A DNA stretch of 64,000 nucleotides from Chitinophagales bacterium (GTDB taxonomy: Bacteria > Bacteroidota > Bacteroidia > Chitinophagales > Saprospiraceae): contig JAAFJY010000016.1 of assembly GCA_013299105.1 (NCBI GenBank), forward strand, positions 1 to 64,000. Reading direction: 5' to 3'. The position numbers were made by a program, and so were the translations under genes. Below the pieces are notes generated by a model. That model was not told the origin of the DNA, did no database searches, and was given only the letters and a program-made list of their open reading frames with translations. Every line of letters begins with the position of its first letter. Positions within the stretch are counted from its first letter, which is position 1. Positions 1-64,000 of the stretch are shown piece after piece.

Positions 1-76
1 ACTTTGTAGTGGTGGTGGATGGTGTCATTCTTTTTTTTTTCTCACCTTAAAGGTAGCACTGTTCACCATCTTTTTC

Positions 77-307
77 TCAAATATTAGTTTTTCTCAGAGG
101 GGGACAAATGGAAACTGCTCCCGATTCCCGCTCATTGGAGTAAGCGATGGGTACACCGATTGCTTTGAGCTCGCCAATCAGATTATATACTTTGCGCTCG
201 CAGATGCCCAGGCGTCTGGCCAGTTCGGTGGGTTTGCCCGTGGCTTTGCGGCGAATGAGGCCGTCCAGGCGCTCGAGTAGATTTAGTTGTTCGAAGAACT
301 TTTCCAT
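77..307 (-). CDS. Small winged-helix/HTH protein
   Basis: A 76-residue protein with an N-terminal helix (MEKFFEQLNLLERLDGLI) followed by a helix-turn-helix of the HTH_11 type (KPTELARRLGICERKVYNLI) and a short wing. The reading frame is open further upstream, but that part lies in period-8 and period-9 intergenic repeats, so the ATG at 307 is the likely start. It is the last gene of the minus-strand exporter group (C39-ABC, HlyD, HTH) and may regulate that group or an unseen cargo gene beyond the left edge. That role is inferred from position only. No effector domain is visible. Confidence 0.7.
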   Translation of the reverse strand: MEKFFEQLNLLERLDGLIRRKATGKPTELARRLGICERKVYNLIGELKAIGVPIAYSNERESGAVSICPPLRKTNI

Positions 308-312
308 GTTTT

Positions 313-349
313 CTAGTTGAAAGGTTGAAATGTTGAAGAGTTGAAAAGA
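313..349 (-). repeat. Period-8 repeat before the HTH start codon
   Basis: On the plus strand four consecutive 8-bp units read ttgaaagg, ttgaaatg, ttgaagag, ttgaaaag. The array ends six bases from the ATG of the HTH gene, so it forms that gene's leader. Related arrays occur at many gene boundaries in this window. Confidence 0.7.
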
Positions 350-423
350 GGGGCTTCGATTTATGTTTTGGGGGAGAATCTTGGGCTGCATACGTGACTC
401 CGAGGGTTTTGTATAGTGTAAGG

Positions 424-515
424 GCAACGTCATGGCCAAAATCATGCTGGCAATCAGTGAAAATCCGTTCCATCCGTTAAATCCGTGTTCCTCCCAAAAA
501 GCCGCGCAGCGGCGC
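424..515 (-). repeat. Period-9 dispersed repeat, copy a
   Basis: Read on the minus strand: a GC-rich hairpin (gccgctgcgcggc), then aacacggatttaacggat with a 9-bp rhythm, then ttttcactgattgccagc and a catgacgttgcc core. The order of modules matches the copies at 1.9, 6.8, 24.5 and 36.6 kb. Confidence 0.65.
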
Positions 516-540
516 AAAAAACACATTCAGTGGCTCACCA

Positions 541-1824
541 TCACCGGGCAGGTCCCAGGTCCCATATTTTCCCCAACATGCGCTCCAAGATGCGCCGCTC
601 TTTGGTAAAGACATAGGCGGTGCCACTCAAATTGGGCCGATAGGGCAAAGTGCCGTAAGCATTGTGCAGAGCATGGGGCAAATCGGCGATCACCTCATAA
701 TAAAACTTGCCTTCCTGGTCGGCCAGGGGTAGGCGGGCAATGCTTTTTACCCGGGCTTCCAGGTGGCCGTACTGCTCCGCAGGGTAGGCATCCAAACGGA
801 TGTGTACGCGATTGCCAACCGCCATACGGCCACTGCCAGTGCTAGGTACGGTGCATACCGCCACAAGTTTTTGCTGTCCGTGTGGGATGATGGTGCCTGG
901 TGCTTTGGTGTTGCTCAAAAACTGGCCCTGCCCCAGCCCGGTCGCCCAGTTCAGGGTACCATCAATGGGCGCTGTGAGCAGGTATTGCTGTTTCCAGGCA
1001 TCCAGGGCAGCTTGCAGGGCTTGGGCGCTTTGCTGCACCGCTGCCTTTAGCTCGGCCAGGCGATTTACCCGCTCGGCGAGCAATTGCAGTTGCTGGGTTT
1101 TCAACTGCTTGTCGCGCACCTGGTTTTGGATGCTTTCTTCTTGCAGGTTTTGCATTTGGCGGCGCGATTGCAGCCAGGTGCTCGTTTTGGCCTCCATTTC
1201 CAGGTCGCTGATCACTTTTCCCTGGTTGAGCTTGTTGGAACGGTCCAGATCCTTTTGCACCAAGGCGGCTTCTTGCTGGTACAGGTCCTTGCGTTGGTGC
1301 AGGGCTTGGGCCAGGTTTTGGTTTTGCTCGGCTTCCGATTGCAGGGCCTGTACTTGTTCCTGCACAATGGTTTGGGCTTGGTATTGCCACAGGCTCAGAC
1401 AAGCTTGTCGCCAGGCGCTGAAACTTTGCTGTACTTCGCCCAATTGCCAGTGAAGGCACACAGGGTTGTGGAGACTCTTTGGGTTTTGCAGCGTTTCCTC
1501 TACCTTTATTATATGTGCCCACTGGGCGGTGCTTTGCAGCAAGCAAATGGCCTGCCCGCGTTTGACGCTGCTTTGGTCGGGGGTTAAGATGGAGTCGAGC
1601 CTAGCCGTAGTGGGGCTGACCAGTTCCACGGGGGCTTGTTCGGTACGTACCAGTATGCTGGCTTCGATGCGGTCGGGGTACTGGATGAACCAGCAAAGGC
1701 CTAAGCCTACCAGGGCAATGAGGCTGATGAGCCCCATGCCCGAGTGGAGCAACCAACTGGGCGGTACGGTCAGGAATTCTTGTAGTGCGTCGGCTTGTTC
1801 GACGCGAGCGGGAGCGTTTGGCAT
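541..1824 (-). CDS. HlyD-family membrane fusion protein
   Basis: A 427-residue periplasmic adaptor for a type I-like exporter. It has one N-terminal membrane anchor (about residues 30-50, GLISLIALVGLGLCWFI), a biotinyl-lipoyl-like half just after it (VELVSPTTARLDSI), a long Gln/Leu-rich coiled coil (about 130-275) and a C-terminal beta-barrel region. It is expected to join the C39-peptidase ABC transporter encoded at 2523-4721 to an outer-membrane channel; no TolC gene is in the window. The two genes share orientation but are separated by about 700 bp of repeats, which is unusual for such a pair. The start is the ATG at 1824. Confidence 0.85.
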   Translation of the reverse strand: MPNAPARVEQADALQEFLTVPPSWLLHSGMGLISLIALVGLGLCWFIQYPDRIEASILVRTEQAPVELVSPTTARLDSILTPDQSSVKRGQAICLLQSTAQWAHIIKVEETLQNPKSLHNPVCLHWQLGEVQQSFSAWRQACLSLWQYQAQTIVQEQVQALQSEAEQNQNLAQALHQRKDLYQQEAALVQKDLDRSNKLNQGKVISDLEMEAKTSTWLQSRRQMQNLQEESIQNQVRDKQLKTQQLQLLAERVNRLAELKAAVQQSAQALQAALDAWKQQYLLTAPIDGTLNWATGLGQGQFLSNTKAPGTIIPHGQQKLVAVCTVPSTGSGRMAVGNRVHIRLDAYPAEQYGHLEARVKSIARLPLADQEGKFYYEVIADLPHALHNAYGTLPYRPNLSGTAYVFTKERRILERMLGKIWDLGPAR

Positions 1825-1875
1825 ACTAACTTTGTTTTGAGGGCCACTGAGCTAATTCCGGCCACAGAAAAATTT

Positions 1876-1999
1876 GTCCCGCTTCGCGTGCCAACGGGCC
1901 TCGCTGCGCGAGGTGGGTTTAGCACACGGATTACGCGGATTACACAGATTTTCACGGATTGCCAATATGACGTTGACCGTTGTGTTGACAACCCTTGTC
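1876..1999 (+). repeat. Period-9 dispersed repeat, copy b
   Basis: A small GC hairpin (cctcgctgcgcgagg) is followed by 9-bp units acacggatt, acgcggatt, acacagatt, then ttcacggattgcc and the core atatgacgttgacc, with a second gttgac downstream. It lies just upstream of the HlyD gene. Confidence 0.75.
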
Positions 2000-2024
2000 T
2001 CTCCTTCATATGGTATTAATCTCT

Positions 2025-2522
2025 TACCCTCATCTCCATCGTAACGTCCTTTCTTCTCAATGACTCAACTTCTCAACCCTCAACCCTTCGATGCAACTGC
2101 CTGATAGATGCAAGATGTGATAAGAAAGGTGCGTCTTGTCCCCGGACTGAAGTCCAGGGTTACACGATGCAGGATGTGATTGCGGTTTCAATTGCATCAA
2201 GTAGTATTCATTCCTGTCTCCTAATCTCCGTCGCAGTGTCCGTTCTTCTCAACTCCTCAACCTCTCAACTTCTAACCTTCTCAGCCCTTGATGCAAGCCT
2301 CTGGAAGGATGATAGATGAGCATTCTGAGGGGCAGCCACCCCGGACTGAAGTCCAGGGTTTCAAGATGATAGATGGGTTTCTGGTTTCGTATCATCATCC
2401 GCTTCAATCGCTGCAAATAGTGTAAATCTCTTCTCTAATCTCCGTCGCAGTGTCTGTTTTCCTCAACTCCTCAACTTCTCAACCCCTCAACCCTCTCTTC
2501 AACTCTTCAACATTTCAACCTT
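2025..2522. repeat. Three degenerate tandem units of about 200 bp
   Basis: The anchor sequence ctaatctccgtcgcagtgtc recurs at 2221 and 2435, with a diverged version near 2029, giving spacings of about 192 and 214 bp. Each unit holds a period-8 block of ctcaacyt-like words. The first two also hold a hairpin (cccggactgaagtccaggg near 2140 and 2340). The third is cut off where its period-8 block meets the stop codon of the ABC transporter at 2523. No coding sequence is visible in the region. Confidence 0.75.
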
Positions 2523-4721
2523 TCAACTTCCAAGCTCCAACTGGTTCTTCACCAGCGCGTAGTAAGCGCCTTTCTGCTTGCTTAAGCTTCCGTGGGTGCC
2601 TGTTTCTACGATTTTACCTTGGTCCAAGACCACAATTTGGTCGGCGTGTTTGACGGTGCTCAAGCGGTGGGCCACTACCACTACGGTGCGGCCTGTGAAA
2701 AAGCGTTCCAATTGCTCGATGATTTCTCGTTCGTTTTTGGCGTCCAAGGCATTGGTGGCTTCGTCGAAAAACAAGAACTCGGGGTCTTTGTACACCGCCC
2801 TGGCAATCAGTAGGCGTTGTCTTTGCCCCTGACTCACGCCATTGCCCCGGCTGCCGATCATGGTGTTGTAGCCCAGGGGCAAGGAGTCGATGTAATCACC
2901 GATATTGGCGATGGCCACGGCTTGTTCGATTTTCTCGTGCTTGGAAAAAGGGGTGCTTTCTGAAATGTTATTGGCAATCGTATCCGAAAAGAGATAGCCA
3001 TCCTGCATCACTGCGCCACAGTTTTCGCGCCAAACGTCGCATTGAATTTGGTGGAGGGCAGTGTTGCCCACTTGAATGCTCCCTTTTTCGGCCTGGTAAA
3101 AGCCCAGCAAGATTTTCAGTAAGGTGGTTTTGCCGCTGCCGCTGGCCCCCACGATGGCGGTTACCTTGCCGCGCGGGATGCGCAGGTTCAAATCGTCCAA
3201 TACCCAATCACTCAGCGGATTGTAGCGAAAACTCAAGCCTTCAATGAGCAAATCTCCACGCAAGGGAATGCGGTCGGTTTGAAATTCGTCGTTTTTATCC
3301 TCGGTTTCCTGCTCGTGTATTTCATTCAAGCGCTCCAAGCTGAGGCGGGCATCCTGGGCCGAGCGCAAAAAGCCGATCAATTGCTGGAGCGGGCCATTGA
3401 GTTGGCCTACAATGTACTGCACAGCCAGCATCATGCCCAAGGTCATGGAGCCTTGCATTACAGCTTGTGCAGCAAAAAAAGTGATGAATACGTCTTTGAG
3501 TTGGTTGATGCCCATGGCTCCCAATTCCTGGTATTGGGTGATGGCCAAGCTGCGCATTTGGGCCCGAACCAACCTGATTTGCACTTCCAACCAGCGTTCA
3601 CGCCTTTTTTGGCGGCTGCCTTGTAGTTTGATTTCTGGCATACCCTGGATGATTTCCAGCAGGGAGTTTTGATTTTGCGATTGCAAATTGAAGGCCAGGT
3701 AGTCGATTTCTTTGCGTTTTTTGAGAAAGAAAATGATCCAAACCGTGTAAAGCATGGCCGAAATAGCGAAAATGATGAATATAGGCACCGAATACCACAC
3801 CAATACCAAGCTGAACATGACTAGATTGAAAACCGAAAGGATGACCGAAATGGTGGAAGAGGTCAGAAAACTCTCGATCCGATGGTGGTCGCCGATGCGT
3901 TGCAGGAGGTCCCCAGTCATTTTGCTGTCGAAAAAACCCAGGGGCAAGCGCATGAGTTTTGACAAAAAATCGCTGATCAGACTAATGTTGATGTGGCTGC
4001 TCACCCGCAACATTATCCAAGACTGAACAAATCGAATGACCATTTGCCCCAAAAACAGGAAAAACTGGCCCAGCAAAATCACATAGATAAAACCCAGGTC
4101 GCGCAGCGCAATGCCATTGTCCACCACCGATTGGGTGAGAAAAGGGGCAAAAAGCGTGAGTATTGCACCTACTGCCATCCCTAGACCCAATTGGGTCAAG
4201 AGCCTGCGGTGAGGAGTCAGGTAAGAAAAAAGCGAAGTCAAGCCTTTTTTTCGCTCACCCAATACGGTTTCTTCATAAAAATGGGGGTTGGGCTCCAGCA
4301 ACATGACCACCCCACGCTCGCCATCGCTCAGCCAGGCTTCCAAAAAAGCTTTTAGGGGTAGCTTTACTTTTTGGCCTGCGGGGTCTGCAATCCACACATT
4401 ATTGCGGGTGATTTTGTAGATGACCACAAAATGGTTTTGCCGCCAATGCGCAATGGCTGGCAAGGGGGCTTTCATGAGACCCGGCAGGTCATCGGTACTT
4501 TCCAGCGGAATCTTGACCGAGATGGTTCTCATGCCAATTTTCTCAGCCGCATTGCTGATGCCTTGCAGGCTTACCCCTTCGTGGTCGATGTGGCAATGGG
4601 TTCTTAAAAAGCTGGCCGAGAAACTTCGCCCATAAAATTGGGCGATCATTCTCAGGCAAGTAGGGCCGCAATCCATCGCGTCATGCTGCCGGAATAGTGG
4701 GAAGAACATGGAGGATGCCAT
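2523..4721 (-). CDS. Peptidase C39-containing ABC exporter
   Basis: A bacteriocin-type exporter that cleaves a leader peptide and exports the cargo. The N-terminal C39 domain carries QHDAMDCGPTCL (oxyanion Gln, catalytic Cys about residue 18), the His in HWRQNHFVV and the Asp in IADPAGQ. A six-helix membrane domain spans about 150-430. The nucleotide-binding domain has Walker A GASGSGKTTL, signature VSQGQRQRLL, Walker B LFFDEATNALD and the switch His in VVVVAHRL. The frame is open to 4796, but the ATGs at 4721 and 4709 fit C39 proteins better. The partner HlyD gene lies downstream. No GG-leader peptide gene was found next to it. Confidence 0.9.
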   Translation of the reverse strand: MASSMFFPLFRQHDAMDCGPTCLRMIAQFYGRSFSASFLRTHCHIDHEGVSLQGISNAAEKIGMRTISVKIPLESTDDLPGLMKAPLPAIAHWRQNHFVVIYKITRNNVWIADPAGQKVKLPLKAFLEAWLSDGERGVVMLLEPNPHFYEETVLGERKKGLTSLFSYLTPHRRLLTQLGLGMAVGAILTLFAPFLTQSVVDNGIALRDLGFIYVILLGQFFLFLGQMVIRFVQSWIMLRVSSHINISLISDFLSKLMRLPLGFFDSKMTGDLLQRIGDHHRIESFLTSSTISVILSVFNLVMFSLVLVWYSVPIFIIFAISAMLYTVWIIFFLKKRKEIDYLAFNLQSQNQNSLLEIIQGMPEIKLQGSRQKRRERWLEVQIRLVRAQMRSLAITQYQELGAMGINQLKDVFITFFAAQAVMQGSMTLGMMLAVQYIVGQLNGPLQQLIGFLRSAQDARLSLERLNEIHEQETEDKNDEFQTDRIPLRGDLLIEGLSFRYNPLSDWVLDDLNLRIPRGKVTAIVGASGSGKTTLLKILLGFYQAEKGSIQVGNTALHQIQCDVWRENCGAVMQDGYLFSDTIANNISESTPFSKHEKIEQAVAIANIGDYIDSLPLGYNTMIGSRGNGVSQGQRQRLLIARAVYKDPEFLFFDEATNALDAKNEREIIEQLERFFTGRTVVVVAHRLSTVKHADQIVVLDQGKIVETGTHGSLSKQKGAYYALVKNQLELGS

Positions 4722-5084
4722 ATTGTATGCATACAGTGTGATGAAATCAAATATCTTCCAGCCCAATGCCGAAGCATCAGGACTAAACAAGTTCATAACC
4801 TAGGAAAATCTGCGTTTATTCAATGACAAGGAGAAGTCTGAAAAAAGAGTCAAAAATTCACCAATGCTAAAAATCCTTGTCGTATCCATTGCTAGTTGGT
4901 AAAATCAAAAACAAGTCAATCACTTCTGCAAGTATATTACCAAAAGGGACTAAAAAGCAATACCTATTTCAAAAAATTCTTGATTTTGGACAAATTAACA
5001 GAGGAGTGTGATAAGTGGAGGTATCGGTTTTTGGTCTGGTATTTTCAGCGGAAGAGGTTGTTTTGAAACACAAGGTGAGCCTTA

Positions 5085-5492
5085 TTACTTTGCTTCATCG
5101 TCAACAATCCCAGCCAAAATTGCTACCACTTCCTCTTCATGGATTTCAACTATGGCCGCAATTTGGGATATATCCATGTTGGCTTTTTGGTGTAGATTCT
5201 GGATCGTGTTGGCAAGTTGAATTGATCTTTCTTGTTCGGCTTGAACCTTTTCTTGTTCGGCCACTGCCCTTTCCAATTCAATCCTGGCTTTCTCTTGTTC
5301 TATTCTGGCCTTTTCCTGCTCAACTTTGGCGATTTGCTTTTCGGTTTTGGCATTTTTTTTCACCAATTCCTTCATCTCACTTTGCAATTGATCAATCACC
5401 ACTTGTGGTTGGATTCCAAAAGCACGTTCATAGAAGCCTATTGCCATTTGCTTTGTTCCCTCGGTTACAGTCATAGCATCTTCGTTTGAAAA
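5085..5492 (-). pseudogene. Duplicated 3' end of the neighbouring Rpn-like gene
   Basis: The segment repeats nearly exactly the last third of the gene at 5509-6669. It encodes 129 residues from MTVTEGTKQMAIGFYERAFG to the same DDEAK ending. Homology stops a few bases beyond gcatcttcgtttgaaaaaa, where a TAG stop closes the frame upstream, so the nuclease core is missing. The copy has about five coiled-coil heptads where the full gene has seven, and carries substitutions such as MDISQIAAIVEIHEEE. It could still be translated as a free C-terminal coiled coil. Confidence 0.75.
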
Positions 5493-5508
5493 AATGAAAG
5501 ACTACGCA

Positions 5509-6669
5509 TCATTCCTTTGCTTCATCGTCAACAATCCCAGCCAAAATTGCTGCCACTTCCTCTTCATTCATTTCAACTATGACTGCAATTTGGGCTGCAT
5601 CCATCTTGGCTTTTTGGTGTAGATTCTGGATCGTGTTGGCAAGTTGAATTGATCTTTCTTGTTCAGCTCGAACCTTTTCTTGTTCAGCTCGAACCTTTTC
5701 TTGTTCAGCTCGAACCCTTTCCTGTTCGGCCACTGCCCTTTCCAATTCAATCCTGGCTTTCTCTTGTTCTATTCTGGCCTTTTCCTGCTCAACTTTGGCG
5801 ATTTGCTTTTCGGTTTTGGCATTTTTTTTCACCAATTCCTTCATCTCACTTTGCAATTGATCAATCACCACTTGTGGTTGGATTCCAAAAGCACGTTCAT
5901 AGAAGCCTATTGCCATTTGCTTTGTTCCTTCGGTTACAGTCATAGCATCTTCGTTTGAAAAAAATAAAGCATGTTGAAATTTTAAATACTCTTCTTCTAA
6001 AGGCATTGGCAAATCCACCAAATCCCTTACAAAGATAAGCAATTGGACAAACTTTTCAAGGGGAATCTTCCCTCGTTTCATGCAGCGCAGCAGTTTGGAT
6101 TTCAGTTTCAACCTAAGCGTAGGATTGCCTTTGCTTTGGTGAACATATTTTGCGGCCAAAATAGCCATAGCAAAAACATTTTGGTTCGCCTTTCGCAACC
6201 TTGCTTCCCCAATATTGGCAGCAACCAGGCTGATGAAACGGTATTCGAGCGAGGTACCGAAAGTCTCTTTGTAGTATCGCAAATGAGATTTAGGCGGTGG
6301 ATTGCCTGTGAAAACAGCATAAGCTGAGATGTCGTCTTTTCCGTACTTCAACTGAATAAACGCACGGTAAATCATCATTCTTGAAGGGAAATCAGGGTTG
6401 GGTTTATGCTGAATTTCAAGGTGGATAAAGATGAAATGCATATCCCCACTCTTCAGGAATACCTTAACCAACTTGTCCGTTTCTCGGCGGCTACCCTTTT
6501 GTCTGAATTTGCCTTTGAGCGCATTGATCATCTCTTGCTCCAGGAATTCATAACCACGACTCCAATCAATCGCCTTGTGCAGTGCAGGGTTGGCAAAGGC
6601 TACGAAATCCTGGAAAAACTCAGAGATGAACTCTTTGAATAACGCATCATAATCAATCGTTGCTTGCAT
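5509..6669 (-). CDS. Rpn/YhgA-like PD-(D/E)XK nuclease with coiled-coil tail
   Basis: A 386-residue protein. The N-terminal half resembles Rpn/YhgA-like putative transposase nucleases: an opening FKEFISEFFQDFVAFANP, a core FIFIHLEIQHKPNPDFPSRM (E-x-Q-like PD-(D/E)XK motif) and IYRAFIQLKYGKDDISAYAV. Residues about 300-350 are heptads of the form (V/A)xAEQE(K/R), partly encoded by three near-identical 21-bp DNA units at 5661-5723. The ATG at 6669 is preferred over one 20 codons upstream. Rpn proteins are linked to DNA cleavage and RecA-independent recombination in other bacteria; activity here is inferred. A truncated copy of its 3' end follows directly. Confidence 0.75.
   Translation of the reverse strand: MQATIDYDALFKEFISEFFQDFVAFANPALHKAIDWSRGYEFLEQEMINALKGKFRQKGSRRETDKLVKVFLKSGDMHFIFIHLEIQHKPNPDFPSRMMIYRAFIQLKYGKDDISAYAVFTGNPPPKSHLRYYKETFGTSLEYRFISLVAANIGEARLRKANQNVFAMAILAAKYVHQSKGNPTLRLKLKSKLLRCMKRGKIPLEKFVQLLIFVRDLVDLPMPLEEEYLKFQHALFFSNEDAMTVTEGTKQMAIGFYERAFGIQPQVVIDQLQSEMKELVKKNAKTEKQIAKVEQEKARIEQEKARIELERAVAEQERVRAEQEKVRAEQEKVRAEQERSIQLANTIQNLHQKAKMDAAQIAVIVEMNEEEVAAILAGIVDDEAKE
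5661..5723 (-). repeat. Three 21-bp tandem units inside the Rpn-like gene
   Basis: Each unit begins gttcagctcgaacc and encodes one coiled-coil heptad. The downstream partial copy has fewer of these units, so the array has changed in length since the duplication. Confidence 0.85.
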
Positions 6670-6782
6670 TCGCCATTTTTCATGCAAAGTAGGCGAACCG
6701 CTAATCCAAATCCAGGCAAAAAAACGCATTTGTGACCAGGTCTGATTTTGGCGATTAGTAAAAAGCCACGATTAAGCTCCCA

Positions 6783-7018
6783 ATTAGCAACTTCGTTGCC
6801 TCGCTCACGCAGAGCGTGACACGGTGTGCGAGGCTGTTTTTAGTACACGGATAAAATTGGGTTTGGGCGTGCTTGTTTGGGTCTAAGTGTGCATAAACCC
6901 CATTTCCAATAAGCTGAGTCGATAGATTCTGCTTGAAGCCCCCCACACTCGAACTCACACTTACACACGACACACCCATTCTTGCGGATTGCCAGCAGGA
7001 CGTTGACCCTTGCCACAT
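6783..7018 (+). repeat. Period-9 dispersed repeat, long copy c
   Basis: It opens with a GC-rich hairpin region (cctcgctcacgcagagcg) and gtacacggataaaattggg. An imperfect inverted repeat follows (gtgcttgtttgggtc near the left, ctcacacttacacacgac on the right). It closes with cttgcggattgccagcag and gacgttgaccc. The same long architecture occurs at 24.5 kb. Confidence 0.75.
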
Positions 7019-7160
7019 TCAAGGCCCGGAAAAATTGGTTAACTTTATTTTGGAAGCTTTACTAAAAGTCTACCCTTACCTTCAAAAAAAACCAAATTCC
7101 GGGAATTATTTCCAATCAAATTTTGTTAATCATTCAGATTTCTCAACTAAACAAAACAAC

Positions 7161-7433
7161 ATGGAAAAGGAAAAATCTACGCAACAAACCTATCAAATTG
7201 AGGAGAATCGACCAATTCTCGACAACGAATTAGCGGAAATCCAGGGAGCCCCGAACGATGAGGAGTATTGGGAAGAAGAGCAACGCAAAAGCAATGAAAA
7301 AGCCATATTCATTGGGGCAATTTGCCTGATTGGTGGATTTGTATTATCGATTTCCGGCGTGGGATACGTATTTTACGGTTTGATGATTTATGGCGTGATC
7401 CAACTCTTCAGAGGCTTCGGAGGCGTGGCCTGA
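7161..7433 (+). CDS. Small two-helix membrane protein, unknown function
   Basis: A 90-residue protein: an acidic soluble N-terminus (EEYWEEEQRKSNEKA) followed by two closely spaced membrane segments (AIFIGAICLIGGFVLSISG and VGYVFYGLMIYGVIQLF). The frame is open further upstream through a period-9 repeat, but the ATG at 7161 begins the protein-like sequence (MEKEKSTQQ). It stands alone between the Rpn-like gene and the metalloprotease gene. I do not recognise the family. Confidence 0.65.
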   Translation: MEKEKSTQQTYQIEENRPILDNELAEIQGAPNDEEYWEEEQRKSNEKAIFIGAICLIGGFVLSISGVGYVFYGLMIYGVIQLFRGFGGVA

Positions 7434-7485
7434 ACACACAATTATTTGGTTGAACCGACCTAAGGCTCGTCGCATTGACGGGCCT

Positions 7486-8991
7486 TTATCGTATCGCTAT
7501 TTTACGGCTGATGGCACCGTTTTCCCCTTTGAGTATCAGGGCATACAGGCCAGCGGGCAAGCCTTCAGGTAGGCGAATACTCATGCGATTAGCGCCAGGG
7601 AATGCAATTTCATTGCGCTGCAAAATCACTTCCCCCAACTGATTGAGCAACAAAACCTGCAAAGGCAATTTTTCACTACTCTCCATTTCGACTTGTAAAT
7701 CCTGGTCTTTAGAGAGCGGATTGGGATATACTTTTACTTCACCCAGCTCTTTCAATTGCGGGGTCGGAGTGGTTATGCCGATGATATTGAAAGAACGGGC
7801 TTCACTGAAATTGCGACAGGTGTACATCACATTGAAAGGTCGAACCCGCCAGAAATAAGTACGGGTGCTGGTCAGGTTCGGGACGACTACACTGGTATCG
7901 CTAATGACCTGGCGATGTGCAATGAATCCAAAATTAGAGAAGTTGCTGATTTCCAATAAATAACTACTCGCTTCTGGCGTTTTTCGCCAGGCAAAAAACA
8001 CTTCAGCATTGGCAGATACGACAGTGGTGCGATTGGTTGGAAAATTGAGGGGTGCGGGTGCCGCCATAGGCAGGCAAGGAACCTCCAGCGCCAGGTGGTC
8101 ACCCAGTTCTTCGCCCAAGTAATTTTTCATGGCCAGCATTTGTTCGCCCGAAAAACGCTTGGAGCAAGCCTCAGCAGCGTAGGACATGATCAGGCTGCCG
8201 TCGGAAGTAAATGCGGTGCCTGTCGGATCAAACTGCTTGATGGTGCTTTTGCCATTGATGTCGCACTGCCAGCGCCCAGCCAAATAATCCGCTGGGGTAT
8301 CGCAAAACCCGTCTCCTGCGGTCTCGCAATTGCGTTGATCTGCCATTTCGACTTCCACATCCATATTGGTGGTATGGGGGGCGGGTTTGGAGTAATCCAA
8401 CACACTTTTTTCCCAACCATAAAAGGTATGCGGCAGGGAGAGGTAATGCCCCATTTCGTGGGCCCAGTTCGATTCATGGCTGCCCATGCAACTGTTTGCC
8501 ATCACCACTGCTTGGCTTTTGCCTCGTGGCATATAGTTGTAGCCACAAGCATTGAGGGCCGCTTCTACGAAATAGACATTGATCACCCCAGGCTCGTTGT
8601 AAGCTTGGACGAATCCCGGAATAATGCTGGAACTCAGGTGGTTGAAAAACCCATTGTTGCGGATATAATTGACCTCACCCTTGACAAAAAACTGGATTTT
8701 ACTGGCTGCAAACCTTTCATTGAGCGTGCAAATGGCATCCAATAAGTTGTTGGTGGGCAAAAAACCCAAACCATCATCGGTGCCAACCAAATGAATTTTC
8801 ATCGCCACGTATTTGGCAGCAAGCACACTACGCGTTTCGGATTTGAATTGCCTTTGTTGGAAAACTTCGAGCCAGGAGTTTTTGATTTCAGGCGTTGCAC
8901 ATGGCAAAAGGGCAGCCGGGTTTTGAGCCGAAAGGTTCGAAACCAAGCAAGTATACAGGCTTAGGGCTGCCCAAAAGGCAGTTTTCGACAT
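7486..8991 (-). CDS. Secreted M43-like metalloprotease with T9SS sorting domain
   Basis: A 501-residue secreted protein. From the ATG at 8991 it has a signal peptide (MSKTAFWAALSLYTCLVSNLSAQ); another ATG lies at 9006. The zinc site is HEMGHYLSLPH, a metzincin HExxHxxxxxH of the pappalysin (M43) type with Ser where Gly is usual; the Met-turn region is IMSYAAEAC. A fibronectin-like domain follows (AEVFFAWRKTPEASSYLLEI), then a C-terminal T9SS sorting domain (VKVYPNPLSKDQ to AISRKIAIR). It is expected to be exported across the outer membrane and to degrade extracellular protein. Confidence 0.85.
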   Translation of the reverse strand: MSKTAFWAALSLYTCLVSNLSAQNPAALLPCATPEIKNSWLEVFQQRQFKSETRSVLAAKYVAMKIHLVGTDDGLGFLPTNNLLDAICTLNERFAASKIQFFVKGEVNYIRNNGFFNHLSSSIIPGFVQAYNEPGVINVYFVEAALNACGYNYMPRGKSQAVVMANSCMGSHESNWAHEMGHYLSLPHTFYGWEKSVLDYSKPAPHTTNMDVEVEMADQRNCETAGDGFCDTPADYLAGRWQCDINGKSTIKQFDPTGTAFTSDGSLIMSYAAEACSKRFSGEQMLAMKNYLGEELGDHLALEVPCLPMAAPAPLNFPTNRTTVVSANAEVFFAWRKTPEASSYLLEISNFSNFGFIAHRQVISDTSVVVPNLTSTRTYFWRVRPFNVMYTCRNFSEARSFNIIGITTPTPQLKELGEVKVYPNPLSKDQDLQVEMESSEKLPLQVLLLNQLGEVILQRNEIAFPGANRMSIRLPEGLPAGLYALILKGENGAISRKIAIR

Positions 8992-9554
8992 GGAGGGTCG
9001 CAACATCAATGTGATAACCTTAATGGAAAAATTGCTGTAAACCAACAATTTAAACCCAAAAAAATAGTAACCCAAAAGCTTTATTCAGCCTTTGATTGTC
9101 ACTTTTTCTCAAAACTCTTAGCTCAAAAATATAAAATCCTCTCTGATGTGTGCACTTAAGGCTCTATTTTTATTCATGAACTGCGAATAATAGTCGCATT
9201 CACGACGTCGGGGGGCAATTTGTCTATGCACAAAAGTCTCGTTTTTTGCATGAAATCTTGACAAATCCAAAGACACTGCTGAAAAATTCGTATTTTCGCC
9301 CCCGTTTTTAAGCACCTGAGCCTGCGAACCATTTGCGAGGCGATAGGTTTTTAAAAAGTGGCAAACTTTGTAGTTTGTTTTTTAAGTTCGCTAAACCATC
9401 GAAAACGAGTTTTTGAAGTAAAGCGTTAAGCACGTCAATCCTATTGATTTATGAAACTTCAACAATCAACAGGAGAGATATTACAAGAACTTAAAAAACG
9501 CTGTACTTAGCCATCTTATCCTTTTTCGCTGAAAAAGCCTAAATAAACCTAACA
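8992..9554. other. Intergenic region upstream of mdh
   Basis: This is a divergent gap of about 560 bp between the metalloprotease and mdh. A TATTTTCG sequence near 9290 resembles a -7 box but has no well-placed -33 partner. A 65-codon minus-strand frame here has no recognisable character. I see no RNA gene. Confidence 0.5.
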
Positions 9555-10487
9555 ATGAGTAAAGTAACCGTAGTTGGCGCTGGAAACGTTGGCGCAACTG
9601 TAGCCAATGTACTGGCTCACCGGGATATTGTCAAAGAAATCGTGCTGTTGGACATCGCTGGCAATATGGCCAAAGGCAAGGCCCTGGACATGTGGCAGCA
9701 GGCTCCCATTGACTATTACAGCACTTACCTGCGCGGCACCGATGATTACAAAGAAACCGCAGGTTCTGACATCGTGGTGATCACCGCTGGCGTGCCCCGC
9801 AAGCCTGGCATGAGCCGCGACGACCTGATTTCTACCAACGCCAAAATTGTAAGCGGCGTTACTTCTCAAATTTTGCAGCATTCCAAAGACCCCATCATCA
9901 TCGTGGTTTCTAACCCCCTGGACGTGATGACTTATGCTGCTTTCAAAACCGCTGGCCTGCCTTACACCAAGGTATTTGGCATGGCGGGCATTCTCGACAC
10001 CGCCCGCTACCGTGCATTTTTGGCCGAGGCCCTGAAGGTTTCTCCCAAAGACATCCAGGCGGTGCTGATGGGTGGCCACGGTGATACGATGGTGCCACTG
10101 CCACGTTACACCACCGTAGCGGGTATTCCAGTGACGGAATTGATCGGCGAAGCAGAACTGAACGCAATTGTGGACCGCACCAAAGTGGGCGGCGGCGAAC
10201 TGGTGAACCTGATGGGCACTTCAGCCTGGTATGCACCGGGTGCAGCGGCGGCCCAAATGGTAGAGTCGATCGTGCGCGACGAAAACCGCGTATTCCCTTG
10301 CTGTGTGCGCCTGGACGGCCAATATGGTTTGCACAATACCTTCGTGGGTGTACCCGTGAAGTTGGGCAAAGGCGGCATCACCGACCTGATCGAACTGAAA
10401 TTAAATGCCGATGAAATGGCCCTGCTGGAAGCGTCTTCCGCTGCCGTGAAGTCGGTCATGGATGTATATGATGGCATGGGGCTGTAA
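9555..10487 (+). CDS. mdh: Malate dehydrogenase
   Basis: A 310-residue LDH-like malate dehydrogenase that interconverts malate and oxaloacetate with NAD in the TCA cycle. The sequence shows the Rossmann loop GAGNVGATVA, the Asp that selects NAD at the end of the second strand (VLLDIAGNMAKG), the substrate-binding arginines in RKPGMSRDDL, VVSNPLDVMTY and the catalytic His in GGHGDTMVP. The length is typical. It is monocistronic, followed by a strong hairpin terminator. Confidence 0.97.
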   Translation: MSKVTVVGAGNVGATVANVLAHRDIVKEIVLLDIAGNMAKGKALDMWQQAPIDYYSTYLRGTDDYKETAGSDIVVITAGVPRKPGMSRDDLISTNAKIVSGVTSQILQHSKDPIIIVVSNPLDVMTYAAFKTAGLPYTKVFGMAGILDTARYRAFLAEALKVSPKDIQAVLMGGHGDTMVPLPRYTTVAGIPVTELIGEAELNAIVDRTKVGGGELVNLMGTSAWYAPGAAAAQMVESIVRDENRVFPCCVRLDGQYGLHNTFVGVPVKLGKGGITDLIELKLNADEMALLEASSAAVKSVMDVYDGMGL

Positions 10488-10510
10488 ATTGGTGCCCCGT
10501 ACTTTGATCA

Positions 10511-10547
10511 AAAAAAGCCTCACTAGTTTTGCTGGTGGGGCTTTTTT
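10511..10547 (+). terminator. Rho-independent terminator after mdh
   Basis: A 13-bp stem (aaaaaagcctcac pairing with ggggctttttt, one wobble) closes a short loop and ends in a T run. It can also serve the converging XisI-like gene. Confidence 0.85.
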
Positions 10548-10567
10548 ATTCACATCTTTATCAAGTC

Positions 10568-10903
10568 TCAAGCCACCGCAAAACCAGTATAAGGTCGCTT
10601 TTCAGGAGCATGAAATGCCAGTACAATGTCTGCTTTCGGAACCCCCGCTTCATGAAAAACATCCGCGAACGCCTCATCGGTACCGTCGTATTCTACATAC
10701 ACCTTTTCATTTTTGATGCGAACGTGTAAAATACAACCATAGCTTCGGCTACCATCTTTCCAGTGGTTGTGATAAATCAGGTAATTCAAATTTACCAGAT
10801 CCTCAACCAGGTAAATTTCTTCTTTCAAGTTCGCTAGCATGGAAGCTACGTAATCCTCCATGATCCCCTTGATGACCTGCTGGTATTGAGCTATTTTTTC
10901 CAT
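10568..10903 (-). CDS. XisI-like protein
   Basis: A 111-residue protein matching the XisI (fdxN element excision controlling factor) family along its length: MEKIAQYQQVIKGIMEDY, GCILHVRIKNEKVYVEYDGT and the C-terminal GVPKADIVLAFHAPEKRPYT. In cyanobacteria XisI works with XisH in controlling excision of a DNA element. Neither XisH nor an XisF-type recombinase is nearby. Stand-alone XisI homologues are common in other bacteria and have no firm function, so a role in excision is not claimed here. Confidence 0.85.
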   Translation of the reverse strand: MEKIAQYQQVIKGIMEDYVASMLANLKEEIYLVEDLVNLNYLIYHNHWKDGSRSYGCILHVRIKNEKVYVEYDGTDEAFADVFHEAGVPKADIVLAFHAPEKRPYTGFAVA

Positions 10904-10984
10904 TTTGACTATTTCTTAAACTAACGTGAATTTCAGATAAAACCAGCTATTTTTCAACTTTTGAGGATGGAGAAATGGTCAAGA

Positions 10985-11140
10985 TTTGTAAGTTTTCAAT
11001 TTCAACAAACCTAAAGCGTGCAAACGAATGCTCAACAAACCTAAAATCTTGCGAGCGAACCCCCACTTCGTAAATCGTAAGTAGTCATCATGCTAAAGCT
11101 AGACACGGCTCATAAGTCGTAAGTCAAAAAACTAACTTCG
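10985..11140 (-). repeat. Period-7 (GACTTAC) dispersed repeat, copy 1
   Basis: Read on the minus strand it gives gttttttgacttacgactta, a diverged middle, tttacgaagtgggggttcgc and cgtttgcacgctttaggttt. The order and much of the sequence match the copy at 21.0-21.35 kb, although here the left arm is degenerate. Confidence 0.65.
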
Positions 11141-11154
11141 CTCATGCTACTCTT

Positions 11155-11787
11155 TCAAAGCTCTTCCTGCACCCTCCTCCCACTAACTTGCTCATCTCCC
11201 CTCCGCAAATAATCCAAAGCCAAACGCTCATGCACCTCACTCGGCGCATCCACCTGTGTATATCGTCCCTTTTGCATCCTTTGCCGCATGGCCTCGTACA
11301 TACTTATTGCGCAGGCCACCGACACATTCAGGCTTTGGGCCATGCCCATTTGGGGGATGGTAAAATTGCCATCGCAATGGGCCAGTAATTCGGGCGACAA
11401 ACCCTCGGCTTCGTTGCCAAAGGCCAGGACCATTGATTGGTTCAAATCCAATTCATAGAGCGATTGGGCATTTTCGCCCAAACCCGTGCTGTAAAGCTGC
11501 TGGTAGCGCTGCTTCAAAAGGGCCACGCAAGGCTCAATATCTCGAAAAAGGGTGACATCTACCCACTTGCGGGCCCCGGCGGAGCTTCTTTTGCCCAATT
11601 CCAATTTGTGGTTTTGCAGGCCGGGCTTGCTGTACAACACATATACTTCCGCGATCCCCACCGCATCGCAAGAGCGCAAAATGGCTCCGATGTTGTGCGG
11701 GTCGTCTACGTTTTCCAGCAAAACGCTCAAGTCAAGCTGGCGTTGATAAGCCAAGGTCCTGATTCTGTTGGCGCGTTCCGGACTCAT
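11155..11787 (-). CDS. SpoU/TrmH-family RNA 2'-O-methyltransferase
   Basis: A 210-residue SPOUT methyltransferase. It has the three SpoU motifs: ENVDDPHNIGAILRSCDA, AFGNEAEGLSPEL and IPQMGMAQSLNVSVACAISM, which build the trefoil-knot SAM site. It probably methylates the 2'-O of a tRNA ribose, as in TrmH (G18), but the exact site is not decided by sequence. The ATG at 11787 overlaps the stop of the upstream lipoprotein gene as TGATG, indicating translational coupling. Confidence 0.88.
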   Translation of the reverse strand: MSPERANRIRTLAYQRQLDLSVLLENVDDPHNIGAILRSCDAVGIAEVYVLYSKPGLQNHKLELGKRSSAGARKWVDVTLFRDIEPCVALLKQRYQQLYSTGLGENAQSLYELDLNQSMVLAFGNEAEGLSPELLAHCDGNFTIPQMGMAQSLNVSVACAISMYEAMRQRMQKGRYTQVDAPSEVHERLALDYLRRGDEQVSGRRVQEEL

Positions 11788-13382
11788 CAATACCGACGCA
11801 AAGGTCTAAACTGAGAATTCGCAAACTCCAAAATGTGTACATACCTGTTTTCAAAGCGCTGGACATTGCCATATTGCTCCGATCCAGGCACCACCGAGGG
11901 GGCCGAGGTAATGGGAGAAAACTCAAAACGGGTATGCAAGCCCAATCCCGGACTCGACTCCAAACGATTGACAAAGCCCAAGCCATAACTCCCCAATAGC
12001 CTGCCATAATACAAGGTATGGTCATAGCCAGCCACCGCTTCGGGGGCGGGGATGGTGCCATAAGCCTGGTAAAAAGCCCGGCGAAAACTCAAAAGCTCCG
12101 GCGACTGGTCGTCCAGGAAGCTCACTTGGCTGATGCGTACTTTGCATTGTTCGTACAATTCGAGTTCCATTTGTTCGTATTCCATCCATTGGGGCATCCC
12201 ATACACCACCACTTGCTGGCCACTTACCTTGGCATTGCGCACGGCCCGCAGGAAGTAGAAAATAAAGGTCTCGTCGGCCCAAGAGGGGATGATCAAAGCT
12301 ACCTGGCTTTTGCCTTGCAGGTAGCTGCGCAAATTGACGCTGGTAAAATTCTTGTCTTCCGCAGGTACCTGGATTTCGCGAATGCTGTTGAAACCCCTTT
12401 CCCGATTTGCTTTGCGCAAAAATTCCAGGCAAGTCTGCTCGGCAGGGATGTTGCGGGCCACAAAAATCACGTCTTCGGGTCGAAACTCGGTCAAAGCATC
12501 TTTCAACAAAGCCCTGCAATGGGATTCCAGGGAGGGATTGAATTGGATGTAATTGGGGTTGTCGCGCGTCAAGGACCCCACCGCACTGTAGGGTGAGATC
12601 ATGGGTTTGTTGCTGCGCTTGGCATATTCTGCCAGGATGCGGATGTTGTCGCGCTTGTAGGGGCCGATCAGCAATTGGGCTCGATTGAGTTCCGGGCGGC
12701 GCAGGAGGCGATAAACTTCATTGGTGTCGGCCTTGGTGTCCATCACCGTTACTTTCAGGCGCATACCTTCTTGGCCCAATTGCTCCAAGGCCAGTTTCAT
12801 GCCGCTGTAATATTGCATGGCCCATTCGGCAACGACATTGTCGCTCGACTCAGGGCTCAGGTAGGTTCCAGCCAAAAAGGGCAAAAGCACCGCCAGTTCA
12901 TATTCCGGCTGGTTGTTGAACCGGATGGGAGGAGTATAAGTTGGTCTGCTGTTGTTAGAAGGGTTGCTGCTGGGGCCAGGGGTAACATTTGGCCCAGGGT
13001 TGGAATTTGGAGGCCTCGGTACCGAACCAGGCACCGTTCCGGGCACGGTGCTTGGAGTATTATTGCTTGCGCTAGAAGAGCTGCTGCCCCCTTTGATCGG
13101 CGCTGGCTGCATGTTTTCTTTCCAGCGGACGGTGTCGAGGCGTTCATTGGGGCGGGTTTGAACGGTGATCCATTCGCGCTTGACGGGGTCGTACACCGTT
13201 TGGCTGCCCGTATTGCTGGCGCTGGGGGTGTTGTATTCGCTGGGGCGATTGGTACTGGGTTCGCTTGGTTTGCTGGTGCTGACGGTTTGCAGCATACCAC
13301 AAGCCATCAGGCTCATCAATAAAAGGGACATAAGAGAAAAGGCAATGCCTCGCGGCAAACCCAGGGGTGTACAACAAGGCAT
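11787..13382 (-). CDS. LpoA/periplasmic-binding-like lipoprotein
   Basis: A 531-residue lipoprotein. The signal peptide ends in a lipobox (LLLMSLMACG). A low-complexity Ser/Pro/Asn/Gly linker runs from about residue 100 to 150, then a type-1 periplasmic-binding-like fold (YELAVLLPFLAGTYL, QLLIGPYKRDNIRILAEYAK, VALIIPSWADETFIFYFLRA, PEAVAGYDHTLYYGRLLGSY). It may bind a small ligand or act as an LpoA-like envelope factor. The ATG at 13382 lies 25 bp after guaA and just before the signal peptide. It is co-oriented with guaA and overlaps the methyltransferase start. Confidence 0.8.
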   Translation of the reverse strand: MPCCTPLGLPRGIAFSLMSLLLMSLMACGMLQTVSTSKPSEPSTNRPSEYNTPSASNTGSQTVYDPVKREWITVQTRPNERLDTVRWKENMQPAPIKGGSSSSSASNNTPSTVPGTVPGSVPRPPNSNPGPNVTPGPSSNPSNNSRPTYTPPIRFNNQPEYELAVLLPFLAGTYLSPESSDNVVAEWAMQYYSGMKLALEQLGQEGMRLKVTVMDTKADTNEVYRLLRRPELNRAQLLIGPYKRDNIRILAEYAKRSNKPMISPYSAVGSLTRDNPNYIQFNPSLESHCRALLKDALTEFRPEDVIFVARNIPAEQTCLEFLRKANRERGFNSIREIQVPAEDKNFTSVNLRSYLQGKSQVALIIPSWADETFIFYFLRAVRNAKVSGQQVVVYGMPQWMEYEQMELELYEQCKVRISQVSFLDDQSPELLSFRRAFYQAYGTIPAPEAVAGYDHTLYYGRLLGSYGLGFVNRLESSPGLGLHTRFEFSPITSAPSVVPGSEQYGNVQRFENRYVHILEFANSQFRPLRRY

Positions 13383-13407
13383 AATTTGGAATTTTTTTCC
13401 ACTGATT

Positions 13408-14949
13408 TTATTCCCACTCAATGGTTGCTGGGGGTTTGGTGCTGATGTCATAAACCACACGGTTGATGCCTTTGACATTGTTGATGATTTCGCTCGATAC
13501 TTTGGCTAAAAACTCATACGGCAAATGGCTCCATTCGGCAGTCATCCCGTCGAGGGACGTAACGGCGCGCAGCGCGATCGCTTGCTCGTAAGTACGTTCG
13601 TCGCCCATTACGCCTACCGATTGAACTGGCAAGAGGATTGCTCCAGCCTGCCAAACCTCGTCGTACAAACCAAAGTTACGCAAATTATCGATGTAAATGG
13701 CATCTGCCTCTTGCAAGAGTTTCACTTTTTGGGCATTTACCTCACCGAGGATGCGAATGCCCAAGCCCGGACCGGGGAAAGGATGGCGCTTGAGGATCTT
13801 GTCGGGCACGTTCAGTTCTTTGCCTACCTTGCGCACTTCATCCTTGAACAACATGCGCAGGGGTTCGACAATTTTCAAGCCCATTTTTTCGGGCAAGCCG
13901 CCTACGTTGTGGTGCGATTTGATGGTCACCGAAGGACCGTGTACCGAGACTGATTCAATCACATCTGGATAAATGGTCCCCTGGCCGAGGTAGCTGAATT
14001 CGCGGTGTTTTTTGCCTTCTTCTTCAAAAACCTCGATGAACAAACGGCCAATGGTTTTGCGTTTTTCTTCAGGATTGGTCACGCCTGCCAGTTCGCCATA
14101 AAAGCGATCTTTGGCGTCGATGCCAATCACGTTCAAACCCAGGTTTTCGTAAGAAGCCAAAACCTGCTCGTACTCGTTTTTGCGCAGCAAACCATTGTCT
14201 ACAAAAAAACAAAGCAAGTGATCACCAATGGCCCGGTCCAGCAAAGTAGCCGCTACCGTGGAATCCACCCCACCAGAAAGGGCCATTAGCACTTTTTCAT
14301 TGCCAATGGCAGCCTTCAGTTCAGCTACGGTGTGGTCCACAAAGGATTTGGGCGTCCAGGAGCCCTGACAACCTGCGATGTTGACCACAAAATTCTTGAG
14401 CAACTGGGCTCCGTCCAAGCTGTGGGTCACTTCTGGGTGAAACTGGATACAATAAACTGGTGCGCCAAAAGCCCCAGTTTTGGCTTTGTAAGCCGCCACT
14501 TCAATGCTTTCGGTGCCCGCCAACAACTCGAATTGATCGGGAATGCGCATGATGGTATCGCCGTGCGACATCCAAACCTGGGAGTCCTGTGGAATCCCAG
14601 CCATCAAAGGGTCTTGAGATTGGTGGATTTTGGAGAGTTGTGCTTTGCCGTATTCCCGTTTAGCAGAACGCTGCACTTGGCCACCAAAATACTGCGCAAT
14701 GTATTGCGCCCCATAACAAACGCCCAAAACGGGCCGAGAGCCAATCAGTTCGCTCAAATCGGGCTTCAAAGCGTTTTCATCGGTCACCGAAAAAGGGCTA
14801 CCGGAGAGGATGATCCCTTTGTAGGTATCATCAAGCGCAGGCACCTTATTATAAGGCACGATTTCGCTGTAAACATTCAATTCGCGCACACGCCGTGCGA
14901 TCAATTGGGTGTATTGCGACCCGAAGTCGAGGATCAAGATTTTTTCCAT
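13408..14949 (-). CDS. guaA: GMP synthase (glutamine-hydrolysing)
   Basis: A 513-residue two-domain enzyme that converts XMP, glutamine and ATP to GMP. The N-terminal class I glutamine amidotransferase has its nucleophile in [17 protein letters not shown] and His-Glu in [11 protein letters not shown]. The C-terminal ATP pyrophosphatase has the PP-loop [13 protein letters not shown], and the dimerisation domain ends in [19 protein letters not shown] promoter-like sequence sits so close to the ATG that the mRNA is predicted to be leaderless. Confidence 0.97.
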
Positions 14950-14953
14950 CGCG

Positions 14954-14985
14954 CAAAAATAACGCCAAAGGCCGCCAAAACCAAA
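14954..14985 (-). promoter_or_regulatory. guaA promoter, predicted leaderless
   Basis: On the minus strand TTTG, 20 bases, then TATTTTTG matches the Bacteroidota -33/-7 pattern exactly. Only CGCG separates the -7 box from the guaA ATG, so transcription should start at or within about two bases of the start codon. Confidence 0.65.
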
Positions 14986-15003
14986 GTCTTGGCGGCCTTT
15001 TTG
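14967..15003. terminator. Hairpin between ompA-like gene and guaA
   Basis: A perfect 12-bp stem (aaaggccgccaa / ttggcggccttt) overlaps the guaA promoter spacer. It may terminate the ompA-like transcript arriving from 15130 or modulate guaA initiation. The longer T run is on the plus strand. Confidence 0.5.
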
Positions 15004-15096
15004 GACAGAAGTTTAAATATTGTGTAAAAGTTTAGACCTGTGGTTTTGAGTCTAAAAAGAGGTGAAGGGCATGAGTAAATCAGTCTTTTAGTATCC

Positions 15097-15123
15097 TCTC
15101 AACTCCTCAACTTCTAAACTCTT
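15097..15123. repeat. Period-8 repeat after the ompA-like stop codon
   Basis: Units ctcaactc, ctcaactt, ctaaactc lie seven bases from the TAA stop of the ompA-like gene. Confidence 0.6.
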
Positions 15124-15129
15124 ACAAAA

Positions 15130-16638
15130 TTACTTCTGGTACAGTTCAAACTCAGTGCGGCGGTTGGCCAAACGGCCAGCAGCGGTGGCATTGTCAGCTA
15201 CGGGTTTGGTTTCTCCAAAACCAGCGTGATTCATACGCGCAGCAGTAATTCCTTTTGAAACCAGGTAGTCATAACATGCTTTGGCACGGTTTTCTGACAA
15301 TTTCTGGTTCAACACATCACTGCCTTGGCTATCAGTATGGCCATTGATGCGCAGGTTGTAATCAGAATAACGCTTGAGGATGTCCACAATTTGGTCCATC
15401 ACCACGAACGATTCCTTTTTGATCACGGCACTGCCCGTTTCAAACTGCACATTGCGGGCAGCAAAGTTCAAGGTTTCGCGGTCTTTGACCGTGATTTCTG
15501 GGCAACCGTTGTTGCTGGATGGACCAGGTTGGTTGGGGCAGCGGTCGTTGCTGTCGATCACACCATCACCATCGGTATCGGGGCAACCGCGCAAGGAAGC
15601 AGGGCCTTTTACGTCTGGACAGCCATCGTTTTTATCAGCTACACCATCGCCGTCGCGATCGGGGCAGCCTTTGGTAGCCGCAGTGCCCGCAGCATTGGGG
15701 CATTCATCCTGTGCATCAACGATGCCATCGCCGTCGGCATCACGAATGGGGCAACCACCATTGGCAGCAGTACCAGCCTCAGTGGGACACTTGTCTTCGC
15801 TGTTGATGATGCCGTCGCCGTCGCTATCGGGGCAGCCATTGGTGGCCGCAGTACCTGCTTCGTTGGGGCATTTGTCAGCGCTGTTGGCAATGCCGTCACC
15901 GTCGCTGTCGGGGCAGCCGTTGGTAGCAGCGGTGCCAGCTTCGTTGGGGCATGCGTCTTTGGCGTCAGCAATGCCATCGTTGTCGGCATCAGGGCAGCCC
16001 ATTGCTTTGGCAATGCCTGGTACCGTTGGGCAGGCGTCTTCTGCGTCCACTACGCCATCCTTGTCGCTGTCTTTTCCTGGTTTGTTACCCATGTCATCTC
16101 CTTGGTTGCCCAAGAAGAATTTCAGGCCTGCCCCCAATTGCAAATTGTTGCGCAATTCAGGGAAACCAATGCGGTATTCGCCCTTTGTGGACAGGTAAAC
16201 TGCGGGGCTCAAGCGAAAATCAAGGCCCACCCCCAGCGGCAGGGCAAAGTTGAATTCGCGCAGGTCTTCATAATTGGCCCCCAAACCCGCAAAAATATTG
16301 GGGCTGATAACAGCCTTGTCCAACAAACGCAATTGCAACAAAGCATCCAAGCCAAACAAACCCCCAGATTTGTTGGCCCCTGCATCATTGAGCAGGTAGC
16401 GGGCTTGGCCAATTTTAAACGGAAAAGCCAAATTCAAGGGTCCTTTCAGGTTGCGCTGGTATTCAAATTCCAGCCCTGTAGTAAAATCAGACCAGTCCCA
16501 ATCCTTGCTGGCAGGAATTTGGTAGTTAGGAAACAAACCGCGTACGGAAATGGCATCTTTGGTGAGGTCGCGTTGAGCATGTACAGTACCAATAGACAGG
16601 CACAACACCAAACTGAGCGTTAGGAGAAGTGATTTCAT
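15130..16638 (-). CDS. OmpA-family protein with thrombospondin type 3 repeats
   Basis: A 502-residue outer-membrane protein. It has a signal peptide (MKSLLLTLSLVLCLSIGTVHAQ), an N-terminal beta-barrel of about 170 residues, seven calcium-binding TSP3 repeats of the DxDGDGIxDxxDxCP type, and a C-terminal OmpA domain that binds peptidoglycan (VQFETGSAVIKKES, LRINGHTDSQGSDVLNQKLS, GFGETKPVADN). The ATG at 16638 is chosen because it begins the signal peptide; the longer frame adds an untypical leader. TSP3-OmpA proteins are abundant in Bacteroidota and link the outer membrane to the cell wall. Confidence 0.93.
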   Translation of the reverse strand: MKSLLLTLSLVLCLSIGTVHAQRDLTKDAISVRGLFPNYQIPASKDWDWSDFTTGLEFEYQRNLKGPLNLAFPFKIGQARYLLNDAGANKSGGLFGLDALLQLRLLDKAVISPNIFAGLGANYEDLREFNFALPLGVGLDFRLSPAVYLSTKGEYRIGFPELRNNLQLGAGLKFFLGNQGDDMGNKPGKDSDKDGVVDAEDACPTVPGIAKAMGCPDADNDGIADAKDACPNEAGTAATNGCPDSDGDGIANSADKCPNEAGTAATNGCPDSDGDGIINSEDKCPTEAGTAANGGCPIRDADGDGIVDAQDECPNAAGTAATKGCPDRDGDGVADKNDGCPDVKGPASLRGCPDTDGDGVIDSNDRCPNQPGPSSNNGCPEITVKDRETLNFAARNVQFETGSAVIKKESFVVMDQIVDILKRYSDYNLRINGHTDSQGSDVLNQKLSENRAKACYDYLVSKGITAARMNHAGFGETKPVADNATAAGRLANRRTEFELYQK

Positions 16639-16682
16639 GTTGTAGAATTGGTTTGAAAAACTTATCCTGCTCACATTTCGGC

Positions 16683-16797
16683 CAAAAAAGGTCAATTTCC
16701 GCCCCCCTCTTCGCCATTTTTTTCCGCCAATGCTGGGCATTGACTACAAAAAATAGGCTTGATGGAACGAAAATTAACTGCTTTTTTGTCTCGAAAC
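16683..16797 (+). repeat. Gene-upstream repeat, copy 1
   Basis: It begins caaaaaaggtcaatttccgc, continues with tcgccattttt and a gatgttgggc-like word, and ends acaaaaaa..tgcttttttgtctcgaaac. It matches the segment at 50836-50972 in the same order. Both copies lie just upstream of a minus-strand gene and point away from it. Confidence 0.6.
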
Positions 16798-17060
16798 CGC
16801 TAGGCTAAGTTTTTACAATTGTTTTCAAATTGGCTTTTAAAAAATCAAATTTAGTCAATTTTATAAAAAATGATGATTTTATCAACTGAAAAAACTGGTT
16901 TTCACCATAGAAAATTAGGCAAAGCCCCATTAAAAATGGTAATTATTACATTTAAAACCCCAAACGCTCATTTTATATTCAACACAATCAAAGACTTAGA
17001 ACTTGTGCCCGTTAGTTCTCAATCCTCATTTCAGCAAGTACCTTTCTTTGTTTAGGCAAC
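16798..17060. other. AT-rich intergenic stretch
   Basis: Nothing is supported here. A 61-codon plus-strand frame has no recognisable motif or start context. Confidence 0.5.
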
Positions 17061-17064
17061 AATG

Positions 17065-17200
17065 GTAAGTTCTCGTAAGTACGTTACAAACGTGCAGAAG
17101 CCCGGTGTCGGTCAGGAGACCCGACACCAGCACAACGCTAAATTGTCGCTGGTTCCAGGTCTCTGACCGGAACCATCTTACACGCGTTTGTAACGCGTAA
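17065..17200. repeat. Nested hairpin element
   Basis: Two hairpins, ggtgtcggtcaggagacc-cgacacc and ggttccaggtctctgaccggaacc, lie head to head and are partly complementary to each other. They are flanked by gttacaaacgtg and cacgcgtttgtaac, which also pair. The whole can fold into one long palindromic structure downstream of the S41 peptidase gene. A REP/MITE-like element or an elaborate terminator are both possible. Confidence 0.6.
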
Positions 17201-17239
17201 ACGGATCTTCAGTGGATTGAAAACTTACTTACACCCCCT

Positions 17240-18247
17240 TTATTTCCGCAATTCCTCCACCGCTCGCTCAATCACGGTATCAATGCCCTGATCCCGATCT
17301 GATTTTTTGAGCAAAACTTTCACATCGGGTGGCACTCCGTTCTCAAAATTCTCACCAGCAGGGCTCAAGGTCCTTGAAATGGAAAAGCGATACGTCCAGC
17401 CATTGGGCAATTGCCCGCCATTGGGGATACCCAGACCACCCCCCGAACTGTCTCCCAGCAAAATGACGTTGGGAATTTCTCTGGCACCCAAAGCAAAAAA
17501 AGAAGCTGCGCTAAAGGTTCCGCGATCGATCAAAACCGCGATTTTTTTGGTGTACTTGACTTGGTTTTTGTCGGGTTCAGCATAAGCAGCTTGGGGACCT
17601 TGAAAATCGTCTTTGCCCGGTCCGGATTTGAGATAAGAGTTGTAAAGCAGGGTTTTGGACAAAACGATCTGGTTCAAAATCCGCTGGATATTGGCTGCGC
17701 TGCCGCCGCCATTTTGCCGAATATCAAAAATCAAACCTTCGGAATTGCGGTACAAACTGAGGATGTAAGCCACATGCGCACCAGCCACCCGGTCCGAGAA
17801 AGAGTTGTAGCGCACATAAGCAATTTTTTTATTGGCGATCCAATTGTGCTCAAAAGGCCCAGTTCTGACGAAATCAGGGGTCAGGTATTTTTCCCTCACG
17901 ATCCGCATGTCCAGGTTTTCCGGCCCAAAAAGGGCAAAAGAATACTGTGAGGTGCGAAAAGGCGAAACCAGGTTCACATGCCCGTCCCGCAACTCGTTGA
18001 GCATGGCATTCAGCACGATGAACAAGGAATCACTGCTCATTTTTTCTTTGATGCGAGGCGAGTATTTGACCTTGATTTGGTCCCAGTTGATGCCTTTTAC
18101 ATCAAAAAAACTGTACTTGTCGCGGCATTCATTCCACAAGTACTCAAAATTCTCCCGTGGAGTATCGGCAGGTTCATCACCCAGAAAAGCTTTTTCGCAA
18201 GTAAAACATAAAACACAAATCGAAATAAGCGCTAGAAAACGAATCAT
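17240..18247 (-). CDS. S41-family peptidase, lipoprotein
   Basis: A 335-residue predicted lipoprotein (lipobox-like VLCFTCEK) with an S41 (C-terminal processing/tricorn core) fold. It has ELRDGHVNLV with the conserved DGH, the GLIFDIRQNGGGSAANI strand-loop and the nucleophile Ser in RGTFSAASFFA. The Gly-rich segment GDSSGGGLG lacks the catalytic Lys of CtpA-type enzymes, so a Ser-His arrangement is more likely. It lies six bases downstream of the barrel-like gene at 18254, probably in one operon. Confidence 0.85.
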   Translation of the reverse strand: MIRFLALISICVLCFTCEKAFLGDEPADTPRENFEYLWNECRDKYSFFDVKGINWDQIKVKYSPRIKEKMSSDSLFIVLNAMLNELRDGHVNLVSPFRTSQYSFALFGPENLDMRIVREKYLTPDFVRTGPFEHNWIANKKIAYVRYNSFSDRVAGAHVAYILSLYRNSEGLIFDIRQNGGGSAANIQRILNQIVLSKTLLYNSYLKSGPGKDDFQGPQAAYAEPDKNQVKYTKKIAVLIDRGTFSAASFFALGAREIPNVILLGDSSGGGLGIPNGGQLPNGWTYRFSISRTLSPAGENFENGVPPDVKVLLKKSDRDQGIDTVIERAVEELRK

Positions 18248-18253
18248 GGCAGT

Positions 18254-19096
18254 TTAGTTGAGGCGGATCAACACCGCAGTTTGCAGATAATGATGGGTCA
18301 ATTCCAAGGGGTTGATGTCACCCGCGCTTTTTTGAGCATCCCAGGTGTAGCCCAAGCGCAGACCATTGCCATTGAGCAAAAAATAAGTGAATTCGCTGCG
18401 CCATTGGATGCGAAAACCACCCGTTTTGAACTCGTTGTTTTCATAAACTTTGGTATCGCCATCCGTAAAATCGTCGAGGTAGGCATAACCAGGCCGCCAG
18501 GAAGTATGCAGCAATGGCAAACTGAGCTGGCTGCTGAGTTTGTACAACCTGGTGCCCGCCCGTTTTTTGATGAACAACAACTTACCAGCTTCCTGTTTTT
18601 TGGCGATGCGCCAGGTTAATTTACCACTAGCAAAAGCCGAATTTAAGCTTTCCCAAACGGTGCCAGCATTCAAAAAAGCAGGGGTTTGGCGCTGCCCCGA
18701 ATATCCTCCGATTTGCAAACCCGCCCGAAAATCCAGGTTTTCTTTCTCGTTTTGCCAAAACCGACGCAAAACATGCCCGGCGTAAAAAAAAGTCAACACC
18801 GAAGAACTGTAAGTCCCCACCTTGACCCTTTGCAAGTCCCCCTGCCCTACTCCACCCTCGAAATTCAAATCCCAGCGCGGGCCTTCAAATGCCAGTGCGC
18901 CTGTTCCGCCGACCAAAAACCCATCGTAACTGAGCGGCGAAACGCCTAAATCGCGCAATACCGCATAATCTGTCAAGGCTGCGATGCTCAGATAGCGGCC
19001 ATAATGAAAGTCTTTTTCAGGCTCATTTTGGCCCCAAACCAAACTGGAGCAAAATAGGAGGAGAGGGAGAAATAAAATGGATTTCAGCAAGGTCAT
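18254..19096 (-). CDS. Predicted outer-membrane beta-barrel protein, unknown function
   Basis: A 280-residue protein with a clear signal peptide (LLKSILFLPLLLFCSSLVWGQ) and alternating aromatic and polar strands (GGFRIQWRSEFTYFLLNGNG, LRLGYTWDA) ending in LQTAVLIRLN. This is typical of small Bacteroidota barrels. No family is recognised. It is the first gene of a two-gene unit with the S41 peptidase. Confidence 0.65.
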   Translation of the reverse strand: MTLLKSILFLPLLLFCSSLVWGQNEPEKDFHYGRYLSIAALTDYAVLRDLGVSPLSYDGFLVGGTGALAFEGPRWDLNFEGGVGQGDLQRVKVGTYSSSVLTFFYAGHVLRRFWQNEKENLDFRAGLQIGGYSGQRQTPAFLNAGTVWESLNSAFASGKLTWRIAKKQEAGKLLFIKKRAGTRLYKLSSQLSLPLLHTSWRPGYAYLDDFTDGDTKVYENNEFKTGGFRIQWRSEFTYFLLNGNGLRLGYTWDAQKSAGDINPLELTHHYLQTAVLIRLN

Positions 19097-19229
19097 GGTG
19101 GAATTTTACGGTTCAGTAGGAGGGCTTTTCAAGCTTCGTTTTTCTTGAATTGTTGCATAATTACGAAAATAAACGAATTTTAGCGCTCTGCTAACTCGAA
19201 GTAGATTTTTAGCGTGCAAAAACATAAAA

Positions 19230-19721
19230 ATGCAAACTACTACACCATTTCTCCGCCCCATTCAAGCCGCTGACAATGCTACCATGGCCAAAATTGTACG
19301 CGAAGTGATGACCGCATACGGCGCAGTAGGCGAAGGTTTTTCGATCATGGACCCTGAAGTGGACGACTTACATGGCAATTACCAGGACGAAAAAAGCCTC
19401 TACCTGGTACTCGAACACGAAGGCCAGGTGGTAGGCGGCGGCGGCATCGCCCCACTGGCCAACGGCGATCCGAACGTTTGTGAACTGAAAAAAATGTACT
19501 TCCTGCCAGCCGTTCGCGGCATGGGCATGGGCAAAAAATTAGTCGGAGATTTGCTCCTGGCCGCCAAAGAACGGGGCTACGCCACCTGTTACCTCGAAAC
19601 CCTTGAACGCATGAAAGAAGCTCAACAGCTTTACCAAAAAATGGGATTTGAAAAGCTGTGTGGCAGCATGGGAAATACGGGCCACTGCGGCTGCGATGCT
19701 TTCTACGCAAAAAAGTTATAA
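19230..19721 (+). CDS. GNAT-family N-acetyltransferase
   Basis: A 163-residue acetyl-CoA-dependent acyltransferase. The GNAT core is visible: the acceptor strand VVGGGGIAPLANG, motif A FLPAVRGMGMGKKLVGDLL (pyrophosphate loop R-G-M-G-M-G) and YLETLERMKEAQQLYQKMGF. The substrate is unknown. The ATG at 19230 follows an AT-rich spacer. It converges on the class V aminotransferase, with nine bases between stops. Confidence 0.88.
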   Translation: MQTTTPFLRPIQAADNATMAKIVREVMTAYGAVGEGFSIMDPEVDDLHGNYQDEKSLYLVLEHEGQVVGGGGIAPLANGDPNVCELKKMYFLPAVRGMGMGKKLVGDLLLAAKERGYATCYLETLERMKEAQQLYQKMGFEKLCGSMGNTGHCGCDAFYAKKL

Positions 19722-19730
19722 AATCAGGAA

Positions 19731-20918
19731 TTATTTGAGCAATTCCGCCAAATGCTCCGCCAAGGTGTCAATTTCTTCCTTGGTATTGTAATAATGCGGC
19801 GATACCCTCAAGGCTGCATCGACCGATTTTTGGCCAAAATCAATGAGCGCAGCATTGCGGGTTAAATGAGAAGTATTGATTTTACGCTCTCGCAAGCGAT
19901 CACGCAAAAACAAGGGAGCCTGCCCAGCAAAATGAACGGTAACGATGCCGCAAGGGTCTTCACCCTGGTCCAAGACGCTTGCTCCGGGTAGTTCGGCGAG
20001 TATTTCGCGGGTATAATCGGCCAAAGCGGAAACCTGGGCTTTGATCGGCTCTAACCCAATTTCAAGGGCGTAGTCCACACAGGCACCACTGCCCAATACC
20101 AGGGCATAAGCAAATTCCCAATCCTCGAACCTTCGGGCATCTGGGCGGGGCTTGTACTGACCTATTTCAGTCCATTCCGCCCCCGCCAGGTCGGGAAACA
20201 AAGGCTCTAAACCCGCCGCCAGCGCCTCATCACTGACGTACAAAAAGCCCATGCCACGCGGCCCCCGCAAAAACTTGCGGAAAGTAGCACTCAAAAAATC
20301 GCAATGCAACTCCTTCACATCCAATGGCATTTGCCCCGCTGATTGGCAGGCGTCGAGCAAGTACCAGGCCCCATGAGCTTTCACGATTTTCCCAATTTCG
20401 GCGGCGGGTTGCACCAGGCCGGAATTGGTGGGGACATGGGTGACAGAGACCAACTTGGGCCGCAATTTTTCCATTTGGGCAGGCAAGGCCGCCAAATCAG
20501 GGGTGGCGCCATCTTGTTGCATCCGCTCCACTTTCACCCCATACCTTTTTTGCATTGAAATGAAAGCGATGTAATTGGACACGTAATCATTGTCGGTAGT
20601 CAAAATCACATCACCGGTTTCAAAAGGGATGGAAGACAAAGCCCGGCTGTAGGCATCGGTGGCATTGGCGGTCAAAGCGATATTACTGGCCTTGGTATTA
20701 AGCAAGGTGGCCAGCGAGGCATACACTTTCTCAATGTCGGCCCGGCGCAAATCCGCTGACTCGTATCCACCATTGACTGCTTCCAAGTGAATGTGCTGCT
20801 GAATGGCCTCGATCACTTGACGGGGCATGAGAGCCGCGCCAGCATTGTTGAGGTGGATCAGGTCTTTGATCCCAGGGGTGTCCTGCCGCCATTGGGGTAG
20901 GGTATGGATTTTATTCAT
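19731..20918 (-). CDS. Class V aminotransferase (cysteine desulfurase-like)
   Basis: A 395-residue PLP enzyme of the NifS/kynureninase-like fold. HLNNAGAALMPRQV opens the domain, WYLLDACQSAGQMPLDV carries the PLP-contacting Asp, and the Schiff-base Lys is in SATFRKFLRGPRGMGFLYV. The C-terminal part lacks the conserved Cys loop of IscS/SufS, so a role in Fe-S supply is not supported. It may act as an isopenicillin-epimerase-like enzyme or an aminotransferase of unknown substrate. Confidence 0.85.
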   Translation of the reverse strand: MNKIHTLPQWRQDTPGIKDLIHLNNAGAALMPRQVIEAIQQHIHLEAVNGGYESADLRRADIEKVYASLATLLNTKASNIALTANATDAYSRALSSIPFETGDVILTTDNDYVSNYIAFISMQKRYGVKVERMQQDGATPDLAALPAQMEKLRPKLVSVTHVPTNSGLVQPAAEIGKIVKAHGAWYLLDACQSAGQMPLDVKELHCDFLSATFRKFLRGPRGMGFLYVSDEALAAGLEPLFPDLAGAEWTEIGQYKPRPDARRFEDWEFAYALVLGSGACVDYALEIGLEPIKAQVSALADYTREILAELPGASVLDQGEDPCGIVTVHFAGQAPLFLRDRLRERKINTSHLTRNAALIDFGQKSVDAALRVSPHYYNTKEEIDTLAEHLAELLK

Positions 20919-21022
20919 GACTCAATTTGGGTTTCGAGTTAAAAAAACTGGGGTAAATAAACCCGACTTAGGTCTCTGAAGCATAGTTTCCAGAAGCAGA
21001 TTTTGGCTTATGATGCCTGTTT

Positions 21023-21345
21023 TTTGACTTACGACTTACGAGTGACGACTTACGACTTACGAAGTGTGGGCTCGCTGGCAAAATCATAGGGTGCTCGAAC
21101 ACCCGTTTGCACGGTTTGGAGTTTCCGAGCTACCATTGGTTCAGCTTATGCCCCAAAGAGTTGAAAACCAATGATTTTCAAATAGCACTCACGCTCATCA
21201 AGCATATTAAAAGTTTACCCGCTCAGTTTTTTTTGGAAAAACTTGAATCGTAAAAACGATGATTTTGATGCACTACAAATCTACTCAGCGAGTCTCCTAC
21301 TTCGTAAGTCGTAAGTCGTCACTCGTAAGTCGTAAGTCAAAAAAT
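21023..21345. repeat. Inverted repeat built of GACTTAC units
   Basis: The 40-bp arm at 21029-21068 (period-7 units of gacttac around a central gagtgac) is the exact reverse complement of 21299-21338. About 230 bp lie between them with no reading frame of note. The left part (gaagtgtgggctcgct, cgtttgcacggtttgg) matches the copy at 10985-11140. It sits between the rfbB terminator and the aminotransferase promoter region. Confidence 0.8.
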
Positions 21346-21391
21346 CCAAGCGCCTGCTGACCAAAACAAACTTGTTTTAATCACCGCTTGG
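21346..21391 (-). terminator. Probable terminator after rfbB
   Basis: A ccaagcg / cgcttgg stem encloses an inner aaaacaa/tgtttt pairing and is followed on the minus strand by attttttg. It directly abuts the GACTTAC inverted repeat. Confidence 0.5.
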
Positions 21392-21406
21392 AACCCAAAA
21401 ATAGCC

Positions 21407-22450
21407 TTACTCATAATGCTCCGCATAGTAGCGTTGATAAGCTCCGCTGGTCACTGCGTCCAGCCAATTTTGGTTTTCGAGGTACCATTCGGCGGTTTTG
21501 CGCAGGCCCGTTTCAGGGTCGACCAGTGGTTCCCAATCGAGTTCATGCTTGAGTTTGCTGGCGTCAATGGCGTAACGACGGTCGTGGCCGGGGCGGTCTT
21601 TCACAAAAGTGATCAACTGGCGAGAAGTACCGATGGCTTTGCCCATCAGTTCGTCCATGATGTCGCAAAGGGTGTGTACCAGTTCGATATTTTTGCGCTC
21701 GTTGTTGCCCCCAATGTTGTAAGTCTCGCCGATTTTACCCTCGTGATAAATCAAGTCGATGGCCGCCGCGTGGTCTTCTACCCAAAGCCAATCGCGGGTG
21801 TACAGGCCATCGCCATACACTGGCAAGGTTTTGCCCAACTTGATATTGTGGATCATCAGCGGGATGAGCTTTTCGGGAAACTGGTAAGGGCCGTAGTTGT
21901 TCGAGCAATTCGACACGATGATCGGCATTTCGAAAGTATGGTGGTAAGCCCGCACCAACATGTCAGACGAAGCTTTGGATGCCGAATAAGGCGAGCGCGG
22001 ATCGTAAGGCGTGGCCTCGGTGAAAAAACCCTCGTCACCCAGTGAGCCATACACCTCATCAGTAGAAATGTGGTAGAATTTTTTGCCAATCAAGTCTTTC
22101 CAATGTGAACGGGCAGCATTCAACAAAGTCACCGTACCTACAATATTGGTCTCGATAAAGGCCATAGGGTTGCTGATCGAACGGTCCACGTGCGATTCGG
22201 CAGCGAGGTGGATCACGCTGTCAAAATCGTACTTGACAAACAAACCCTGTAAGAAGTCTGCATCACGAATGTCGCCTTTCTCAAAAGTATAATTGGGCGC
22301 ATTTTCAATGTCACGCAGGTTTTCGAGATTGCCAGCGTAGGTCAGCAAGTCCAGGTTAACGATCTTGTAGTCTGGGTACTTTTTGACCATTCTTTTGACC
22401 AAATGGGTGCCAATGAATCCGGCACCACCAGTAATTAATATGCTGTGCAT
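21407..22450 (-). CDS. rfbB: dTDP-glucose 4,6-dehydratase
   Basis: A 347-residue extended SDR that converts dTDP-glucose to dTDP-4-keto-6-deoxyglucose, the second step toward dTDP-rhamnose. It shows the NAD loop GGAGFIGTHLV, the dehydratase triad region STDEVYGSLG and the catalytic YSASKASSDM, plus NNYGPYQFPEKLIPLM and ENQNWLDAV. No rfbA, C or D lies adjacent. The UXS-like gene is upstream in the same orientation, 48 bp away, so nucleotide-sugar formation for cell-surface glycans is the shared theme. Confidence 0.94.
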   Translation of the reverse strand: MHSILITGGAGFIGTHLVKRMVKKYPDYKIVNLDLLTYAGNLENLRDIENAPNYTFEKGDIRDADFLQGLFVKYDFDSVIHLAAESHVDRSISNPMAFIETNIVGTVTLLNAARSHWKDLIGKKFYHISTDEVYGSLGDEGFFTEATPYDPRSPYSASKASSDMLVRAYHHTFEMPIIVSNCSNNYGPYQFPEKLIPLMIHNIKLGKTLPVYGDGLYTRDWLWVEDHAAAIDLIYHEGKIGETYNIGGNNERKNIELVHTLCDIMDELMGKAIGTSRQLITFVKDRPGHDRRYAIDASKLKHELDWEPLVDPETGLRKTAEWYLENQNWLDAVTSGAYQRYYAEHYE

Positions 22451-22462
22451 GGTTTGAATGAA

Positions 22463-22507
22463 AAGTTGAGTGGTGGAGAAGTTTAGGGCTTGAGAAGTTT
22501 AGGGTTG
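22463..22507 (-). repeat. Period-8 repeat between rfbB and UXS
   Basis: Units ttgagtgg, tggagaag, tttagggc, ttgagaag, tttagggt fill the intergenic gap. The TAA stop of the UXS gene (22499-22501) lies inside the last unit. Confidence 0.6.
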
Positions 22508-23440
22508 AACGACTGTTTTGAAATACTCATAAGTCATTTTCAAGCCTTCGGCGCGTGGCACTTTAGGTTCCCAGCCGAGGATTTGACGGGCTTTGGTGAT
22601 GTCTGGTTGCCGTACTTTGGGGTCATCGACGGGCAAAGGACGGTAGTCGATGAATGCCTTGGGATTCCCAACCAACTGAAGGATTTCTTCCGCAAACTGT
22701 AGGATGGTCACCTCGTCGGGGTTGCCGATGTTCACAGGTTGGGTATGGTCGCTGAGCAACAGACGGTAAATACCCTCCACTAAGTCGTCAACATAGCAAA
22801 AGGAGCGCGTTTGCGAGCCATCGCCAAACACTGTCAAACCCTCCCCGCGAATGGCCTGTGAAAAGAATGCAGGCAAAACCCGGCCATCTTCCTGCCGCAT
22901 CCTTGGCCCGTAAGTGTTGAAAATGCGGATGATGCGGGTATCAACCTGGTGGTAAGTGTGGTAAGCCATGGTAATCGCCTCCAAAAAGCGCTTGGCTTCG
23001 TCATACACCCCACGCGGCCCAACTGGGTTTACATTGCCCCAGTAAGTTTCGGATTGCGGGTGCTCCAGCGGGTCGCCATACACCTCGGAGGTAGAAGCCA
23101 CTAGGATGCGGGCTTTTTTCTCCCGTGCTACCCCTAGCATGTTGTGCGTGCCCAAAGCCCCGACTTTGAGGGTTTGGATCGGCATTTTGAGGTAGTCGAT
23201 CGGGCTGGCTGGCGAGGCAAAGTGCAAGATGTAGTCCAGTTTTCCAGGCACATGCACGAACTTGGTGATGTCGTGGTGGTAATATTCAAACTCCTTGAGC
23301 GGAAACAAATGCTCGATATTGGCCAGGTTGCCTGTGAGCAAATTGTCCATTCCGATCACTTGGTAGCCTTCACGAATGAAGCGATCGCACAAGTGAGAAC
23401 CAAGAAAACCAGCCGCGCCGGTGATGAGAACCCTTTTCAA
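22499..23440 (-). CDS. UDP-glucuronate decarboxylase-like epimerase (UXS)
   Basis: A 313-residue extended SDR. Motifs: [18 protein letters not shown] (NAD binding), [35 protein letters not shown], the catalytic [10 protein letters not shown] and [10 protein letters not shown]. These fit UDP-glucuronic acid decarboxylase, which makes UDP-xylose. The frame extends 18 codons further to a TTG at 23494. The TTG at 23440 gives the usual short (M)KRVLITG N-terminus and family length, so I prefer it. An upstream promoter at 23523-23552 supports either. Confidence 0.88.
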
Positions 23441-23522
23441 AGTTGATCGTTTTGTTGGGATTGGTAAATTTGGGATTAGTGCCCATGTGGCCAAATGAAA
23501 ACCCTTTTGGTCACATGGCTGG

Positions 23523-23552
23523 CAAAGATAAAACTCCTGGGAGGTTTAACAA
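23523..23552 (-). promoter_or_regulatory. Promoter of the UXS-rfbB unit
   Basis: On the minus strand TTG, 19 bases, then TATCTTTG, a full match to the Bacteroidota -33/-7 pattern. Confidence 0.6.
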
Positions 23553-23586
23553 CAGCGCTTTTCAAACGATTTTTGCATTGGAAAGG

Positions 23587-23594
23587 TATCTTTG
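23587..23594 (+). promoter_or_regulatory. -7 box for the barrel-like gene
   Basis: TATCTTTG matches TAnnTTTG about 70 bases before the ATG at 23665. No clear -33 box is seen. It lies back to back with the UXS promoter. Confidence 0.4.
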
Positions 23595-23664
23595 CCTCCG
23601 ACAAAAGCTGAAAAAGCAAATGTCCGGCCAGTTTCGCCTAATATCCGTCATCAATTTAGCATAC

Positions 23665-24411
23665 ATGTTCGCAAAATACCCGATCCTTTTCAGCTTCTTG
23701 TTCTATTCAGTTCTCTTGTATGGACAGGGCCAAAAACAAAAACCCGATCTGATTGGGGCGCGGGTTTCGTACGGATTGCAGTTCCCAGCCTTGGATCTGG
23801 CGCAAAGGTTTGGCAGTAATTTTGCCGCTGGTGTGGGTTTTGACTGGCAAAGTGGCCGCAAAAACTGGATCATTGGTCTGGAAAGCCAGTTTCATTTTGG
23901 CGAAAGTGTCAAAGAAGACCCCTTGCAAGGCTTGAGGACGGCAGAGGGCAACATCGTGGGCAACGACCGCGAATTGGCCGACATCCAACTGCGCCGCCGG
24001 GGGATTTATGTAGGAGCCCTGGCTGGCAAGTGGCTTCCTTTTGGCAAAAATGCCCAAAGTGGCTTGCGCGTAACCTTTGGTGCGGGCTTGTTGCAACACA
24101 AAATCCGCATCCAAAAAGACGTATTCCGCGCCGTTCCCCAAGTGAGCGAAGAATACGCCAAGGGGTACGACCGCCTGAGCAATGGCCTGGCCTTGCACCA
24201 ATTCATCGGCTACCAATACATGAGCAAAGACCGCCGCATGAACATCAACGTGGGCTTCGAGTTTTTTCAAGCCTTCACACAGGGCCGCCGCAGTTTTCAA
24301 TACGACCTGCGCCGCCCCGATGACCAGCCCCGCCTTGATGGCCTGATCGGAGCCCGCGCCACCTGGATTTTGCCTTTCTTTTTGGACAAAGCCGATCAAA
24401 TTTTGTATTAA
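23665..24411 (+). CDS. Predicted outer-membrane beta-barrel protein, unknown function
   Basis: A 248-residue protein with a signal peptide (MFAKYPILFSFLFYSVLLYGQ) and barrel-like strands (FAAGVGFDWQSGRKNWIIGL, RGIYVGALAGKWLPFG, MNINVGFEFFQAFTQGRRSF), ending ARATWILPFF. The frame continues upstream to 23443, but the ATG at 23665 begins the signal peptide; one at 23620 is also possible. No family is recognised. A related but shorter barrel-like protein lies at 52370. Confidence 0.6.
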   Translation: MFAKYPILFSFLFYSVLLYGQGQKQKPDLIGARVSYGLQFPALDLAQRFGSNFAAGVGFDWQSGRKNWIIGLESQFHFGESVKEDPLQGLRTAEGNIVGNDRELADIQLRRRGIYVGALAGKWLPFGKNAQSGLRVTFGAGLLQHKIRIQKDVFRAVPQVSEEYAKGYDRLSNGLALHQFIGYQYMSKDRRMNINVGFEFFQAFTQGRRSFQYDLRRPDDQPRLDGLIGARATWILPFFLDKADQILY

Positions 24412-24449
24412 GGCCACTGAAAATTATTTTGCAAAGCTTGGTAATTTTT

Positions 24450-24650
24450 TTGCCCCGCTTCGCGGTGGAGGATGGGAACACGGATAAAATTGGGTTTGGG
24501 TGTGTTTGTTTGGGTGTGAGTGCGAGAAAACCCTGTTTTCAAGCGATCGAGACAAAAGTAAAAGCTCGAAGCTCCCACACCCGAACTCACACTTACACAC
24601 TCCACACCTATTCTTGCGGATTTCCAGCATGACGTTGACTCCACCTAACT
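24450..24650 (+). repeat. Period-9 dispersed repeat, long copy d
   Basis: It begins ccccgcttcgcggtggagg and gaacacggataaaattggg. Inverted arms follow (gggtgtgagtgcgag / cccgaactcacactta). It ends cttgcggatttccagc and catgacgttgact. It is closely related to copy c at 6.8 kb. Confidence 0.75.
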
Positions 24651-24698
24651 CAAATGCCGTCTTATAAACCGGTTTAACTTAATCTTTTGCCATTCACA

Positions 24699-25940
24699 AT
24701 GAGCATAATTTACCAACTCGGCATCTACCTATTTATACGTACCTATCGACTTTTGGCGATTTTCCAGCCAAAAGCCAAACTAGGTTGGCAAGGGCGGAGC
24801 AATTGGCGAACTAAACTCAAGGAAGATTTACAAAAAAGAAAACCCGATCACAAACTGCTCTGGGTCCATTGTGCATCGCTGGGCGAGTTTGAGCAAGGGC
24901 GGCCCTTGATTGAGGCCCTTAGAGCAGAAAAGCCTGGTACATTTATCGTGCTCAGTTTTTTCTCGCCCTCCGGTTTTGAAATCCGTAAAAACTATCCTGC
25001 GGTTGATCTGGTGACTTACCTGCCTTTTGACAGCAAGGCCCAGGCCCAGGCTTTTGTGGATCTCCTGGCCCCGGATTTGGCCATTTTTGTCAAGTACGAG
25101 TTTTGGTACCATCACTTGCTGGCTTTGCAAAAGAAGGGGGTCCCTACCCTACTCATTGCGGGCTTGTTTCGGCCTAGTCAGGTCTTTTTTCAGCCTTGGG
25201 GAGCTTGGTTCAAAAGCATTTTGCGGGGTTTTACCCATTTTTTTGTACAAAACGAGGCTTCAGCGCAGCTCTTGGCCAAGCATGGTTTTTCCAATTTCAG
25301 CATCGCAGGCGATCCCAGGGTGGACCGGGTTTTGGACCTGGCCCAGGCAGCCAGGGAAATTCCCCAGGTGCAGCAATTCAAAGGCCAGTCCCACTTGTTG
25401 ATCGCGGGCAGTACTTGGTCAAAAGACGAAGAAGTGCTCGAATATTTATTCAAAAATGACTTCCCCGAAGACTGGAAACTACTGATTGCCCCTCACGAAA
25501 TTGGCGAGGGACATTTGCAAAAAATCGAAAAAAGGTTTGGCCCTTCCTTGGTTCGATTTTCAAAATTTAATACCTCAAATGCCCCTGCAAAAGTGCTTTT
25601 GATCGACAACATTGGCATGCTTTCGGCCTTGTACCGCTATGGTGACTTGGCCTACATCGGAGGAGCGTTCCAAAACGGACTGCACAACACCCTGGAGCCG
25701 ATGGCCTTTGGCTTGCCCGTGATTTTTGGTCCAAAATTTGAAAAATTCCAGGAAGCTTGTGACATGGTTGAGGCATCGGCGTGCTTCAGCGTGGTCAGTG
25801 CCCTCGAGTTGGGGCAAAGTTTCCGTTTTCTGAACGATCCCCTGGTCCGGGCCACTTGCCGCAAAACCATTCTTACTTATCTGCAAGAAAAAAGTGGGGC
25901 TACGCCCAAAGTGATGGCCCTACTGAAAGACATATTGTGA
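24699..25940 (+). CDS. waaA: 3-deoxy-D-manno-octulosonic acid (Kdo) transferase
   Basis: A 413-residue inner-membrane-anchored glycosyltransferase (GT30) that adds Kdo to lipid A. It has an N-terminal membrane segment (IIYQLGIYLFIRTYRLL), LLWVHCASLGEFEQGRPLIE (catalytic Glu region), a C-terminal GT-B domain with LLIAGSTWSKDEEVL and APHEIGEGHL, and GDLAYIGGAFQNGLHNTLEP for CMP-Kdo binding. The ATG at 24699 is preferred over a TTG four codons upstream. Confidence 0.92.
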   Translation: MSIIYQLGIYLFIRTYRLLAIFQPKAKLGWQGRSNWRTKLKEDLQKRKPDHKLLWVHCASLGEFEQGRPLIEALRAEKPGTFIVLSFFSPSGFEIRKNYPAVDLVTYLPFDSKAQAQAFVDLLAPDLAIFVKYEFWYHHLLALQKKGVPTLLIAGLFRPSQVFFQPWGAWFKSILRGFTHFFVQNEASAQLLAKHGFSNFSIAGDPRVDRVLDLAQAAREIPQVQQFKGQSHLLIAGSTWSKDEEVLEYLFKNDFPEDWKLLIAPHEIGEGHLQKIEKRFGPSLVRFSKFNTSNAPAKVLLIDNIGMLSALYRYGDLAYIGGAFQNGLHNTLEPMAFGLPVIFGPKFEKFQEACDMVEASACFSVVSALELGQSFRFLNDPLVRATCRKTILTYLQEKSGATPKVMALLKDIL

Positions 25941-26042
25941 GACGGGTCCATTTCGGCTTGTGCTATAAGGATTTTTTGCTAAAATTGTGCCCATTCTGCT
26001 TTTGTCTTTGGCAAAGTGTTCAACACATAAAATACCCAAGTC

Positions 26043-27410
26043 ATGGAAACCAAAACCGCCATCAAACCCACCATCGACATCGTAAGCCCTATTCCAGGAC
26101 CCAAAAGCCAGGAAATGCTGGCCCGCCGAGCCGCAGCCTTGCCCAAGGGCGCGGCCATGTCAACCCAAGTGGTGGTAGATTCGGCCCGTGGCGCGGTGGT
26201 CAAGGATGTGGACGGCAATACATTGCTCGATTTTGCGGGCGGCATTGGCATGATCAACGTGGGCCATTCGCCTACCAATGTGGTGAACGCGGTCAAAAAG
26301 CAGCTCGACAAATTCATCCATACCTGCCAGATCGTGACCACTTTTGAGGCTCCGATCCAACTGGCTGAAATGTTGAACGAGCTCACACCCGGCGATTTCC
26401 CTAAAAAAACCTTGCTCTGCAATTCCGGTTCCGAAGCCGTGGAAAATGCCGTCAACATTGCCAAATACTACACCCAAAGGCCAGGCTTGGTGGTATTTGA
26501 AGGGGCCTACCACGGTCGCACCCACCTCACTTTGAGTTTGACGAGCAAGTATGCCCTGTTCAAAAAAGGTTTTGGTTCCATGGCCAGCGACATCCACCGC
26601 TTGCATGCGCCCAATATGTACCGGGTGCCCGATGGCATGAGCGCCCAGAAATACCTCGATTTTTGTATTCAGCGCCTTGATGAAGCCCTGATTTCGCATA
26701 TTGACCCCACTTCGATTGCAGCGATTTTGATCGAACCCATCCTGGGTGAAGGTGGTTTCGTGCCCGTGCCCAAGCCCTTTTTGCAAAAACTACGCGAGCT
26801 TTGTGACCAGCATGGCATCGTCCTTATTTTTGACGAAATCCAATGTGGCATGGGCCGCACGGGTAAACTTTTTGCCTGCCAACACCACGGCATTGCGCCC
26901 GACATGATCACCATCGCCAAAAGCATGGGGGCGGGAATGCCCATTGCCGCCGTAACGGGCCGTGCCGAAATCATGGACACCATCCACCCCGGTGGCGTAG
27001 GCGGCACTTACAGCGGCAGCCCGATCGCCTGTGCAGCAGCCATCGAAGCGGTAAAAACCCTGAGTAGTCCCGAATTTCAGCGCAAAACCGAACAAATGGG
27101 CGAACAAATGCGCAAAATCATGGAAACCTGGCGCAAATACCCCCTGGTAGGCGATGTTCGCGGTGTAGGAGCCATGCGCCTGGTCGAGTTCGTCAAAGAC
27201 AAAAAAAGCAAAGAACCCGACCCCGACCTGACCCTGGAGATCATTAAGCACGCAGTGGCCAATGGTATTTTGTTGATCCGGGCGGGTTTGTATTCCAATT
27301 GTATCCGCTTGTTGCCACCCCTGGTGATCACCAAAAACCAATTGAAGGAGGGCATGGAGGTCTTGGAAAATGCCATTCGGGTGGCACACGAGAAGCGGGG
27401 GCTGATTTAA
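26043..27410 (+). CDS. Class III aminotransferase (4-aminobutyrate aminotransferase-like)
   Basis: A 455-residue PLP enzyme. Motifs: FAGGIGMINVGHSP, LCNSGSEAVENAVNIAKYYT (PLP phosphate site), EGAYHGRTHLTLSLT, LIFDEIQCGMGRTGKLFACQ and the Schiff-base Lys in ITIAKSMGAGMPIAAVTG. It is closest in character to GabT-type omega-amino acid transaminases, which move an amino group from 4-aminobutyrate to 2-oxoglutarate. No succinate-semialdehyde dehydrogenase lies beside it, so the natural substrate is uncertain. Confidence 0.88.
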   Translation: METKTAIKPTIDIVSPIPGPKSQEMLARRAAALPKGAAMSTQVVVDSARGAVVKDVDGNTLLDFAGGIGMINVGHSPTNVVNAVKKQLDKFIHTCQIVTTFEAPIQLAEMLNELTPGDFPKKTLLCNSGSEAVENAVNIAKYYTQRPGLVVFEGAYHGRTHLTLSLTSKYALFKKGFGSMASDIHRLHAPNMYRVPDGMSAQKYLDFCIQRLDEALISHIDPTSIAAILIEPILGEGGFVPVPKPFLQKLRELCDQHGIVLIFDEIQCGMGRTGKLFACQHHGIAPDMITIAKSMGAGMPIAAVTGRAEIMDTIHPGGVGGTYSGSPIACAAAIEAVKTLSSPEFQRKTEQMGEQMRKIMETWRKYPLVGDVRGVGAMRLVEFVKDKKSKEPDPDLTLEIIKHAVANGILLIRAGLYSNCIRLLPPLVITKNQLKEGMEVLENAIRVAHEKRGLI

Positions 27411-27453
27411 AGGGCTCCAGCTACAACTAAGCGCATGTTAAAATCACTCTTCA

Positions 27454-28320
27454 ATGGCGAATGACAAAACTTCCCATGGATTCTCCGATGCTCCCCCAGG
27501 GCAGTTTAATGTTTTCAAATTGGAGCCAATCCTTGCGAAAAACAATCAACCAACGACTTATCGGGCAAGAATGCACTTTAAGATCACCTTGGTAAAAGGC
27601 AGGGGTGTTTTTCATTATGCTGACAAAAGTGTTGTCATCAAAGAACAAGCTATTTCGTTTTCCAATCCACAAATTCCTTATGGTTGGGAACGACGGGACG
27701 AAATACTGAGTGGCTATTTTTGCATTTTTACTCCTGATTTTTTCAACCAATATGGAAACGTTAGTCACTACGATGTATTCAAGCCGAATGGAAAACACAT
27801 CTTTGAGTTAGATCCAGAAACTTATGAAGTTGCTGCGGCCATTTTTGAAAAAATGTATGTCGAGATCGGCACTGAGTATGTTCACAAATACGATGTTTTG
27901 CGGAATTTGGCCTTTGAACTCATTCATTTGGCCATGAAACTTCACCCTTCCGAGAATTTTGAATATTCAAAAAACGATGCATCACAAAGGGTCACATCCC
28001 TGTTTTTGGAACTTTTAGAAAGACAATTTCCGATCGATGAGAACAATCCTAAAATGAACTTAAGGTTTCCACATGATTTTGCTAATCAATTGTTTATTCA
28101 CATTAATCACTTGAACAGGTCAGTAAAAACGGTCACTCAAAAGACTACTTCTCAAATCATCGCACAACGCATTACCCAGGAAGCTAAATCATTGTTGAAA
28201 CACCAAAATTGGCCTGTTTCCCAAGTAGCTTATGCCTTGGGTTTTGAAGAGGCCGCCTATTTTAACCATTTTTTCAAAAAACACGCTGGGATGACTCCGC
28301 TTCAATTCAGAAATGTTTGA
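27454..28320 (+). CDS. AraC-family transcriptional regulator
   Basis: A 288-residue regulator with an N-terminal cupin-like sensing domain (GRGVFHYADKSVVIKEQAIS) and a C-terminal double helix-turn-helix. The second HTH is well conserved: WPVSQVAYALGFEEAAYFNH followed by FFKKHAGMTPLQFR. It lies directly upstream of the carboxylesterase, hydrolase and molybdenum-hydroxylase genes on the same strand and is the likely regulator of that group. This is inferred from position. Confidence 0.9.
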   Translation: MANDKTSHGFSDAPPGQFNVFKLEPILAKNNQPTTYRARMHFKITLVKGRGVFHYADKSVVIKEQAISFSNPQIPYGWERRDEILSGYFCIFTPDFFNQYGNVSHYDVFKPNGKHIFELDPETYEVAAAIFEKMYVEIGTEYVHKYDVLRNLAFELIHLAMKLHPSENFEYSKNDASQRVTSLFLELLERQFPIDENNPKMNLRFPHDFANQLFIHINHLNRSVKTVTQKTTSQIIAQRITQEAKSLLKHQNWPVSQVAYALGFEEAAYFNHFFKKHAGMTPLQFRNV

Positions 28321-28480
28321 TTTTTACAATTTTCCGATTGCTATTTGCTCACCAACAACAAGTCTTCTTGTTGAAATTTGCAATTCTACTTGGCATCTTC
28401 TAATCTATGATGACCAGGAGTTATTTTTCGACCAACTCAATCCTGGGATTAGATAAACGGGCAGAGAGAAATTAACCAAA

Positions 28481-30100
28481 ATGAAAAAATCAATTCAAAG
28501 CTTTATCTGGCTTATTTTACTTTTTTCTTATTCTTTGCATGCCCAGCAATCTACAACTGCTGCCCCCAAAATCAAGACAAAATCAGGTGTAGTGGTGGGG
28601 ACAACTGAAGGGGACGTATCGATATTCAAAGGTATTCCATACGCAGCTGCACCTATTGGGGAATTCCGTTGGCGGCCACCACAACCATTTTCTGCCTGGA
28701 AAGGAGAACGCGATGCCACGCAATTTTGCAAGGATTGTGGTCAAGCAGGTTTTGGACCCAACGGCAGGGTAAAAATCTCTCCCAACTCTTCGGAGGATTG
28801 CCTTTTTCTGAATATTTGGAAGCCTTCCAATTCCAAGAAAGGCGACAAATTGCCCGTTATGGTTTGGATTCACGGCGGGGCTTTTGTGTTCGGCAGCGGC
28901 TCAAATCCAGAAAGTTCAGGTCACAACTTTGCCAAGCAAGGGGTGATCCTGCTTACCTTTAATTACCGACTTGGAAGGCTTGGTTTCTTTGCCTTTCCTG
29001 CACTGAGTCAGGAAAATCCAAATGAGCACAAAGGCAATTATGGATACATGGATCAAATTGCAGCGCTGCAATGGATCCAAAACAACATTGCAGCTTTTGG
29101 AGGCAACCCCAAGAACGTGACCATTTTTGGAGAATCAGCCGGTGGCGTTTCGGTGCACTCGCTGATCACGATTCCAGCAGCGAAAGGCCTCTTTCACAAG
29201 GCAATCATCGAATCAGGTGGTGGTCGTGACGGGGTTTTGACTGGCCGACCAATCAACAAAGATGGAGACATTCACTACCCCATTTCAGCAGAAAAAATTG
29301 GGGCGAATTTCGCGAAAAAGCACGGAATAGAGGGAACGGATGCCCAAGCCTTGGCCAAGCTGCGCGCTTTGCCTGCCGCCGATATCATAGATGGTGGTGA
29401 AGAGCAAATCGGCGGCCCTGGGGGTACACCGATTTATTCAGGCCCAATTTTAGATGGCAAATTGGTGGTAGAAACCGCTCAAAGTGCTTACGAGGCGGGC
29501 CGACAGCCCAATATCCCCCTCATCATCGGCTCCAATAGTGCGGAAGTACCCGCAGGTTTTGTCAATGCGGCTTCCAAGGAAGAGCTATTGAGTCGATTTA
29601 CAGGGGTGGCTGAGGAATTTAACAAGGCTTATGACCCTGAGGGCAATGCCGAATTTGCAAAAATACTCACCTACGTCAACACCGATTTTGTATGGGCTGA
29701 ACCTGCCCGACTTACCGCCAAAGCATTTACAGCCAAGGGTTCAGCAGCCTATATTTATCTGTTCTCCTATGTTCCCGAACAACTGAAACAACGCATGAGA
29801 TACGGTGCATCTCACGCTTCAGAAATTTCATACGTATTTGGCAACTTGAGAAATCGAGACGGTTCGCCAGTGGCAGACAAAGACCAAGCAGTTTCCAAAA
29901 TGATGAACGCCTATTGGGCGAATTTCGCCAAAACTGGTAATCCAAATGGTCCAGGTTTACCAAACTGGCCAATTTTTGATCCTTCAAAAGAGGAAATCAT
30001 TGAATTTCAAGCAGACGGGGTAGCAGCGCCCAAAAAAGAGCCCAATAAAGCAAGGCTTGATGTGATGGAAAAGGCAGCAAAAATGGCTAAACAAAAATAA
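28481..30100 (+). CDS. Secreted type B carboxylesterase
   Basis: A 539-residue alpha/beta hydrolase with a signal peptide ([16 protein letters not shown]). Family motifs: [32 protein letters not shown], the oxyanion segment [12 protein letters not shown], the nucleophile elbow [12 protein letters not shown], and the catalytic His in [15 protein letters not shown]. It hydrolyses carboxylic esters in the periplasm or outside. Its DNA neighbours include a second, unrelated hydrolase, suggesting a small catabolic cluster. Confidence 0.93.
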
Positions 30101-30118
30101 CAAGCGGGTATTTACTGC

Positions 30119-30248
30119 TTTAGGGAGCGTAAAAAAATAAGGTGGACGGATTTGGGTTTAGCGAAAAAAGAAAAGCAACTGGATGAAAGGAAGTTGTGTT
30201 CTTTTTTTGCTAAACCTCAAAAGCAAATGTGTCCACCTTATTTTAGCT
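30119..30248 (+). mobile_element. MITE-like element, left copy
   Basis: The 111-bp core at 30134-30244 has perfect 14-bp terminal inverted repeats (AAAATAAGGTGGAC / GTCCACCTTATTTT) and an inner stem (gtttagc / gctaaac), so it can fold into one long hairpin. Homology with the right copy extends outward through tttagggagcgtaaa and inward to ttttagct. It encodes no protein. Confidence 0.8.
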
Positions 30249-30280
30249 CAAATACTTAACTGCTTTAATGAATTTTGGTG

Positions 30281-31348
30281 ATGATTAATGCTAAAAATCA
30301 TAAACTCCTCTTGATTGGATTTTTGGCCGCGTTTGTTCTTGGGGCTTGCGTGCCTAAGGGTATTTTGCTGATCAAAGAACAAGGTAGCTTTGCGGTGGGA
30401 GGGACCGTAATTAAAAATCCAGGAACATTCGACCCTATCAAGCGCACACCCGAAGGGCAGACTTTTCACGGTGATCATGCTTATGTCAGCTACCAAATTC
30501 CTGCCAAAACGCGCAAATATCCCTTGGTATTTTGGCATGGCATCGGACAGTTTTCCAAAACTTGGGAAACAACGCCTGACGGGCGCGAGGGGTTTAACAA
30601 TCTATTTTTGCGACGGGGCTTTAGCGTTTATTTAATCAACCAACCCCGCAGAGGTAATGCAGGTAGAAGTACCGTTGAAGCTACAATCACACCTATCCCC
30701 GATGAACAAACTTGGTTTGGAACTTTCCGCTTAGGTGTAGGAACTGAGTTCTTTCCAGGTGTTCAATTTGCCAGAGATACTGCGACTTTGGATCAGTATT
30801 TTCGGCAAATGACGCCCAATATTGGTAGTTTTGATCCTGAAGTAATCACCAATGCAACATCTAAGTTGTTTGACAAAATTGGTCAAGGCGTTTTGGTCAC
30901 CCATTCTCATTCGGGCGGGTTTGGCTGGGCAACAGCCATCAAAAATGCGAATATCAAGGCCATTGCATCTTACGAGCCTGGCAGCGGTTTCCTTTTTCCA
31001 GAGGGCGAGGTACCTGCACCAATAGCAAGTTCTGCAGGTCCATTGACCGCGCTAGCTGTGCCAAAAGCAGATTTCATGAAATTGACCAAAATTCCGATCG
31101 TCATCTACTATGGTGATTTTATTCCTGAAAAACCCGATCCAAATCCTGGTGCTGACGGTTGGAGAGCCAGATTGGAAATGGCCAAAAAATGGCGGGACAG
31201 CGTCAATCGATATGGCGGCGATGTGAAGGTAATCCACCTGCCAGAAATTGGCATCAAAGGCAATACACATTTTCCTTTTTCGGATTTGAACAACGTTGAG
31301 ATTGCAAATTTGCTTTCAAAATGGCTGAACGAAAAGAGATTGGATTGA
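30281..31348 (+). CDS. Alpha/beta hydrolase lipoprotein
   Basis: A 355-residue lipoprotein (GFLAAFVLGACVPKG lipobox) with an alpha/beta hydrolase fold. It has the oxyanion segment YPLVFWHGIGQFSKTWET, strand-loop FSVYLINQPRRGNAGRS and nucleophile elbow VTHSHSGGFGWA. A late His in GIKGNTHFPFSD fits the catalytic triad. The ATG at 30281 is used; the frame opens two codons earlier at TTG. It forms a two-gene cassette with the molybdenum hydroxylase, bracketed by the MITE-like pair. Confidence 0.8.
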   Translation: MINAKNHKLLLIGFLAAFVLGACVPKGILLIKEQGSFAVGGTVIKNPGTFDPIKRTPEGQTFHGDHAYVSYQIPAKTRKYPLVFWHGIGQFSKTWETTPDGREGFNNLFLRRGFSVYLINQPRRGNAGRSTVEATITPIPDEQTWFGTFRLGVGTEFFPGVQFARDTATLDQYFRQMTPNIGSFDPEVITNATSKLFDKIGQGVLVTHSHSGGFGWATAIKNANIKAIASYEPGSGFLFPEGEVPAPIASSAGPLTALAVPKADFMKLTKIPIVIYYGDFIPEKPDPNPGADGWRARLEMAKKWRDSVNRYGGDVKVIHLPEIGIKGNTHFPFSDLNNVEIANLLSKWLNEKRLD

Positions 31349-31441
31349 GTTGAATTGCTGTAAAAACGTAACTTGCTCAAAACTCGCTCAAGTGGTGATC
31401 AGTGTTACAGGTTGTACCTATCCAAATACAAATAGTGAGCC

Positions 31442-33700
31442 ATGAAAAATGTCAAAACCAGTTACAATCGGCGTTCATTCCTACAAGCTTCTCTCCTATC
31501 TGGTGGAGGTTTCATGCTGGGAATAAACTATTTGGCTGATGCAAAAAAACCAGGCATTTTTACTGATCTTGCTGATCTGGGGCAAGCTCCACTTGATTTT
31601 AACACACTCAATGGATTTGTAAAAATCACCGCTGACAATGTCATCAAAATCATGGCTCCAAACCCAGAAGGTGGCCAAGGGGTAAAAACTTCCATGCCGA
31701 TGATCGTTGCGGAAGAATTGGATGTGGATTGGAAAGACATCGTCATTGAACAAGCCGATTTAGATACCAAACATTTCACCCGCCAGTTCATTGGGGGCAG
31801 CCAAGCGATTCGGCAGGGTTGGAAGCCCTTGCGCACGGCTGGTGCAGCAGCCAAACAAATGCTAAAAGAAGCGGCGGCTCAAAAATGGCAAGTGCCCCAC
31901 CGTGAAATAAGCACCGAAAAAGGTGTTTTGTACCATAAAAACAGCGGAAAGTCAGCAAAATACGGCGAAATGGCCGCAGCAGCTGTAAGCATCCCTGTCC
32001 CAAAAGAGGTACAATTAAAAGATACCAAGGATTTCAAAATCATTGGCACCTCACGGCGCAATGTGGACTTGGAAAAAATCATAACTGGCCAAGCCTTGTT
32101 TGGCATTGACACCCGCAAAGAAGGGATGCTGATCGCCATGATTGTACATCCCCCTGCTTTTGGTCAAAAATTCAAGTCGGTCGATGCAGCTTCGGTCAAA
32201 AAACACAAAGGCATCAAAGCGGTTTTTCCCATTAAAATATTCAATGATGGCTACGAAAAACAGTTCTTTGACACCCTCAATTTCAACGAAGTTGTGGCAG
32301 TGGTAGGGACCGACACCTGGACGGTCATGCAAGCTAAAAAAGCTTTAAAAATCGAATGGGAGCCTATTGCCGAGTCTACCGAAAAAAGAGACATGCTGGG
32401 GCGAAAAGTAACCCAACGCATTCCCGCAGGACTCGAAAGCACGGCCGACCACCAGGCCAAAATGGCGGCCATGTCCAATCAGCAAGCAACTGTTCGAAGA
32501 AAGGACGGCGATCCTGAATTGGCATTCAAAAATGCAGCCAAAGTGATCGAACGGACCTACACGGGTCCATTTTTGGCACACAATTGCATGGAGCCGATGA
32601 ATTTTTTCGCTCACGTCACCGCAGACAAGGCGGAATTGTCGGGGCCGCTCCAAAAACCTGAATACACTGAAAAGGCCTTGTCCGAACGTTTAGGAATGCC
32701 ATTGGAGAACATAGACATCAAATTGACCCGCTTGGGCGGTGGCTTTGGTCGGCGTTCCTATGCCCATTGGTTGATTGAGGCTGCACTGATCTCTAAGGAG
32801 ATGAACGCCCCCATCAAACTGGTTTACACCCGCGAAGACGACATGACTTCGGGCATCTATCGCTCTGCCTACTCAGCTACTTATCGGGCCGCGTTGGATG
32901 CAAACAACAACTTGATCGGTTTCCATGTAAAAGCAGGAGGCGTACCAGAATCGCCGCTGTATGCAAATCGTTTTCCAGCTGGCGCAGTTGATCATTATTT
33001 GGCCGAGGATTGGACCATTGACACCAACATTACGGTGGGTTCATTTCGGGCACCCCGTTCTAACTTTATTGCCGCCGCCGAACAATCGTTTTTGGACGAA
33101 GTCGCCGAAGTAGCCGGAAAAGACCCCATTGCCTTCCGTTTGGAACTCTTAAATCGGGCCAAGGATAATCCAGTTGGAAAGAACAATGAGTATGATGCAG
33201 CGCGTTTTGCCCAAGTCCTAAACGTGCTGAAAGAAAAATCCGCTTGGGGGAAAGTGGAAACGGGAGTACACCGAGGCGTTTCAGCCTATTTTTGCCATGA
33301 TTCATACGCCGCCAATGTCCTTGATTTGGAGCTAAAAGACGGGCAGCCTGTGGTCAAAAAAGTACACTGCGTCCTAGATTGCGGCATTGTAATCAACCCT
33401 GATACCGCCAAAAACATGGCAGAAGGAGCAGTGGTAGATGCAATTGGGACCGCCTTGTATGGCAACATGACCTTTACCAATGGAGTACCCGATGCCAATA
33501 ATCTCCATCAATACCGCATGATCCGCATGCATGAAGCGCCAAAACAGATTGATGTACACTTCGTGCCCAGTACCGTTGACCCAACGGGCATGGGTGAGCC
33601 TGGCTACCCACCAGTTTTTGCAGCCTTGGCAAATGCGCTGTACAAAGCTACTGGGAAAAGATTTTACGACCAGCCTTTCTCAGCCGCCTTGGTATTTTAG
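31442..33700 (+). CDS. Periplasmic molybdenum hydroxylase, large subunit
   Basis: A 752-residue xanthine dehydrogenase-family molybdopterin-binding subunit of the isoquinoline 1-oxidoreductase beta/aldehyde oxidase type. It has a twin-arginine signal (YNRRSFLQASLLSGGGF), pterin-binding segments (RLGGGFGRRSYAHWLIEAAL, GGSQAIRQGWKPLRTAGAAA) and the catalytic Glu in TGMGEPGYPPVFAALANAL. Such enzymes hydroxylate N-heterocycles or aldehydes and need a small [2Fe-2S] subunit; none is encoded next to it. The TAG stop (33698-33700) overlaps the first bases of the right MITE copy. Confidence 0.88.
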   Translation: MKNVKTSYNRRSFLQASLLSGGGFMLGINYLADAKKPGIFTDLADLGQAPLDFNTLNGFVKITADNVIKIMAPNPEGGQGVKTSMPMIVAEELDVDWKDIVIEQADLDTKHFTRQFIGGSQAIRQGWKPLRTAGAAAKQMLKEAAAQKWQVPHREISTEKGVLYHKNSGKSAKYGEMAAAAVSIPVPKEVQLKDTKDFKIIGTSRRNVDLEKIITGQALFGIDTRKEGMLIAMIVHPPAFGQKFKSVDAASVKKHKGIKAVFPIKIFNDGYEKQFFDTLNFNEVVAVVGTDTWTVMQAKKALKIEWEPIAESTEKRDMLGRKVTQRIPAGLESTADHQAKMAAMSNQQATVRRKDGDPELAFKNAAKVIERTYTGPFLAHNCMEPMNFFAHVTADKAELSGPLQKPEYTEKALSERLGMPLENIDIKLTRLGGGFGRRSYAHWLIEAALISKEMNAPIKLVYTREDDMTSGIYRSAYSATYRAALDANNNLIGFHVKAGGVPESPLYANRFPAGAVDHYLAEDWTIDTNITVGSFRAPRSNFIAAAEQSFLDEVAEVAGKDPIAFRLELLNRAKDNPVGKNNEYDAARFAQVLNVLKEKSAWGKVETGVHRGVSAYFCHDSYAANVLDLELKDGQPVVKKVHCVLDCGIVINPDTAKNMAEGAVVDAIGTALYGNMTFTNGVPDANNLHQYRMIRMHEAPKQIDVHFVPSTVDPTGMGEPGYPPVFAALANALYKATGKRFYDQPFSAALVF

Positions 33701-33826
33701 CTAAAATAAACTGGACGTATTTACTTTTGAGGTTTAGCAAAAAAGAACGCAAATCCTTTCATCCAGTTGTTTTTCTTTTTTCATTAAACCCAAATCCGTC
33801 CACCTTATTTTTTTACGCTCCCTAAA
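33699..33826 (-). mobile_element. MITE-like element, right copy (inverted)
   Basis: This is a reverse-complement copy of 30119-30248. One terminal repeat has two changes (aaaataaactggac). The core is 33703-33811, and the outer flank ttacgctccctaaa matches the left copy. Together the copies bracket a 3.4-kb two-gene segment. Confidence 0.8.
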
Positions 33827-34675
33827 TCAAGCCAACTTACAAGCTTCCAGCTTTTCCCACAAGCGAATTGTTTCTACGGCTGCTTTTACATCGTGTACCC
33901 GCAGGATGTTGGCCCCTTGCTGCAAGGCTGCCAGGTGCAAAACACTGGTGCCATTTAGTGCATTTTCAGCATCGGTTTCCAGGTAGCGATAAATCATTGA
34001 TTTTCGGGACACCCCGGCCAAAACTGGCAAGTCAAGCACGCCAAATGCGTGCAGATTGGCCAATAAAGTGTAATTGTGGTCCAGGTTTTTACCAAAACCG
34101 AAGCCGGGATCCAAAATAATGTCTTTTACTCCTTTTTGCCGCAAAATGCCTACTTTTTGAATGAAAAAATCGAGTACATTGAGCACTACATCTTCATAAA
34201 TCGGATTTTTTTGCATATTGCCTGGAGTGCCTTGCATGTGCATGAGCACGTAGGGCAATTGCAATTCGGCGAGGGTATCGTACATGGCTTTGTCCATTTC
34301 TCCACCCGATACGTCGTTGATGATGCCGATGCCACGCGCTGCCCCTTCGCGGGCAACTTGTGCATGGATGGTATCGAGCGATAAAATGGCTTCGGGAAAA
34401 TACTTTTTTATGGTTTCAATGACGGGTAAAACCCTGCGCAACTCTTCTTCTGCCGCAATGATTTCGGCACCAGGGCGAGTCGACATGCCGCCGATGTCGA
34501 GTATTGCAGCGCCTTCTTTTAACATTTGTTCAGCGCGGTTCAAGACATCAGCCTCCACCACTCTACTTTCAGCATAAAAAGAATCTGGGGTGACGTTCAA
34601 AATTCCCATAACTTGAGGTTTCCTCAAATTCAATAATTTCCCCGCACAGTTCAGGGTCTTTTGCCTGTGAAACAT
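33827..34675 (-). CDS. folP: Dihydropteroate synthase
   Basis: A 282-residue TIM-barrel enzyme that joins p-aminobenzoate to hydroxymethyl-dihydropterin diphosphate in folate synthesis. Motifs: MGILNVTPDSFYAES, DIGGMSTRPGA, LDTIHAQVAREGA, IINDVSGG, DPGFGFGKNLDHN, VLAGVSRKSMIYR and the final RVHDVKAAVE. The ATG at 34675 is supported by length. Its stop abuts the right MITE-like copy, so no separate terminator is needed. Confidence 0.95.
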   Translation of the reverse strand: MFHRQKTLNCAGKLLNLRKPQVMGILNVTPDSFYAESRVVEADVLNRAEQMLKEGAAILDIGGMSTRPGAEIIAAEEELRRVLPVIETIKKYFPEAILSLDTIHAQVAREGAARGIGIINDVSGGEMDKAMYDTLAELQLPYVLMHMQGTPGNMQKNPIYEDVVLNVLDFFIQKVGILRQKGVKDIILDPGFGFGKNLDHNYTLLANLHAFGVLDLPVLAGVSRKSMIYRYLETDAENALNGTSVLHLAALQQGANILRVHDVKAAVETIRLWEKLEACKLA

Positions 34676-34696
34676 CTTTTTTTTGTAAAACTAAAG

Positions 34697-34704
34697 TATT
34701 TTTG
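34697..34704 (+). promoter_or_regulatory. -7 box for the DUF4230 gene
   Basis: TATTTTTG matches TAnnTTTG about 80 bases before the ATG at 34787, in the divergent gap with folP. The -33 box is unclear. Confidence 0.4.
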
Positions 34705-34786
34705 TCAATATTTGGATGCTAAAGTGTAAACCCCTTGCGAAGTTTGAACATATTAATGAAACTTTCCTCCAAAAAACAAAGACACC

Positions 34787-35995
34787 ATGTCCGAAGGATC
34801 CGATTCACGCTTGCGAACAGGCCAAACCCTTTTGGCCATCATGATCATTGCCCTGTTTGCTTTGATCGGGTATAAATATTTGCCCAAAGCTGTTGACCCT
34901 GAAGTGAGCAATATCCCTAAAGAAATCCAGCTCACTTATTTACCCGCTGATTTCAATTTTGACATGGACGAGGAAGATGCCCTGCAAATCCTTAACAATC
35001 CCAAACGGTATCGGCGAGAATTCGATGGCATGGTGCGGGATTTGAACATGGCCATCCTCAATCACGTAGCGAATCGCATGGGGTTGCCCCAAAAAGTGAA
35101 AAGTCGCCTACCAGAAGAATATGACAAGCACCACGATTACTTGCGCAACATTTATTACGAGGAATTCCTGCGTGTCCAGGATACCAGCAGCAATATTTAC
35201 CAGGTTTGGTACGACAATCGCTTCAAAAATGCAGTGGTAGTGTGGTATGAGGTAGCATCTAAATACACTTGTTACTTGGTCAACAATGTCCTTGGCAATT
35301 TTGTGCCGCAAAAAGATGGCGCTTTTTATGCCAAAGGCAAAAAAGTGGACACCCCATGTGGCATCGCCCTCACCGAAGCCTTGGCCCCCCTGATGAAACG
35401 CATGGAAGAACGGGCTGCGATCGAAGATTTTGGCCGATCGCGGGGCATTTTACAAGAAAGGGTAGAAAAAATGATCGCCGAATTGGCTACTTACGAAATC
35501 CGCGACAAAAAGGGCCTGAGCAAGCAGTTTCAAACCAAGGTCTGGGGCTTCAGCGTCTCCTCCACCGATGTGGAAATCACAGCCATCAGCATTATGAAAC
35601 TGGGTTTTCGCCTGGATCAATACTTCAACATCGACATCAACAACCGTTCCAAACTGGTCACCGTTAATCTGCCAGAACCCGTAGTACTTTCCCACGAAGT
35701 TTACCCTCGTATGGAGCAAATGGACATCGGTTGGTTGCGCGAAATCAAAAGTGAAGACCTCAACAAAGCATTCAATGTACTGCGCCAGGAATTCCGGCAA
35801 GACATGATGGAGACCGATGCGATGGACCAAGCCAAATCCAAGGCCCGTGACATTCTGAACACCATGATGGGACCCTTGGTCGCTTCCTTGGGCAATAAAT
35901 ACAAACTCAGTGTAAAGTTCCAGGGCCGTGAAGGCTTGCCCGATGATTATCGGCCCCGTGGTAGATTTGACCAAGCTGAAGATAAGCCAAGGTGA
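34787..35995 (+). CDS. DUF4230-like membrane-anchored protein
   Basis: A 402-residue protein with one N-terminal membrane helix (TLLAIMIIALFALIGYKYL). The C-terminal half contains the DUF4230 pattern (FSVSSTDVEITAISIMKLGF, LVTVNLPEPVVLSHEVYPRM) followed by a helical tail (LRQEFRQDMMETDAMDQAKS) resembling a membrane-associated SPFH-like end. The molecular role is unknown. Its TGA overlaps the GTG start of the methyltransferase gene, so the two are probably cotranslated. Confidence 0.7.
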   Translation: MSEGSDSRLRTGQTLLAIMIIALFALIGYKYLPKAVDPEVSNIPKEIQLTYLPADFNFDMDEEDALQILNNPKRYRREFDGMVRDLNMAILNHVANRMGLPQKVKSRLPEEYDKHHDYLRNIYYEEFLRVQDTSSNIYQVWYDNRFKNAVVVWYEVASKYTCYLVNNVLGNFVPQKDGAFYAKGKKVDTPCGIALTEALAPLMKRMEERAAIEDFGRSRGILQERVEKMIAELATYEIRDKKGLSKQFQTKVWGFSVSSTDVEITAISIMKLGFRLDQYFNIDINNRSKLVTVNLPEPVVLSHEVYPRMEQMDIGWLREIKSEDLNKAFNVLRQEFRQDMMETDAMDQAKSKARDILNTMMGPLVASLGNKYKLSVKFQGREGLPDDYRPRGRFDQAEDKPR

Positions 35996-36579
35996 AAAAA
36001 GAGCTTAACGCAAATTATTGGAACGACCGCTACCTCCAGGCCGATACACCTTGGGACATTGGTGGCATTGCACCTGCTTTAAAAGCCTATTTTGATCAGT
36101 TGTCTAAAAAAGATTTACGCATCTTGATCCCCGGGGCTGGCAAGTCCCACGAGGCTATTTATTTACACCAGCAAGGGTTTTTGCAAGTTTTCGTGCTCGA
36201 TTGGGCACCGGAAGCATTTGCTTTACTCCGGCAGGCCGCGCCTGATTTTCCGGAGAGACACTTTCTGGTTTGTGATTTCTTCGAACTGCAAGGCAGCTTT
36301 GATTTGATCGTGGAACAAACATTCTTTTGCGCCATTGACCCCGCTTTGAGGGGCGATTACGCCAAAAAAGTAGCGGAATTATTGGCCCCCGGTGGCCAAT
36401 TGATCGGCCTCTTGTTTGCGCAGCCTTTCCCTTTCCCTGGGCCTCCATTTGGCGGGACAAAAGCTGAGTACGAAACAATTTTTCAGCCTTTTTTTACCAA
36501 AGTTGAGATCGAAGAAAGCGCATTATCGATCAAGCCCCGGATGGGGAATGAGTTGTGGGTGAGGTTGGGGCAAGGATGA
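35992..36579 (+). CDS. TPMT-like SAM-dependent methyltransferase
   Basis: A 195-residue class I methyltransferase of the thiopurine S-methyltransferase type: NYWNDRYLQADTPWDIGG, SAM motif I ILIPGAGKSHEAIYL, VFVLDWAPEAFALLR, LIVEQTFFCAIDPALR and LAPGGQLIGLLFAQPFP. It is likely a detoxifying thiol or metalloid methyltransferase, but the substrate is not readable from sequence. The start is GTG at 35992 inside the upstream stop (GTGA). Confidence 0.87.
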   Translation: MKKELNANYWNDRYLQADTPWDIGGIAPALKAYFDQLSKKDLRILIPGAGKSHEAIYLHQQGFLQVFVLDWAPEAFALLRQAAPDFPERHFLVCDFFELQGSFDLIVEQTFFCAIDPALRGDYAKKVAELLAPGGQLIGLLFAQPFPFPGPPFGGTKAEYETIFQPFFTKVEIEESALSIKPRMGNELWVRLGQG

Positions 36580-36616
36580 AAATAAATGATTCCCTTAGTG
36601 ATGAGCCACGAATAAG

Positions 36617-36738
36617 CCTTTCCAATTGGCAACTGCGTTGCCTCGCTGTGCGAGGCTAGTTGGGAACACAGATGAAACTGATAAAACTGATTTTCACTGA
36701 TTTCCAGCATGATTTTGACCGTGATTTTGACAACTTGG
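36617..36738 (+). repeat. Period-9 dispersed repeat, copy e
   Basis: It begins caactgcgttgcctcgctgt and a gcgaggc hairpin, then gaacacagatg, aaactgata, aaactgatt, ttcactgatt, and tccagcatgattttgacc with a second gattttgacaac. It lies between converging genes. Confidence 0.75.
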
Positions 36739-36838
36739 CAGATCAGCAATCCTAAAAATTGGAGAGGTTTATTTTTGACGCTTTACCTAGTGTTAGTTTT
36801 TGAGATTAAAATAAGATAAACCAAATTTACTTAAAAGG

Positions 36839-36887
36839 AATCAAAAAGCCCCAGCTTTGGACATACCAAAACCGGGGCTTTTTGATT
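36839..36887. terminator. Bidirectional terminator
   Basis: A perfect 14-bp stem (aatcaaaaagcccc / ggggctttttgatt) lies between the converging methyltransferase and M16 genes, 18 bp from the M16 stop. Confidence 0.85.
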
Positions 36888-36904
36888 CTTTATAGCGCTA
36901 TTAT

Positions 36905-38983
36905 CTACTCCACCTTAAACGCCGAATCATCAATACCGGCATTGATCGCCACTTTTTTGGCTTTCAACTCCAGTGGAAAAGGCGTGGCACCAGAGCTCAA
37001 GACAGTGTGAGGCAATTGGATGCCATTCACCTCCTTGTAGTCTTTGTACTCCGAAACCTGGGTGATGGTTTGGCCACCAGCTTCGATCACTTTGATACTT
37101 TTCAACAGCAAACTAGAGGTTTTATCGTAGAAATTGGTTGTTTTATCACCAGTAGGATCCTCCACCACTACTTTGTACGCAGCAGCACCATTGACAGCTT
37201 CTTCGCCTTTTAGACTCAACTTATAGCCTGCTTTGGTATAATCCAACTCAGGGAAAATCGGACCTTCAAGCGCCAGTTTAGCTAGTTCTTTTTCACCAAC
37301 CGGGACATTCTGGCCTTGCTGTTCAATTTTACCTTTGCTGCCGTTGTAGGCTTGCAAGCTCATAACGCTGCCCATCGCCGTTACGGTTTGCATAAATTTG
37401 TTGGGCGCTTTTTTCTTGATGGCAATTTCAATGCTAATGCCTTGGATTTCGGCCACCATTTGGGTTTCCATGTCCTTCACGGCGCTCAGTTTGGCCCTGC
37501 CTCCCTCTGCTGCGATGAACTTTTCGATGATCGACTCAGGGGTAACATCCGCCGAAACAGCGACTGCGGCTTTCTCCGGGTTACCATTTGCGTCAAAGTA
37601 CAGGACCTGACCAAAAGCCTTGAGTTTTTCGCTCACATCGTCCTTGCTTCCCACTACGACAATGTTGGCATTTTCGGGCTTGAGGTATTTTTTTGCTACC
37701 GCTTGCAAATCAGCAGGAGTTACAGCAGCCAGTTTGGCCAAGTAAGTACCATAATAGTCCTTGGGCAAGCCATAACGAGCAATGTTCAAGGCATAATTGG
37801 CAATGTTTTGTGGGTTTTCCAGGCGGCGGGCGTAAGCACCCGCCATAATGGCCTTGGTGCGATCTACTTCAGCCTGCGTTGGGGTTTCATTGGCCATTTT
37901 GCGGATTTCCTTCAGCATTTCCACTATTGAGCTGTCGGTTACTGCATTCCTTACGCTACCGCCTGCGTTGAACTCACCAATTTCCATGTCGGTTTGCAAA
38001 CCTGAGTAAATGCCATAAGTATAGCCCTTGTCTTCACGCAGGTTTTGGTACAAGCGGCTGTTTCCGTCAGCTCCAAGCAGGTTGTTCATCACCGCAGCTT
38101 TGATGGCGTCAGCATCATTGGGCTTCAGGCTCAAAGGGTAAGTAATGCGGATCACCGACTGGACGGCTCCATCGCGGTTGACAAAAGCTACGCGGGTTTT
38201 TTCAGGCGCACTTGGAACTGCAAAAGTTTGCTTGGCAACCGTTCCTTTTACCCATTTGCCAAAATACTTGGCAGCATCAGCGAAAGCTTGAGCAGGAGTA
38301 ATATCACCTACCACAACTAGATAAGTGATATTGGGCTTAAAGTAAGTTTTATAATAGCTTTCACAGTCGGTCACCGTAATTTTGTTCACTGAAGCCTCAT
38401 TGGTCAGTTCGCCATATGGGTGAGCAGCTCCGTAATTGATCACATCAGCCACTTTACTGGCAATACTATTGGGATCGTCCTTGTCGCCGGCCAATCCAGA
38501 CAAAGTTTGTTTTTTGATCTTGTCAAATTCGTCTTTGTTGAATGCTGGATTGAACAAAACATCAGCCATCATGCTCAACACTTTGTCTTTGTGCTTGGTC
38601 AAACTGCTGGCAAACATGCCATCCGAGCTCGTGAACAGGGTTGCACCAATGAAGTCGATTTCTTCGTCAAGTTGAGCTTTGTTCTTGGTTTTCGTACCAC
38701 TGCGCATCAAGGTACCAGTGATGTCACCAACGCCAGCCAAGTCTTTTTCCAGTGAAATGGGTTTGTCAATAAAAACCTGGAAAGAAACCTGCGGCAATTT
38801 ATGGTTTTCTACCACGATGACTTTGAGGCCATTGGGCAGGTTTTGCTGCACGTAATTGCCCAGTTTGATTACTGGGGCAGGCAAAGCAGCGGGCGCTTTT
38901 TTGCGGAATTCTTCCTGGGCTTGTGCGGCACTTAGAAATCCAAGCGCCAAAAGCAAAGTGAAAAGAAATTTATGTTGTTTCAT
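36905..38983 (-). CDS. M16 peptidase-like subunit (no zinc motif) with LolA-like tail
   Basis: A 692-residue secreted protein (signal KFLFTLLLALGFLSAAQAQ). Residues about 30-450 form two M16 domains, but the HxxEH position reads LAGVGDITGTLMRSGT, so this half is the non-catalytic partner. It keeps the Arg-Tyr region of the C-terminal M16 domain (EDKGYTYGIYSGLQ). Residues about 480-692 look like an outer-membrane lipoprotein-sorting (LolA-like) fold (KDMETQMVAEIQGISIEIAI). The ATG at 38983 begins the signal peptide. It follows the catalytic M16 gene and probably forms a heterodimer with it. Confidence 0.85.
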   Translation of the reverse strand: MKQHKFLFTLLLALGFLSAAQAQEEFRKKAPAALPAPVIKLGNYVQQNLPNGLKVIVVENHKLPQVSFQVFIDKPISLEKDLAGVGDITGTLMRSGTKTKNKAQLDEEIDFIGATLFTSSDGMFASSLTKHKDKVLSMMADVLFNPAFNKDEFDKIKKQTLSGLAGDKDDPNSIASKVADVINYGAAHPYGELTNEASVNKITVTDCESYYKTYFKPNITYLVVVGDITPAQAFADAAKYFGKWVKGTVAKQTFAVPSAPEKTRVAFVNRDGAVQSVIRITYPLSLKPNDADAIKAAVMNNLLGADGNSRLYQNLREDKGYTYGIYSGLQTDMEIGEFNAGGSVRNAVTDSSIVEMLKEIRKMANETPTQAEVDRTKAIMAGAYARRLENPQNIANYALNIARYGLPKDYYGTYLAKLAAVTPADLQAVAKKYLKPENANIVVVGSKDDVSEKLKAFGQVLYFDANGNPEKAAVAVSADVTPESIIEKFIAAEGGRAKLSAVKDMETQMVAEIQGISIEIAIKKKAPNKFMQTVTAMGSVMSLQAYNGSKGKIEQQGQNVPVGEKELAKLALEGPIFPELDYTKAGYKLSLKGEEAVNGAAAYKVVVEDPTGDKTTNFYDKTSSLLLKSIKVIEAGGQTITQVSEYKDYKEVNGIQLPHTVLSSGATPFPLELKAKKVAINAGIDDSAFKVE

Positions 38984-39030
38984 TGTTTTCAATTCTGAAT
39001 CAAAAATGAGGATAAGGATGAGAACTTGGC

Positions 39031-40353
39031 TTATTCGCCCCTTTGGGATACCCAATACAGTACAATGCGCTGGTTTTTGTCCAGGTACTTTTTGGCAACT
39101 CGCTGGATGTCTTCGCGGGTTACTTTCAGGTATTGGTCCAATTGTGTGTTGATGGCCTCAACCCCACCAAAGTAAGTTTCATAGGTAGCCAAGTTTTCAG
39201 CGATGCCTTCCAGTTCGCTGTTTTTATTTACCATGTCCACCTCAATCTGGTTACGCAGTTTTTGGAATTCCTTTTCAGGTACGAGGTTGTTGCGCACGTT
39301 ATCAATTTCGGCATCAAGTGTAGCTTCGACGTCTTTGAGGTCGACTCCTAAATTGCAGATATTGAAAACCACATTGATTCCTGGATGCTCCAATTGGAAT
39401 GCAAAAGAGCCCGCAGCAACAGCAAATTGCTTTTCGTCCACCATCTTTTTGTAAATGCGCGAACTTTGGCCACCTGAAAGCAGCTTATTTAACATTTCCA
39501 GGGCGTAAAAATCTTTATCGGTGCGAGCAGGTGTGGGGTAAGCCACGATCAGGGCGGGTAATTGTACCTTGTCAAAAACAGTGTCCCGGATTTCCTTGGT
39601 CCGTATTGGTTCATTGACCGTGGGGCGGAAAATAGGTTTTTTGCTTTTGGGAATGGTGGAAAAGTATTTTTCAACCAACTTGCGGGTTTCAATCGGATTG
39701 ATATCGCCTGCAATGACCAATACTGCATTATCGGGCACGTAAAAGTCCTTGTAGAAATTCACGTAATCACTTTCCTGCGCAGCATCCAAGTGAGCCATTG
39801 AGCCGATGGGAGTCCAACTGTAGGGATGCACAGTGTAAGCACGCTTCATGATTTCTTCAGCAATCCGACCATAAGGCTGGTTTTCCACCCGCTGGCGGCG
39901 CTCTTCTTTCACGACTTGTCGTTGGGTTTCGATGCCTTTGTTTTCAACTTTGGCATGCAACATGCGCTCTGATTCCAGCCAAATGGCCAAAGGCAATTGG
40001 TTAGAAGGAAGAACCTCATAGTAGTAAGTATGGTCTTGCATAGTATAGGCGTTGTTCACAGCACCTGCACCAGAAAGGTACTTGTCAAATTCGCCACGTG
40101 CAACGTTTGCAGAACCTTCAAACAACAAGTGTTCGAAGAAGTGTGCAAAACCAGTACGGGCGGTGTTTTCGTTCTTGGATCCTACGTGATACAATACCGA
40201 AGTAACAACAATTGGGGTAGAGTGGTCTTCATGCAAGATCACCGTAAGCCCGTTGGCGAGCTTAAAACGTTCAAATTTAACTGGTTTCATTTGAGCGCCG
40301 AGCCAAATGGGGAGACTCAGGGTACATAATAATAAGCTTGACCAAAGTCGCAT
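39031..40353 (-). CDS. M16 zinc protease, catalytic subunit
   Basis: A 440-residue secreted protease (signal WSSLLLCTLSLPIWLGAQ). The inverted zinc motif is intact: FAHFFEHLLFEGS, with the distal Glu in NAYTMQDHTYYYEVL to ERMLHAKVEN. VIAGDINPIETRKLVEKYF and the C-terminal-domain Arg region are present. It degrades peptides in the periplasm. The ATG at 40353 begins the signal. It lies 47 bp upstream of the non-catalytic M16 gene and would be transcribed with it. Confidence 0.92.
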   Translation of the reverse strand: MRLWSSLLLCTLSLPIWLGAQMKPVKFERFKLANGLTVILHEDHSTPIVVTSVLYHVGSKNENTARTGFAHFFEHLLFEGSANVARGEFDKYLSGAGAVNNAYTMQDHTYYYEVLPSNQLPLAIWLESERMLHAKVENKGIETQRQVVKEERRQRVENQPYGRIAEEIMKRAYTVHPYSWTPIGSMAHLDAAQESDYVNFYKDFYVPDNAVLVIAGDINPIETRKLVEKYFSTIPKSKKPIFRPTVNEPIRTKEIRDTVFDKVQLPALIVAYPTPARTDKDFYALEMLNKLLSGGQSSRIYKKMVDEKQFAVAAGSFAFQLEHPGINVVFNICNLGVDLKDVEATLDAEIDNVRNNLVPEKEFQKLRNQIEVDMVNKNSELEGIAENLATYETYFGGVEAINTQLDQYLKVTREDIQRVAKKYLDKNQRIVLYWVSQRGE

Positions 40354-40624
40354 ACAATGTTTTTTTGGTAAATGATAAGGGTTAACAGCAGGGTGTGCTT
40401 TTTGGTTTTTTAAAAAGCGACACAAAGTAGACTTTTACCTCAAAGCGGTAGCTAAAAATTGCAAAACTGTTGACATACCGCTAAGATTGTAGCATACCTA
40501 CTTTAATGAACTGCTATTTTCAACAAAGGTTGTTGTAATAATGCGACTTGGTCAAAAAACTTGGACTATAAAGTTGGGATAATCGACTAAAGGAAGAGAT
40601 AATTCGGCGTAAGCGAAAAATAGT
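40354..40624. other. Intergenic region, no feature seen
   Basis: AT-rich; no reading frame, repeat copy or RNA gene is recognised upstream of the M16 pair. Confidence 0.5.
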
Positions 40625-40687
40625 AGAGCGTAGCAGGTAGCTGGCCTAACTTTTGGGTTAAGCTCAAACAAATTACCCGCTACGCTA
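40625..40687 (-). terminator. Hairpin after the YkuK gene
   Basis: The arms agcgtagcaggta and tacccgctacgct pair with one mismatch across a loop of about 35 bases, just past the stop of the YkuK-like gene. Terminator function is probable but there is no clean T run. Confidence 0.45.
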
Positions 40688-40691
40688 TAGT

Positions 40692-41162
40692 TTACACTAC
40701 TTTGTCAGCACAAGCTGAGCTGGCGAAGGCATCTGGCTTTGCTTTGAAGACAAAGCCCATGGACAAAATGTAGCCCATTGCCTCTTTCAGCGCAGTGTTG
40801 GACTGAAAATGCGGATCAGTGTTGATGTCAGCATGTACTTCCAGTTCCACGTCGTATCTATCCAGCAAATCGCACAAGGCGTATGCTATTTCAATCGACT
40901 TGGAAACTTCAAAGATCATGCGTTCGCGCAAGGTCATGCGGCGGTTTTCACGGCTGTTGCAGATGTACATGAAGCCCCCTTTTTTCTCCCGAACGAATAC
41001 GATGACCGTTGCCAGCTCGACTGCGTCACCGCGTACCTGGGAGTCGGTGCCTATGCATACCTTCAAGCGGTGACCTTGCTCGCGCTCGCGGATGATAGTA
41101 CGCTCTACAGCCTCCACAATGGGCAGGTCGATGCGTGTACCGTCAAATTTTCTCCAATGCAT
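40692..41162 (-). CDS. YkuK-family RNase H-like protein
   Basis: A 156-residue protein of the YkuK (former DUF458) family, which has an RNase H-like fold. It shows KVCIGTDSQVRGDAVELATV with the first acidic residue, EVSKSIEIAYALCDLLDRYD and VELEVHADINTDPHFQSN with the later acidic positions. A nuclease role is inferred from the fold; the cellular function is not known. The ATG at 41162 (MHWRKFDGTRIDLPI) suits the family; an upstream ATG adds an untypical leader. Confidence 0.82.
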   Translation of the reverse strand: MHWRKFDGTRIDLPIVEAVERTIIREREQGHRLKVCIGTDSQVRGDAVELATVIVFVREKKGGFMYICNSRENRRMTLRERMIFEVSKSIEIAYALCDLLDRYDVELEVHADINTDPHFQSNTALKEAMGYILSMGFVFKAKPDAFASSACADKVV

Positions 41163-41407
41163 GTCTATATGGGTTTGTTCAAAAAAAACTATTCGCAACT
41201 ATCCAGTTGGTTCACATTTTGGCCCAAAAAAGCCGCTTTTTGTATCAAAACCACTCAACTGTATAGTTACGATTTTTTCACCTAAATTCTTGAAAAACAA
41301 GAAAAATTAATTTTTTCTAGCGAAATTCTTAACAAAATCTTGTTTTTACTGTTGACTGTGGTGATTGACTTTAACAATGTTTAAAGCAGGCCTAAAAGTT
41401 CCCTTGC

Positions 41408-41427
41408 GGAGCGTAAAAAAATAAGGT
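41408..41427 (+). mobile_element. Partial MITE-like end
   Basis: Twenty bases (ggagcgtaaaaaaataaggt) are identical to the outer end of the elements at 30.1 and 33.8 kb. The rest of the element is missing. Confidence 0.5.
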
Positions 41428-41457
41428 ATTTACCCTAAAAAATTAATCCCGTTTTGT

Positions 41458-41898
41458 ATGACACCGTACCTATTTGTTTATGGAACCCTCATGGTAGGAA
41501 TAGAATCCAAGACCACAGGTTTTTTGCACAACAACAGTAAGTGGTTGGGCTCGGCCTATATGCCCGGCATAATGTATGACTTGGGTCGTTATCCGGGAGC
41601 TATTTGTGTACCTGGTTACAGAAAAAGGGTGTATGGGCAATTGTTTTTATTGGAAGAACCAGAGTTCATGTTCTATCACCTCGATGAGTATGAGGGGGTT
41701 AGTCACCATAATCAAAAGGAAGACGAGTACTTACGAGAAATCATCAAAGTCACCCACGAAGACGAGCAAAAAGAGTACGAAGCTTATGCTTATTTATTAC
41801 AATACCCTAATGCTGATTTAAAAGTAATCCAATCTGGTCGTTACCTTGATTACATCGGTCAGCATCAAGCTCATTTGAGTTTTATTCGGGAGGTGTAA
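41458..41898 (+). CDS. Gamma-glutamylcyclotransferase-like protein
   Basis: A 146-residue AIG2/GGCT-like protein. It has the substrate loop LFVYGTLMVG, MPGIMYDLGRYPGAICVPG, VYGQLFLLE and the catalytic Glu region FMFYHLDEYEGVSHHNQKED. Enzymes of this fold release 5-oxoproline from gamma-glutamyl amines. The substrate is uncertain. It stands alone, with a MITE fragment 30 bp upstream. Confidence 0.85.
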   Translation: MTPYLFVYGTLMVGIESKTTGFLHNNSKWLGSAYMPGIMYDLGRYPGAICVPGYRKRVYGQLFLLEEPEFMFYHLDEYEGVSHHNQKEDEYLREIIKVTHEDEQKEYEAYAYLLQYPNADLKVIQSGRYLDYIGQHQAHLSFIREV

Positions 41899-42011
41899 AT
41901 AAATGCTAAAACTTTTTAAGCAAGGCTAATCCTCTTTCCTGAAGGAGGCTTCATTCAATGTAATGCCTGGCCTTCATGCCATTCAAAATACCCATCTGAT
42001 AGTTTCAGCCT

Positions 42012-42322
42012 CTAAATTAAGACCTTCCTTCGCATTACTACAATGTGCTTTTCTACAAACTCCATGATAAACTTTTCTTGATGTAATTCCCCCATTACTT
42101 GGATGCAGAACTTTCCTATTCGTTCCAATTGTTTCAAAAAATGGCAACAACGATACATGGCTGTGTGCTCACCTGTCCTTCAATCTCAAGCAGGTACAAA
42201 GAGAAATCTTCCTTCTGACGAAAAAAATAGGACCAAATTTTAGCGAAGTTGTTTTCATTACTAACATCAGCGCTACCACTCCAAATGACAAAATCCACTT
42301 GGGCGGTATTGTGAAAAATAAT
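42012..42322 (-). pseudogene. Degenerate coding remnant
   Basis: On the minus strand a frame reads HNTAQVDFVIWSGSADVSNE to QPCIVVAIF and then stops. From the same point the next frame continues, with LKQLERIGKFCIQVMGELHQ to VVMRRKVLI. A single frameshift joins the two into about 100 residues. There is no start codon at the 5' end and no family is recognised, so this is offered as a decayed gene fragment only. Confidence 0.35.
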
Positions 42323-42468
42323 TTACATACAAAAATTTAATTATTGTTAATCAGCCATTTATAAGATCACGAAGTTTGATCTACTTGGTGTATTCTGCCA
42401 TGATTTTGACCATTTACCAAGGAGAAACAAACTAGTCTAAGAAAAAATAGTAGCTGTATTTTCATTGG
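42323..42468. other. AT-rich spacer, nothing recognised
   Basis: No frame, hairpin or repeat copy is evident. Confidence 0.4.
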
Positions 42469-42633
42469 CTAGTGGTACGAATTACAAATACCCCCTAGGT
42501 TGCAGGCAGGCTATTTGGCTTTGTAGCAAGGCGAGAGGAGGGAAAATAGTGGACTATTTGACCGACGAACAACGCAGCTACGGAGACATATAGCCCGTGG
42601 AACTTGGGGCAGATTTACGATTTGGACCACTAG
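42469..42633. mobile_element. Candidate 165-bp element with terminal inverted repeats
   Basis: The left end ctagtggtacgaattacaaa and the right end (reverse complement ctagtggtccaaatcgtaaa) agree at 15 of 20 positions. The interior is GC-richer than its surroundings and carries no gene. The CTAG at both ends could be part of the repeat or a duplicated target. It may be a MITE or a structured RNA. Confidence 0.45.
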
Positions 42634-42680
42634 TTTTTATGCTAAAAAGTTACCCACCTGTCATTCAGCAATTAGAACAT

Positions 42681-44003
42681 TCATTGGTTCACGCCATCGT
42701 CTTTTCGTTGTAACCGCTTAACTTCCAATAATCGATCTTTAACAATTGGGTTGTCAGGCTTGATTTGCCGGGCTCTTTCAACCGAGCGGAGCGCTTTGTT
42801 TAGTTCTCCTTTTTGCTCATGGATCTCGCTTTGTAGCAGATGCCAACCTGCCTTTGTCCGTTTCACCCTTGCCGTTTCATTGGCCGTGACCAAGGCGGAG
42901 TCCAATTGTCCGGTTTTAAATTGCAAGATGGTTTTATTGCCCAGGGCCACACTGTCTTTGGGATTGTCTACCAATACTTCGTTGTACAGCGCAATGGCTT
43001 CGGCATGGTGATTGGTGCGGGTATAGACTTGTGCAAGGGTCATTACAGGCAAGAGGTTTTTCTGGGTACCATCTTTAGGCACAGCTGCTTTGAGTGTCGT
43101 ATTTTTGTAGTTTTTATACGCCTCCTCGGCCAAGGCAATGGCACTCGATGGCCGGTTCATGCTCAACATAATCCTCGACACCAAGATCAGAGCAGCCTGC
43201 GTGATGTTGTCTTCAAAAGTGCCCATTGCCCTGATTTGCAACAAACTATCAACTTTGTTTTCTTCTTTCAAGTCGAATTTAGGTGAATAAAAACTGATTC
43301 TGATGCGCTGGTTGTTGTCATCAAACACCGAACCCGACAAAACCATTTGACATCCACAGTTTTCTGCGATTAACTTAGAATCGCTGAGGTCGTTGAAATT
43401 TTCGTAAGTGGTGATCAGCTCTGCATCACCCGCAAAATTGGCTTTGCGGAATTGGTTTTCGATTTCACGCAGCAAAAATTCGGCAGGGTTGGTTTTCTTG
43501 TTGTCGACTGTCAGGAAGTTTACGATGCCAATTTTGTACAAAGCTGCATCGTCAAATTTGGGGCAGTATTTTTCCAGTCCAGGCACGCCTCCTGGGGTGT
43601 CAGGTTTCTTTTGTTCTCCAGGTTTCTCGCTGTTTTGTTCTTTACCTGGCATAACCAGGATTCCCAGGCCAAAGAGCACCAATGCGCCGATACCCATAAG
43701 TCCCCATTTGAGTAAGGAGCGAGGGTTATTGGTTGGCTTGGGCTGATCAGCCAACCGCATCTGGTGCAAAATATCCAACAATTTATTGGCTGCCTGGTTA
43801 TTGCGGCGGCGGATTTCTTCAGCGGTGGCGATACCTTCCAATTCGCGTTTCTTCTCCTGAAAAAACTCACTTTGGCTGATTTGGGCACTGCGCAACAAAT
43901 CGGGGTAGCGGGACTGATTGGCTTTCAAGTATTCGGTCAATTGGTCGAGTGCCTCTTCCAAGCGGCCCTCTTCCACCAAATCCTCGATTACTTTCTTGAT
44001 CAT
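42681..44003 (-). CDS. EAD11-like/membrane/TPR protein
   Basis: A 440-residue protein. Residues 1-85 resemble effector-associated domain 11: IEDLVEEGRLEEALDQLTEY, then SEFFQEKKRELEGIATAEEI and RRRNNQAANKLLDILHQM. A Pro-rich linker and one membrane helix (LLKWGLMGIGALVLFGLGIL) follow. The extracytoplasmic part begins IGIVNFLTVDN and includes a FlgO/TolB-like segment (LIAENCGCQMVLSGSVFDDN), then TPR-like helices (about 330-430). EAD domains recruit effectors in conflict or signalling systems; such a role here is inference. It has no obvious partner gene next to it. Confidence 0.7.
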   Translation of the reverse strand: MIKKVIEDLVEEGRLEEALDQLTEYLKANQSRYPDLLRSAQISQSEFFQEKKRELEGIATAEEIRRRNNQAANKLLDILHQMRLADQPKPTNNPRSLLKWGLMGIGALVLFGLGILVMPGKEQNSEKPGEQKKPDTPGGVPGLEKYCPKFDDAALYKIGIVNFLTVDNKKTNPAEFLLREIENQFRKANFAGDAELITTYENFNDLSDSKLIAENCGCQMVLSGSVFDDNNQRIRISFYSPKFDLKEENKVDSLLQIRAMGTFEDNITQAALILVSRIMLSMNRPSSAIALAEEAYKNYKNTTLKAAVPKDGTQKNLLPVMTLAQVYTRTNHHAEAIALYNEVLVDNPKDSVALGNKTILQFKTGQLDSALVTANETARVKRTKAGWHLLQSEIHEQKGELNKALRSVERARQIKPDNPIVKDRLLEVKRLQRKDDGVNQ

Positions 44004-44170
44004 GATGATAGGTTTGGTAAATACCTACGATGAAGGCTCAAAGTGGGTTTGCCTCCCGCAGGGATTCCACATACAAACGGAAAAATAAGTCAAAACCCAC
44101 ATAAATCAGGTAAAACTTCACTTTATTTTAACCTAAATCTTTAGAAATTGCTAACGAATGGAGCATATTT

Positions 44171-44270
44171 GTCTAAACCAGAATTTACAGAATTACTTGC
44201 ATGGTGTTGACAAACCAGAATTTGAAAGAATTATAGAATGAGCTCGCTTCGCGGTCCAGGCGTAACGAAG
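44171..44270 (+). repeat. Period-9 family, diverged copy f
   Basis: It reads aaaccagaatttacagaatt, cttgcatggtgttgacaaac, then aaagaattatagaatgag and a GC-rich gctcgcttcgcggtcc. It is most similar to copy g at 51.1 kb and shares the catgnngttgac core with copies a-e. Confidence 0.6.
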
Positions 44271-44382
44271 AGGTTGCAAATTTTACATCTCCAACCCCAA
44301 AACTTCACTTTTTATTAATCCTAAAGGTCGTTTTTTCTTTAGAACTTGAGGCACAGTATTTCACATGCTTATTGCTCTCTAC

Positions 44383-46797
44383 ATGAAAAATCAATTGTTA
44401 CTTTGCGGCTTATTACTACTTTTTTTTGCCTGTACCACTCCTAATCGGGAAAAGAACAATTTGGACACCCCAAGAGTCACGCTGCCCAATGGTTGGTCCT
44501 TAACGCCACATGGAGCACATTTGGAATTGGGGGATTTGCCACTCAACATGGTCCTTTCCAATGATGAAAAATTCGCTTTCATCAGCAACAATGGCCAATC
44601 GGGGCACAGCTTGCAATGGATTGATCTGGAGCAAAAACGGGTTTTGCAAACCATCGAAATCCCCAAAGCCTGGTATGGTCTGGCCTTGGACAAAGCGGGC
44701 AAAACGCTCTACGCAGCTGCTGGCTTTGACAATATGGTGCGCAGATACGTCCACAATGGCCAAAAATGGATCGAAAGCGATTCCTTGGTTTTGGATCAAA
44801 AATGGCCAAAAAAAGCAAGTTCACCAGCGGGTTTGGTCTTGAGCAAGGATGAACAAAGCCTTTTTTGTGTCACCAAAGGCGATAGTTCCTTGTATGTTTT
44901 GGACTTGGCCAGCAATAAAATTGTTGAGCGCCATCGCTTAAGTGCTGAAGCCTATGCCTGTATCCTGAGTGAGGACGGCAAGGCATTGTGGATCAGTCTT
45001 TGGGGCGGATCGGCAATCGTTCGTTATGACCTACAAGCCAAAAAATTGGGCCAGGCCATCTCTACAGGCAAGCATCCAAATGAAATGGTTTTTAGCAAGG
45101 ATGGAGAAAAGCTTTATGTGGCTTGTGCTGACGATAATGCGGTGTCGGTGCTTGATTTAAAAACTAACCAAGTCATCGAAACCCTGGGAACGGCCTTGTA
45201 CGCCGATGCGCCCACGGGGTCCACGAGCAATTCCTTGGCTTTGTCAGCCGATGGGCGTACCCTGGCGGTGGCCAATGCCGACAACAATTGCTTGGCTCTT
45301 TTTGACGTTAGCGAGGCTGGCAAAAGCCGCGCCAAAGGTTTCATTCCCACAGGTTGGTACCCTAGCGTGGTGCGTTTCAGGGGGCAAAATATTTGGGTAT
45401 GCAATGGCAAAGGCATGACTTCCAAAGCCAATCCCAAAGGCCCGAATCCTTTCAAGCGCGAAAAAGACGAGGAATACATTGGGGGCTTGTTCAAAGGCAC
45501 TTTGTCTTATTTTGTGATGCCTGATGATGCTGAATTGAAAAATTTGACCCGTTTGGTCTATCAAAACACCCCCTACAGCAAGGAGGTGGAAAAAATGGCC
45601 GCAGGAGAGGCCAATAACCCGATCCCCCGCACCCTGGATGGAAAAAGCCCCATCAAGTATGTTTTTTACATCATCAAAGAAAACCGAACCTACGACCAGG
45701 TTTTTGGCGACATCAAAGAAGGCAATGGCGACCCCAGGCTTTGTTTATTTCCCGACAGCGTGACCCCCAACCAGCACGCCCTGGCGCGGGAGTTTGTTCT
45801 ACTCGACAATTTTTATGTCAATGCCGAAGTCAGCGCCGATGGTCACAACTGGTCCACAGCGGCCTATGCCAATGATTACGTAGAGAAAACCTGGCCCACC
45901 AATTATGGCAGCCGGGGCGGTACTTACGATTATGAAGGTAGTAAGGCCATTGCGTATCCTAAAGATGGCTTCATTTGGGATTTTTGCGAACGGGCAGGGG
46001 TTTCTTTTCGCAGTTATGGCGAGTTCACCCACCTGGGCTCGACTCCTTACAAAAAACTGATCGGACGGGTTTGTCCCATTTTTCCAGGCTACAACCTGCG
46101 CATCCAGGATCAATACCGGGTGCAAAAATGGAAACAGGATTTCGATTCCCTGCTGGCCATCAATGCTGTACCGCGCATGAACATCGTAAGACTTGCCAAT
46201 GACCACACCATGGGTGCCAGGAAAGACGCCCCCACTCCCACTGCAATGGTTGCTGAAAATGACCTGGCCGTAGGTCAGTTTGTTGAGTACCTTTCAAACA
46301 GCAAAATCTGGAAAGAATCGGCCATCTTTATCTTGGAAGACGATGCCCAAAACGGGCCGGACCATGTGGATGCCCACCGCTCCATTGCAATGGTAGTGAG
46401 CCCATATACCAAGCGCAAACACCATGAGAAGACGATTTATTCCACTGCCGCCATGTTGCGCACCATGGAGTTGATCTTGGGCCTACGGCCAATGAGCCAG
46501 TACGATGCTGCGGCGCCCCCCATGTACGCTTGTTTCACCAACAAACCCGATTTTACGCCTTTTAAAGCCAAGGCCAATCAAGTGTCGATCAGTGCACTCA
46601 ATACCATTGACGACAAATGGTCAAAAATGTCCTGGGCCTTCAACCTTGAGGAGATTGACCAGGCACCAGACCGTGAATTCAATGAAGTAATCTGGAAAGC
46701 AGTGAGGGGTCGCAATGCAAAAGTGCCTGCCCCCCGCAGAAGTGCGTTTGTGAGCCCACTGGAAGAAGAGGAGGAGGAAGAAGAGGGTAGAGATTGA
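44383..46797 (+). CDS. YncE-like beta-propeller/phosphoesterase lipoprotein
   Basis: An 804-residue lipoprotein (LLCGLLLLFFACTTPN). Residues about 30-350 form a YncE/cytochrome-cd1-like seven-bladed propeller with blade motifs such as GKHPNEMVFSKDGEKLYVAC. Residues about 420-740 are a phosphoesterase-family (PF04185, phospholipase C-like) domain: YVFYIIKENRTYDQVFGDIK, the metal-site region NFYVNAEVSADGHNWSTAAY and FILEDDAQNGPDHVDAHRS. The C-terminus is a poly-Glu tail. It is likely an envelope phosphatase or phospholipase. The stop meets the stop of the next gene at a TGATCA. Confidence 0.85.
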   Translation: MKNQLLLCGLLLLFFACTTPNREKNNLDTPRVTLPNGWSLTPHGAHLELGDLPLNMVLSNDEKFAFISNNGQSGHSLQWIDLEQKRVLQTIEIPKAWYGLALDKAGKTLYAAAGFDNMVRRYVHNGQKWIESDSLVLDQKWPKKASSPAGLVLSKDEQSLFCVTKGDSSLYVLDLASNKIVERHRLSAEAYACILSEDGKALWISLWGGSAIVRYDLQAKKLGQAISTGKHPNEMVFSKDGEKLYVACADDNAVSVLDLKTNQVIETLGTALYADAPTGSTSNSLALSADGRTLAVANADNNCLALFDVSEAGKSRAKGFIPTGWYPSVVRFRGQNIWVCNGKGMTSKANPKGPNPFKREKDEEYIGGLFKGTLSYFVMPDDAELKNLTRLVYQNTPYSKEVEKMAAGEANNPIPRTLDGKSPIKYVFYIIKENRTYDQVFGDIKEGNGDPRLCLFPDSVTPNQHALAREFVLLDNFYVNAEVSADGHNWSTAAYANDYVEKTWPTNYGSRGGTYDYEGSKAIAYPKDGFIWDFCERAGVSFRSYGEFTHLGSTPYKKLIGRVCPIFPGYNLRIQDQYRVQKWKQDFDSLLAINAVPRMNIVRLANDHTMGARKDAPTPTAMVAENDLAVGQFVEYLSNSKIWKESAIFILEDDAQNGPDHVDAHRSIAMVVSPYTKRKHHEKTIYSTAAMLRTMELILGLRPMSQYDAAAPPMYACFTNKPDFTPFKAKANQVSISALNTIDDKWSKMSWAFNLEEIDQAPDREFNEVIWKAVRGRNAKVPAPRRSAFVSPLEEEEEEEEGRD

Positions 46798-47268
46798 TCA
46801 AACCATGCGCTTGTGCCAGCTTTGGCCCAAGGGTTTGACAAATTGCTGCTGCAAATCACCCAAGTTGTTGACCAAGGGATCAAAAACTGGCGTCTCATCG
46901 TTGATCGCGCCGCTGGCGTGCAGTTGTGCAAAAGTATCGCGGTCAACGGTGTGCACTTTTCCTTCCGCATCTTGGTAACTAAAAATCATGCGCTCAAACA
47001 AACTGAGACCATAGTTTTGTTCCAAACCTTTCAGGAAATGCACCGACTTGTCGATGGAACAGCCACTTGCATCGGCTTGGGTTTCATCGACCGCCAGTAC
47101 CACAAAGCGTTGGTGTAAAATGTCTGCTCCAGCCCGCAATTGTCGATTGTGACTGATCCAGGATTGGGCAAATGCTTGCAGTTCGAGCAAAATTTGCTGT
47201 TCTTCCGTTTCGGCTAAAGGGCGGTTGCTCTGATAAATCCAAACTTTGCTTTGAGGTGAAAGAGACAT
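46798..47268 (-). CDS. Conserved Bacteroidota protein, unknown function
   Basis: A 156-residue soluble protein: VWIYQSNRPLAETEEQQILL, a QSWISHNRQLRAGADILHQR segment, FVVLAVDETQADASGCSIDK and SLFERMIFSYQDAEGKVHTV. Relatives in this phylum are sometimes labelled ABC transporter ATPase, but no Walker motif is present, so that label is not supported. The GCSID cysteine is a conserved-looking feature. It lies upstream of prfB on the same strand side but runs toward the YncE-like gene. Confidence 0.7.
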   Translation of the reverse strand: MSLSPQSKVWIYQSNRPLAETEEQQILLELQAFAQSWISHNRQLRAGADILHQRFVVLAVDETQADASGCSIDKSVHFLKGLEQNYGLSLFERMIFSYQDAEGKVHTVDRDTFAQLHASGAINDETPVFDPLVNNLGDLQQQFVKPLGQSWHKRMV

Positions 47269-47274
47269 TTTGCT

Positions 47275-47306
47275 TGAGGAGTTGATTGGTTGAGCAGTTG
47301 AGAAGA
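47275..47306 (+). repeat. Period-8 repeat in a 5' leader
   Basis: Units ttgattgg, ttgagcag, ttgagaag begin about six bases upstream of the ATG at 47268. Confidence 0.6.
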
Positions 47307-47349
47307 CCGGGGCGAAAATTCAGATTTTTCGCCCCGATCAGCACTTGTT

Positions 47350-48439
47350 TTATTCCACAGGCGCATCGCGGTGCATCAGAAAGGCCTTGAGAAATTCATC
47401 AAGGTCACCGTCGAGTACGGCATCCGTTTGGCTGGTTTGGTAGCCCGTGCGGTGGTCTTTCACCCGGCGGTCGTCCAATACGTAGCTGCGAATTTGTGAG
47501 CCCCACTCGTTTTTCATTTTGCCAGCTTCCACCTTGTCGCGTTCGGCGCGTTGTTTCTCCAACTCTTGCTCGTACAAACGTGAACGAAGCAATTGCATCG
47601 CCTTGTCGCGGTTCATGTGCTGAGAGCGTTCTTGCTGGCATTCAACCACAATTCCACTCGGCAAGTGGCGTACCCGCACTGCCGATTCGGTTTTGTTTAC
47701 GTGCTGGCCACCTGCTCCACTGGCTCGGAAAGTGTCCCATTCCAGATCAGCGGTATTGATATCTACCTCAATGCTGTCGTCAATCATGGGGTGCACAAAA
47801 ACCGAGGAGAAGGAGGTCATGCGTTTGCCTTGAGAGTTGTAAGGACTCACACGCACGAGGCGGTGAACCCCATTCTCGCCTTTGAGCAAACCATATACGA
47901 ACTCACCTGATACTTCGATGGAAGCCGATTTTAAACCTGCTACATCACCGTCTTGGCGACTCAATTCCAGGAATTTGAAGCCTTTGCGTTGTGCCCACAT
48001 CATGTACATGCGGTACAGCATATCGGCCCAGTCACAAGCTTCAGTACCTCCAGCTCCAGCATTGATTTCCAGAATGGCATCGAGTTGGTCTTCAGGTTGG
48101 CTCAGGTTGTTGCGAAATTCGAGCTCTTCGAGGTAAGCAACTACTTCGGCATTTTTTTGGGCCACTTCTTCTTCAGTGGCGGCTCCTTCTCTTACGAACT
48201 CCATCAACACTTCCAAGTCATCTACCTCACGTTCGGCATTGCGGTAGGCTTCTACATTGGTTTTGTGGCCTTTCAGTTCTTTGAGTACGGCTTCGGCGCG
48301 CTTGGGATCGTCCCAAAAGTTGGGATCGAGCGATTCTTGTTCTTTGTCTTCAATTTGTATCAGTCGGTTATCGACGTCAAAGATACCTCCTGAGACTCAT
48401 CAAGCGATCGCGGTGATCGCGCAGTTGTTCTGCTGTCAT
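47350..48439 (-). CDS. prfB: Peptide chain release factor 2 with programmed +1 frameshift
   Basis: A 362-residue class I release factor for UGA and UAA. Zero frame starts at ATG 48439 (MTAEQLRDHRDRLMSLRRYL) and meets UGA at 48379-48377. The slippery site AGGAGG-TAT-CTT-TGA-C (48391-48376) then shifts ribosomes +1 into DVDNRLIQIEDKEQES and the rest. RF2 motifs follow: the GGQ loop RASGAGGQHVNKTESAVR and the anticodon-like region of the SPF type, preceded by INAGAGGTEACDWADML. The 288-residue frame alone, starting at 48216, would lack the first domain. RF2 level autoregulates by this shift. Confidence 0.95.
48376..48391 (-). promoter_or_regulatory. RF2 +1 frameshift site
   Basis: AGGAGGTATCTTTGAC: an internal Shine-Dalgarno, the shift codon CTT and in-frame TGA with a following C, as in the classic RF2 site. 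Confidence 0.95.
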
Positions 48440-48473
48440 GATGACTTCCTTTTGCTGGGAATGGACTGGAGCG

Positions 48474-48508
48474 AAGTTGAAGGGTTGAAATGTTCGAGGG
48501 TTGAAGAG
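48474..48508 (+). repeat. Period-8 repeat upstream of prfB
   Basis: Units ttgaaggg, ttgaaatg, ttcgaggg, ttgaagag lie about 35 bases before the prfB start. Confidence 0.65.
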
Positions 48509-48662
48509 ATTTCAAGCCTTGTTACCAATTTTTGCCTTTAACTTTACTTCCAAAATCCTGAAAGTGAAAAAATAAAGTCCCAAAGAGGACCATGAATTTA
48601 TACGAAAAATGATGGCAGAACCATAAGTCCTACCATCATTCTGATCAAAACACCAAAACTAC

Positions 48663-49622
48663 TTACTTAGTTGCAGCAGTGCGGCGGATGGGTCCGAAAA
48701 TCTTGGCCGGAGCGGGCAAGATTTTGTTCAATACCACGTAGAAAGCCAATTCAGCGTTTGGAGCGATAGCTGGAGGTGAGCCCATTTCACCATAAGCCAG
48801 CTCGGCAGGAATGATCAAAGTGGCCTTGGTTCCTTCATTGAGCAGTCCAAAGCCTTCGTCCCAACCTGGAATCACCTGGCGCATGCCCAATGGGAATGGA
48901 TAGTCTTCCAAACGAGCAAAAGAACCGTCGAATTTCACACCATTTGATGTAGATACACCATGATAATCGGCAAAAACGAAATCACTCATTTGCGGTTTTG
49001 GACCCTTGCCCGCTTCGTGGATCACGTACTTTAAACCAGACTTGGTGGTTTTCAATTCAGCACCCAAGGTGTTGGCTTTGTAACGCTTCAACACATCGGT
49101 GAGCACTGCTACGGCCTGGTTTTGGGCCAAAGTAGTATCGGCTACGGTGCGGGTCTTTTTGGCTTTGGCCATTTGTTGCTCCAGTTCTTTGTAAGCTGCT
49201 TCGGCTTCTTTTTGGGTATTGATTTGCTTCAAAACCACATCATAGTACATGACTTTGGCCTTTTCAAACCCTTGCGGACGGAACTCAGCTTTTACCGTGT
49301 CCAGTGGTACTGTGATGGTAAGGCTGTCGCCTTCTTTCATACGAAACAAAGCTTCGAGGATGGGCCCCAATGGTTGTCCTTTCAGTTGTGCTGTGTCAGG
49401 AATCTGGATGGTTTGGCACAGTGGTTCAGTTTGGTTGGAGTTGACCACTTTGTTTTCATCACGCATTTGCCAGCGGATGAAAGCCACATCACCAATGCTT
49501 ACAGGTTTTCCATTCGACTTGGTATGCTTGATGTAAGTATAGCCGCTGGGCAGTTTTTTTTCACTCGGCTTGCAGCCAAACATCACTACAGCTGCCAGCA
49601 GCAGCGTTGCAAAAACTCTCAT
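48663..49622 (-). CDS. FKBP-type peptidyl-prolyl isomerase lipoprotein
   Basis: A 319-residue lipoprotein (LLLAAVVMFGCKPSE). It appears to hold two FKBP-like domains: a diverged one (about 30-130; GDVAFIRWQMRDENK, FRMKEGDSLTITVPLD) and a canonical C-terminal one (about 190-305; KSGLKYVIHEAGKGPKPQMS, FPLGMRQVIPGWDEGFGLLN, ATLIIPAELAYGEMGSPPAI). A helical linker joins them. It catalyses prolyl cis-trans isomerisation of envelope proteins. The start is ATG 49622, directly at the signal peptide. Confidence 0.92.
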   Translation of the reverse strand: MRVFATLLLAAVVMFGCKPSEKKLPSGYTYIKHTKSNGKPVSIGDVAFIRWQMRDENKVVNSNQTEPLCQTIQIPDTAQLKGQPLGPILEALFRMKEGDSLTITVPLDTVKAEFRPQGFEKAKVMYYDVVLKQINTQKEAEAAYKELEQQMAKAKKTRTVADTTLAQNQAVAVLTDVLKRYKANTLGAELKTTKSGLKYVIHEAGKGPKPQMSDFVFADYHGVSTSNGVKFDGSFARLEDYPFPLGMRQVIPGWDEGFGLLNEGTKATLIIPAELAYGEMGSPPAIAPNAELAFYVVLNKILPAPAKIFGPIRRTAATK

Positions 49623-49684
49623 GTCAGATATTGTATGTTAGGTAAAAACTTAAATTACGAAGTTTTTACTAAGTTAGGTTTTAC

Positions 49685-50701
49685 TCATTTCCAGGAATTC
49701 AGCAAGGCATCCCGATATTCTGGCAATAAGTCATAGAATTTATTCATCGTTGCTTTCAAGCCAATAAAGGATGCCCCACCGGCAGCGTTTTTGTGGCCGC
49801 CTCCTTTAAAGTGTTTGGTCGCAATTTCTTGTACGGAAAAATCGCCCCGCGAGCGCAGCGAAATTTTGACAATGGTAGGTTGTTCAGTGATGAACGCGGC
49901 CATTACAATGCCTTCCAATCGCAAAATATAGTTGACGATCCCTTCGGTATCGCCACGTTGGATGTCGAAATGGGAGTAGTCCTCTTTGGTCAAAACAATG
50001 ATGCCAGTTCGGAACTCAGGCAAAATCTCCATGCGGTTGTACAAGCAGTGCCCCAAAAGGCGCAGGCTTTTCTCCGTTTGGGAATTGAAAATAAGGTCTT
50101 GCAATAAAAAGTCATTGACCCCAGCCTCCAACAAAGCAGCAACGGTGCGGAATAATTTGGCCGAAGTAGCATATTTAAATGCTCCCGTGTCGGTCAAAAT
50201 TCCGGTAAAAATGCAATCTCCAATCAGGCGGTCAAGCCATTTTTCCCAACCCAAGAGACGGATGAAATCGTAAATCAACTCACTGGTCGAACTAGCACTG
50301 GTTTCAGAAAGCACAAAATCGGCAAAATCTTCAGGGTCCAGGTGGTGGTCGATCAAAACTTTGGGCTTAGACGGATAGGCCATCATTAACTCTCCAGTTT
50401 TGTCAATTCGCTCCAGTGCATTGAAATCCAAACAAAAATACATCTCCGCAGCATCAATGGCTGCTTCCGAAGTATCTGGGTCTACATCGTAAATGATCAC
50501 CTTGTCTAAGCCTGCCATCCAATCCAAAAAATTGGGATATTCGGACGGACAGATGACCAGACATTGGTGGCCCAATTTTTCCAAAAAATGCAACAATGCC
50601 AATGAAGACCCGATCGCGTCACCATCAGGGTTGCGGTGGGTCAGGATGACAACTTTCTTAGGTGATTCCAGCAGACCTTTGAGGACTTGCAAATTTTCCA
50701 T
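49685..50701 (-). CDS. DHH-family phosphoesterase (NrnA-like)
   Basis: A 338-residue DHH/DHHA1 protein. Metal-binding motifs: ILTHRNPDGDAIGSSLALLH, YFCLDFNALERI, the DHH box VLIDHHLDPEDFAD and TDTGAFKYATSA. The DHHA1 domain ends in KHFKGGGHKNAAGG. It matches NrnA, which degrades oligoribonucleotides (nanoRNA) and may dephosphorylate pAp. The FKBP gene follows 62 bp downstream on the same strand. Confidence 0.92.
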   Translation of the reverse strand: MENLQVLKGLLESPKKVVILTHRNPDGDAIGSSLALLHFLEKLGHQCLVICPSEYPNFLDWMAGLDKVIIYDVDPDTSEAAIDAAEMYFCLDFNALERIDKTGELMMAYPSKPKVLIDHHLDPEDFADFVLSETSASSTSELIYDFIRLLGWEKWLDRLIGDCIFTGILTDTGAFKYATSAKLFRTVAALLEAGVNDFLLQDLIFNSQTEKSLRLLGHCLYNRMEILPEFRTGIIVLTKEDYSHFDIQRGDTEGIVNYILRLEGIVMAAFITEQPTIVKISLRSRGDFSVQEIATKHFKGGGHKNAAGGASFIGLKATMNKFYDLLPEYRDALLNSWK

Positions 50702-50835
50702 TTCCGAATAGTGGAATTCAGGTTTAGCACATTTTCCAATTGGCGGGGAAGACCGGCGCGGTAAAATGAGCGTGCGAAGGTCCCAAAAAAAATGGATTTA
50801 TCCAAAGGTTAAAAGCTTAGTCTAGTCATATTTAA

Positions 50836-50972
50836 GCTAAAAAAGGTCAAATTCCGCCCCCTTTTTGCCATTTCTTACGCTGATGTTGGGCTATCGCCAA
50901 GGTAACACTTGCGATCGCCTTCCAAAAATTGGTTTAATGGCACAAAAACAGCCTGCCTTTTTGTCTTGAAAC
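50836..50972 (+). repeat. Gene-upstream repeat, copy 2
   Basis: Begins ctaaaaaaggtcaaattccg, has ttttgccatttc and gatgttgggctatcgc, and ends cctttttgtcttgaaac, matching 16683-16797. This copy carries an extra segment (gccaaggtaacacttgcgat) in the middle. Confidence 0.6.
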
Positions 50973-51045
50973 TGCCCGGTTATTGAAAAACTTATGAGAA
51001 ATTTTAGTAATTGAGGACTCTGTGAATTTCATGATGAACACGCAG

Positions 51046-51176
51046 CGTTTATGACTGGCGCATGGTGCACGCCTTGGCGTGAAAGCGGGACAACTCTATA
51101 ATTCTTTTAAATTCTTGCGTTGGTCAACGTCACGCAAGAAATTCTGTAATCCTGAAATCCTGAAAATTCTGGCTAA
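51046..51176 (-). repeat. Period-9 family, diverged copy g
   Basis: On the minus strand: ccagaattttcaggatttca, ggattacagaatttcttgcg, tgacgttgaccaacgc, aattataga, then a GC hairpin (cacgccaaggcgtg). It is related to copy f. Confidence 0.6.
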
Positions 51177-51271
51177 AACTAAAAACCTGGCTAAAACTAA
51201 AAAATCTCACTTGATTGTTGAAACCGCCTTTCTCCAAAGTTTTCAGCGGCTAAGTTTTTACGAAAAAAATC

Positions 51272-51312
51272 ACGCACCGAATCGTGCGTATAAAATGGAA
51301 AGCGTATTTTTG
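51272..51312 (+). promoter_or_regulatory. ndk promoter region
   Basis: TATTTTTG at 51305-51312 matches TAnnTTTG about 100 bases before the ndk ATG. No TTG sits at the expected -33 position. Instead an inverted repeat ACGCAC-N6-GTGCGT (51272-51289) occupies that site and could bind an activator. Confidence 0.45.
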
Positions 51313-51412
51313 CGCCGTCTTTGAAAAAAAGGTGGAAAAAACAAGTCTCCTCCCTTTTTTAACAAGCTGTAAATCAAAGACATAATCCTTTAACAACAAA
51401 ATCAACAAGCAT

Positions 51413-51832
51413 ATGGCAGGGAATAGAACCTTCACCATGATCAAGCCCGACGCAGTTGCGGCTGGCCACATTGGTGCCATTCTGGCACAGATCAACAAAG
51501 CTGGATTCCGCATCGTAGCCATGAAATTGACCCACTTGTCGGCTCAAAAAGCTGGTGAATTCTATGCTGTTCACAAAGAACGTCCATTTTATGGGGAATT
51601 GGTGGAATTCATGTCTTCAGGCCCGATCGTTGCTGCGATTTTGGAAAAAGACAATGCAGTGGCTGATTTCCGTACTTTGATTGGAGCTACCAATCCTGCC
51701 AATGCAGAGCCTGGAACCATCCGCGCATTGTACGCCAAGAGCATGGGCGAAAACGCCGTTCACGGTTCTGACTCCGACGAGAATGCCGCCATCGAAGGCG
51801 ACTTCCACTTTGCAGGGGTGGAGATGTTCTGA
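51413..51832 (+). CDS. ndk: Nucleoside diphosphate kinase
   Basis: A 139-residue NDK that transfers the gamma phosphate of ATP to other (d)NDPs. Motifs: [60 protein letters not shown] and the phosphorylated His in [16 protein letters not shown]. The length and ending are typical. It is monocistronic and followed by a strong terminator. Confidence 0.97.
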
Positions 51833-51856
51833 TAAACCGAGTTCATCCGAATAGTG

Positions 51857-51892
51857 AAAAGGGGCAGCAAGTTGATTTTGCTGCCCCTTTTT
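51857..51892 (+). terminator. Terminator after ndk
   Basis: The stem aaaaggggcagcaa / ttgctgcccctttt with a short loop ends in a T run. Confidence 0.88.
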
Positions 51893-51920
51893 GTTGATGG
51901 CCAAACTTGGTCCCAAAGAA

Positions 51921-51950
51921 AAAGGCCACCATTTTTCAACAGCGGCCTTT
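51921..51950 (-). terminator. Terminator after tRNA-His
   Basis: On the minus strand aaaggcc pairs with ggccttt and is followed by more T residues, 26 bp beyond the tRNA 3' end. Confidence 0.55.
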
Positions 51951-51976
51951 ATTTTTTTGCCTTTTGGCAAACGGTG

Positions 51977-52051
51977 GGTGGCTAACCGGATTTGAACCGG
52001 CGACCCCCAGAACCACAATCTGGTGCTCTAACCTACTGAGCTATAACCACC
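51977..52051 (-). tRNA. tRNA-His (GTG)
   Basis: A 75-nt cloverleaf. The acceptor GGTGGTTA pairs with TTAGCCACC, including the extra 5' G opposite C73 that marks histidine tRNA. The D-arm is AGCTCAGTAGGTTAGAGC; the anticodon stem CCAGA / TCTGG encloses TTGTGGT with anticodon GTG; the T-arm contains GGTTCAAATCC. The 3' CCA is not encoded (CAC follows). Confidence 0.97.
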
Positions 52052-52239
52052 GTGAGGATCGCTTAAGAGTATGTTACAAATTTTTGATTGGTCCAAAATG
52101 GCCCCTTTCCGCCTATTCTTCGTTACAAAAATGCTCATTATGCGCTGCATAACTCCGCTTTTTGCGCCTCGACTAGTCAAAAACGTGCTCATTTTTGCCG
52201 ACAATCTTGAAATTTGAACAGCCTCTAAAAAAAGCAAGG

Positions 52240-52271
52240 CAAATATACGGCAGTGCTTTTGAAATAATCAA
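52240..52271 (-). promoter_or_regulatory. Probable tRNA-His promoter
   Basis: On the minus strand TTG, 21 bases, TATATTTG. It implies a leader of about 180 bases before the tRNA, containing a hairpin-prone segment (gttatgcagcgcataatg). Confidence 0.5.
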
Positions 52272-52369
52272 GGAGAATACCTTTTTTTTCAAAACTTTTT
52301 GCACCACAATGCCAGATTAGCAGGCTGTGATGAGGCTTTTAGCCTGCCTATCAAGCCCTTGTATTGGGT

Positions 52370-52975
52370 TTATTTCTTTTTCAAAAAATCAAACAGACCA
52401 CCTCCCCTACGGTTTCTTTTGCGGCGGTTTTGCTCCCAGGGGTATTTGTCGCGTTTCCACATTACGTAACGCAAGCTGATGCCCGTTTGCATGTAAAAAG
52501 TTTTTTCGCCGCCAGTCAGGTTCAGGGCAGGTTTGAAATCATAAGTGAGGTTGAGGCGAAAGATGGTAAACTCTAAACCCGCCATGAAATCCAGGCCAAA
52601 GGGATCCTCGTAGTTCCCCTCCTCTCCTACCCAGCCTTTGTGGATGCCCGCACCGTAGTAAAAATTGAGCCTGCGGGTGATCAGGGGCTTGTGAAATACC
52701 CCCATGATGGTCAGTTGGGTTTCGTCTCTTTGCAAGCTGGATTGCAGCAAAAATTCAGAGGAAATGTTTTGCACCAAGCGTTGCCGAACACTCAAGCCCC
52801 AGTCGGTACCGAGGCGAAAGCCCGCTGCGGTGTTGTAGGATTGGGCATGAAGCACGGGAGACCCCAAATGCCAGTGCAAGCACAACAACACGATCGAGCA
52901 AAAGTAAAACTTTACTGGCCGCTCTATTGGAATGGCCGCTGCAAAAAATGCAAGGGCTGGATGTTTAGCAAACAT
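52370..52975 (-). CDS. Predicted outer-membrane barrel protein, unknown function
   Basis: About 200 residues. A hydrophobic signal-like segment (FYFCSIVLLCLHWHLGSPVL, cleaved after HAQ) precedes barrel-like strands (LNFYYGAGIHKGWVGEEG, FMAGLEFTIFRLNLTYDF, FYMQTGISLRYVMWK) and a basic tail (RRKRNRRGGG). The ATG at 52975 leaves a long leader, so the start is uncertain. The strand pattern is like small porin-like proteins of Bacteroidota, but no family is recognised. Confidence 0.6.
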   Translation of the reverse strand: MFAKHPALAFFAAAIPIERPVKFYFCSIVLLCLHWHLGSPVLHAQSYNTAAGFRLGTDWGLSVRQRLVQNISSEFLLQSSLQRDETQLTIMGVFHKPLITRRLNFYYGAGIHKGWVGEEGNYEDPFGLDFMAGLEFTIFRLNLTYDFKPALNLTGGEKTFYMQTGISLRYVMWKRDKYPWEQNRRKRNRRGGGLFDFLKKK

Positions 52976-53114
52976 ATATATAAGGTACATTTTCATGTTA
53001 AACCCTGCAATGACGATCAAAAGCCTAAGAAAATTTTATGCTGGCACGCTTTTTTAGATCGTCTTATCAAATTAGGGTCTGATCAGGCCTTTTGAAAAAA
53101 AAATCGCCCCCCTC

Positions 53115-53145
53115 TTGACTGCAAAGCAAAAAGGCTGTATATTTG
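53115..53145 (+). promoter_or_regulatory. MarR gene promoter
   Basis: TTG (53115-53117), 20 bases, TATATTTG (53138-53145): a full match to the Bacteroidota consensus, 26 bases before the ATG. Confidence 0.65.
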
Positions 53146-53157
53146 TTGATGTAACAA
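53143..53157 (+). promoter_or_regulatory. Candidate MarR operator at its own promoter
   Basis: TTGTT-gatgt-AACAA is a perfect inverted repeat overlapping the -7 box and predicted start site, as expected for autorepression. Confidence 0.35.
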
Positions 53158-53171
53158 TAATATCAAACTCA

Positions 53172-53606
53172 ATGAACGATTTAAAACTTGATGATGTTTT
53201 CATTTACCTCATCGAGCGCACCCAAAGACAAATGCGGCGCTATTCCAACGCCGCACTTAAACAGGCTGGCATTGACCTGAATTCTGATCAATGGGTCATT
53301 CTCAAAAGGATCAGCGAAAACGAAGCCTTGAATCAGCGCGAAATTGCAGATTTGACCTTCAAAGATACCGCCGCCATTACCCGTAGTCTCGATATATTGG
53401 AAGAACGAAACCTGGTAAAACGCCAGGATGTACCAAACGACCGCAGGGCTTATCAATTGGTTTTGACCCCAGTGGGAGAAGAACTCGTAGCGAAAGTCAC
53501 TCCCATTGCCCAATTGGTGAGGTCACAGGGCTTACAAGGAATAAACGAGGAGGAGTTGAGACACTTCAAAAATGTTTTGGCCAAAATCTACACCAACTAC
53601 TCATAA
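53172..53606 (+). CDS. MarR-family transcriptional regulator
   Basis: A 144-residue winged-helix regulator. It has dimerisation helices at both ends (FIYLIERTQRQMRRYSNAAL), a recognition region NQREIADLTFKDTAAITRSL and a wing NLVKRQDVPNDRRAYQLVLT with the conserved DxR. The ATG at 53172 lies downstream of a good promoter; an upstream frame start would precede that promoter. The DOMON and NTF2-like genes follow on the same strand and may be its targets. Confidence 0.92.
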   Translation: MNDLKLDDVFIYLIERTQRQMRRYSNAALKQAGIDLNSDQWVILKRISENEALNQREIADLTFKDTAAITRSLDILEERNLVKRQDVPNDRRAYQLVLTPVGEELVAKVTPIAQLVRSQGLQGINEEELRHFKNVLAKIYTNYS

Positions 53607-53635
53607 ATTGGGGGTGTGTTTTTTTGCCAAAATAA

Positions 53636-53647
53636 TTGATAAATCAA
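53636..53647 (+). promoter_or_regulatory. Candidate operator before the DOMON gene
   Basis: TTGATAAATCAA is a perfect palindrome 14 bases before the DOMON gene start and resembles MarR-type half sites. Confidence 0.3.
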
Positions 53648-53660
53648 TAATCAACTTATC

Positions 53661-54176
53661 ATGTATTTCAGAAAAACAGCTTTGTGCTTGGCGATAAGCC
53701 TGCTTGCTGGTGCTTCGGTTTTTTCACAAAAAACTTTAAATGCCCTAAAAAGAAATGGAATGGAAGTGAAATGGAGTCGCGATGGCGAATACCTTGAATT
53801 CGAGCTCAAAGCACCCAGCGAAGGTTGGCTGGCAATTGGATTCAATCAGCATGACCAGCTGTCAGGAACCCATTTGATCATGGTACACCAAAACAAAGAA
53901 GGGGTTTTTGCACTTTCCGATCGCTACATCAAAGCACCTGGCGAGCATGTTTCGGTCAAAGAATTAGGTGGACAAGCCCATGCGCAACTGATCCACGCTG
54001 AAAGGAAGAACGGGCAAACCACAGCCCTTTTGAAAGTCAGATTGAAGGCTAAAGACCAATGGCACCAGCATTTGGAAGCTGGAAAAAAATACCACTTGTT
54101 GATGGCATATAGCCAGAGTGACGATTTGTACCATCACTCGCTGTTCCGCACCAGTGTGCAATTTTCTTTTGATTAA
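53661..54176 (+). CDS. DOMON-domain secreted protein
   Basis: A 171-residue exported protein (signal ALCLAISLLAGASVFSQ) with one DOMON domain of the dopamine beta-monooxygenase N-terminal type: VKWSRDGEYLEFELKAPSEG, WLAIGFNQHDQLSGTHLIMV and the late YHHSLFRTSVQF. DOMON domains bind heme or sugars. The internal Met/His residues that ligate heme are not certain here. It lies 12 bp before the NTF2-like gene, probably in one unit. Confidence 0.8.
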   Translation: MYFRKTALCLAISLLAGASVFSQKTLNALKRNGMEVKWSRDGEYLEFELKAPSEGWLAIGFNQHDQLSGTHLIMVHQNKEGVFALSDRYIKAPGEHVSVKELGGQAHAQLIHAERKNGQTTALLKVRLKAKDQWHQHLEAGKKYHLLMAYSQSDDLYHHSLFRTSVQFSFD

Positions 54177-54188
54177 AACCTATTCAAC

Positions 54189-54623
54189 ATGTATTGCAAA
54201 ATCTTCATTATGCTAAGTTTATTCGCAGGCAGCCTGGAATTAGGTGCCCAAAGTGTGAAAGACCTGGAGAAAGTTGAGCACTTGATCCAACAATTCAACC
54301 AGGCCGTAGATCAGCAAGATCCAATTAAACTGGAACGATTGTTACATCCGCAATTTCGAGCCTATGTGCATCGCCTTTTTAGCGGACCTGACTTGATAAT
54401 CACTGAACGCAACAGTTACATGCAGGCCATTCGTGAAAAAAAGATTGGCGGAGACTCCAGGGTTGTTCATATTCTGCATACCGATCTGAACAACAACAGT
54501 GCAATTATCAAGGTCATCTTCGAAGGAAAAGAGCTGCGTTTTATCACGCATCTTTCCGCCATCAAATTGGCGAACAACGAATGGCAATTGCTGAGTGATC
54601 TTCCAGAAATCGTCAAATTGTAA
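54189..54623 (+). CDS. NTF2-like (DUF4440-type) secreted protein
   Basis: A 144-residue protein with a short signal (IMLSLFAGSLELGAQ) and an NTF2-like fold: HLIQQFNQAVDQQDPIKLER, LLHPQFRAYVHRLFSGPDLI, YMQAIREKKIGGDSRVVHIL and RFITHLSAIKLANNEWQLLS. This fold is often a small-molecule-binding or enzyme pocket; the ligand is unknown. It is the last gene of the MarR/DOMON group. Confidence 0.75.
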   Translation: MYCKIFIMLSLFAGSLELGAQSVKDLEKVEHLIQQFNQAVDQQDPIKLERLLHPQFRAYVHRLFSGPDLIITERNSYMQAIREKKIGGDSRVVHILHTDLNNNSAIIKVIFEGKELRFITHLSAIKLANNEWQLLSDLPEIVKL

Positions 54624-54766
54624 AGGCGAAACGCAAAAGCTGTGAAAACATGAAGGTGCTGACCAGGGTGACTTGGAAGCGCCTTCTTTTTTGGTTATGG
54701 CTTGGGCCTTAGAGCAAGCTCTAAAAAAGAATGGCGATCCAGCTTGTCGCCAAAACGCCATTCTTT

Positions 54767-54791
54767 TCAACTCTTCAACTTTTCAACTCTA
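54767..54791 (-). repeat. Period-8 repeat supplying a stop codon
   Basis: Plus-strand units ttcaactc, ttcaactt, ttcaactc are followed by ta. The final ct plus a forms the TAG stop of the lipoprotein gene at 54789. Confidence 0.6.
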
Positions 54792-55373
54792 AAGCGGATT
54801 TCCCAAAGAATCCACCCCAATTGAAGCAGGAGTTGGCAAGGAATACATCTTCAGTACTTTCATCATAGCAGCATCTTGGTCTACAGAATTGGCCACCACT
54901 TTCACCCACGACATGTACATGCCTTCTTTGGCGATACCTTGCACTTCGTATTCCACATCGCGAGAATCATCAAGCGCAGAATCGAGGAAAAGGCGTTGGG
55001 TAGGGCGCCCCAAGGCTGGGTTGCCGTCAGCGTGCATGAACCAAGACCCTTGGTCAAAAGTCTTTTGCCACTGACCAGCTACATAGGTGCCATCGGCGTG
55101 AAACTGGAACCACATGCCTTTGTTTTTTCGAATTGGCATGGACTGGTTTTCACCAATCGGACGCACATAATGCTCGAACACCCAGAAATTTTTGGTCAAC
55201 ATGGCCGTCAAAGCATTGGCTTCAGGAGCCACAGGAGCGCCCGCAGAACCCGTAGGGCCTGCTGGGGCATCTGGGATGGATGGATCTAGCTGGGCGCTGG
55301 TCAATTTGTCGCGCTTGCAAGCGCCTGTTGCTAGTAAAAGGATTACATTTAAACAGTAAAATGCTCGTAGCAT
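54789..55373 (-). CDS. Lipocalin-like lipoprotein, unknown function
   Basis: A 194-residue lipoprotein (CLNVILLLATGACKRDK lipobox). A Pro/Gly/Ala-rich linker precedes a small domain: NFWVFEHYVRPIGENQSMPI, KGMWFQFHADGTYVAGQWQK and FDQGSWFMHADG. This resembles lipocalin-like domains of Bacteroidota. The ATG at 55373 begins the signal; the open frame is longer. Its stop codon lies in a period-8 repeat. Confidence 0.65.
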   Translation of the reverse strand: MLRAFYCLNVILLLATGACKRDKLTSAQLDPSIPDAPAGPTGSAGAPVAPEANALTAMLTKNFWVFEHYVRPIGENQSMPIRKNKGMWFQFHADGTYVAGQWQKTFDQGSWFMHADGNPALGRPTQRLFLDSALDDSRDVEYEVQGIAKEGMYMSWVKVVANSVDQDAAMMKVLKMYSLPTPASIGVDSLGNPL

Positions 55374-55421
55374 ACAGATTAGGATTACAATTTGGAAAAA
55401 ATTAGCGTTCAAAAATCACAT

Positions 55422-56093
55422 TTACTGGTCAACAATCCCCAGCGCAGTGATGATTTTCATAAAACGCAAACTATCAAAATCTGGTATAACAAGATCAGCT
55501 TGATCGTGCAGGTCTTCCGCTTTGCCAATACCCACTACAAAAAACGCCGCCAACGATGCCGCCGCCGCACCATCACTGGTATGTTCAAAAACCAGGGTTT
55601 CTTCTGGGGGAAAGCCTAGATTGGCAGCCATTTGCAAGTAAGTATAGGTAGACACCGAGGCAAAACCACCACCTTGTGCCTCTGCAACACTGTGAAACAA
55701 GTGGGTGATTCGCAAGCGATTCAAAATCTTGGTGGTATTCGGAAATGCAGAAACCACGCCTATACTCATGCCCTTGTTCTTCAATTCTTTGATAAACAGC
55801 AGAACGCCTTCTTCCAAGTCATCTGGAGTAATGTCGGCCACATGATCGGCAATTTCCTGGTCGATGGTCTGCATTAATTCGGCTTTTTGCGCTTCCGAAA
55901 TAGCCTGACCGCTGCGTTGAATCAGCTCATTCAAGGCTTGCAAACGGGTGGCACCATACAAGACATCACTGTGCGGAGGACGCCCAGCAACTTCCAGTCC
56001 CCAACGATTTTCTAAGCGCTCCAGGGCTTGAAAAAACTGGTTTTGGGTATCAATGATCACCCCTTCGAGGTTGAATATGCAAGCTTTGATCAT
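55422..56093 (-). CDS. HAD-like protein with degenerate motif I
   Basis: A 223-residue protein with the beta-phosphoglucomutase-like HAD architecture: cap helices (about 15-80), motif II region GVVSAFPNTTKILNRL and motif IV region ETLVFEHTSDGAAAASLAAF. Motif I reads CIFNLEGVIID instead of DxDGVIxD: the nucleophile Asp is Asn and the acid/base Asp is Glu. Motif IV has His where a metal-binding Asp is usual. It is therefore probably not a phosphatase and may bind a ligand or partner. Checked directly on the DNA (TTCAACCTCGAAGGG). Confidence 0.85.
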   Translation of the reverse strand: MIKACIFNLEGVIIDTQNQFFQALERLENRWGLEVAGRPPHSDVLYGATRLQALNELIQRSGQAISEAQKAELMQTIDQEIADHVADITPDDLEEGVLLFIKELKNKGMSIGVVSAFPNTTKILNRLRITHLFHSVAEAQGGGFASVSTYTYLQMAANLGFPPEETLVFEHTSDGAAAASLAAFFVVGIGKAEDLHDQADLVIPDFDSLRFMKIITALGIVDQ

Positions 56094-56441
56094 GAATGTG
56101 GGAAAAAAGTAAAAAAAGGCCTATACTTGCAGTAGTTTGTATATTTTCACAATTGTGTGAATACCATGCCCTGCAAAATTAGCGTTAATCTGCTAGAATC
56201 CCAGCCTTCTTAATGATTTACTTGCCTTTGCCTGGAATTCTTGTTCTGCTTGCCAAAACATTAGCTTTGCTCTGATCAGCTTTAAATCGTCTTTGCCTAA
56301 CCTTAGTGAATGAGGTTTGCCAAGTTCCTTATTGTTTCAACACATTCTTGTCAACGAACAACTAGCATTTAAACCTTTTGGCTTGGCACAAGTCTAAGCC
56401 ATCTGGATCCTCATACTTCACCACCTTAAACTAGATCAGCG
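56094..56441. other. Divergent intergenic region
   Basis: About 350 bp between the HAD-like and DUF1800 genes. Apart from the palindrome at 56145 I see no gene, repeat copy or promoter match. Confidence 0.5.
56145..56160. promoter_or_regulatory. Perfect palindrome, candidate operator
   Basis: TTCACA-ATTG-TGTGAA lies 52 bases upstream of the HAD-like gene in a divergent gap. Confidence 0.3.
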
Positions 56442-58124
56442 ATGGATAGAAGAGCTACCTTAGCCACCCTTTTGGGGCGCTCCACCACTGAAGAGCCAAC
56501 AGCGCCAGATGCGTTTACCCTTTCACCTCCACCTAGCGCAGGCTTGGCTCCTTACGCTGGAAAATGGGAATTTGCACAAGCAGCACACCTGCTTCGCCGT
56601 ACCACTTTTGGCCCTACTTTTGCCCAAATCAATGATGTGGTCAAACAGGGCATGAAAACTACGTTGGACCAGCTGTTGAAAATCAACCCACTCCCCTCAC
56701 CTCCAATCAATTTGGACTATACCACTGATCCACAGGTTCCCGTTGGAAGCACCTGGATCGACGCTGTATACTCCCGCGATGCCAACAACCAGGTTACCCA
56801 CGTAAGCTATCGTGCCCGCAGCCTGGCCGCTTGGACCCTGGACAATGTACTGAGTGAGGGTATTTCTATCCGTGAGAAAATGACCTTGTTTTGGCACAAC
56901 CACTTTGCAACCAACCAGCAGGATGACCCAAGGTTCAATTACCATTACATGAATACCCTGCGGGCGAATGCACTGGGGAATTTCAAGGATTTGGTCAAAA
57001 AGATCACTATTGATCCCAATATGCTGCGTTTTTTGAATGGCAACCAAAATACCCGTACTGCTCCCAACGAAAACTTCGCACGAGAGTTGCTGGAGTTGTT
57101 CACCATAGGAAAAGGCCCATTAGCTGGCCCCGGTGATTACACCAACTATACGGAATCTGATATCAAGGAGATCGCGAAAGCCCTTACTGGCTGGCGCGAC
57201 CAAGGGTATTACACCACAGATCCAATGGTGAAAATTAGTGCCGTGTTCCGCCCTACTAACCACGATACAACCATCAAGAAACTCTCTTCTAGGTTTGGTG
57301 GTGCAGAAATTCCAAATGGTAATGAGAAGGAATATGAGACAGTGGTAGACATCATCTTCACCAAAGCCGAAGTAGCGCGATACATTTCACGCAAGCTTTA
57401 CCGCTGGTTTGTTTATTACAAAATCAGCGCTGCTGCGGAGACAGAAGTGATCGAGCCAATGGCCAAAATTCTGATCGACAATAAGTTTGAAATCCTTCCT
57501 GCATTGAGGGCGCTGCTCTCCAGCCAACACTTTTTCGACAGCCTCAATCTGGGGCCAATGATCAAAAACCCCATCGACTTCAGTCTGGGTTTGATCAAAC
57601 AAGTGGGCCTCACTTGGCCAGCCGTGCAAGCAACCAAGTATACTTATCTCAATAGTTTGTTTGGTACTATTTCGCAGCAACAAATGATTTACTTCAACCC
57701 ACCAGATGTAGCAGGCTGGAAAGCTTATTACCAAGAGCCCGCCTTCTACCGCATCTGGATCAATGCTACAACGCTCAACAACCGCATGAGGTTTACAGAT
57801 CGTTTGGCTACTGCTAGGCTCAACCTCGGTGCCAATGTGGGCTTGAATATTTTGGATTTTGTCAAAAACCTGAGCAAGCCTTCTGATCCGAATGTATTGA
57901 TCAGCGATATGGTCAAGATTTTGTTGCCACAAAGTTTGACCGATGCGCAAATGGCCCAGCTGAATGATACTTTGCTGGGGCAATTGCCCGATTATGAATG
58001 GACGGTGGAATACAACCAGTACCTTGCCAAGCCCGATGACGCCAAGCTAAAAGGTGCCATTGAAGGCAAACTGCGCACCTTGATACAGGCCATCTTGGCC
58101 ATGCCTGAATTCTACCTGAGCTAA
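56442..58124 (+). CDS. DUF1800-domain protein
   Basis: A 560-residue protein of the DUF1800 family: FAQAAHLLRRTTFGPTFAQI, LREKMTLFWHNHF-like IREKMTLFWHNHFATNQQD, LLELFTIGKGPLAGPGDYTN and FSRKLYRW-like ARYISRKLYRWFVYYKI, then YFNPPDVAGWKAYYQEPAFY. Members are nearly always encoded next to a DUF1501 gene, as here (31 bp apart). No clear signal peptide is seen, unlike its neighbour. Function unknown; an exported surface complex is the usual guess. Confidence 0.9.
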   Translation: MDRRATLATLLGRSTTEEPTAPDAFTLSPPPSAGLAPYAGKWEFAQAAHLLRRTTFGPTFAQINDVVKQGMKTTLDQLLKINPLPSPPINLDYTTDPQVPVGSTWIDAVYSRDANNQVTHVSYRARSLAAWTLDNVLSEGISIREKMTLFWHNHFATNQQDDPRFNYHYMNTLRANALGNFKDLVKKITIDPNMLRFLNGNQNTRTAPNENFARELLELFTIGKGPLAGPGDYTNYTESDIKEIAKALTGWRDQGYYTTDPMVKISAVFRPTNHDTTIKKLSSRFGGAEIPNGNEKEYETVVDIIFTKAEVARYISRKLYRWFVYYKISAAAETEVIEPMAKILIDNKFEILPALRALLSSQHFFDSLNLGPMIKNPIDFSLGLIKQVGLTWPAVQATKYTYLNSLFGTISQQQMIYFNPPDVAGWKAYYQEPAFYRIWINATTLNNRMRFTDRLATARLNLGANVGLNILDFVKNLSKPSDPNVLISDMVKILLPQSLTDAQMAQLNDTLLGQLPDYEWTVEYNQYLAKPDDAKLKGAIEGKLRTLIQAILAMPEFYLS

Positions 58125-58155
58125 TCATTTTCCATCACTCAATATTTCTCTGATC

Positions 58156-59718
58156 ATGAAAAGAAGAAATTTCATCCAGGCGACGGGCCTCGCAGCACTA
58201 GGTACGCCGCTCTATGTAAATGGGATGAACATGGGAGCGGTGGAAATGTCACCGCTTTTCACAGGCATGGACCCCGATACAGATAAAGTCATGGTCATCA
58301 TCCAGCTGAATGGTGGATATGACGGCTTGAATGTGGTACTGCCGCTCGATCAATACAGCAACCTTTCCAAGGCTCGTGCCAATATCCTCATTCCAGAAGA
58401 CAAAGCACTCAAACTGGGCAACAACCCCACTGCTTTACACCCCATCATGACTGGTATGCAAAAACTGTTCAAAGATGGCAAAATGAGCGTGGTACATAGC
58501 GTGGGTTATCCCAATCAAAACCGCTCGCATTTCCGCTCAACTGATATTTGGGAATCGGCGTCCTCAGCAAACGAGTACTTGCGTACGGGCTGGATTGGGC
58601 GATATTTTGAGAAAAATTACCCCACTTTCCCCGACGGCTATCCAAGCGCAGCTCAACCTCACCCTTTCGCCCTGACTATGAGCAGCACCGTATCAGAAAC
58701 TTGCCAGGGGACAATAGGTAATTTTAGCTTGACGCTTAACGACCCTTTCGCTTTTGGTAAACTGACCGAGGGCAAGGAAAAAGAAGCACCCAATTCGCCT
58801 TACGGGCAAGAGTTATCCTTTCTGCGCACTTCCATATCGCAGACCAATGCCTATTCAACCATCATCACTGATGCAGCCAAAAAAGGCAAAAACCTGGTTA
58901 CTTACCCTACCAGCAGCCTGGCTACCCAATTGAAAAACATCGCATTGATGATTTCGGGAGGCTTAAAAACCAAGGTTTATGTGGCTCGCTTGGGTGGTTT
59001 TGACACCCATGCCAATCAAGTAAGCACTACCGATACAACCAAAGGGGTACAGGCCGAATTGCTCAAATTACTTTCCGAAGCCATTTCTGCATTTCAGGAA
59101 GACCTGCGCCTGATGAAGGTCGAAGAAAGAGTGATTGGCATGACTTTTTCTGAGTTTGGTCGCCAGATCAAGTCCAATGCAGCAGCTGGGACCGATCATG
59201 GAACTGCTGCCCCACTCTTCATTTTTGGTTCTTGTGTGAACAAACAAATCATCGGCAAAAACCCGGAGATTCCAGAAACTGTGGCTTCGCAAGCTGGTGT
59301 ACCCATGCAAATCGACTTTAGAGATGTGTATGGGTCCTTGTTGATGGGCTGGTTTGGAGTCTCAGAAACAACCGTGAAAAGTTATTTGTACAATAATTTC
59401 ACCTTGTTGCCATTGGTCAAAAACTGCGCCTTGTCCACCGATGCCAACGACATTACGATCGAAGACATCAGCGTCAAAGCCTATCCGAACCCCTTCCGTG
59501 ACCAAGCACGTATTGAGTTTGAACTCAATGTTGGAGCCTACACCAGGGTTAGTATTTTTGACATGCTTGGCAGCGAGCTTTCAGTATTGAGCAATCAGCA
59601 ATTGCCAAGTGGTAAACACCAGTTCGACTTCAATGGCAGCCACTTGCCTGCGGGTACCTACATCTGCCGAGTACAAGCTGGTAGTGAGGTGATGACTTTG
59701 CGGGTGATTAAGTATTGA
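58156..59718 (+). CDS. DUF1501-domain protein with T9SS sorting domain
   Basis: A 520-residue secreted protein. It has a Tat-like N-terminus (MKRRNFIQATGLAALGTPL), the DUF1501 (sulfatase-like fold) segments MVIIQLNGGYDGLNVVLPLD, VHSVGYPNQNRSHFRSTDIW, YVARLGGFDTHANQVS and SEFGRQIKSNAAAGTDHGTA, and a C-terminal T9SS domain (VKAYPNPFRDQARIEFELNV to TLRVIKY). It is the partner of the DUF1800 protein. Export through both the Tat and T9SS routes is implied by sequence. Confidence 0.92.
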   Translation: MKRRNFIQATGLAALGTPLYVNGMNMGAVEMSPLFTGMDPDTDKVMVIIQLNGGYDGLNVVLPLDQYSNLSKARANILIPEDKALKLGNNPTALHPIMTGMQKLFKDGKMSVVHSVGYPNQNRSHFRSTDIWESASSANEYLRTGWIGRYFEKNYPTFPDGYPSAAQPHPFALTMSSTVSETCQGTIGNFSLTLNDPFAFGKLTEGKEKEAPNSPYGQELSFLRTSISQTNAYSTIITDAAKKGKNLVTYPTSSLATQLKNIALMISGGLKTKVYVARLGGFDTHANQVSTTDTTKGVQAELLKLLSEAISAFQEDLRLMKVEERVIGMTFSEFGRQIKSNAAAGTDHGTAAPLFIFGSCVNKQIIGKNPEIPETVASQAGVPMQIDFRDVYGSLLMGWFGVSETTVKSYLYNNFTLLPLVKNCALSTDANDITIEDISVKAYPNPFRDQARIEFELNVGAYTRVSIFDMLGSELSVLSNQQLPSGKHQFDFNGSHLPAGTYICRVQAGSEVMTLRVIKY

Positions 59719-59752
59719 GGAGGTTGAAAAGTTGAAATGTTGAAGGGTTGAA
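59716..59752 (+). repeat. Period-8 repeat at the DUF1501 stop codon
   Basis: The TGA stop lies in ttgaggagg, followed by ttgaaaag, ttgaaatg, ttgaaggg, ttgaaaag. Confidence 0.7.
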
Positions 59753-59826
59753 AAGAAAGGGCTTTGGGCTTGTTTCTGCCTTTCAAGTGCTAAAGATTTG
59801 ATGATTCCCGTAGTAATAATGAATGA

Positions 59827-59856
59827 AAAAGGGCAAGGAGTAATTCTTGCCCTTTT
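59827..59856. terminator. Bidirectional terminator
   Basis: An 11-bp stem (aaaagggcaag / cttgccctttt) lies between the converging DUF1501 and HSDR_N genes, ending next to the latter's stop. Confidence 0.8.
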
Positions 59857-60297
59857 CTATTGAGGCTCCGGCACCTCCCCCAAAACCTCAATCTCCTCAT
59901 TTTCTGCATCCACCGCATAAATCAAAGTCTTCGGCCCGTTGCTGATCATCAAAAACGGCACCCTTAGTGCCAGATTGTACGTGGCAATTTGCTGCACCAC
60001 CGTTTCATCCAACTGGATATTCGGCGCTTTGCACTCCACCAACAAAAAGGGCTTGGCTTGCGCATCGTACACCAAAATATCGAAACGCTTGAGGCGGCCA
60101 TTGATGCGCAGGGCTTTTTCGATGGCGATGCGATTGGGATTGTAGGCACGTTCGTGCAGCAGGTAGGCCAAAATCAGTTGGCGCACCATTTCTTCGGGTT
60201 GCAGAATCAGCCATTTCTTGCGAATGGGGTCGTAAATCTGCTTTTGCCCGTCTTGTTTCCTAAGGACCAGTTTGGATTGAAAGGAAAGTAAATCCAA
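59857..60297 (-). CDS. Type I restriction R-subunit N-terminal-like nuclease domain protein
   Basis: A 146-residue stand-alone HSDR_N-type PD-(D/E)XK domain: YDPIRKKWLILQPEEMVRQL, YNPNRIAIEKALRINGRLKR, the core FDILVYDAQAKPFLLVECKA (D...ExK) and FLMISNGPKTLIYAV. The frame opens at another TTG (60369), but its first 24 codons run through a period-8 repeat. The TTG at 60297 gives the family-like N-terminus LDLLSFQSKL. No hsdM or hsdS is nearby, so a restriction role is not supported; such orphans are common in Bacteroidota. Confidence 0.78.
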   Translation of the reverse strand: MDLLSFQSKLVLRKQDGQKQIYDPIRKKWLILQPEEMVRQLILAYLLHERAYNPNRIAIEKALRINGRLKRFDILVYDAQAKPFLLVECKAPNIQLDETVVQQIATYNLALRVPFLMISNGPKTLIYAVDAENEEIEVLGEVPEPQ

Positions 60298-60299
60298 TG

Positions 60300-60330
60300 A
60301 GCGTTGAGGAATTGAGGGGTTGAGGAGAAG
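60300..60330 (+). repeat. Period-8 repeat at the HSDR_N gene start
   Basis: Units ttgaggaa, ttgagggg, ttgaggag lie immediately upstream of the preferred TTG start. Confidence 0.55.
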
Positions 60331-60469
60331 GGGACAGGTTACAAAAAATAAGCCATCCCCCTTCTCCAATTAGATTAGATTTCATGAGTTGTTGACAAAA
60401 CAAAGAACGCGACGGATTTCCAATGCGAGCCCATCAAATCGTATGTTGTATCTTGTATGCTGTAATCAA

Positions 60470-61528
60470 CTACTGTACAATCAACTCCTGAATGGCAAAT
60501 TCTCCATCGGCTTCCAGGCGGATGAAATAAAGACCTTTGGCAGGAACTTGTGCACGACTAAGTGGCAACTGCTGCGCACCAGCGCCTAGCGCGCCCCGGT
60601 ACAAGGTCAGTATATTTTGACCGAGGGTGTTGAATACTTCTACCTTGATATTTTTAGCAGCCTTGGGTAACTTGAAACTCACTTGGGTTTCTGATTCCAG
60701 GATATTGGGGCTGAGTTTGAACGCTGCTTTCAGGGCCGCATTTTCTACTACCCGCGTAGAAACACCCGCTACTTGGTCGGTCCAGTTGGAATTGACCACT
60801 TCTGAGCGTTGACCTGCTGCCCGCCAAATGATGGTAGCCACCCTGGCATTGGCTATGTTGATACCCTGTGGTACGGTCAGCTTGGTTGTAAATGTTTGGT
60901 TAAACCCCTTTGCTGTATTGCCACTGCTCAGTGCTGAACCCAAAACATTGTTGCCAAAATGGGTACGCAACACATTCAAGTGCGTCTCGTTTGCCGTGCG
61001 GGTGGATTGCTCCGAAACGACCGATTTTTCGATCAAATAGACCCCAACTGTAAAGTCCCCGGTAGCGTCTTTGAAAAATTCGGATTTAACCGTTACCGAC
61101 AATTCACGGTTGGCAGGTGTGTAAGTAGCTTGAATGCCACTTTGAACGGTGGGTGTAATTTTTCCGAAGTCGCCCACTGCTTTTTTGGCGTCTGCTTCGG
61201 TACTGCCATCACCCCGCCCAACGATGGAGTTATTGAAGAAAAACCAAGGCTGGCTGACTACCGTCTCGAATTGGCTGTACAAGATTTCAGCAGTAGCTGA
61301 GTACAAGCGGCTGGTATTGCTGCGGTGCGCGGTCAAGACCAAGGCATTGGTACCATTGTCAGCGACCATGCGCTTGTAAGCATCCCAGGCTGTTCCGCCA
61401 CAAATGGGGCACCAGGTTGCTGCAAGTTTAGTGACTACCCCCTTTTGGGTTTGTGGCACAGTGATATTTTGTCCTTTCAGGGTGAAGGAACTGATCAAAA
61501 CCAAGAATAGCAAAGTAAATTTTTGCAT
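60470..61528 (-). CDS. Omp28-like secreted thioredoxin-fold protein with T9SS domain
   Basis: A 352-residue exported protein (signal LLFLVLISSFTLKGQ). The N-terminal region has a CxxC in a thioredoxin-like context (VTKLAATWCPICGGTAWDAY), as in Omp28-related proteins, followed by ANETHLNVLRTHFGNNVLGS. A C-terminal T9SS domain (LSPNILESETQVSFKLPKAA to QELIVQ) directs secretion. The start is ATG 61528; the frame is open 11 codons further. It may bind or handle thiols outside the cell. Confidence 0.83.
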   Translation of the reverse strand: MQKFTLLFLVLISSFTLKGQNITVPQTQKGVVTKLAATWCPICGGTAWDAYKRMVADNGTNALVLTAHRSNTSRLYSATAEILYSQFETVVSQPWFFFNNSIVGRGDGSTEADAKKAVGDFGKITPTVQSGIQATYTPANRELSVTVKSEFFKDATGDFTVGVYLIEKSVVSEQSTRTANETHLNVLRTHFGNNVLGSALSSGNTAKGFNQTFTTKLTVPQGINIANARVATIIWRAAGQRSEVVNSNWTDQVAGVSTRVVENAALKAAFKLSPNILESETQVSFKLPKAAKNIKVEVFNTLGQNILTLYRGALGAGAQQLPLSRAQVPAKGLYFIRLEADGEFAIQELIVQ

Positions 61529-61636
61529 GGAAAATGGATTTGGGTGAAGTAAATGAGTCAAGCAAAGACGGACAATACCAATGACAGGATAGAAAATATG
61601 TTCAAAGATAGGGGAAAATTGGATTTGGAATGGTCC

Positions 61637-61657
61637 GTAGGCGACATTTGAGCCTAC
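61637..61657. other. Small hairpin upstream of the Omp28-like gene
   Basis: gtaggc-gacatttga-gcctac; role unknown. Confidence 0.3.
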
Positions 61658-61674
61658 TTCAATGCTTCAGAAAC

Positions 61675-61706
61675 GCAAAAAGCCCCACTGGTGTGGAGCT
61701 TTTTGC
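61675..61706 (-). terminator. Terminator after pdhB
   Basis: A 14-bp stem with one mismatch (gcaaaaagccccac / gtggagctttttgc) lies 21 bp beyond the pdhB stop. Confidence 0.8.
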
Positions 61707-61727
61707 CTTGAACTCAATTGAGATCGA

Positions 61728-62714
61728 TCAACGTGTAACGTACATCACTTCTTTTACTGCTTTGATCACCTTCGTGGGGTTGGGTAGGAATTCCTCAACA
61801 AAAGTAGGGGCATAACCCAATGAAGTGTCGGCAGAGTTGACCCTAATTACTGGCGCGTCAAGGTGGTCAAAAGCGTGCTTTTGCACCGCATAGGCCACTT
61901 CAGCAGAGATACCTGCAAATGGCCATGATTCATCGATCACCACAATGCGATTGGTTTTTTTCACCGACTCGATGATGGTTGCATAATCCATCGGACGAAT
62001 GGTACGCAGGTCGATGACTTCAGCAGAGATGCCTTCTTTAGCCAATTCAGCAGCTGCATCCAGGGCTACCAATACCATCTTGTTGTAAGTCACCAAAGTC
62101 ACATCTGTGCCTTCGCGACGAATAGCTGCTTTGCCGATAGGAACAAGGTATTCGCCATCAGGCACCATACCTTTGTGGCCGTACAAGATTTCAGACTCCA
62201 TGATACAGATTGGATCGTCATCGCGAATGGCTGCTTTCAACAAGCCTTTGGCATCAGCTGGGTCGATGCAAGAAATCACTTTCAACCCAGGTACATTGCC
62301 TAACCAACTCTCAAAGGTCTGAGAGTGCTGCTGAGCCAACTGCCCCGCTGCACCAGAAGGCCCACGAAAAACGATCGGACACTTGAACTGGCCAGCCGAC
62401 TGGGTTAGGGTCTTGGCAGCGTTGTTCACAATTTGATCAAAGGCCAAAACGGCAAAGTTCCAAGTCATGAATTCGATTACCGGACGCAAGCCGTTCATGG
62501 CAGCGCCAACGCCAATTCCTGCGAAGCCTAACTCTGCAATCGGCGTATCAATCACACGTTTTTCACCGAATTCTTCCAACAAACCTTTGCTGACTTTGTA
62601 TGCCCCATCGTATTGGGCTACTTCTTCACCCATTAGGAAGACCGTTTCATCACGGCGCATTTCTTCCAGTAAAGCTTCCCGCAGTGCATCCCGCAGTGTT
62701 AATTCTCTACTCAT
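61728..62714 (-). CDS. pdhB: Pyruvate dehydrogenase E1 component, beta subunit
   Basis: A 328-residue subunit of the thiamine-diphosphate E1 enzyme that decarboxylates pyruvate. Motifs: LRDALREALLEEMRRDETVF, LMGEEVAQYDGAYKVSKGLL, ELGFAGIGVGAAMNGLRPVI, FRGPSGAAGQLAQQHSQTFE and VVIDESWPFAGISAEVAYAV. The ATG at 62714 follows a good promoter; the frame continues through low-complexity leader sequence. The alpha subunit is not adjacent, as is usual in this group. Confidence 0.93.
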   Translation of the reverse strand: MSRELTLRDALREALLEEMRRDETVFLMGEEVAQYDGAYKVSKGLLEEFGEKRVIDTPIAELGFAGIGVGAAMNGLRPVIEFMTWNFAVLAFDQIVNNAAKTLTQSAGQFKCPIVFRGPSGAAGQLAQQHSQTFESWLGNVPGLKVISCIDPADAKGLLKAAIRDDDPICIMESEILYGHKGMVPDGEYLVPIGKAAIRREGTDVTLVTYNKMVLVALDAAAELAKEGISAEVIDLRTIRPMDYATIIESVKKTNRIVVIDESWPFAGISAEVAYAVQKHAFDHLDAPVIRVNSADTSLGYAPTFVEEFLPNPTKVIKAVKEVMYVTR

Positions 62715-62783
62715 ACTAGATTTGACCTTTGGTGTTTGTAGGAGAAAAAGTACCTGATAAGCTCCAGACTCTTTTTCGCGATG

Positions 62784-62813
62784 CAAAAATAAAAAAAAAG
62801 GGCTTAGGAACAA
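62784..62813 (-). promoter_or_regulatory. pdhB promoter
   Basis: On the minus strand TTG, 19 bases, TATTTTTG, about 70 bases before the ATG. Confidence 0.6.
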
Positions 62814-63052
62814 GAATGATCCAAAATTCGCTGAAAAGAAACATTTAGGGCTCCTTTTTGCAGAAAAATTACCATTCACGCTAAGTAATTAAAGCCTTTG
62901 TGGTAATTTTGTTCGCAAAAGCGAGGAATTGCTACAATTCAGGCCCTTCTTTGTTTTTGTTCCATACTAAACCGCAAACCAAGTGCGTTTGTTAGCGGTT
63001 GTAATACGGCTACAAGGTTTAACCTAAAGTAACCATCCAAATTGTGATGATC
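62814..63052. other. Divergent intergenic region
   Basis: TAATTTTG near 62910 could be a -7 box for the small lipoprotein gene, without a clear -33. Nothing else is recognised. Confidence 0.35.
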
Positions 63053-63217
63053 ATGAACTTCAAGAACGTATCTAAAAAAGCCCTCCGTATTTTGGCTGCT
63101 GCCAGTATCATCGTGGCTTTCTCTTCCTGCAACCGTGGCTACGGCTGCCCTTCCAACTTTTCACTTGGTGACTTTTTCCAGGACTTGGTGATTGCAGTTG
63201 TCGCTTTCTTGTTTTAA
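63053..63217 (+). CDS. Small lipoprotein, 54 residues
   Basis: An ATG-initiated frame encodes a basic start (MNFKNVSKKALRI), a hydrophobic stretch ending in a lipobox-like FSSCNRG (LAAASIIVAFSSC), a short Cys/Gly segment (GYGCPSNFSLGDF) and a hydrophobic C-terminus (LVIAVVAFLF). It ends six bases before ytxJ and is probably cotranscribed with it. The function is unknown. Confidence 0.65.
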   Translation: MNFKNVSKKALRILAAASIIVAFSSCNRGYGCPSNFSLGDFFQDLVIAVVAFLF

Positions 63218-63223
63218 TGACCA

Positions 63224-63574
63224 ATGAAATGGTTGTATTTGTCAGCAAATGAAACTCCTGAAACATGGGAGCACAAGTTCGCTGACAAACCTGTTTTGAT
63301 CTACAAACATAGTTCGCGTTGCGAGTTGTGTCAGGCGATGCTTATGCGTATTGAGCAAGATTGGGATTTCGCAACAGAGGAATTGGATGCTTACTTCGTT
63401 GATGCCATTGGCGAAAAAATGCTCTCGCAGCGCATTGCCGAACATTTTTCAGTAGCCCATGAAAGTCCACAAATTTTGCTGATCAAAAAGGGCTACTGCG
63501 TTTACGAAGCCGACCACCTGGAAATCGACCTACATGAACTCCGAGAACAATTGGACGATGAATCCTGGATCTAA
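63224..63574 (+). CDS. ytxJ: YtxJ-like bacilliredoxin
   Basis: A 116-residue thioredoxin-fold protein of the bacillithiol-system YtxJ family: KPVLIYKHSSRCELCQAMLM, LDAYFVDAIGEKMLSQRIAE, and HESPQILLIKKGYCVYEADH with the cis-Pro. Typical members have one Cys at the first position; here there are two in a CxxC (Cys33, Cys36). It probably reduces mixed bacillithiol disulfides. Its end overlaps the following mnmD-like start by 17 bases. Confidence 0.87.
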   Translation: MKWLYLSANETPETWEHKFADKPVLIYKHSSRCELCQAMLMRIEQDWDFATEELDAYFVDAIGEKMLSQRIAEHFSVAHESPQILLIKKGYCVYEADHLEIDLHELREQLDDESWI

Positions 63575-64000
63575 TCAAAATGAGTTATTCACTACCCAAG
63601 ATGGTTCTCACACTTTGGTAGCGCATCGTTTTGGGGTCAGTTATCACTCTAAATATGGTGCAGTAACCGAGTCGATGCATGTATTTATTCAAGCGGGTTT
63701 TTACCCCAGCATCATCGGGAAAAATCGAATAAACATCCTAGAAATAGGCCTGGGCACAGGTTTGAATGTGCTATTGACTTTGATTGAAGCTGAAAAAAAA
63801 GGAATCTCGGTGGTGTACGAAGCCCTCGAAGCATTTCCTGTAGCAATGGAAGAGGTTCAGCAACTCAACTTTGGCGCATACCTTGGGGATGATCGTTACA
63901 ATGCTATTTTAGAAAAAATTCATAGTGGACCTTGGGATGAAGCACTTGAATTAGGGCCAAATTTCTTTTTCACTAAAAAATTACAAAAAATTGAAGGGTA
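63558..64000 (+). CDS. mnmD: MnmD-like tRNA methyltransferase, partial
   Basis: The first 147 residues are in the window; the gene runs off the right edge. It matches the methyltransferase domain that completes mnm5s2U34 in tRNA: LFTTQDGSHTLVAHRFGVSY, HSKYGAVTESMHVFIQAGFY and SAM motif I NILEIGLGTGLNVLLTLIEA. The ATG at 63558 lies inside ytxJ (17-base overlap). It could be a stand-alone MnmD or the N-terminus of MnmC; the missing 3' end decides that. Confidence 0.82.
   Translation, partial: MNPGSNQNELFTTQDGSHTLVAHRFGVSYHSKYGAVTESMHVFIQAGFYPSIIGKNRINILEIGLGTGLNVLLTLIEAEKKGISVVYEALEAFPVAMEEVQQLNFGAYLGDDRYNAILEKIHSGPWDEALELGPNFFFTKKLQKIEG

Follow-up and report, generated by a model that had tools for sequence, protein, structure and literature searches.

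Two inverted repeats around a hydrolase and a molybdenum hydroxylase gene as very probable separate insertions of one high-copy palindromic MITE

The two inverted repeats that enclose a putative hydrolase and a molybdenum hydroxylase gene in the analysed window (C8:1-64000, 64,000 nucleotides of a 7.67-Mb genome in 77 contigs) are very probably copies of one high-copy, non-autonomous, palindromic MITE, each of them inserted separately around genes that were already neighbours. The first-pass annotation had called the repeats MITE-like, a term borne out by the copy number, the 3-bp target duplication, the lack of an ORF and the intergenic placement of the family. It had also proposed that the pair moved the enclosed genes as a cassette or that the copies act as strong hairpin terminators, and neither proposal finds support in the data presented here. 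The features of the window are as follows.

30120..30122, + strand: TTA, left side of the target-site duplication flanking the left copy
30123..30255, + strand: left MITE copy, 133 bp, full length (genome search and HMM)
30134..30147, + strand: sub-terminal inverted repeat in the left copy, left arm, AAAATAAGGTGGAC
30231..30244, - strand: sub-terminal inverted repeat in the left copy, right arm, exact
30256..30258, + strand: TTA, right side of the target-site duplication flanking the left copy
30281..31348, + strand: bystander gene, putative hydrolase lipoprotein (label of the first-pass annotation), without a Pfam or NCBIfam match
31442..33700, + strand: bystander gene, molybdenum hydroxylase (MoCoBD_1, MoCoBD_2)
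33689..33691, + strand: TTG, flank of the right copy, the other flank being different
33692..33822, - strand: right MITE copy, 131 bp, full length, inverted relative to the left copy
33823..33825, + strand: TAA, flank of the right copy, different from TTG
41408..41427, + strand: solo 20-bp left end, exact match

The inverted pair itself is real: the arms 30116-30191 and 33754-33829 are 95% complementary and the arms 30203-30255 and 33692-33744 are 89% complementary, with copy lengths of 133 and 131 bp in place of the 130 bp reported initially. To define the ends of the element, the right copy was aligned with 30 others and an HMM was built from those 30; both approaches placed the true ends 11 bp beyond the 14-bp repeats of the left copy. 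Thus, these repeats, described earlier as perfect and terminal, are indeed exact at both inner ends of the copy, although they are sub-terminal. Inverted repeats cover positions 12-122 of 133 and leave the outer 11 bp without pairing; these outermost bases are conserved at each end, yet the two ends are not mutual inverted repeats, which is unusual for a DDE substrate. As originally supposed, the left copy folds strongly on itself, at -59.1 kcal/mol (z -10.8; none of 200 shuffles reached so low a value), whereas the fold of the right copy is weaker, with z -4.1 on one strand and -2.3 on the other. The element is AT-rich (34% G+C vs 48% in the genome sample), and the earlier statement that it encodes nothing was confirmed by 84 full-length copies, in which the longest complete ORF is 34 aa and nothing gene-like was present. 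The outer-end fragment at 41408 that had been pointed out is an exact 20-bp match, for which 100 shuffles gave no match at 3 mismatches, and it is probably the remnant of a further copy.

These data raise the question of how abundant the element is in this genome and beyond it. A genome search with the left copy returned 433 first-look candidates; all 40 that were scored were nearly full length with 91-100% identity, and the other 36 rows were reverse-strand matches of those same palindromes. When up to 3 mismatches were allowed, the 25-mer of the left end occurred 216 times genome-wide (101 + 115), and the reversed control gave 0, so the copy check proposed earlier revealed a family of hundreds. 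For closer analysis we used a sample of 2,275,190 bases (2.28 of 7.67 Mb, 30%) comprising the whole of contigs C1, C2, C12, C23 and C34 and parts of C45, C76 and C8, in which the HMM identified 123 elements or pieces, 84 of them full length (127-145 bp). Since the sample contains the window, two of the 84 are the left and right copies themselves; the left copy has the top HMM score in the sample, being itself among the 30 training copies. A hand extrapolation from the sample gives ~280 full-length copies genome-wide. Among the 100 left ends listed of the 216, 45 were situated outside the sample and had not already been recognised as full copies; of the 44 of these that were read, 38 belonged to full or essentially full copies and six were truncated, nested or internally deleted.

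No match at E 0.001 was detected in 19 relatives searched whole, four of them from the same genus, and the end motif (23-mer, 2 mismatches) matched only one of 397 other genomes of the bacterial family, once, at a short hairpin that the HMM matched only weakly; apart from this weak match, no element copy was found at 23 relative loci checked, a count in which that locus appears twice. The exact 20-mer end was absent from the genome-contig collection and an 18-mer from viral contigs, own-genome records being possibly excluded from both, and blastn of the left copy against plasmids and phages yielded no match. Thus, the element has been seen in one species only among the genomes sampled and looks lineage-private. 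Titles and the beginnings of abstracts contained no published description of the family, which is new, while the type of element is already known.

Evidence for transposition came from the flanks. The claim that no target duplication is visible does not hold for the left copy, which lies between TTA and TTA, nor for most of the family: identical 3-bp flanks were found at 57 of the 84 full-length copies vs 17.1 expected (sd 3.3; maximum 29 in 10,000 shuffles), the 39 partial pieces being left out of this count. A second set from other contigs gave 29 of 52 full copies vs 9.3 expected (maximum 19), and not one of the 84 copies had identical 4-bp flanks. The duplications are mostly TAA or TTA (TAA/TAA at 21 and TTA/TTA at 17 of 84 copies), the middle base agrees in 38 of 44 TNA-form flank pairs, and a C before (36/84) and a G after (40/84) are preferred. 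A matching duplication is missing at 27 of 84 copies, including the right copy, the flanks of which differ. No empty sites were seen in the relatives, the divergence of these genomes being too great for this (protein identity about 60-80%). The 3-bp duplication, together with the left copy's own TTA/TTA, makes each copy look independently inserted, and the fixed duplication length and TWA preference fit a DDE transposase.

The same footprint bears on whether the elements could be REP-type repeats that owe their spread to a RAYT/Y1 transposase. Palindromic structure, high copy number and a GGAG in the left outer end would all be in keeping with such an origin, as would the presence of Y1 transposases at nine places in the genome. 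However, the element is 133 bp long and its 3-bp duplication reads the same on both sides, and HUH enzymes are not known to make target duplications of this kind; moreover, neither 20-bp end (at most 4 mismatches) was detected near any of these nine places, within a distance of ~1.5 kb. We regard a REP-type origin as extremely improbable.

Another important question is where the copies lie relative to genes and whether they serve them. With a minimum frame length of 100 codons, two open frames on the same strand flanked 0/84 copies vs 1476/3000 random positions; the counts were 1/84 vs 1656/3000 at 80 codons and 3/84 vs 2051/3000 at 60 codons. With copies nearly absent from the inside of long open frames, the elements can be said to sit between genes. 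In unmasked sequence, with ORFs called longest-first and no gene finder used, 71 of the 84 copies were at most 5% covered by ORFs, 12 were partly covered and one was covered by more than 90%. Their neighbours were tandem in 46 cases, divergent in 28 and convergent in 10, the shares for random intergenic bases being 54.9, 25.9 and 19.1%, respectively, in a test for which copies were masked before ORF calling, so that in-gene copies are undetectable there. The nearest gene end was a 3' end for 37 copies and a 5' end for 47.

This distribution bears on the idea that the elements are retained for a role 3' of genes, in transcription termination or as hairpins for mRNA processing. The high folding stability of the left copy and the position of the right copy between two convergent gene ends speak for a role of this kind, as does the co-variation of arm positions 22/112 and 23/111, which remain complementary (1 and 0 of 2000 shuffles, without correction for kinship). 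However, copies show no excess after genes, and thus a terminator role gains no support. A simple scan limited to loops of 3-8 bases found no terminator-like site at either window copy, there was no Rfam match, and the fold of the right copy is much weaker. Positions 28/106 also co-vary, although between A-T and G-G; since G-G does not pair, part of the arm linkage reflects subfamily history. Altogether, a terminator or processing function appears very unlikely. The clean 3-bp TWA duplication, in an element whose outer 11 bp are not inverted repeats, could also mean that a DDE transposase reads the sub-terminal palindrome or its fold instead of matched tips, with paired changes keeping the arms complementary, a possibility that we consider unlikely, though less so than terminators.

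Could the inverted pair instead have formed the two ends of a composite element that carried the enclosed genes into place? As the first-pass annotation stated, exactly two genes are enclosed; the other ORFs between the copies are short antisense or overlapping ones. The hydrolase start is an ATG read off the sequence, and searches with this gene ran from 30284. The right copy does not begin within the stop codon of the hydroxylase, as had been thought, but two codons earlier, at 33692: the final codons GTA TTT TAG (33692-33700) lie inside the element, which thus provides the last two codons and the stop. The C-terminus here is QPFSAALVF, with VF and the stop derived from the element, and related hydroxylases end, for example, in QPFLGDKQELGM.

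The enclosure of two genes by two inverted copies is compatible with a composite element, and so is the junction between the hydroxylase and folP, where the right copy is located with unmatched flanks: a different gene follows folP in three relatives (G002, G003 and G004), and this junction was therefore not seen elsewhere. In G002, which belongs to the same genus, a single contig carries the hydroxylase at 0.89 Mb and folP at 6.11 Mb. However, the left copy carries its own TTA/TTA, and the outer flanks of the putative unit are TTA and TAA, so that no whole-unit duplication is present. The copies are 90.2% identical, and when each is used to rank the others, its partner comes only 35th and 8th of 83; judged by sequence identity, the two are not mutual nearest relatives. 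Nor do the flanking copies carry a transposase, and they are not insertion sequences. The comparison of related genomes suggested earlier also failed to support a mobile 3.7-kb block. The gene order in G002 is carboxylesterase (61% identity), two further ORFs, hydrolase (81%), hydroxylase (70%) and a second hydroxylase, with the hydrolase and hydroxylase adjacent and no element copy in the stretch examined; in G004, a carboxylesterase, two ORFs and the hydroxylase follow one another, without the hydrolase and without elements.

Finally, the bracketing arrangement is ordinary for this family. Adjacent pieces lay 0.3-4 kb apart in 27 of 115 pairs vs ~20 expected from a hand Poisson estimate (mean spacing 18.5 kb; all 123 pieces were used, halves of split copies included), and a hand count showed the geometry of the window (+ then -) in nine of the 27 close pairs, a third vs the expected quarter. 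Both values are near expectation, which makes the window pair unexceptional: two copies flanking two genes are at about chance level. A composite origin is thus highly improbable in our estimation, while a rearrangement between copies at the hydroxylase-folP junction is possible.

If the copies were inserted separately, which transposase moved them? In the IS1031 group of the IS5 family, a three-nucleotide target duplication is described (PMC2516522). A protein search of 120 genomes of the bacterial family revealed 22 loci of IS5_3-like (NF033580) transposases. IS ends could be placed for 13 of them, and the top candidate had a TAA or TTA duplication in 13/13 (four being G002 copies); placement required equal 3-bp flanks, the letters being free, and an equal first base, nine loci gave none, and any candidates of lower rank that had different flanks were set aside. 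The IS1031-like group makes duplications of the TNA type, and the 3-bp TWA duplication is common to the MITE and these insertion sequences; the MITE differs in that a transposase gene is absent and no partner was found. MITEs share their ends with an autonomous partner in some, not all, of the genomes that bear them. An IS5-family transposase of the IS1031-like group is the likely partner class.

The genome of the window harbors one intact IS5_3-group transposase (C1:271647-272492; ends GAAGCCGTTTTAAAAT / GAAACCGTTTTAAAAT, TTA duplication) and one truncated relative, apparently within a MITE copy. The MITE and the intact IS have in common AAAAT at positions 12-16 and a G at both position 1 and position 7. 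Comparison of the 16-mers following TWA, against a background that contains MITE copies, gave p values of 0.004 (left) and 0.016 (right), or 0.017 and 0.046 when a first G was required; the likeness is weak, the MITE end scores lying far below those of genuine ends and below all 20 IS ends collected. This IS is unlikely to be the partner. A whole-genome search covered PF01609, PF13359, PF01797, PF13586 and PF13340. A transposase with matching ends, which the first-pass annotation proposed to look for, was not among the nine DDE places (eight PF01609, one PF13359) and nine Y1 places, none of the 18 having both MITE ends; one end of a broken copy lay near each of loci L031 and L033. The PF13586 and PF13340 searches added only the L031 IS and the truncated relative. 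A further locus, L198, was rejected as an autonomous candidate, being an internally deleted copy. Within the transposase families searched, and with unsampled ends read in part, no transposon bearing both MITE ends was found.

Among known systems, ERIC/IRU are described as 127-bp elements of enterobacteria, with 711 copies reported in Photorhabdus (PMC2229807, PMC10969869). By these descriptions, they resemble the MITE in length, stable stem-loops, mostly intergenic position, target duplication and copy numbers of tens to hundreds, whereas the MITE duplication is 3 bp, mostly TWA, and the MITE was seen in one species only; the comparison is one of description, and sequence kinship is not expected. 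YPAL/RU-2 of Yersinia (PMC2229807) is similar in its target duplications and in inverted repeats that are internal and not at the tips. YPAL, however, measures about 168 bp, is not rich in AT and has duplications ranging from 3 to 26 bp, in contrast to the AT richness (34% G+C) and fixed 3-bp duplication of the MITE.

For separate insertion of MITE copies, which we favor, the following course can be suggested. The hydrolase and hydroxylase genes would have adjoined before the element spread, and each copy would have entered on its own through a trans-acting transposase, probably of the IS1031-like group of the IS5 family, making a 3-bp staggered cut at TWA with a C before and a G after favored. 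The copies may then have landed in the gaps on either side of the gene pair, the right one replacing the last residues and the stop codon of the hydroxylase, and the autonomous partner may have been lost or have escaped recognition. The bracketed cassette is thus most readily taken as a coincidence, given how densely the repeat family is spread; the MITE family itself is now defined, shows clear footprints of insertion and was seen in a single species only. For specialists, its interest lies in a private burst, in unlike tips combined with a fixed TWA duplication and in the nesting of small mobile families within one genome.

The right copy of the MITE coincides with the junction between the molybdenum hydroxylase gene and folP (window 33692-33829). 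A hydroxylase-folP junction was found in none of the three relatives' genomes in which the downstream side of folP was read (G002, G003 and G004). The putative hydrolase encoded at 30281-31348 of the window, for which neither Pfam nor NCBIfam gave a match at E 0.001, shares 81% identity with a protein of a same-genus genome.

Elsewhere in the window's own genome, one MITE copy contains another small element nested inside it (C45:172095-172410). The left end of the nested element is GAGCGTGTTTAAATAT, and TTA can be read in the sequence on either side of it. This left end scored closer to the IS5_3 group of transposases than did that of the studied MITE (p 0.0003).

At four places in the same genome, other short repeats were recorded that have either inserted within a MITE copy or become joined with one:

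C2:198650-198977, short repeat within a MITE copy or joined with one
C1:304450-304825, likewise
C1:57600-57892, likewise
C45:5908-6300, likewise

One of these four repeats has CATACTACTGGACATG in common with an inverted repeat in locus L032 (contig C68). At another locus, L264 (C43:12112-12330), lies a truncated relative of the genome's own IS5-type element (92% over 73 aa), which appears to have used a TAA within a MITE copy as its insertion site.
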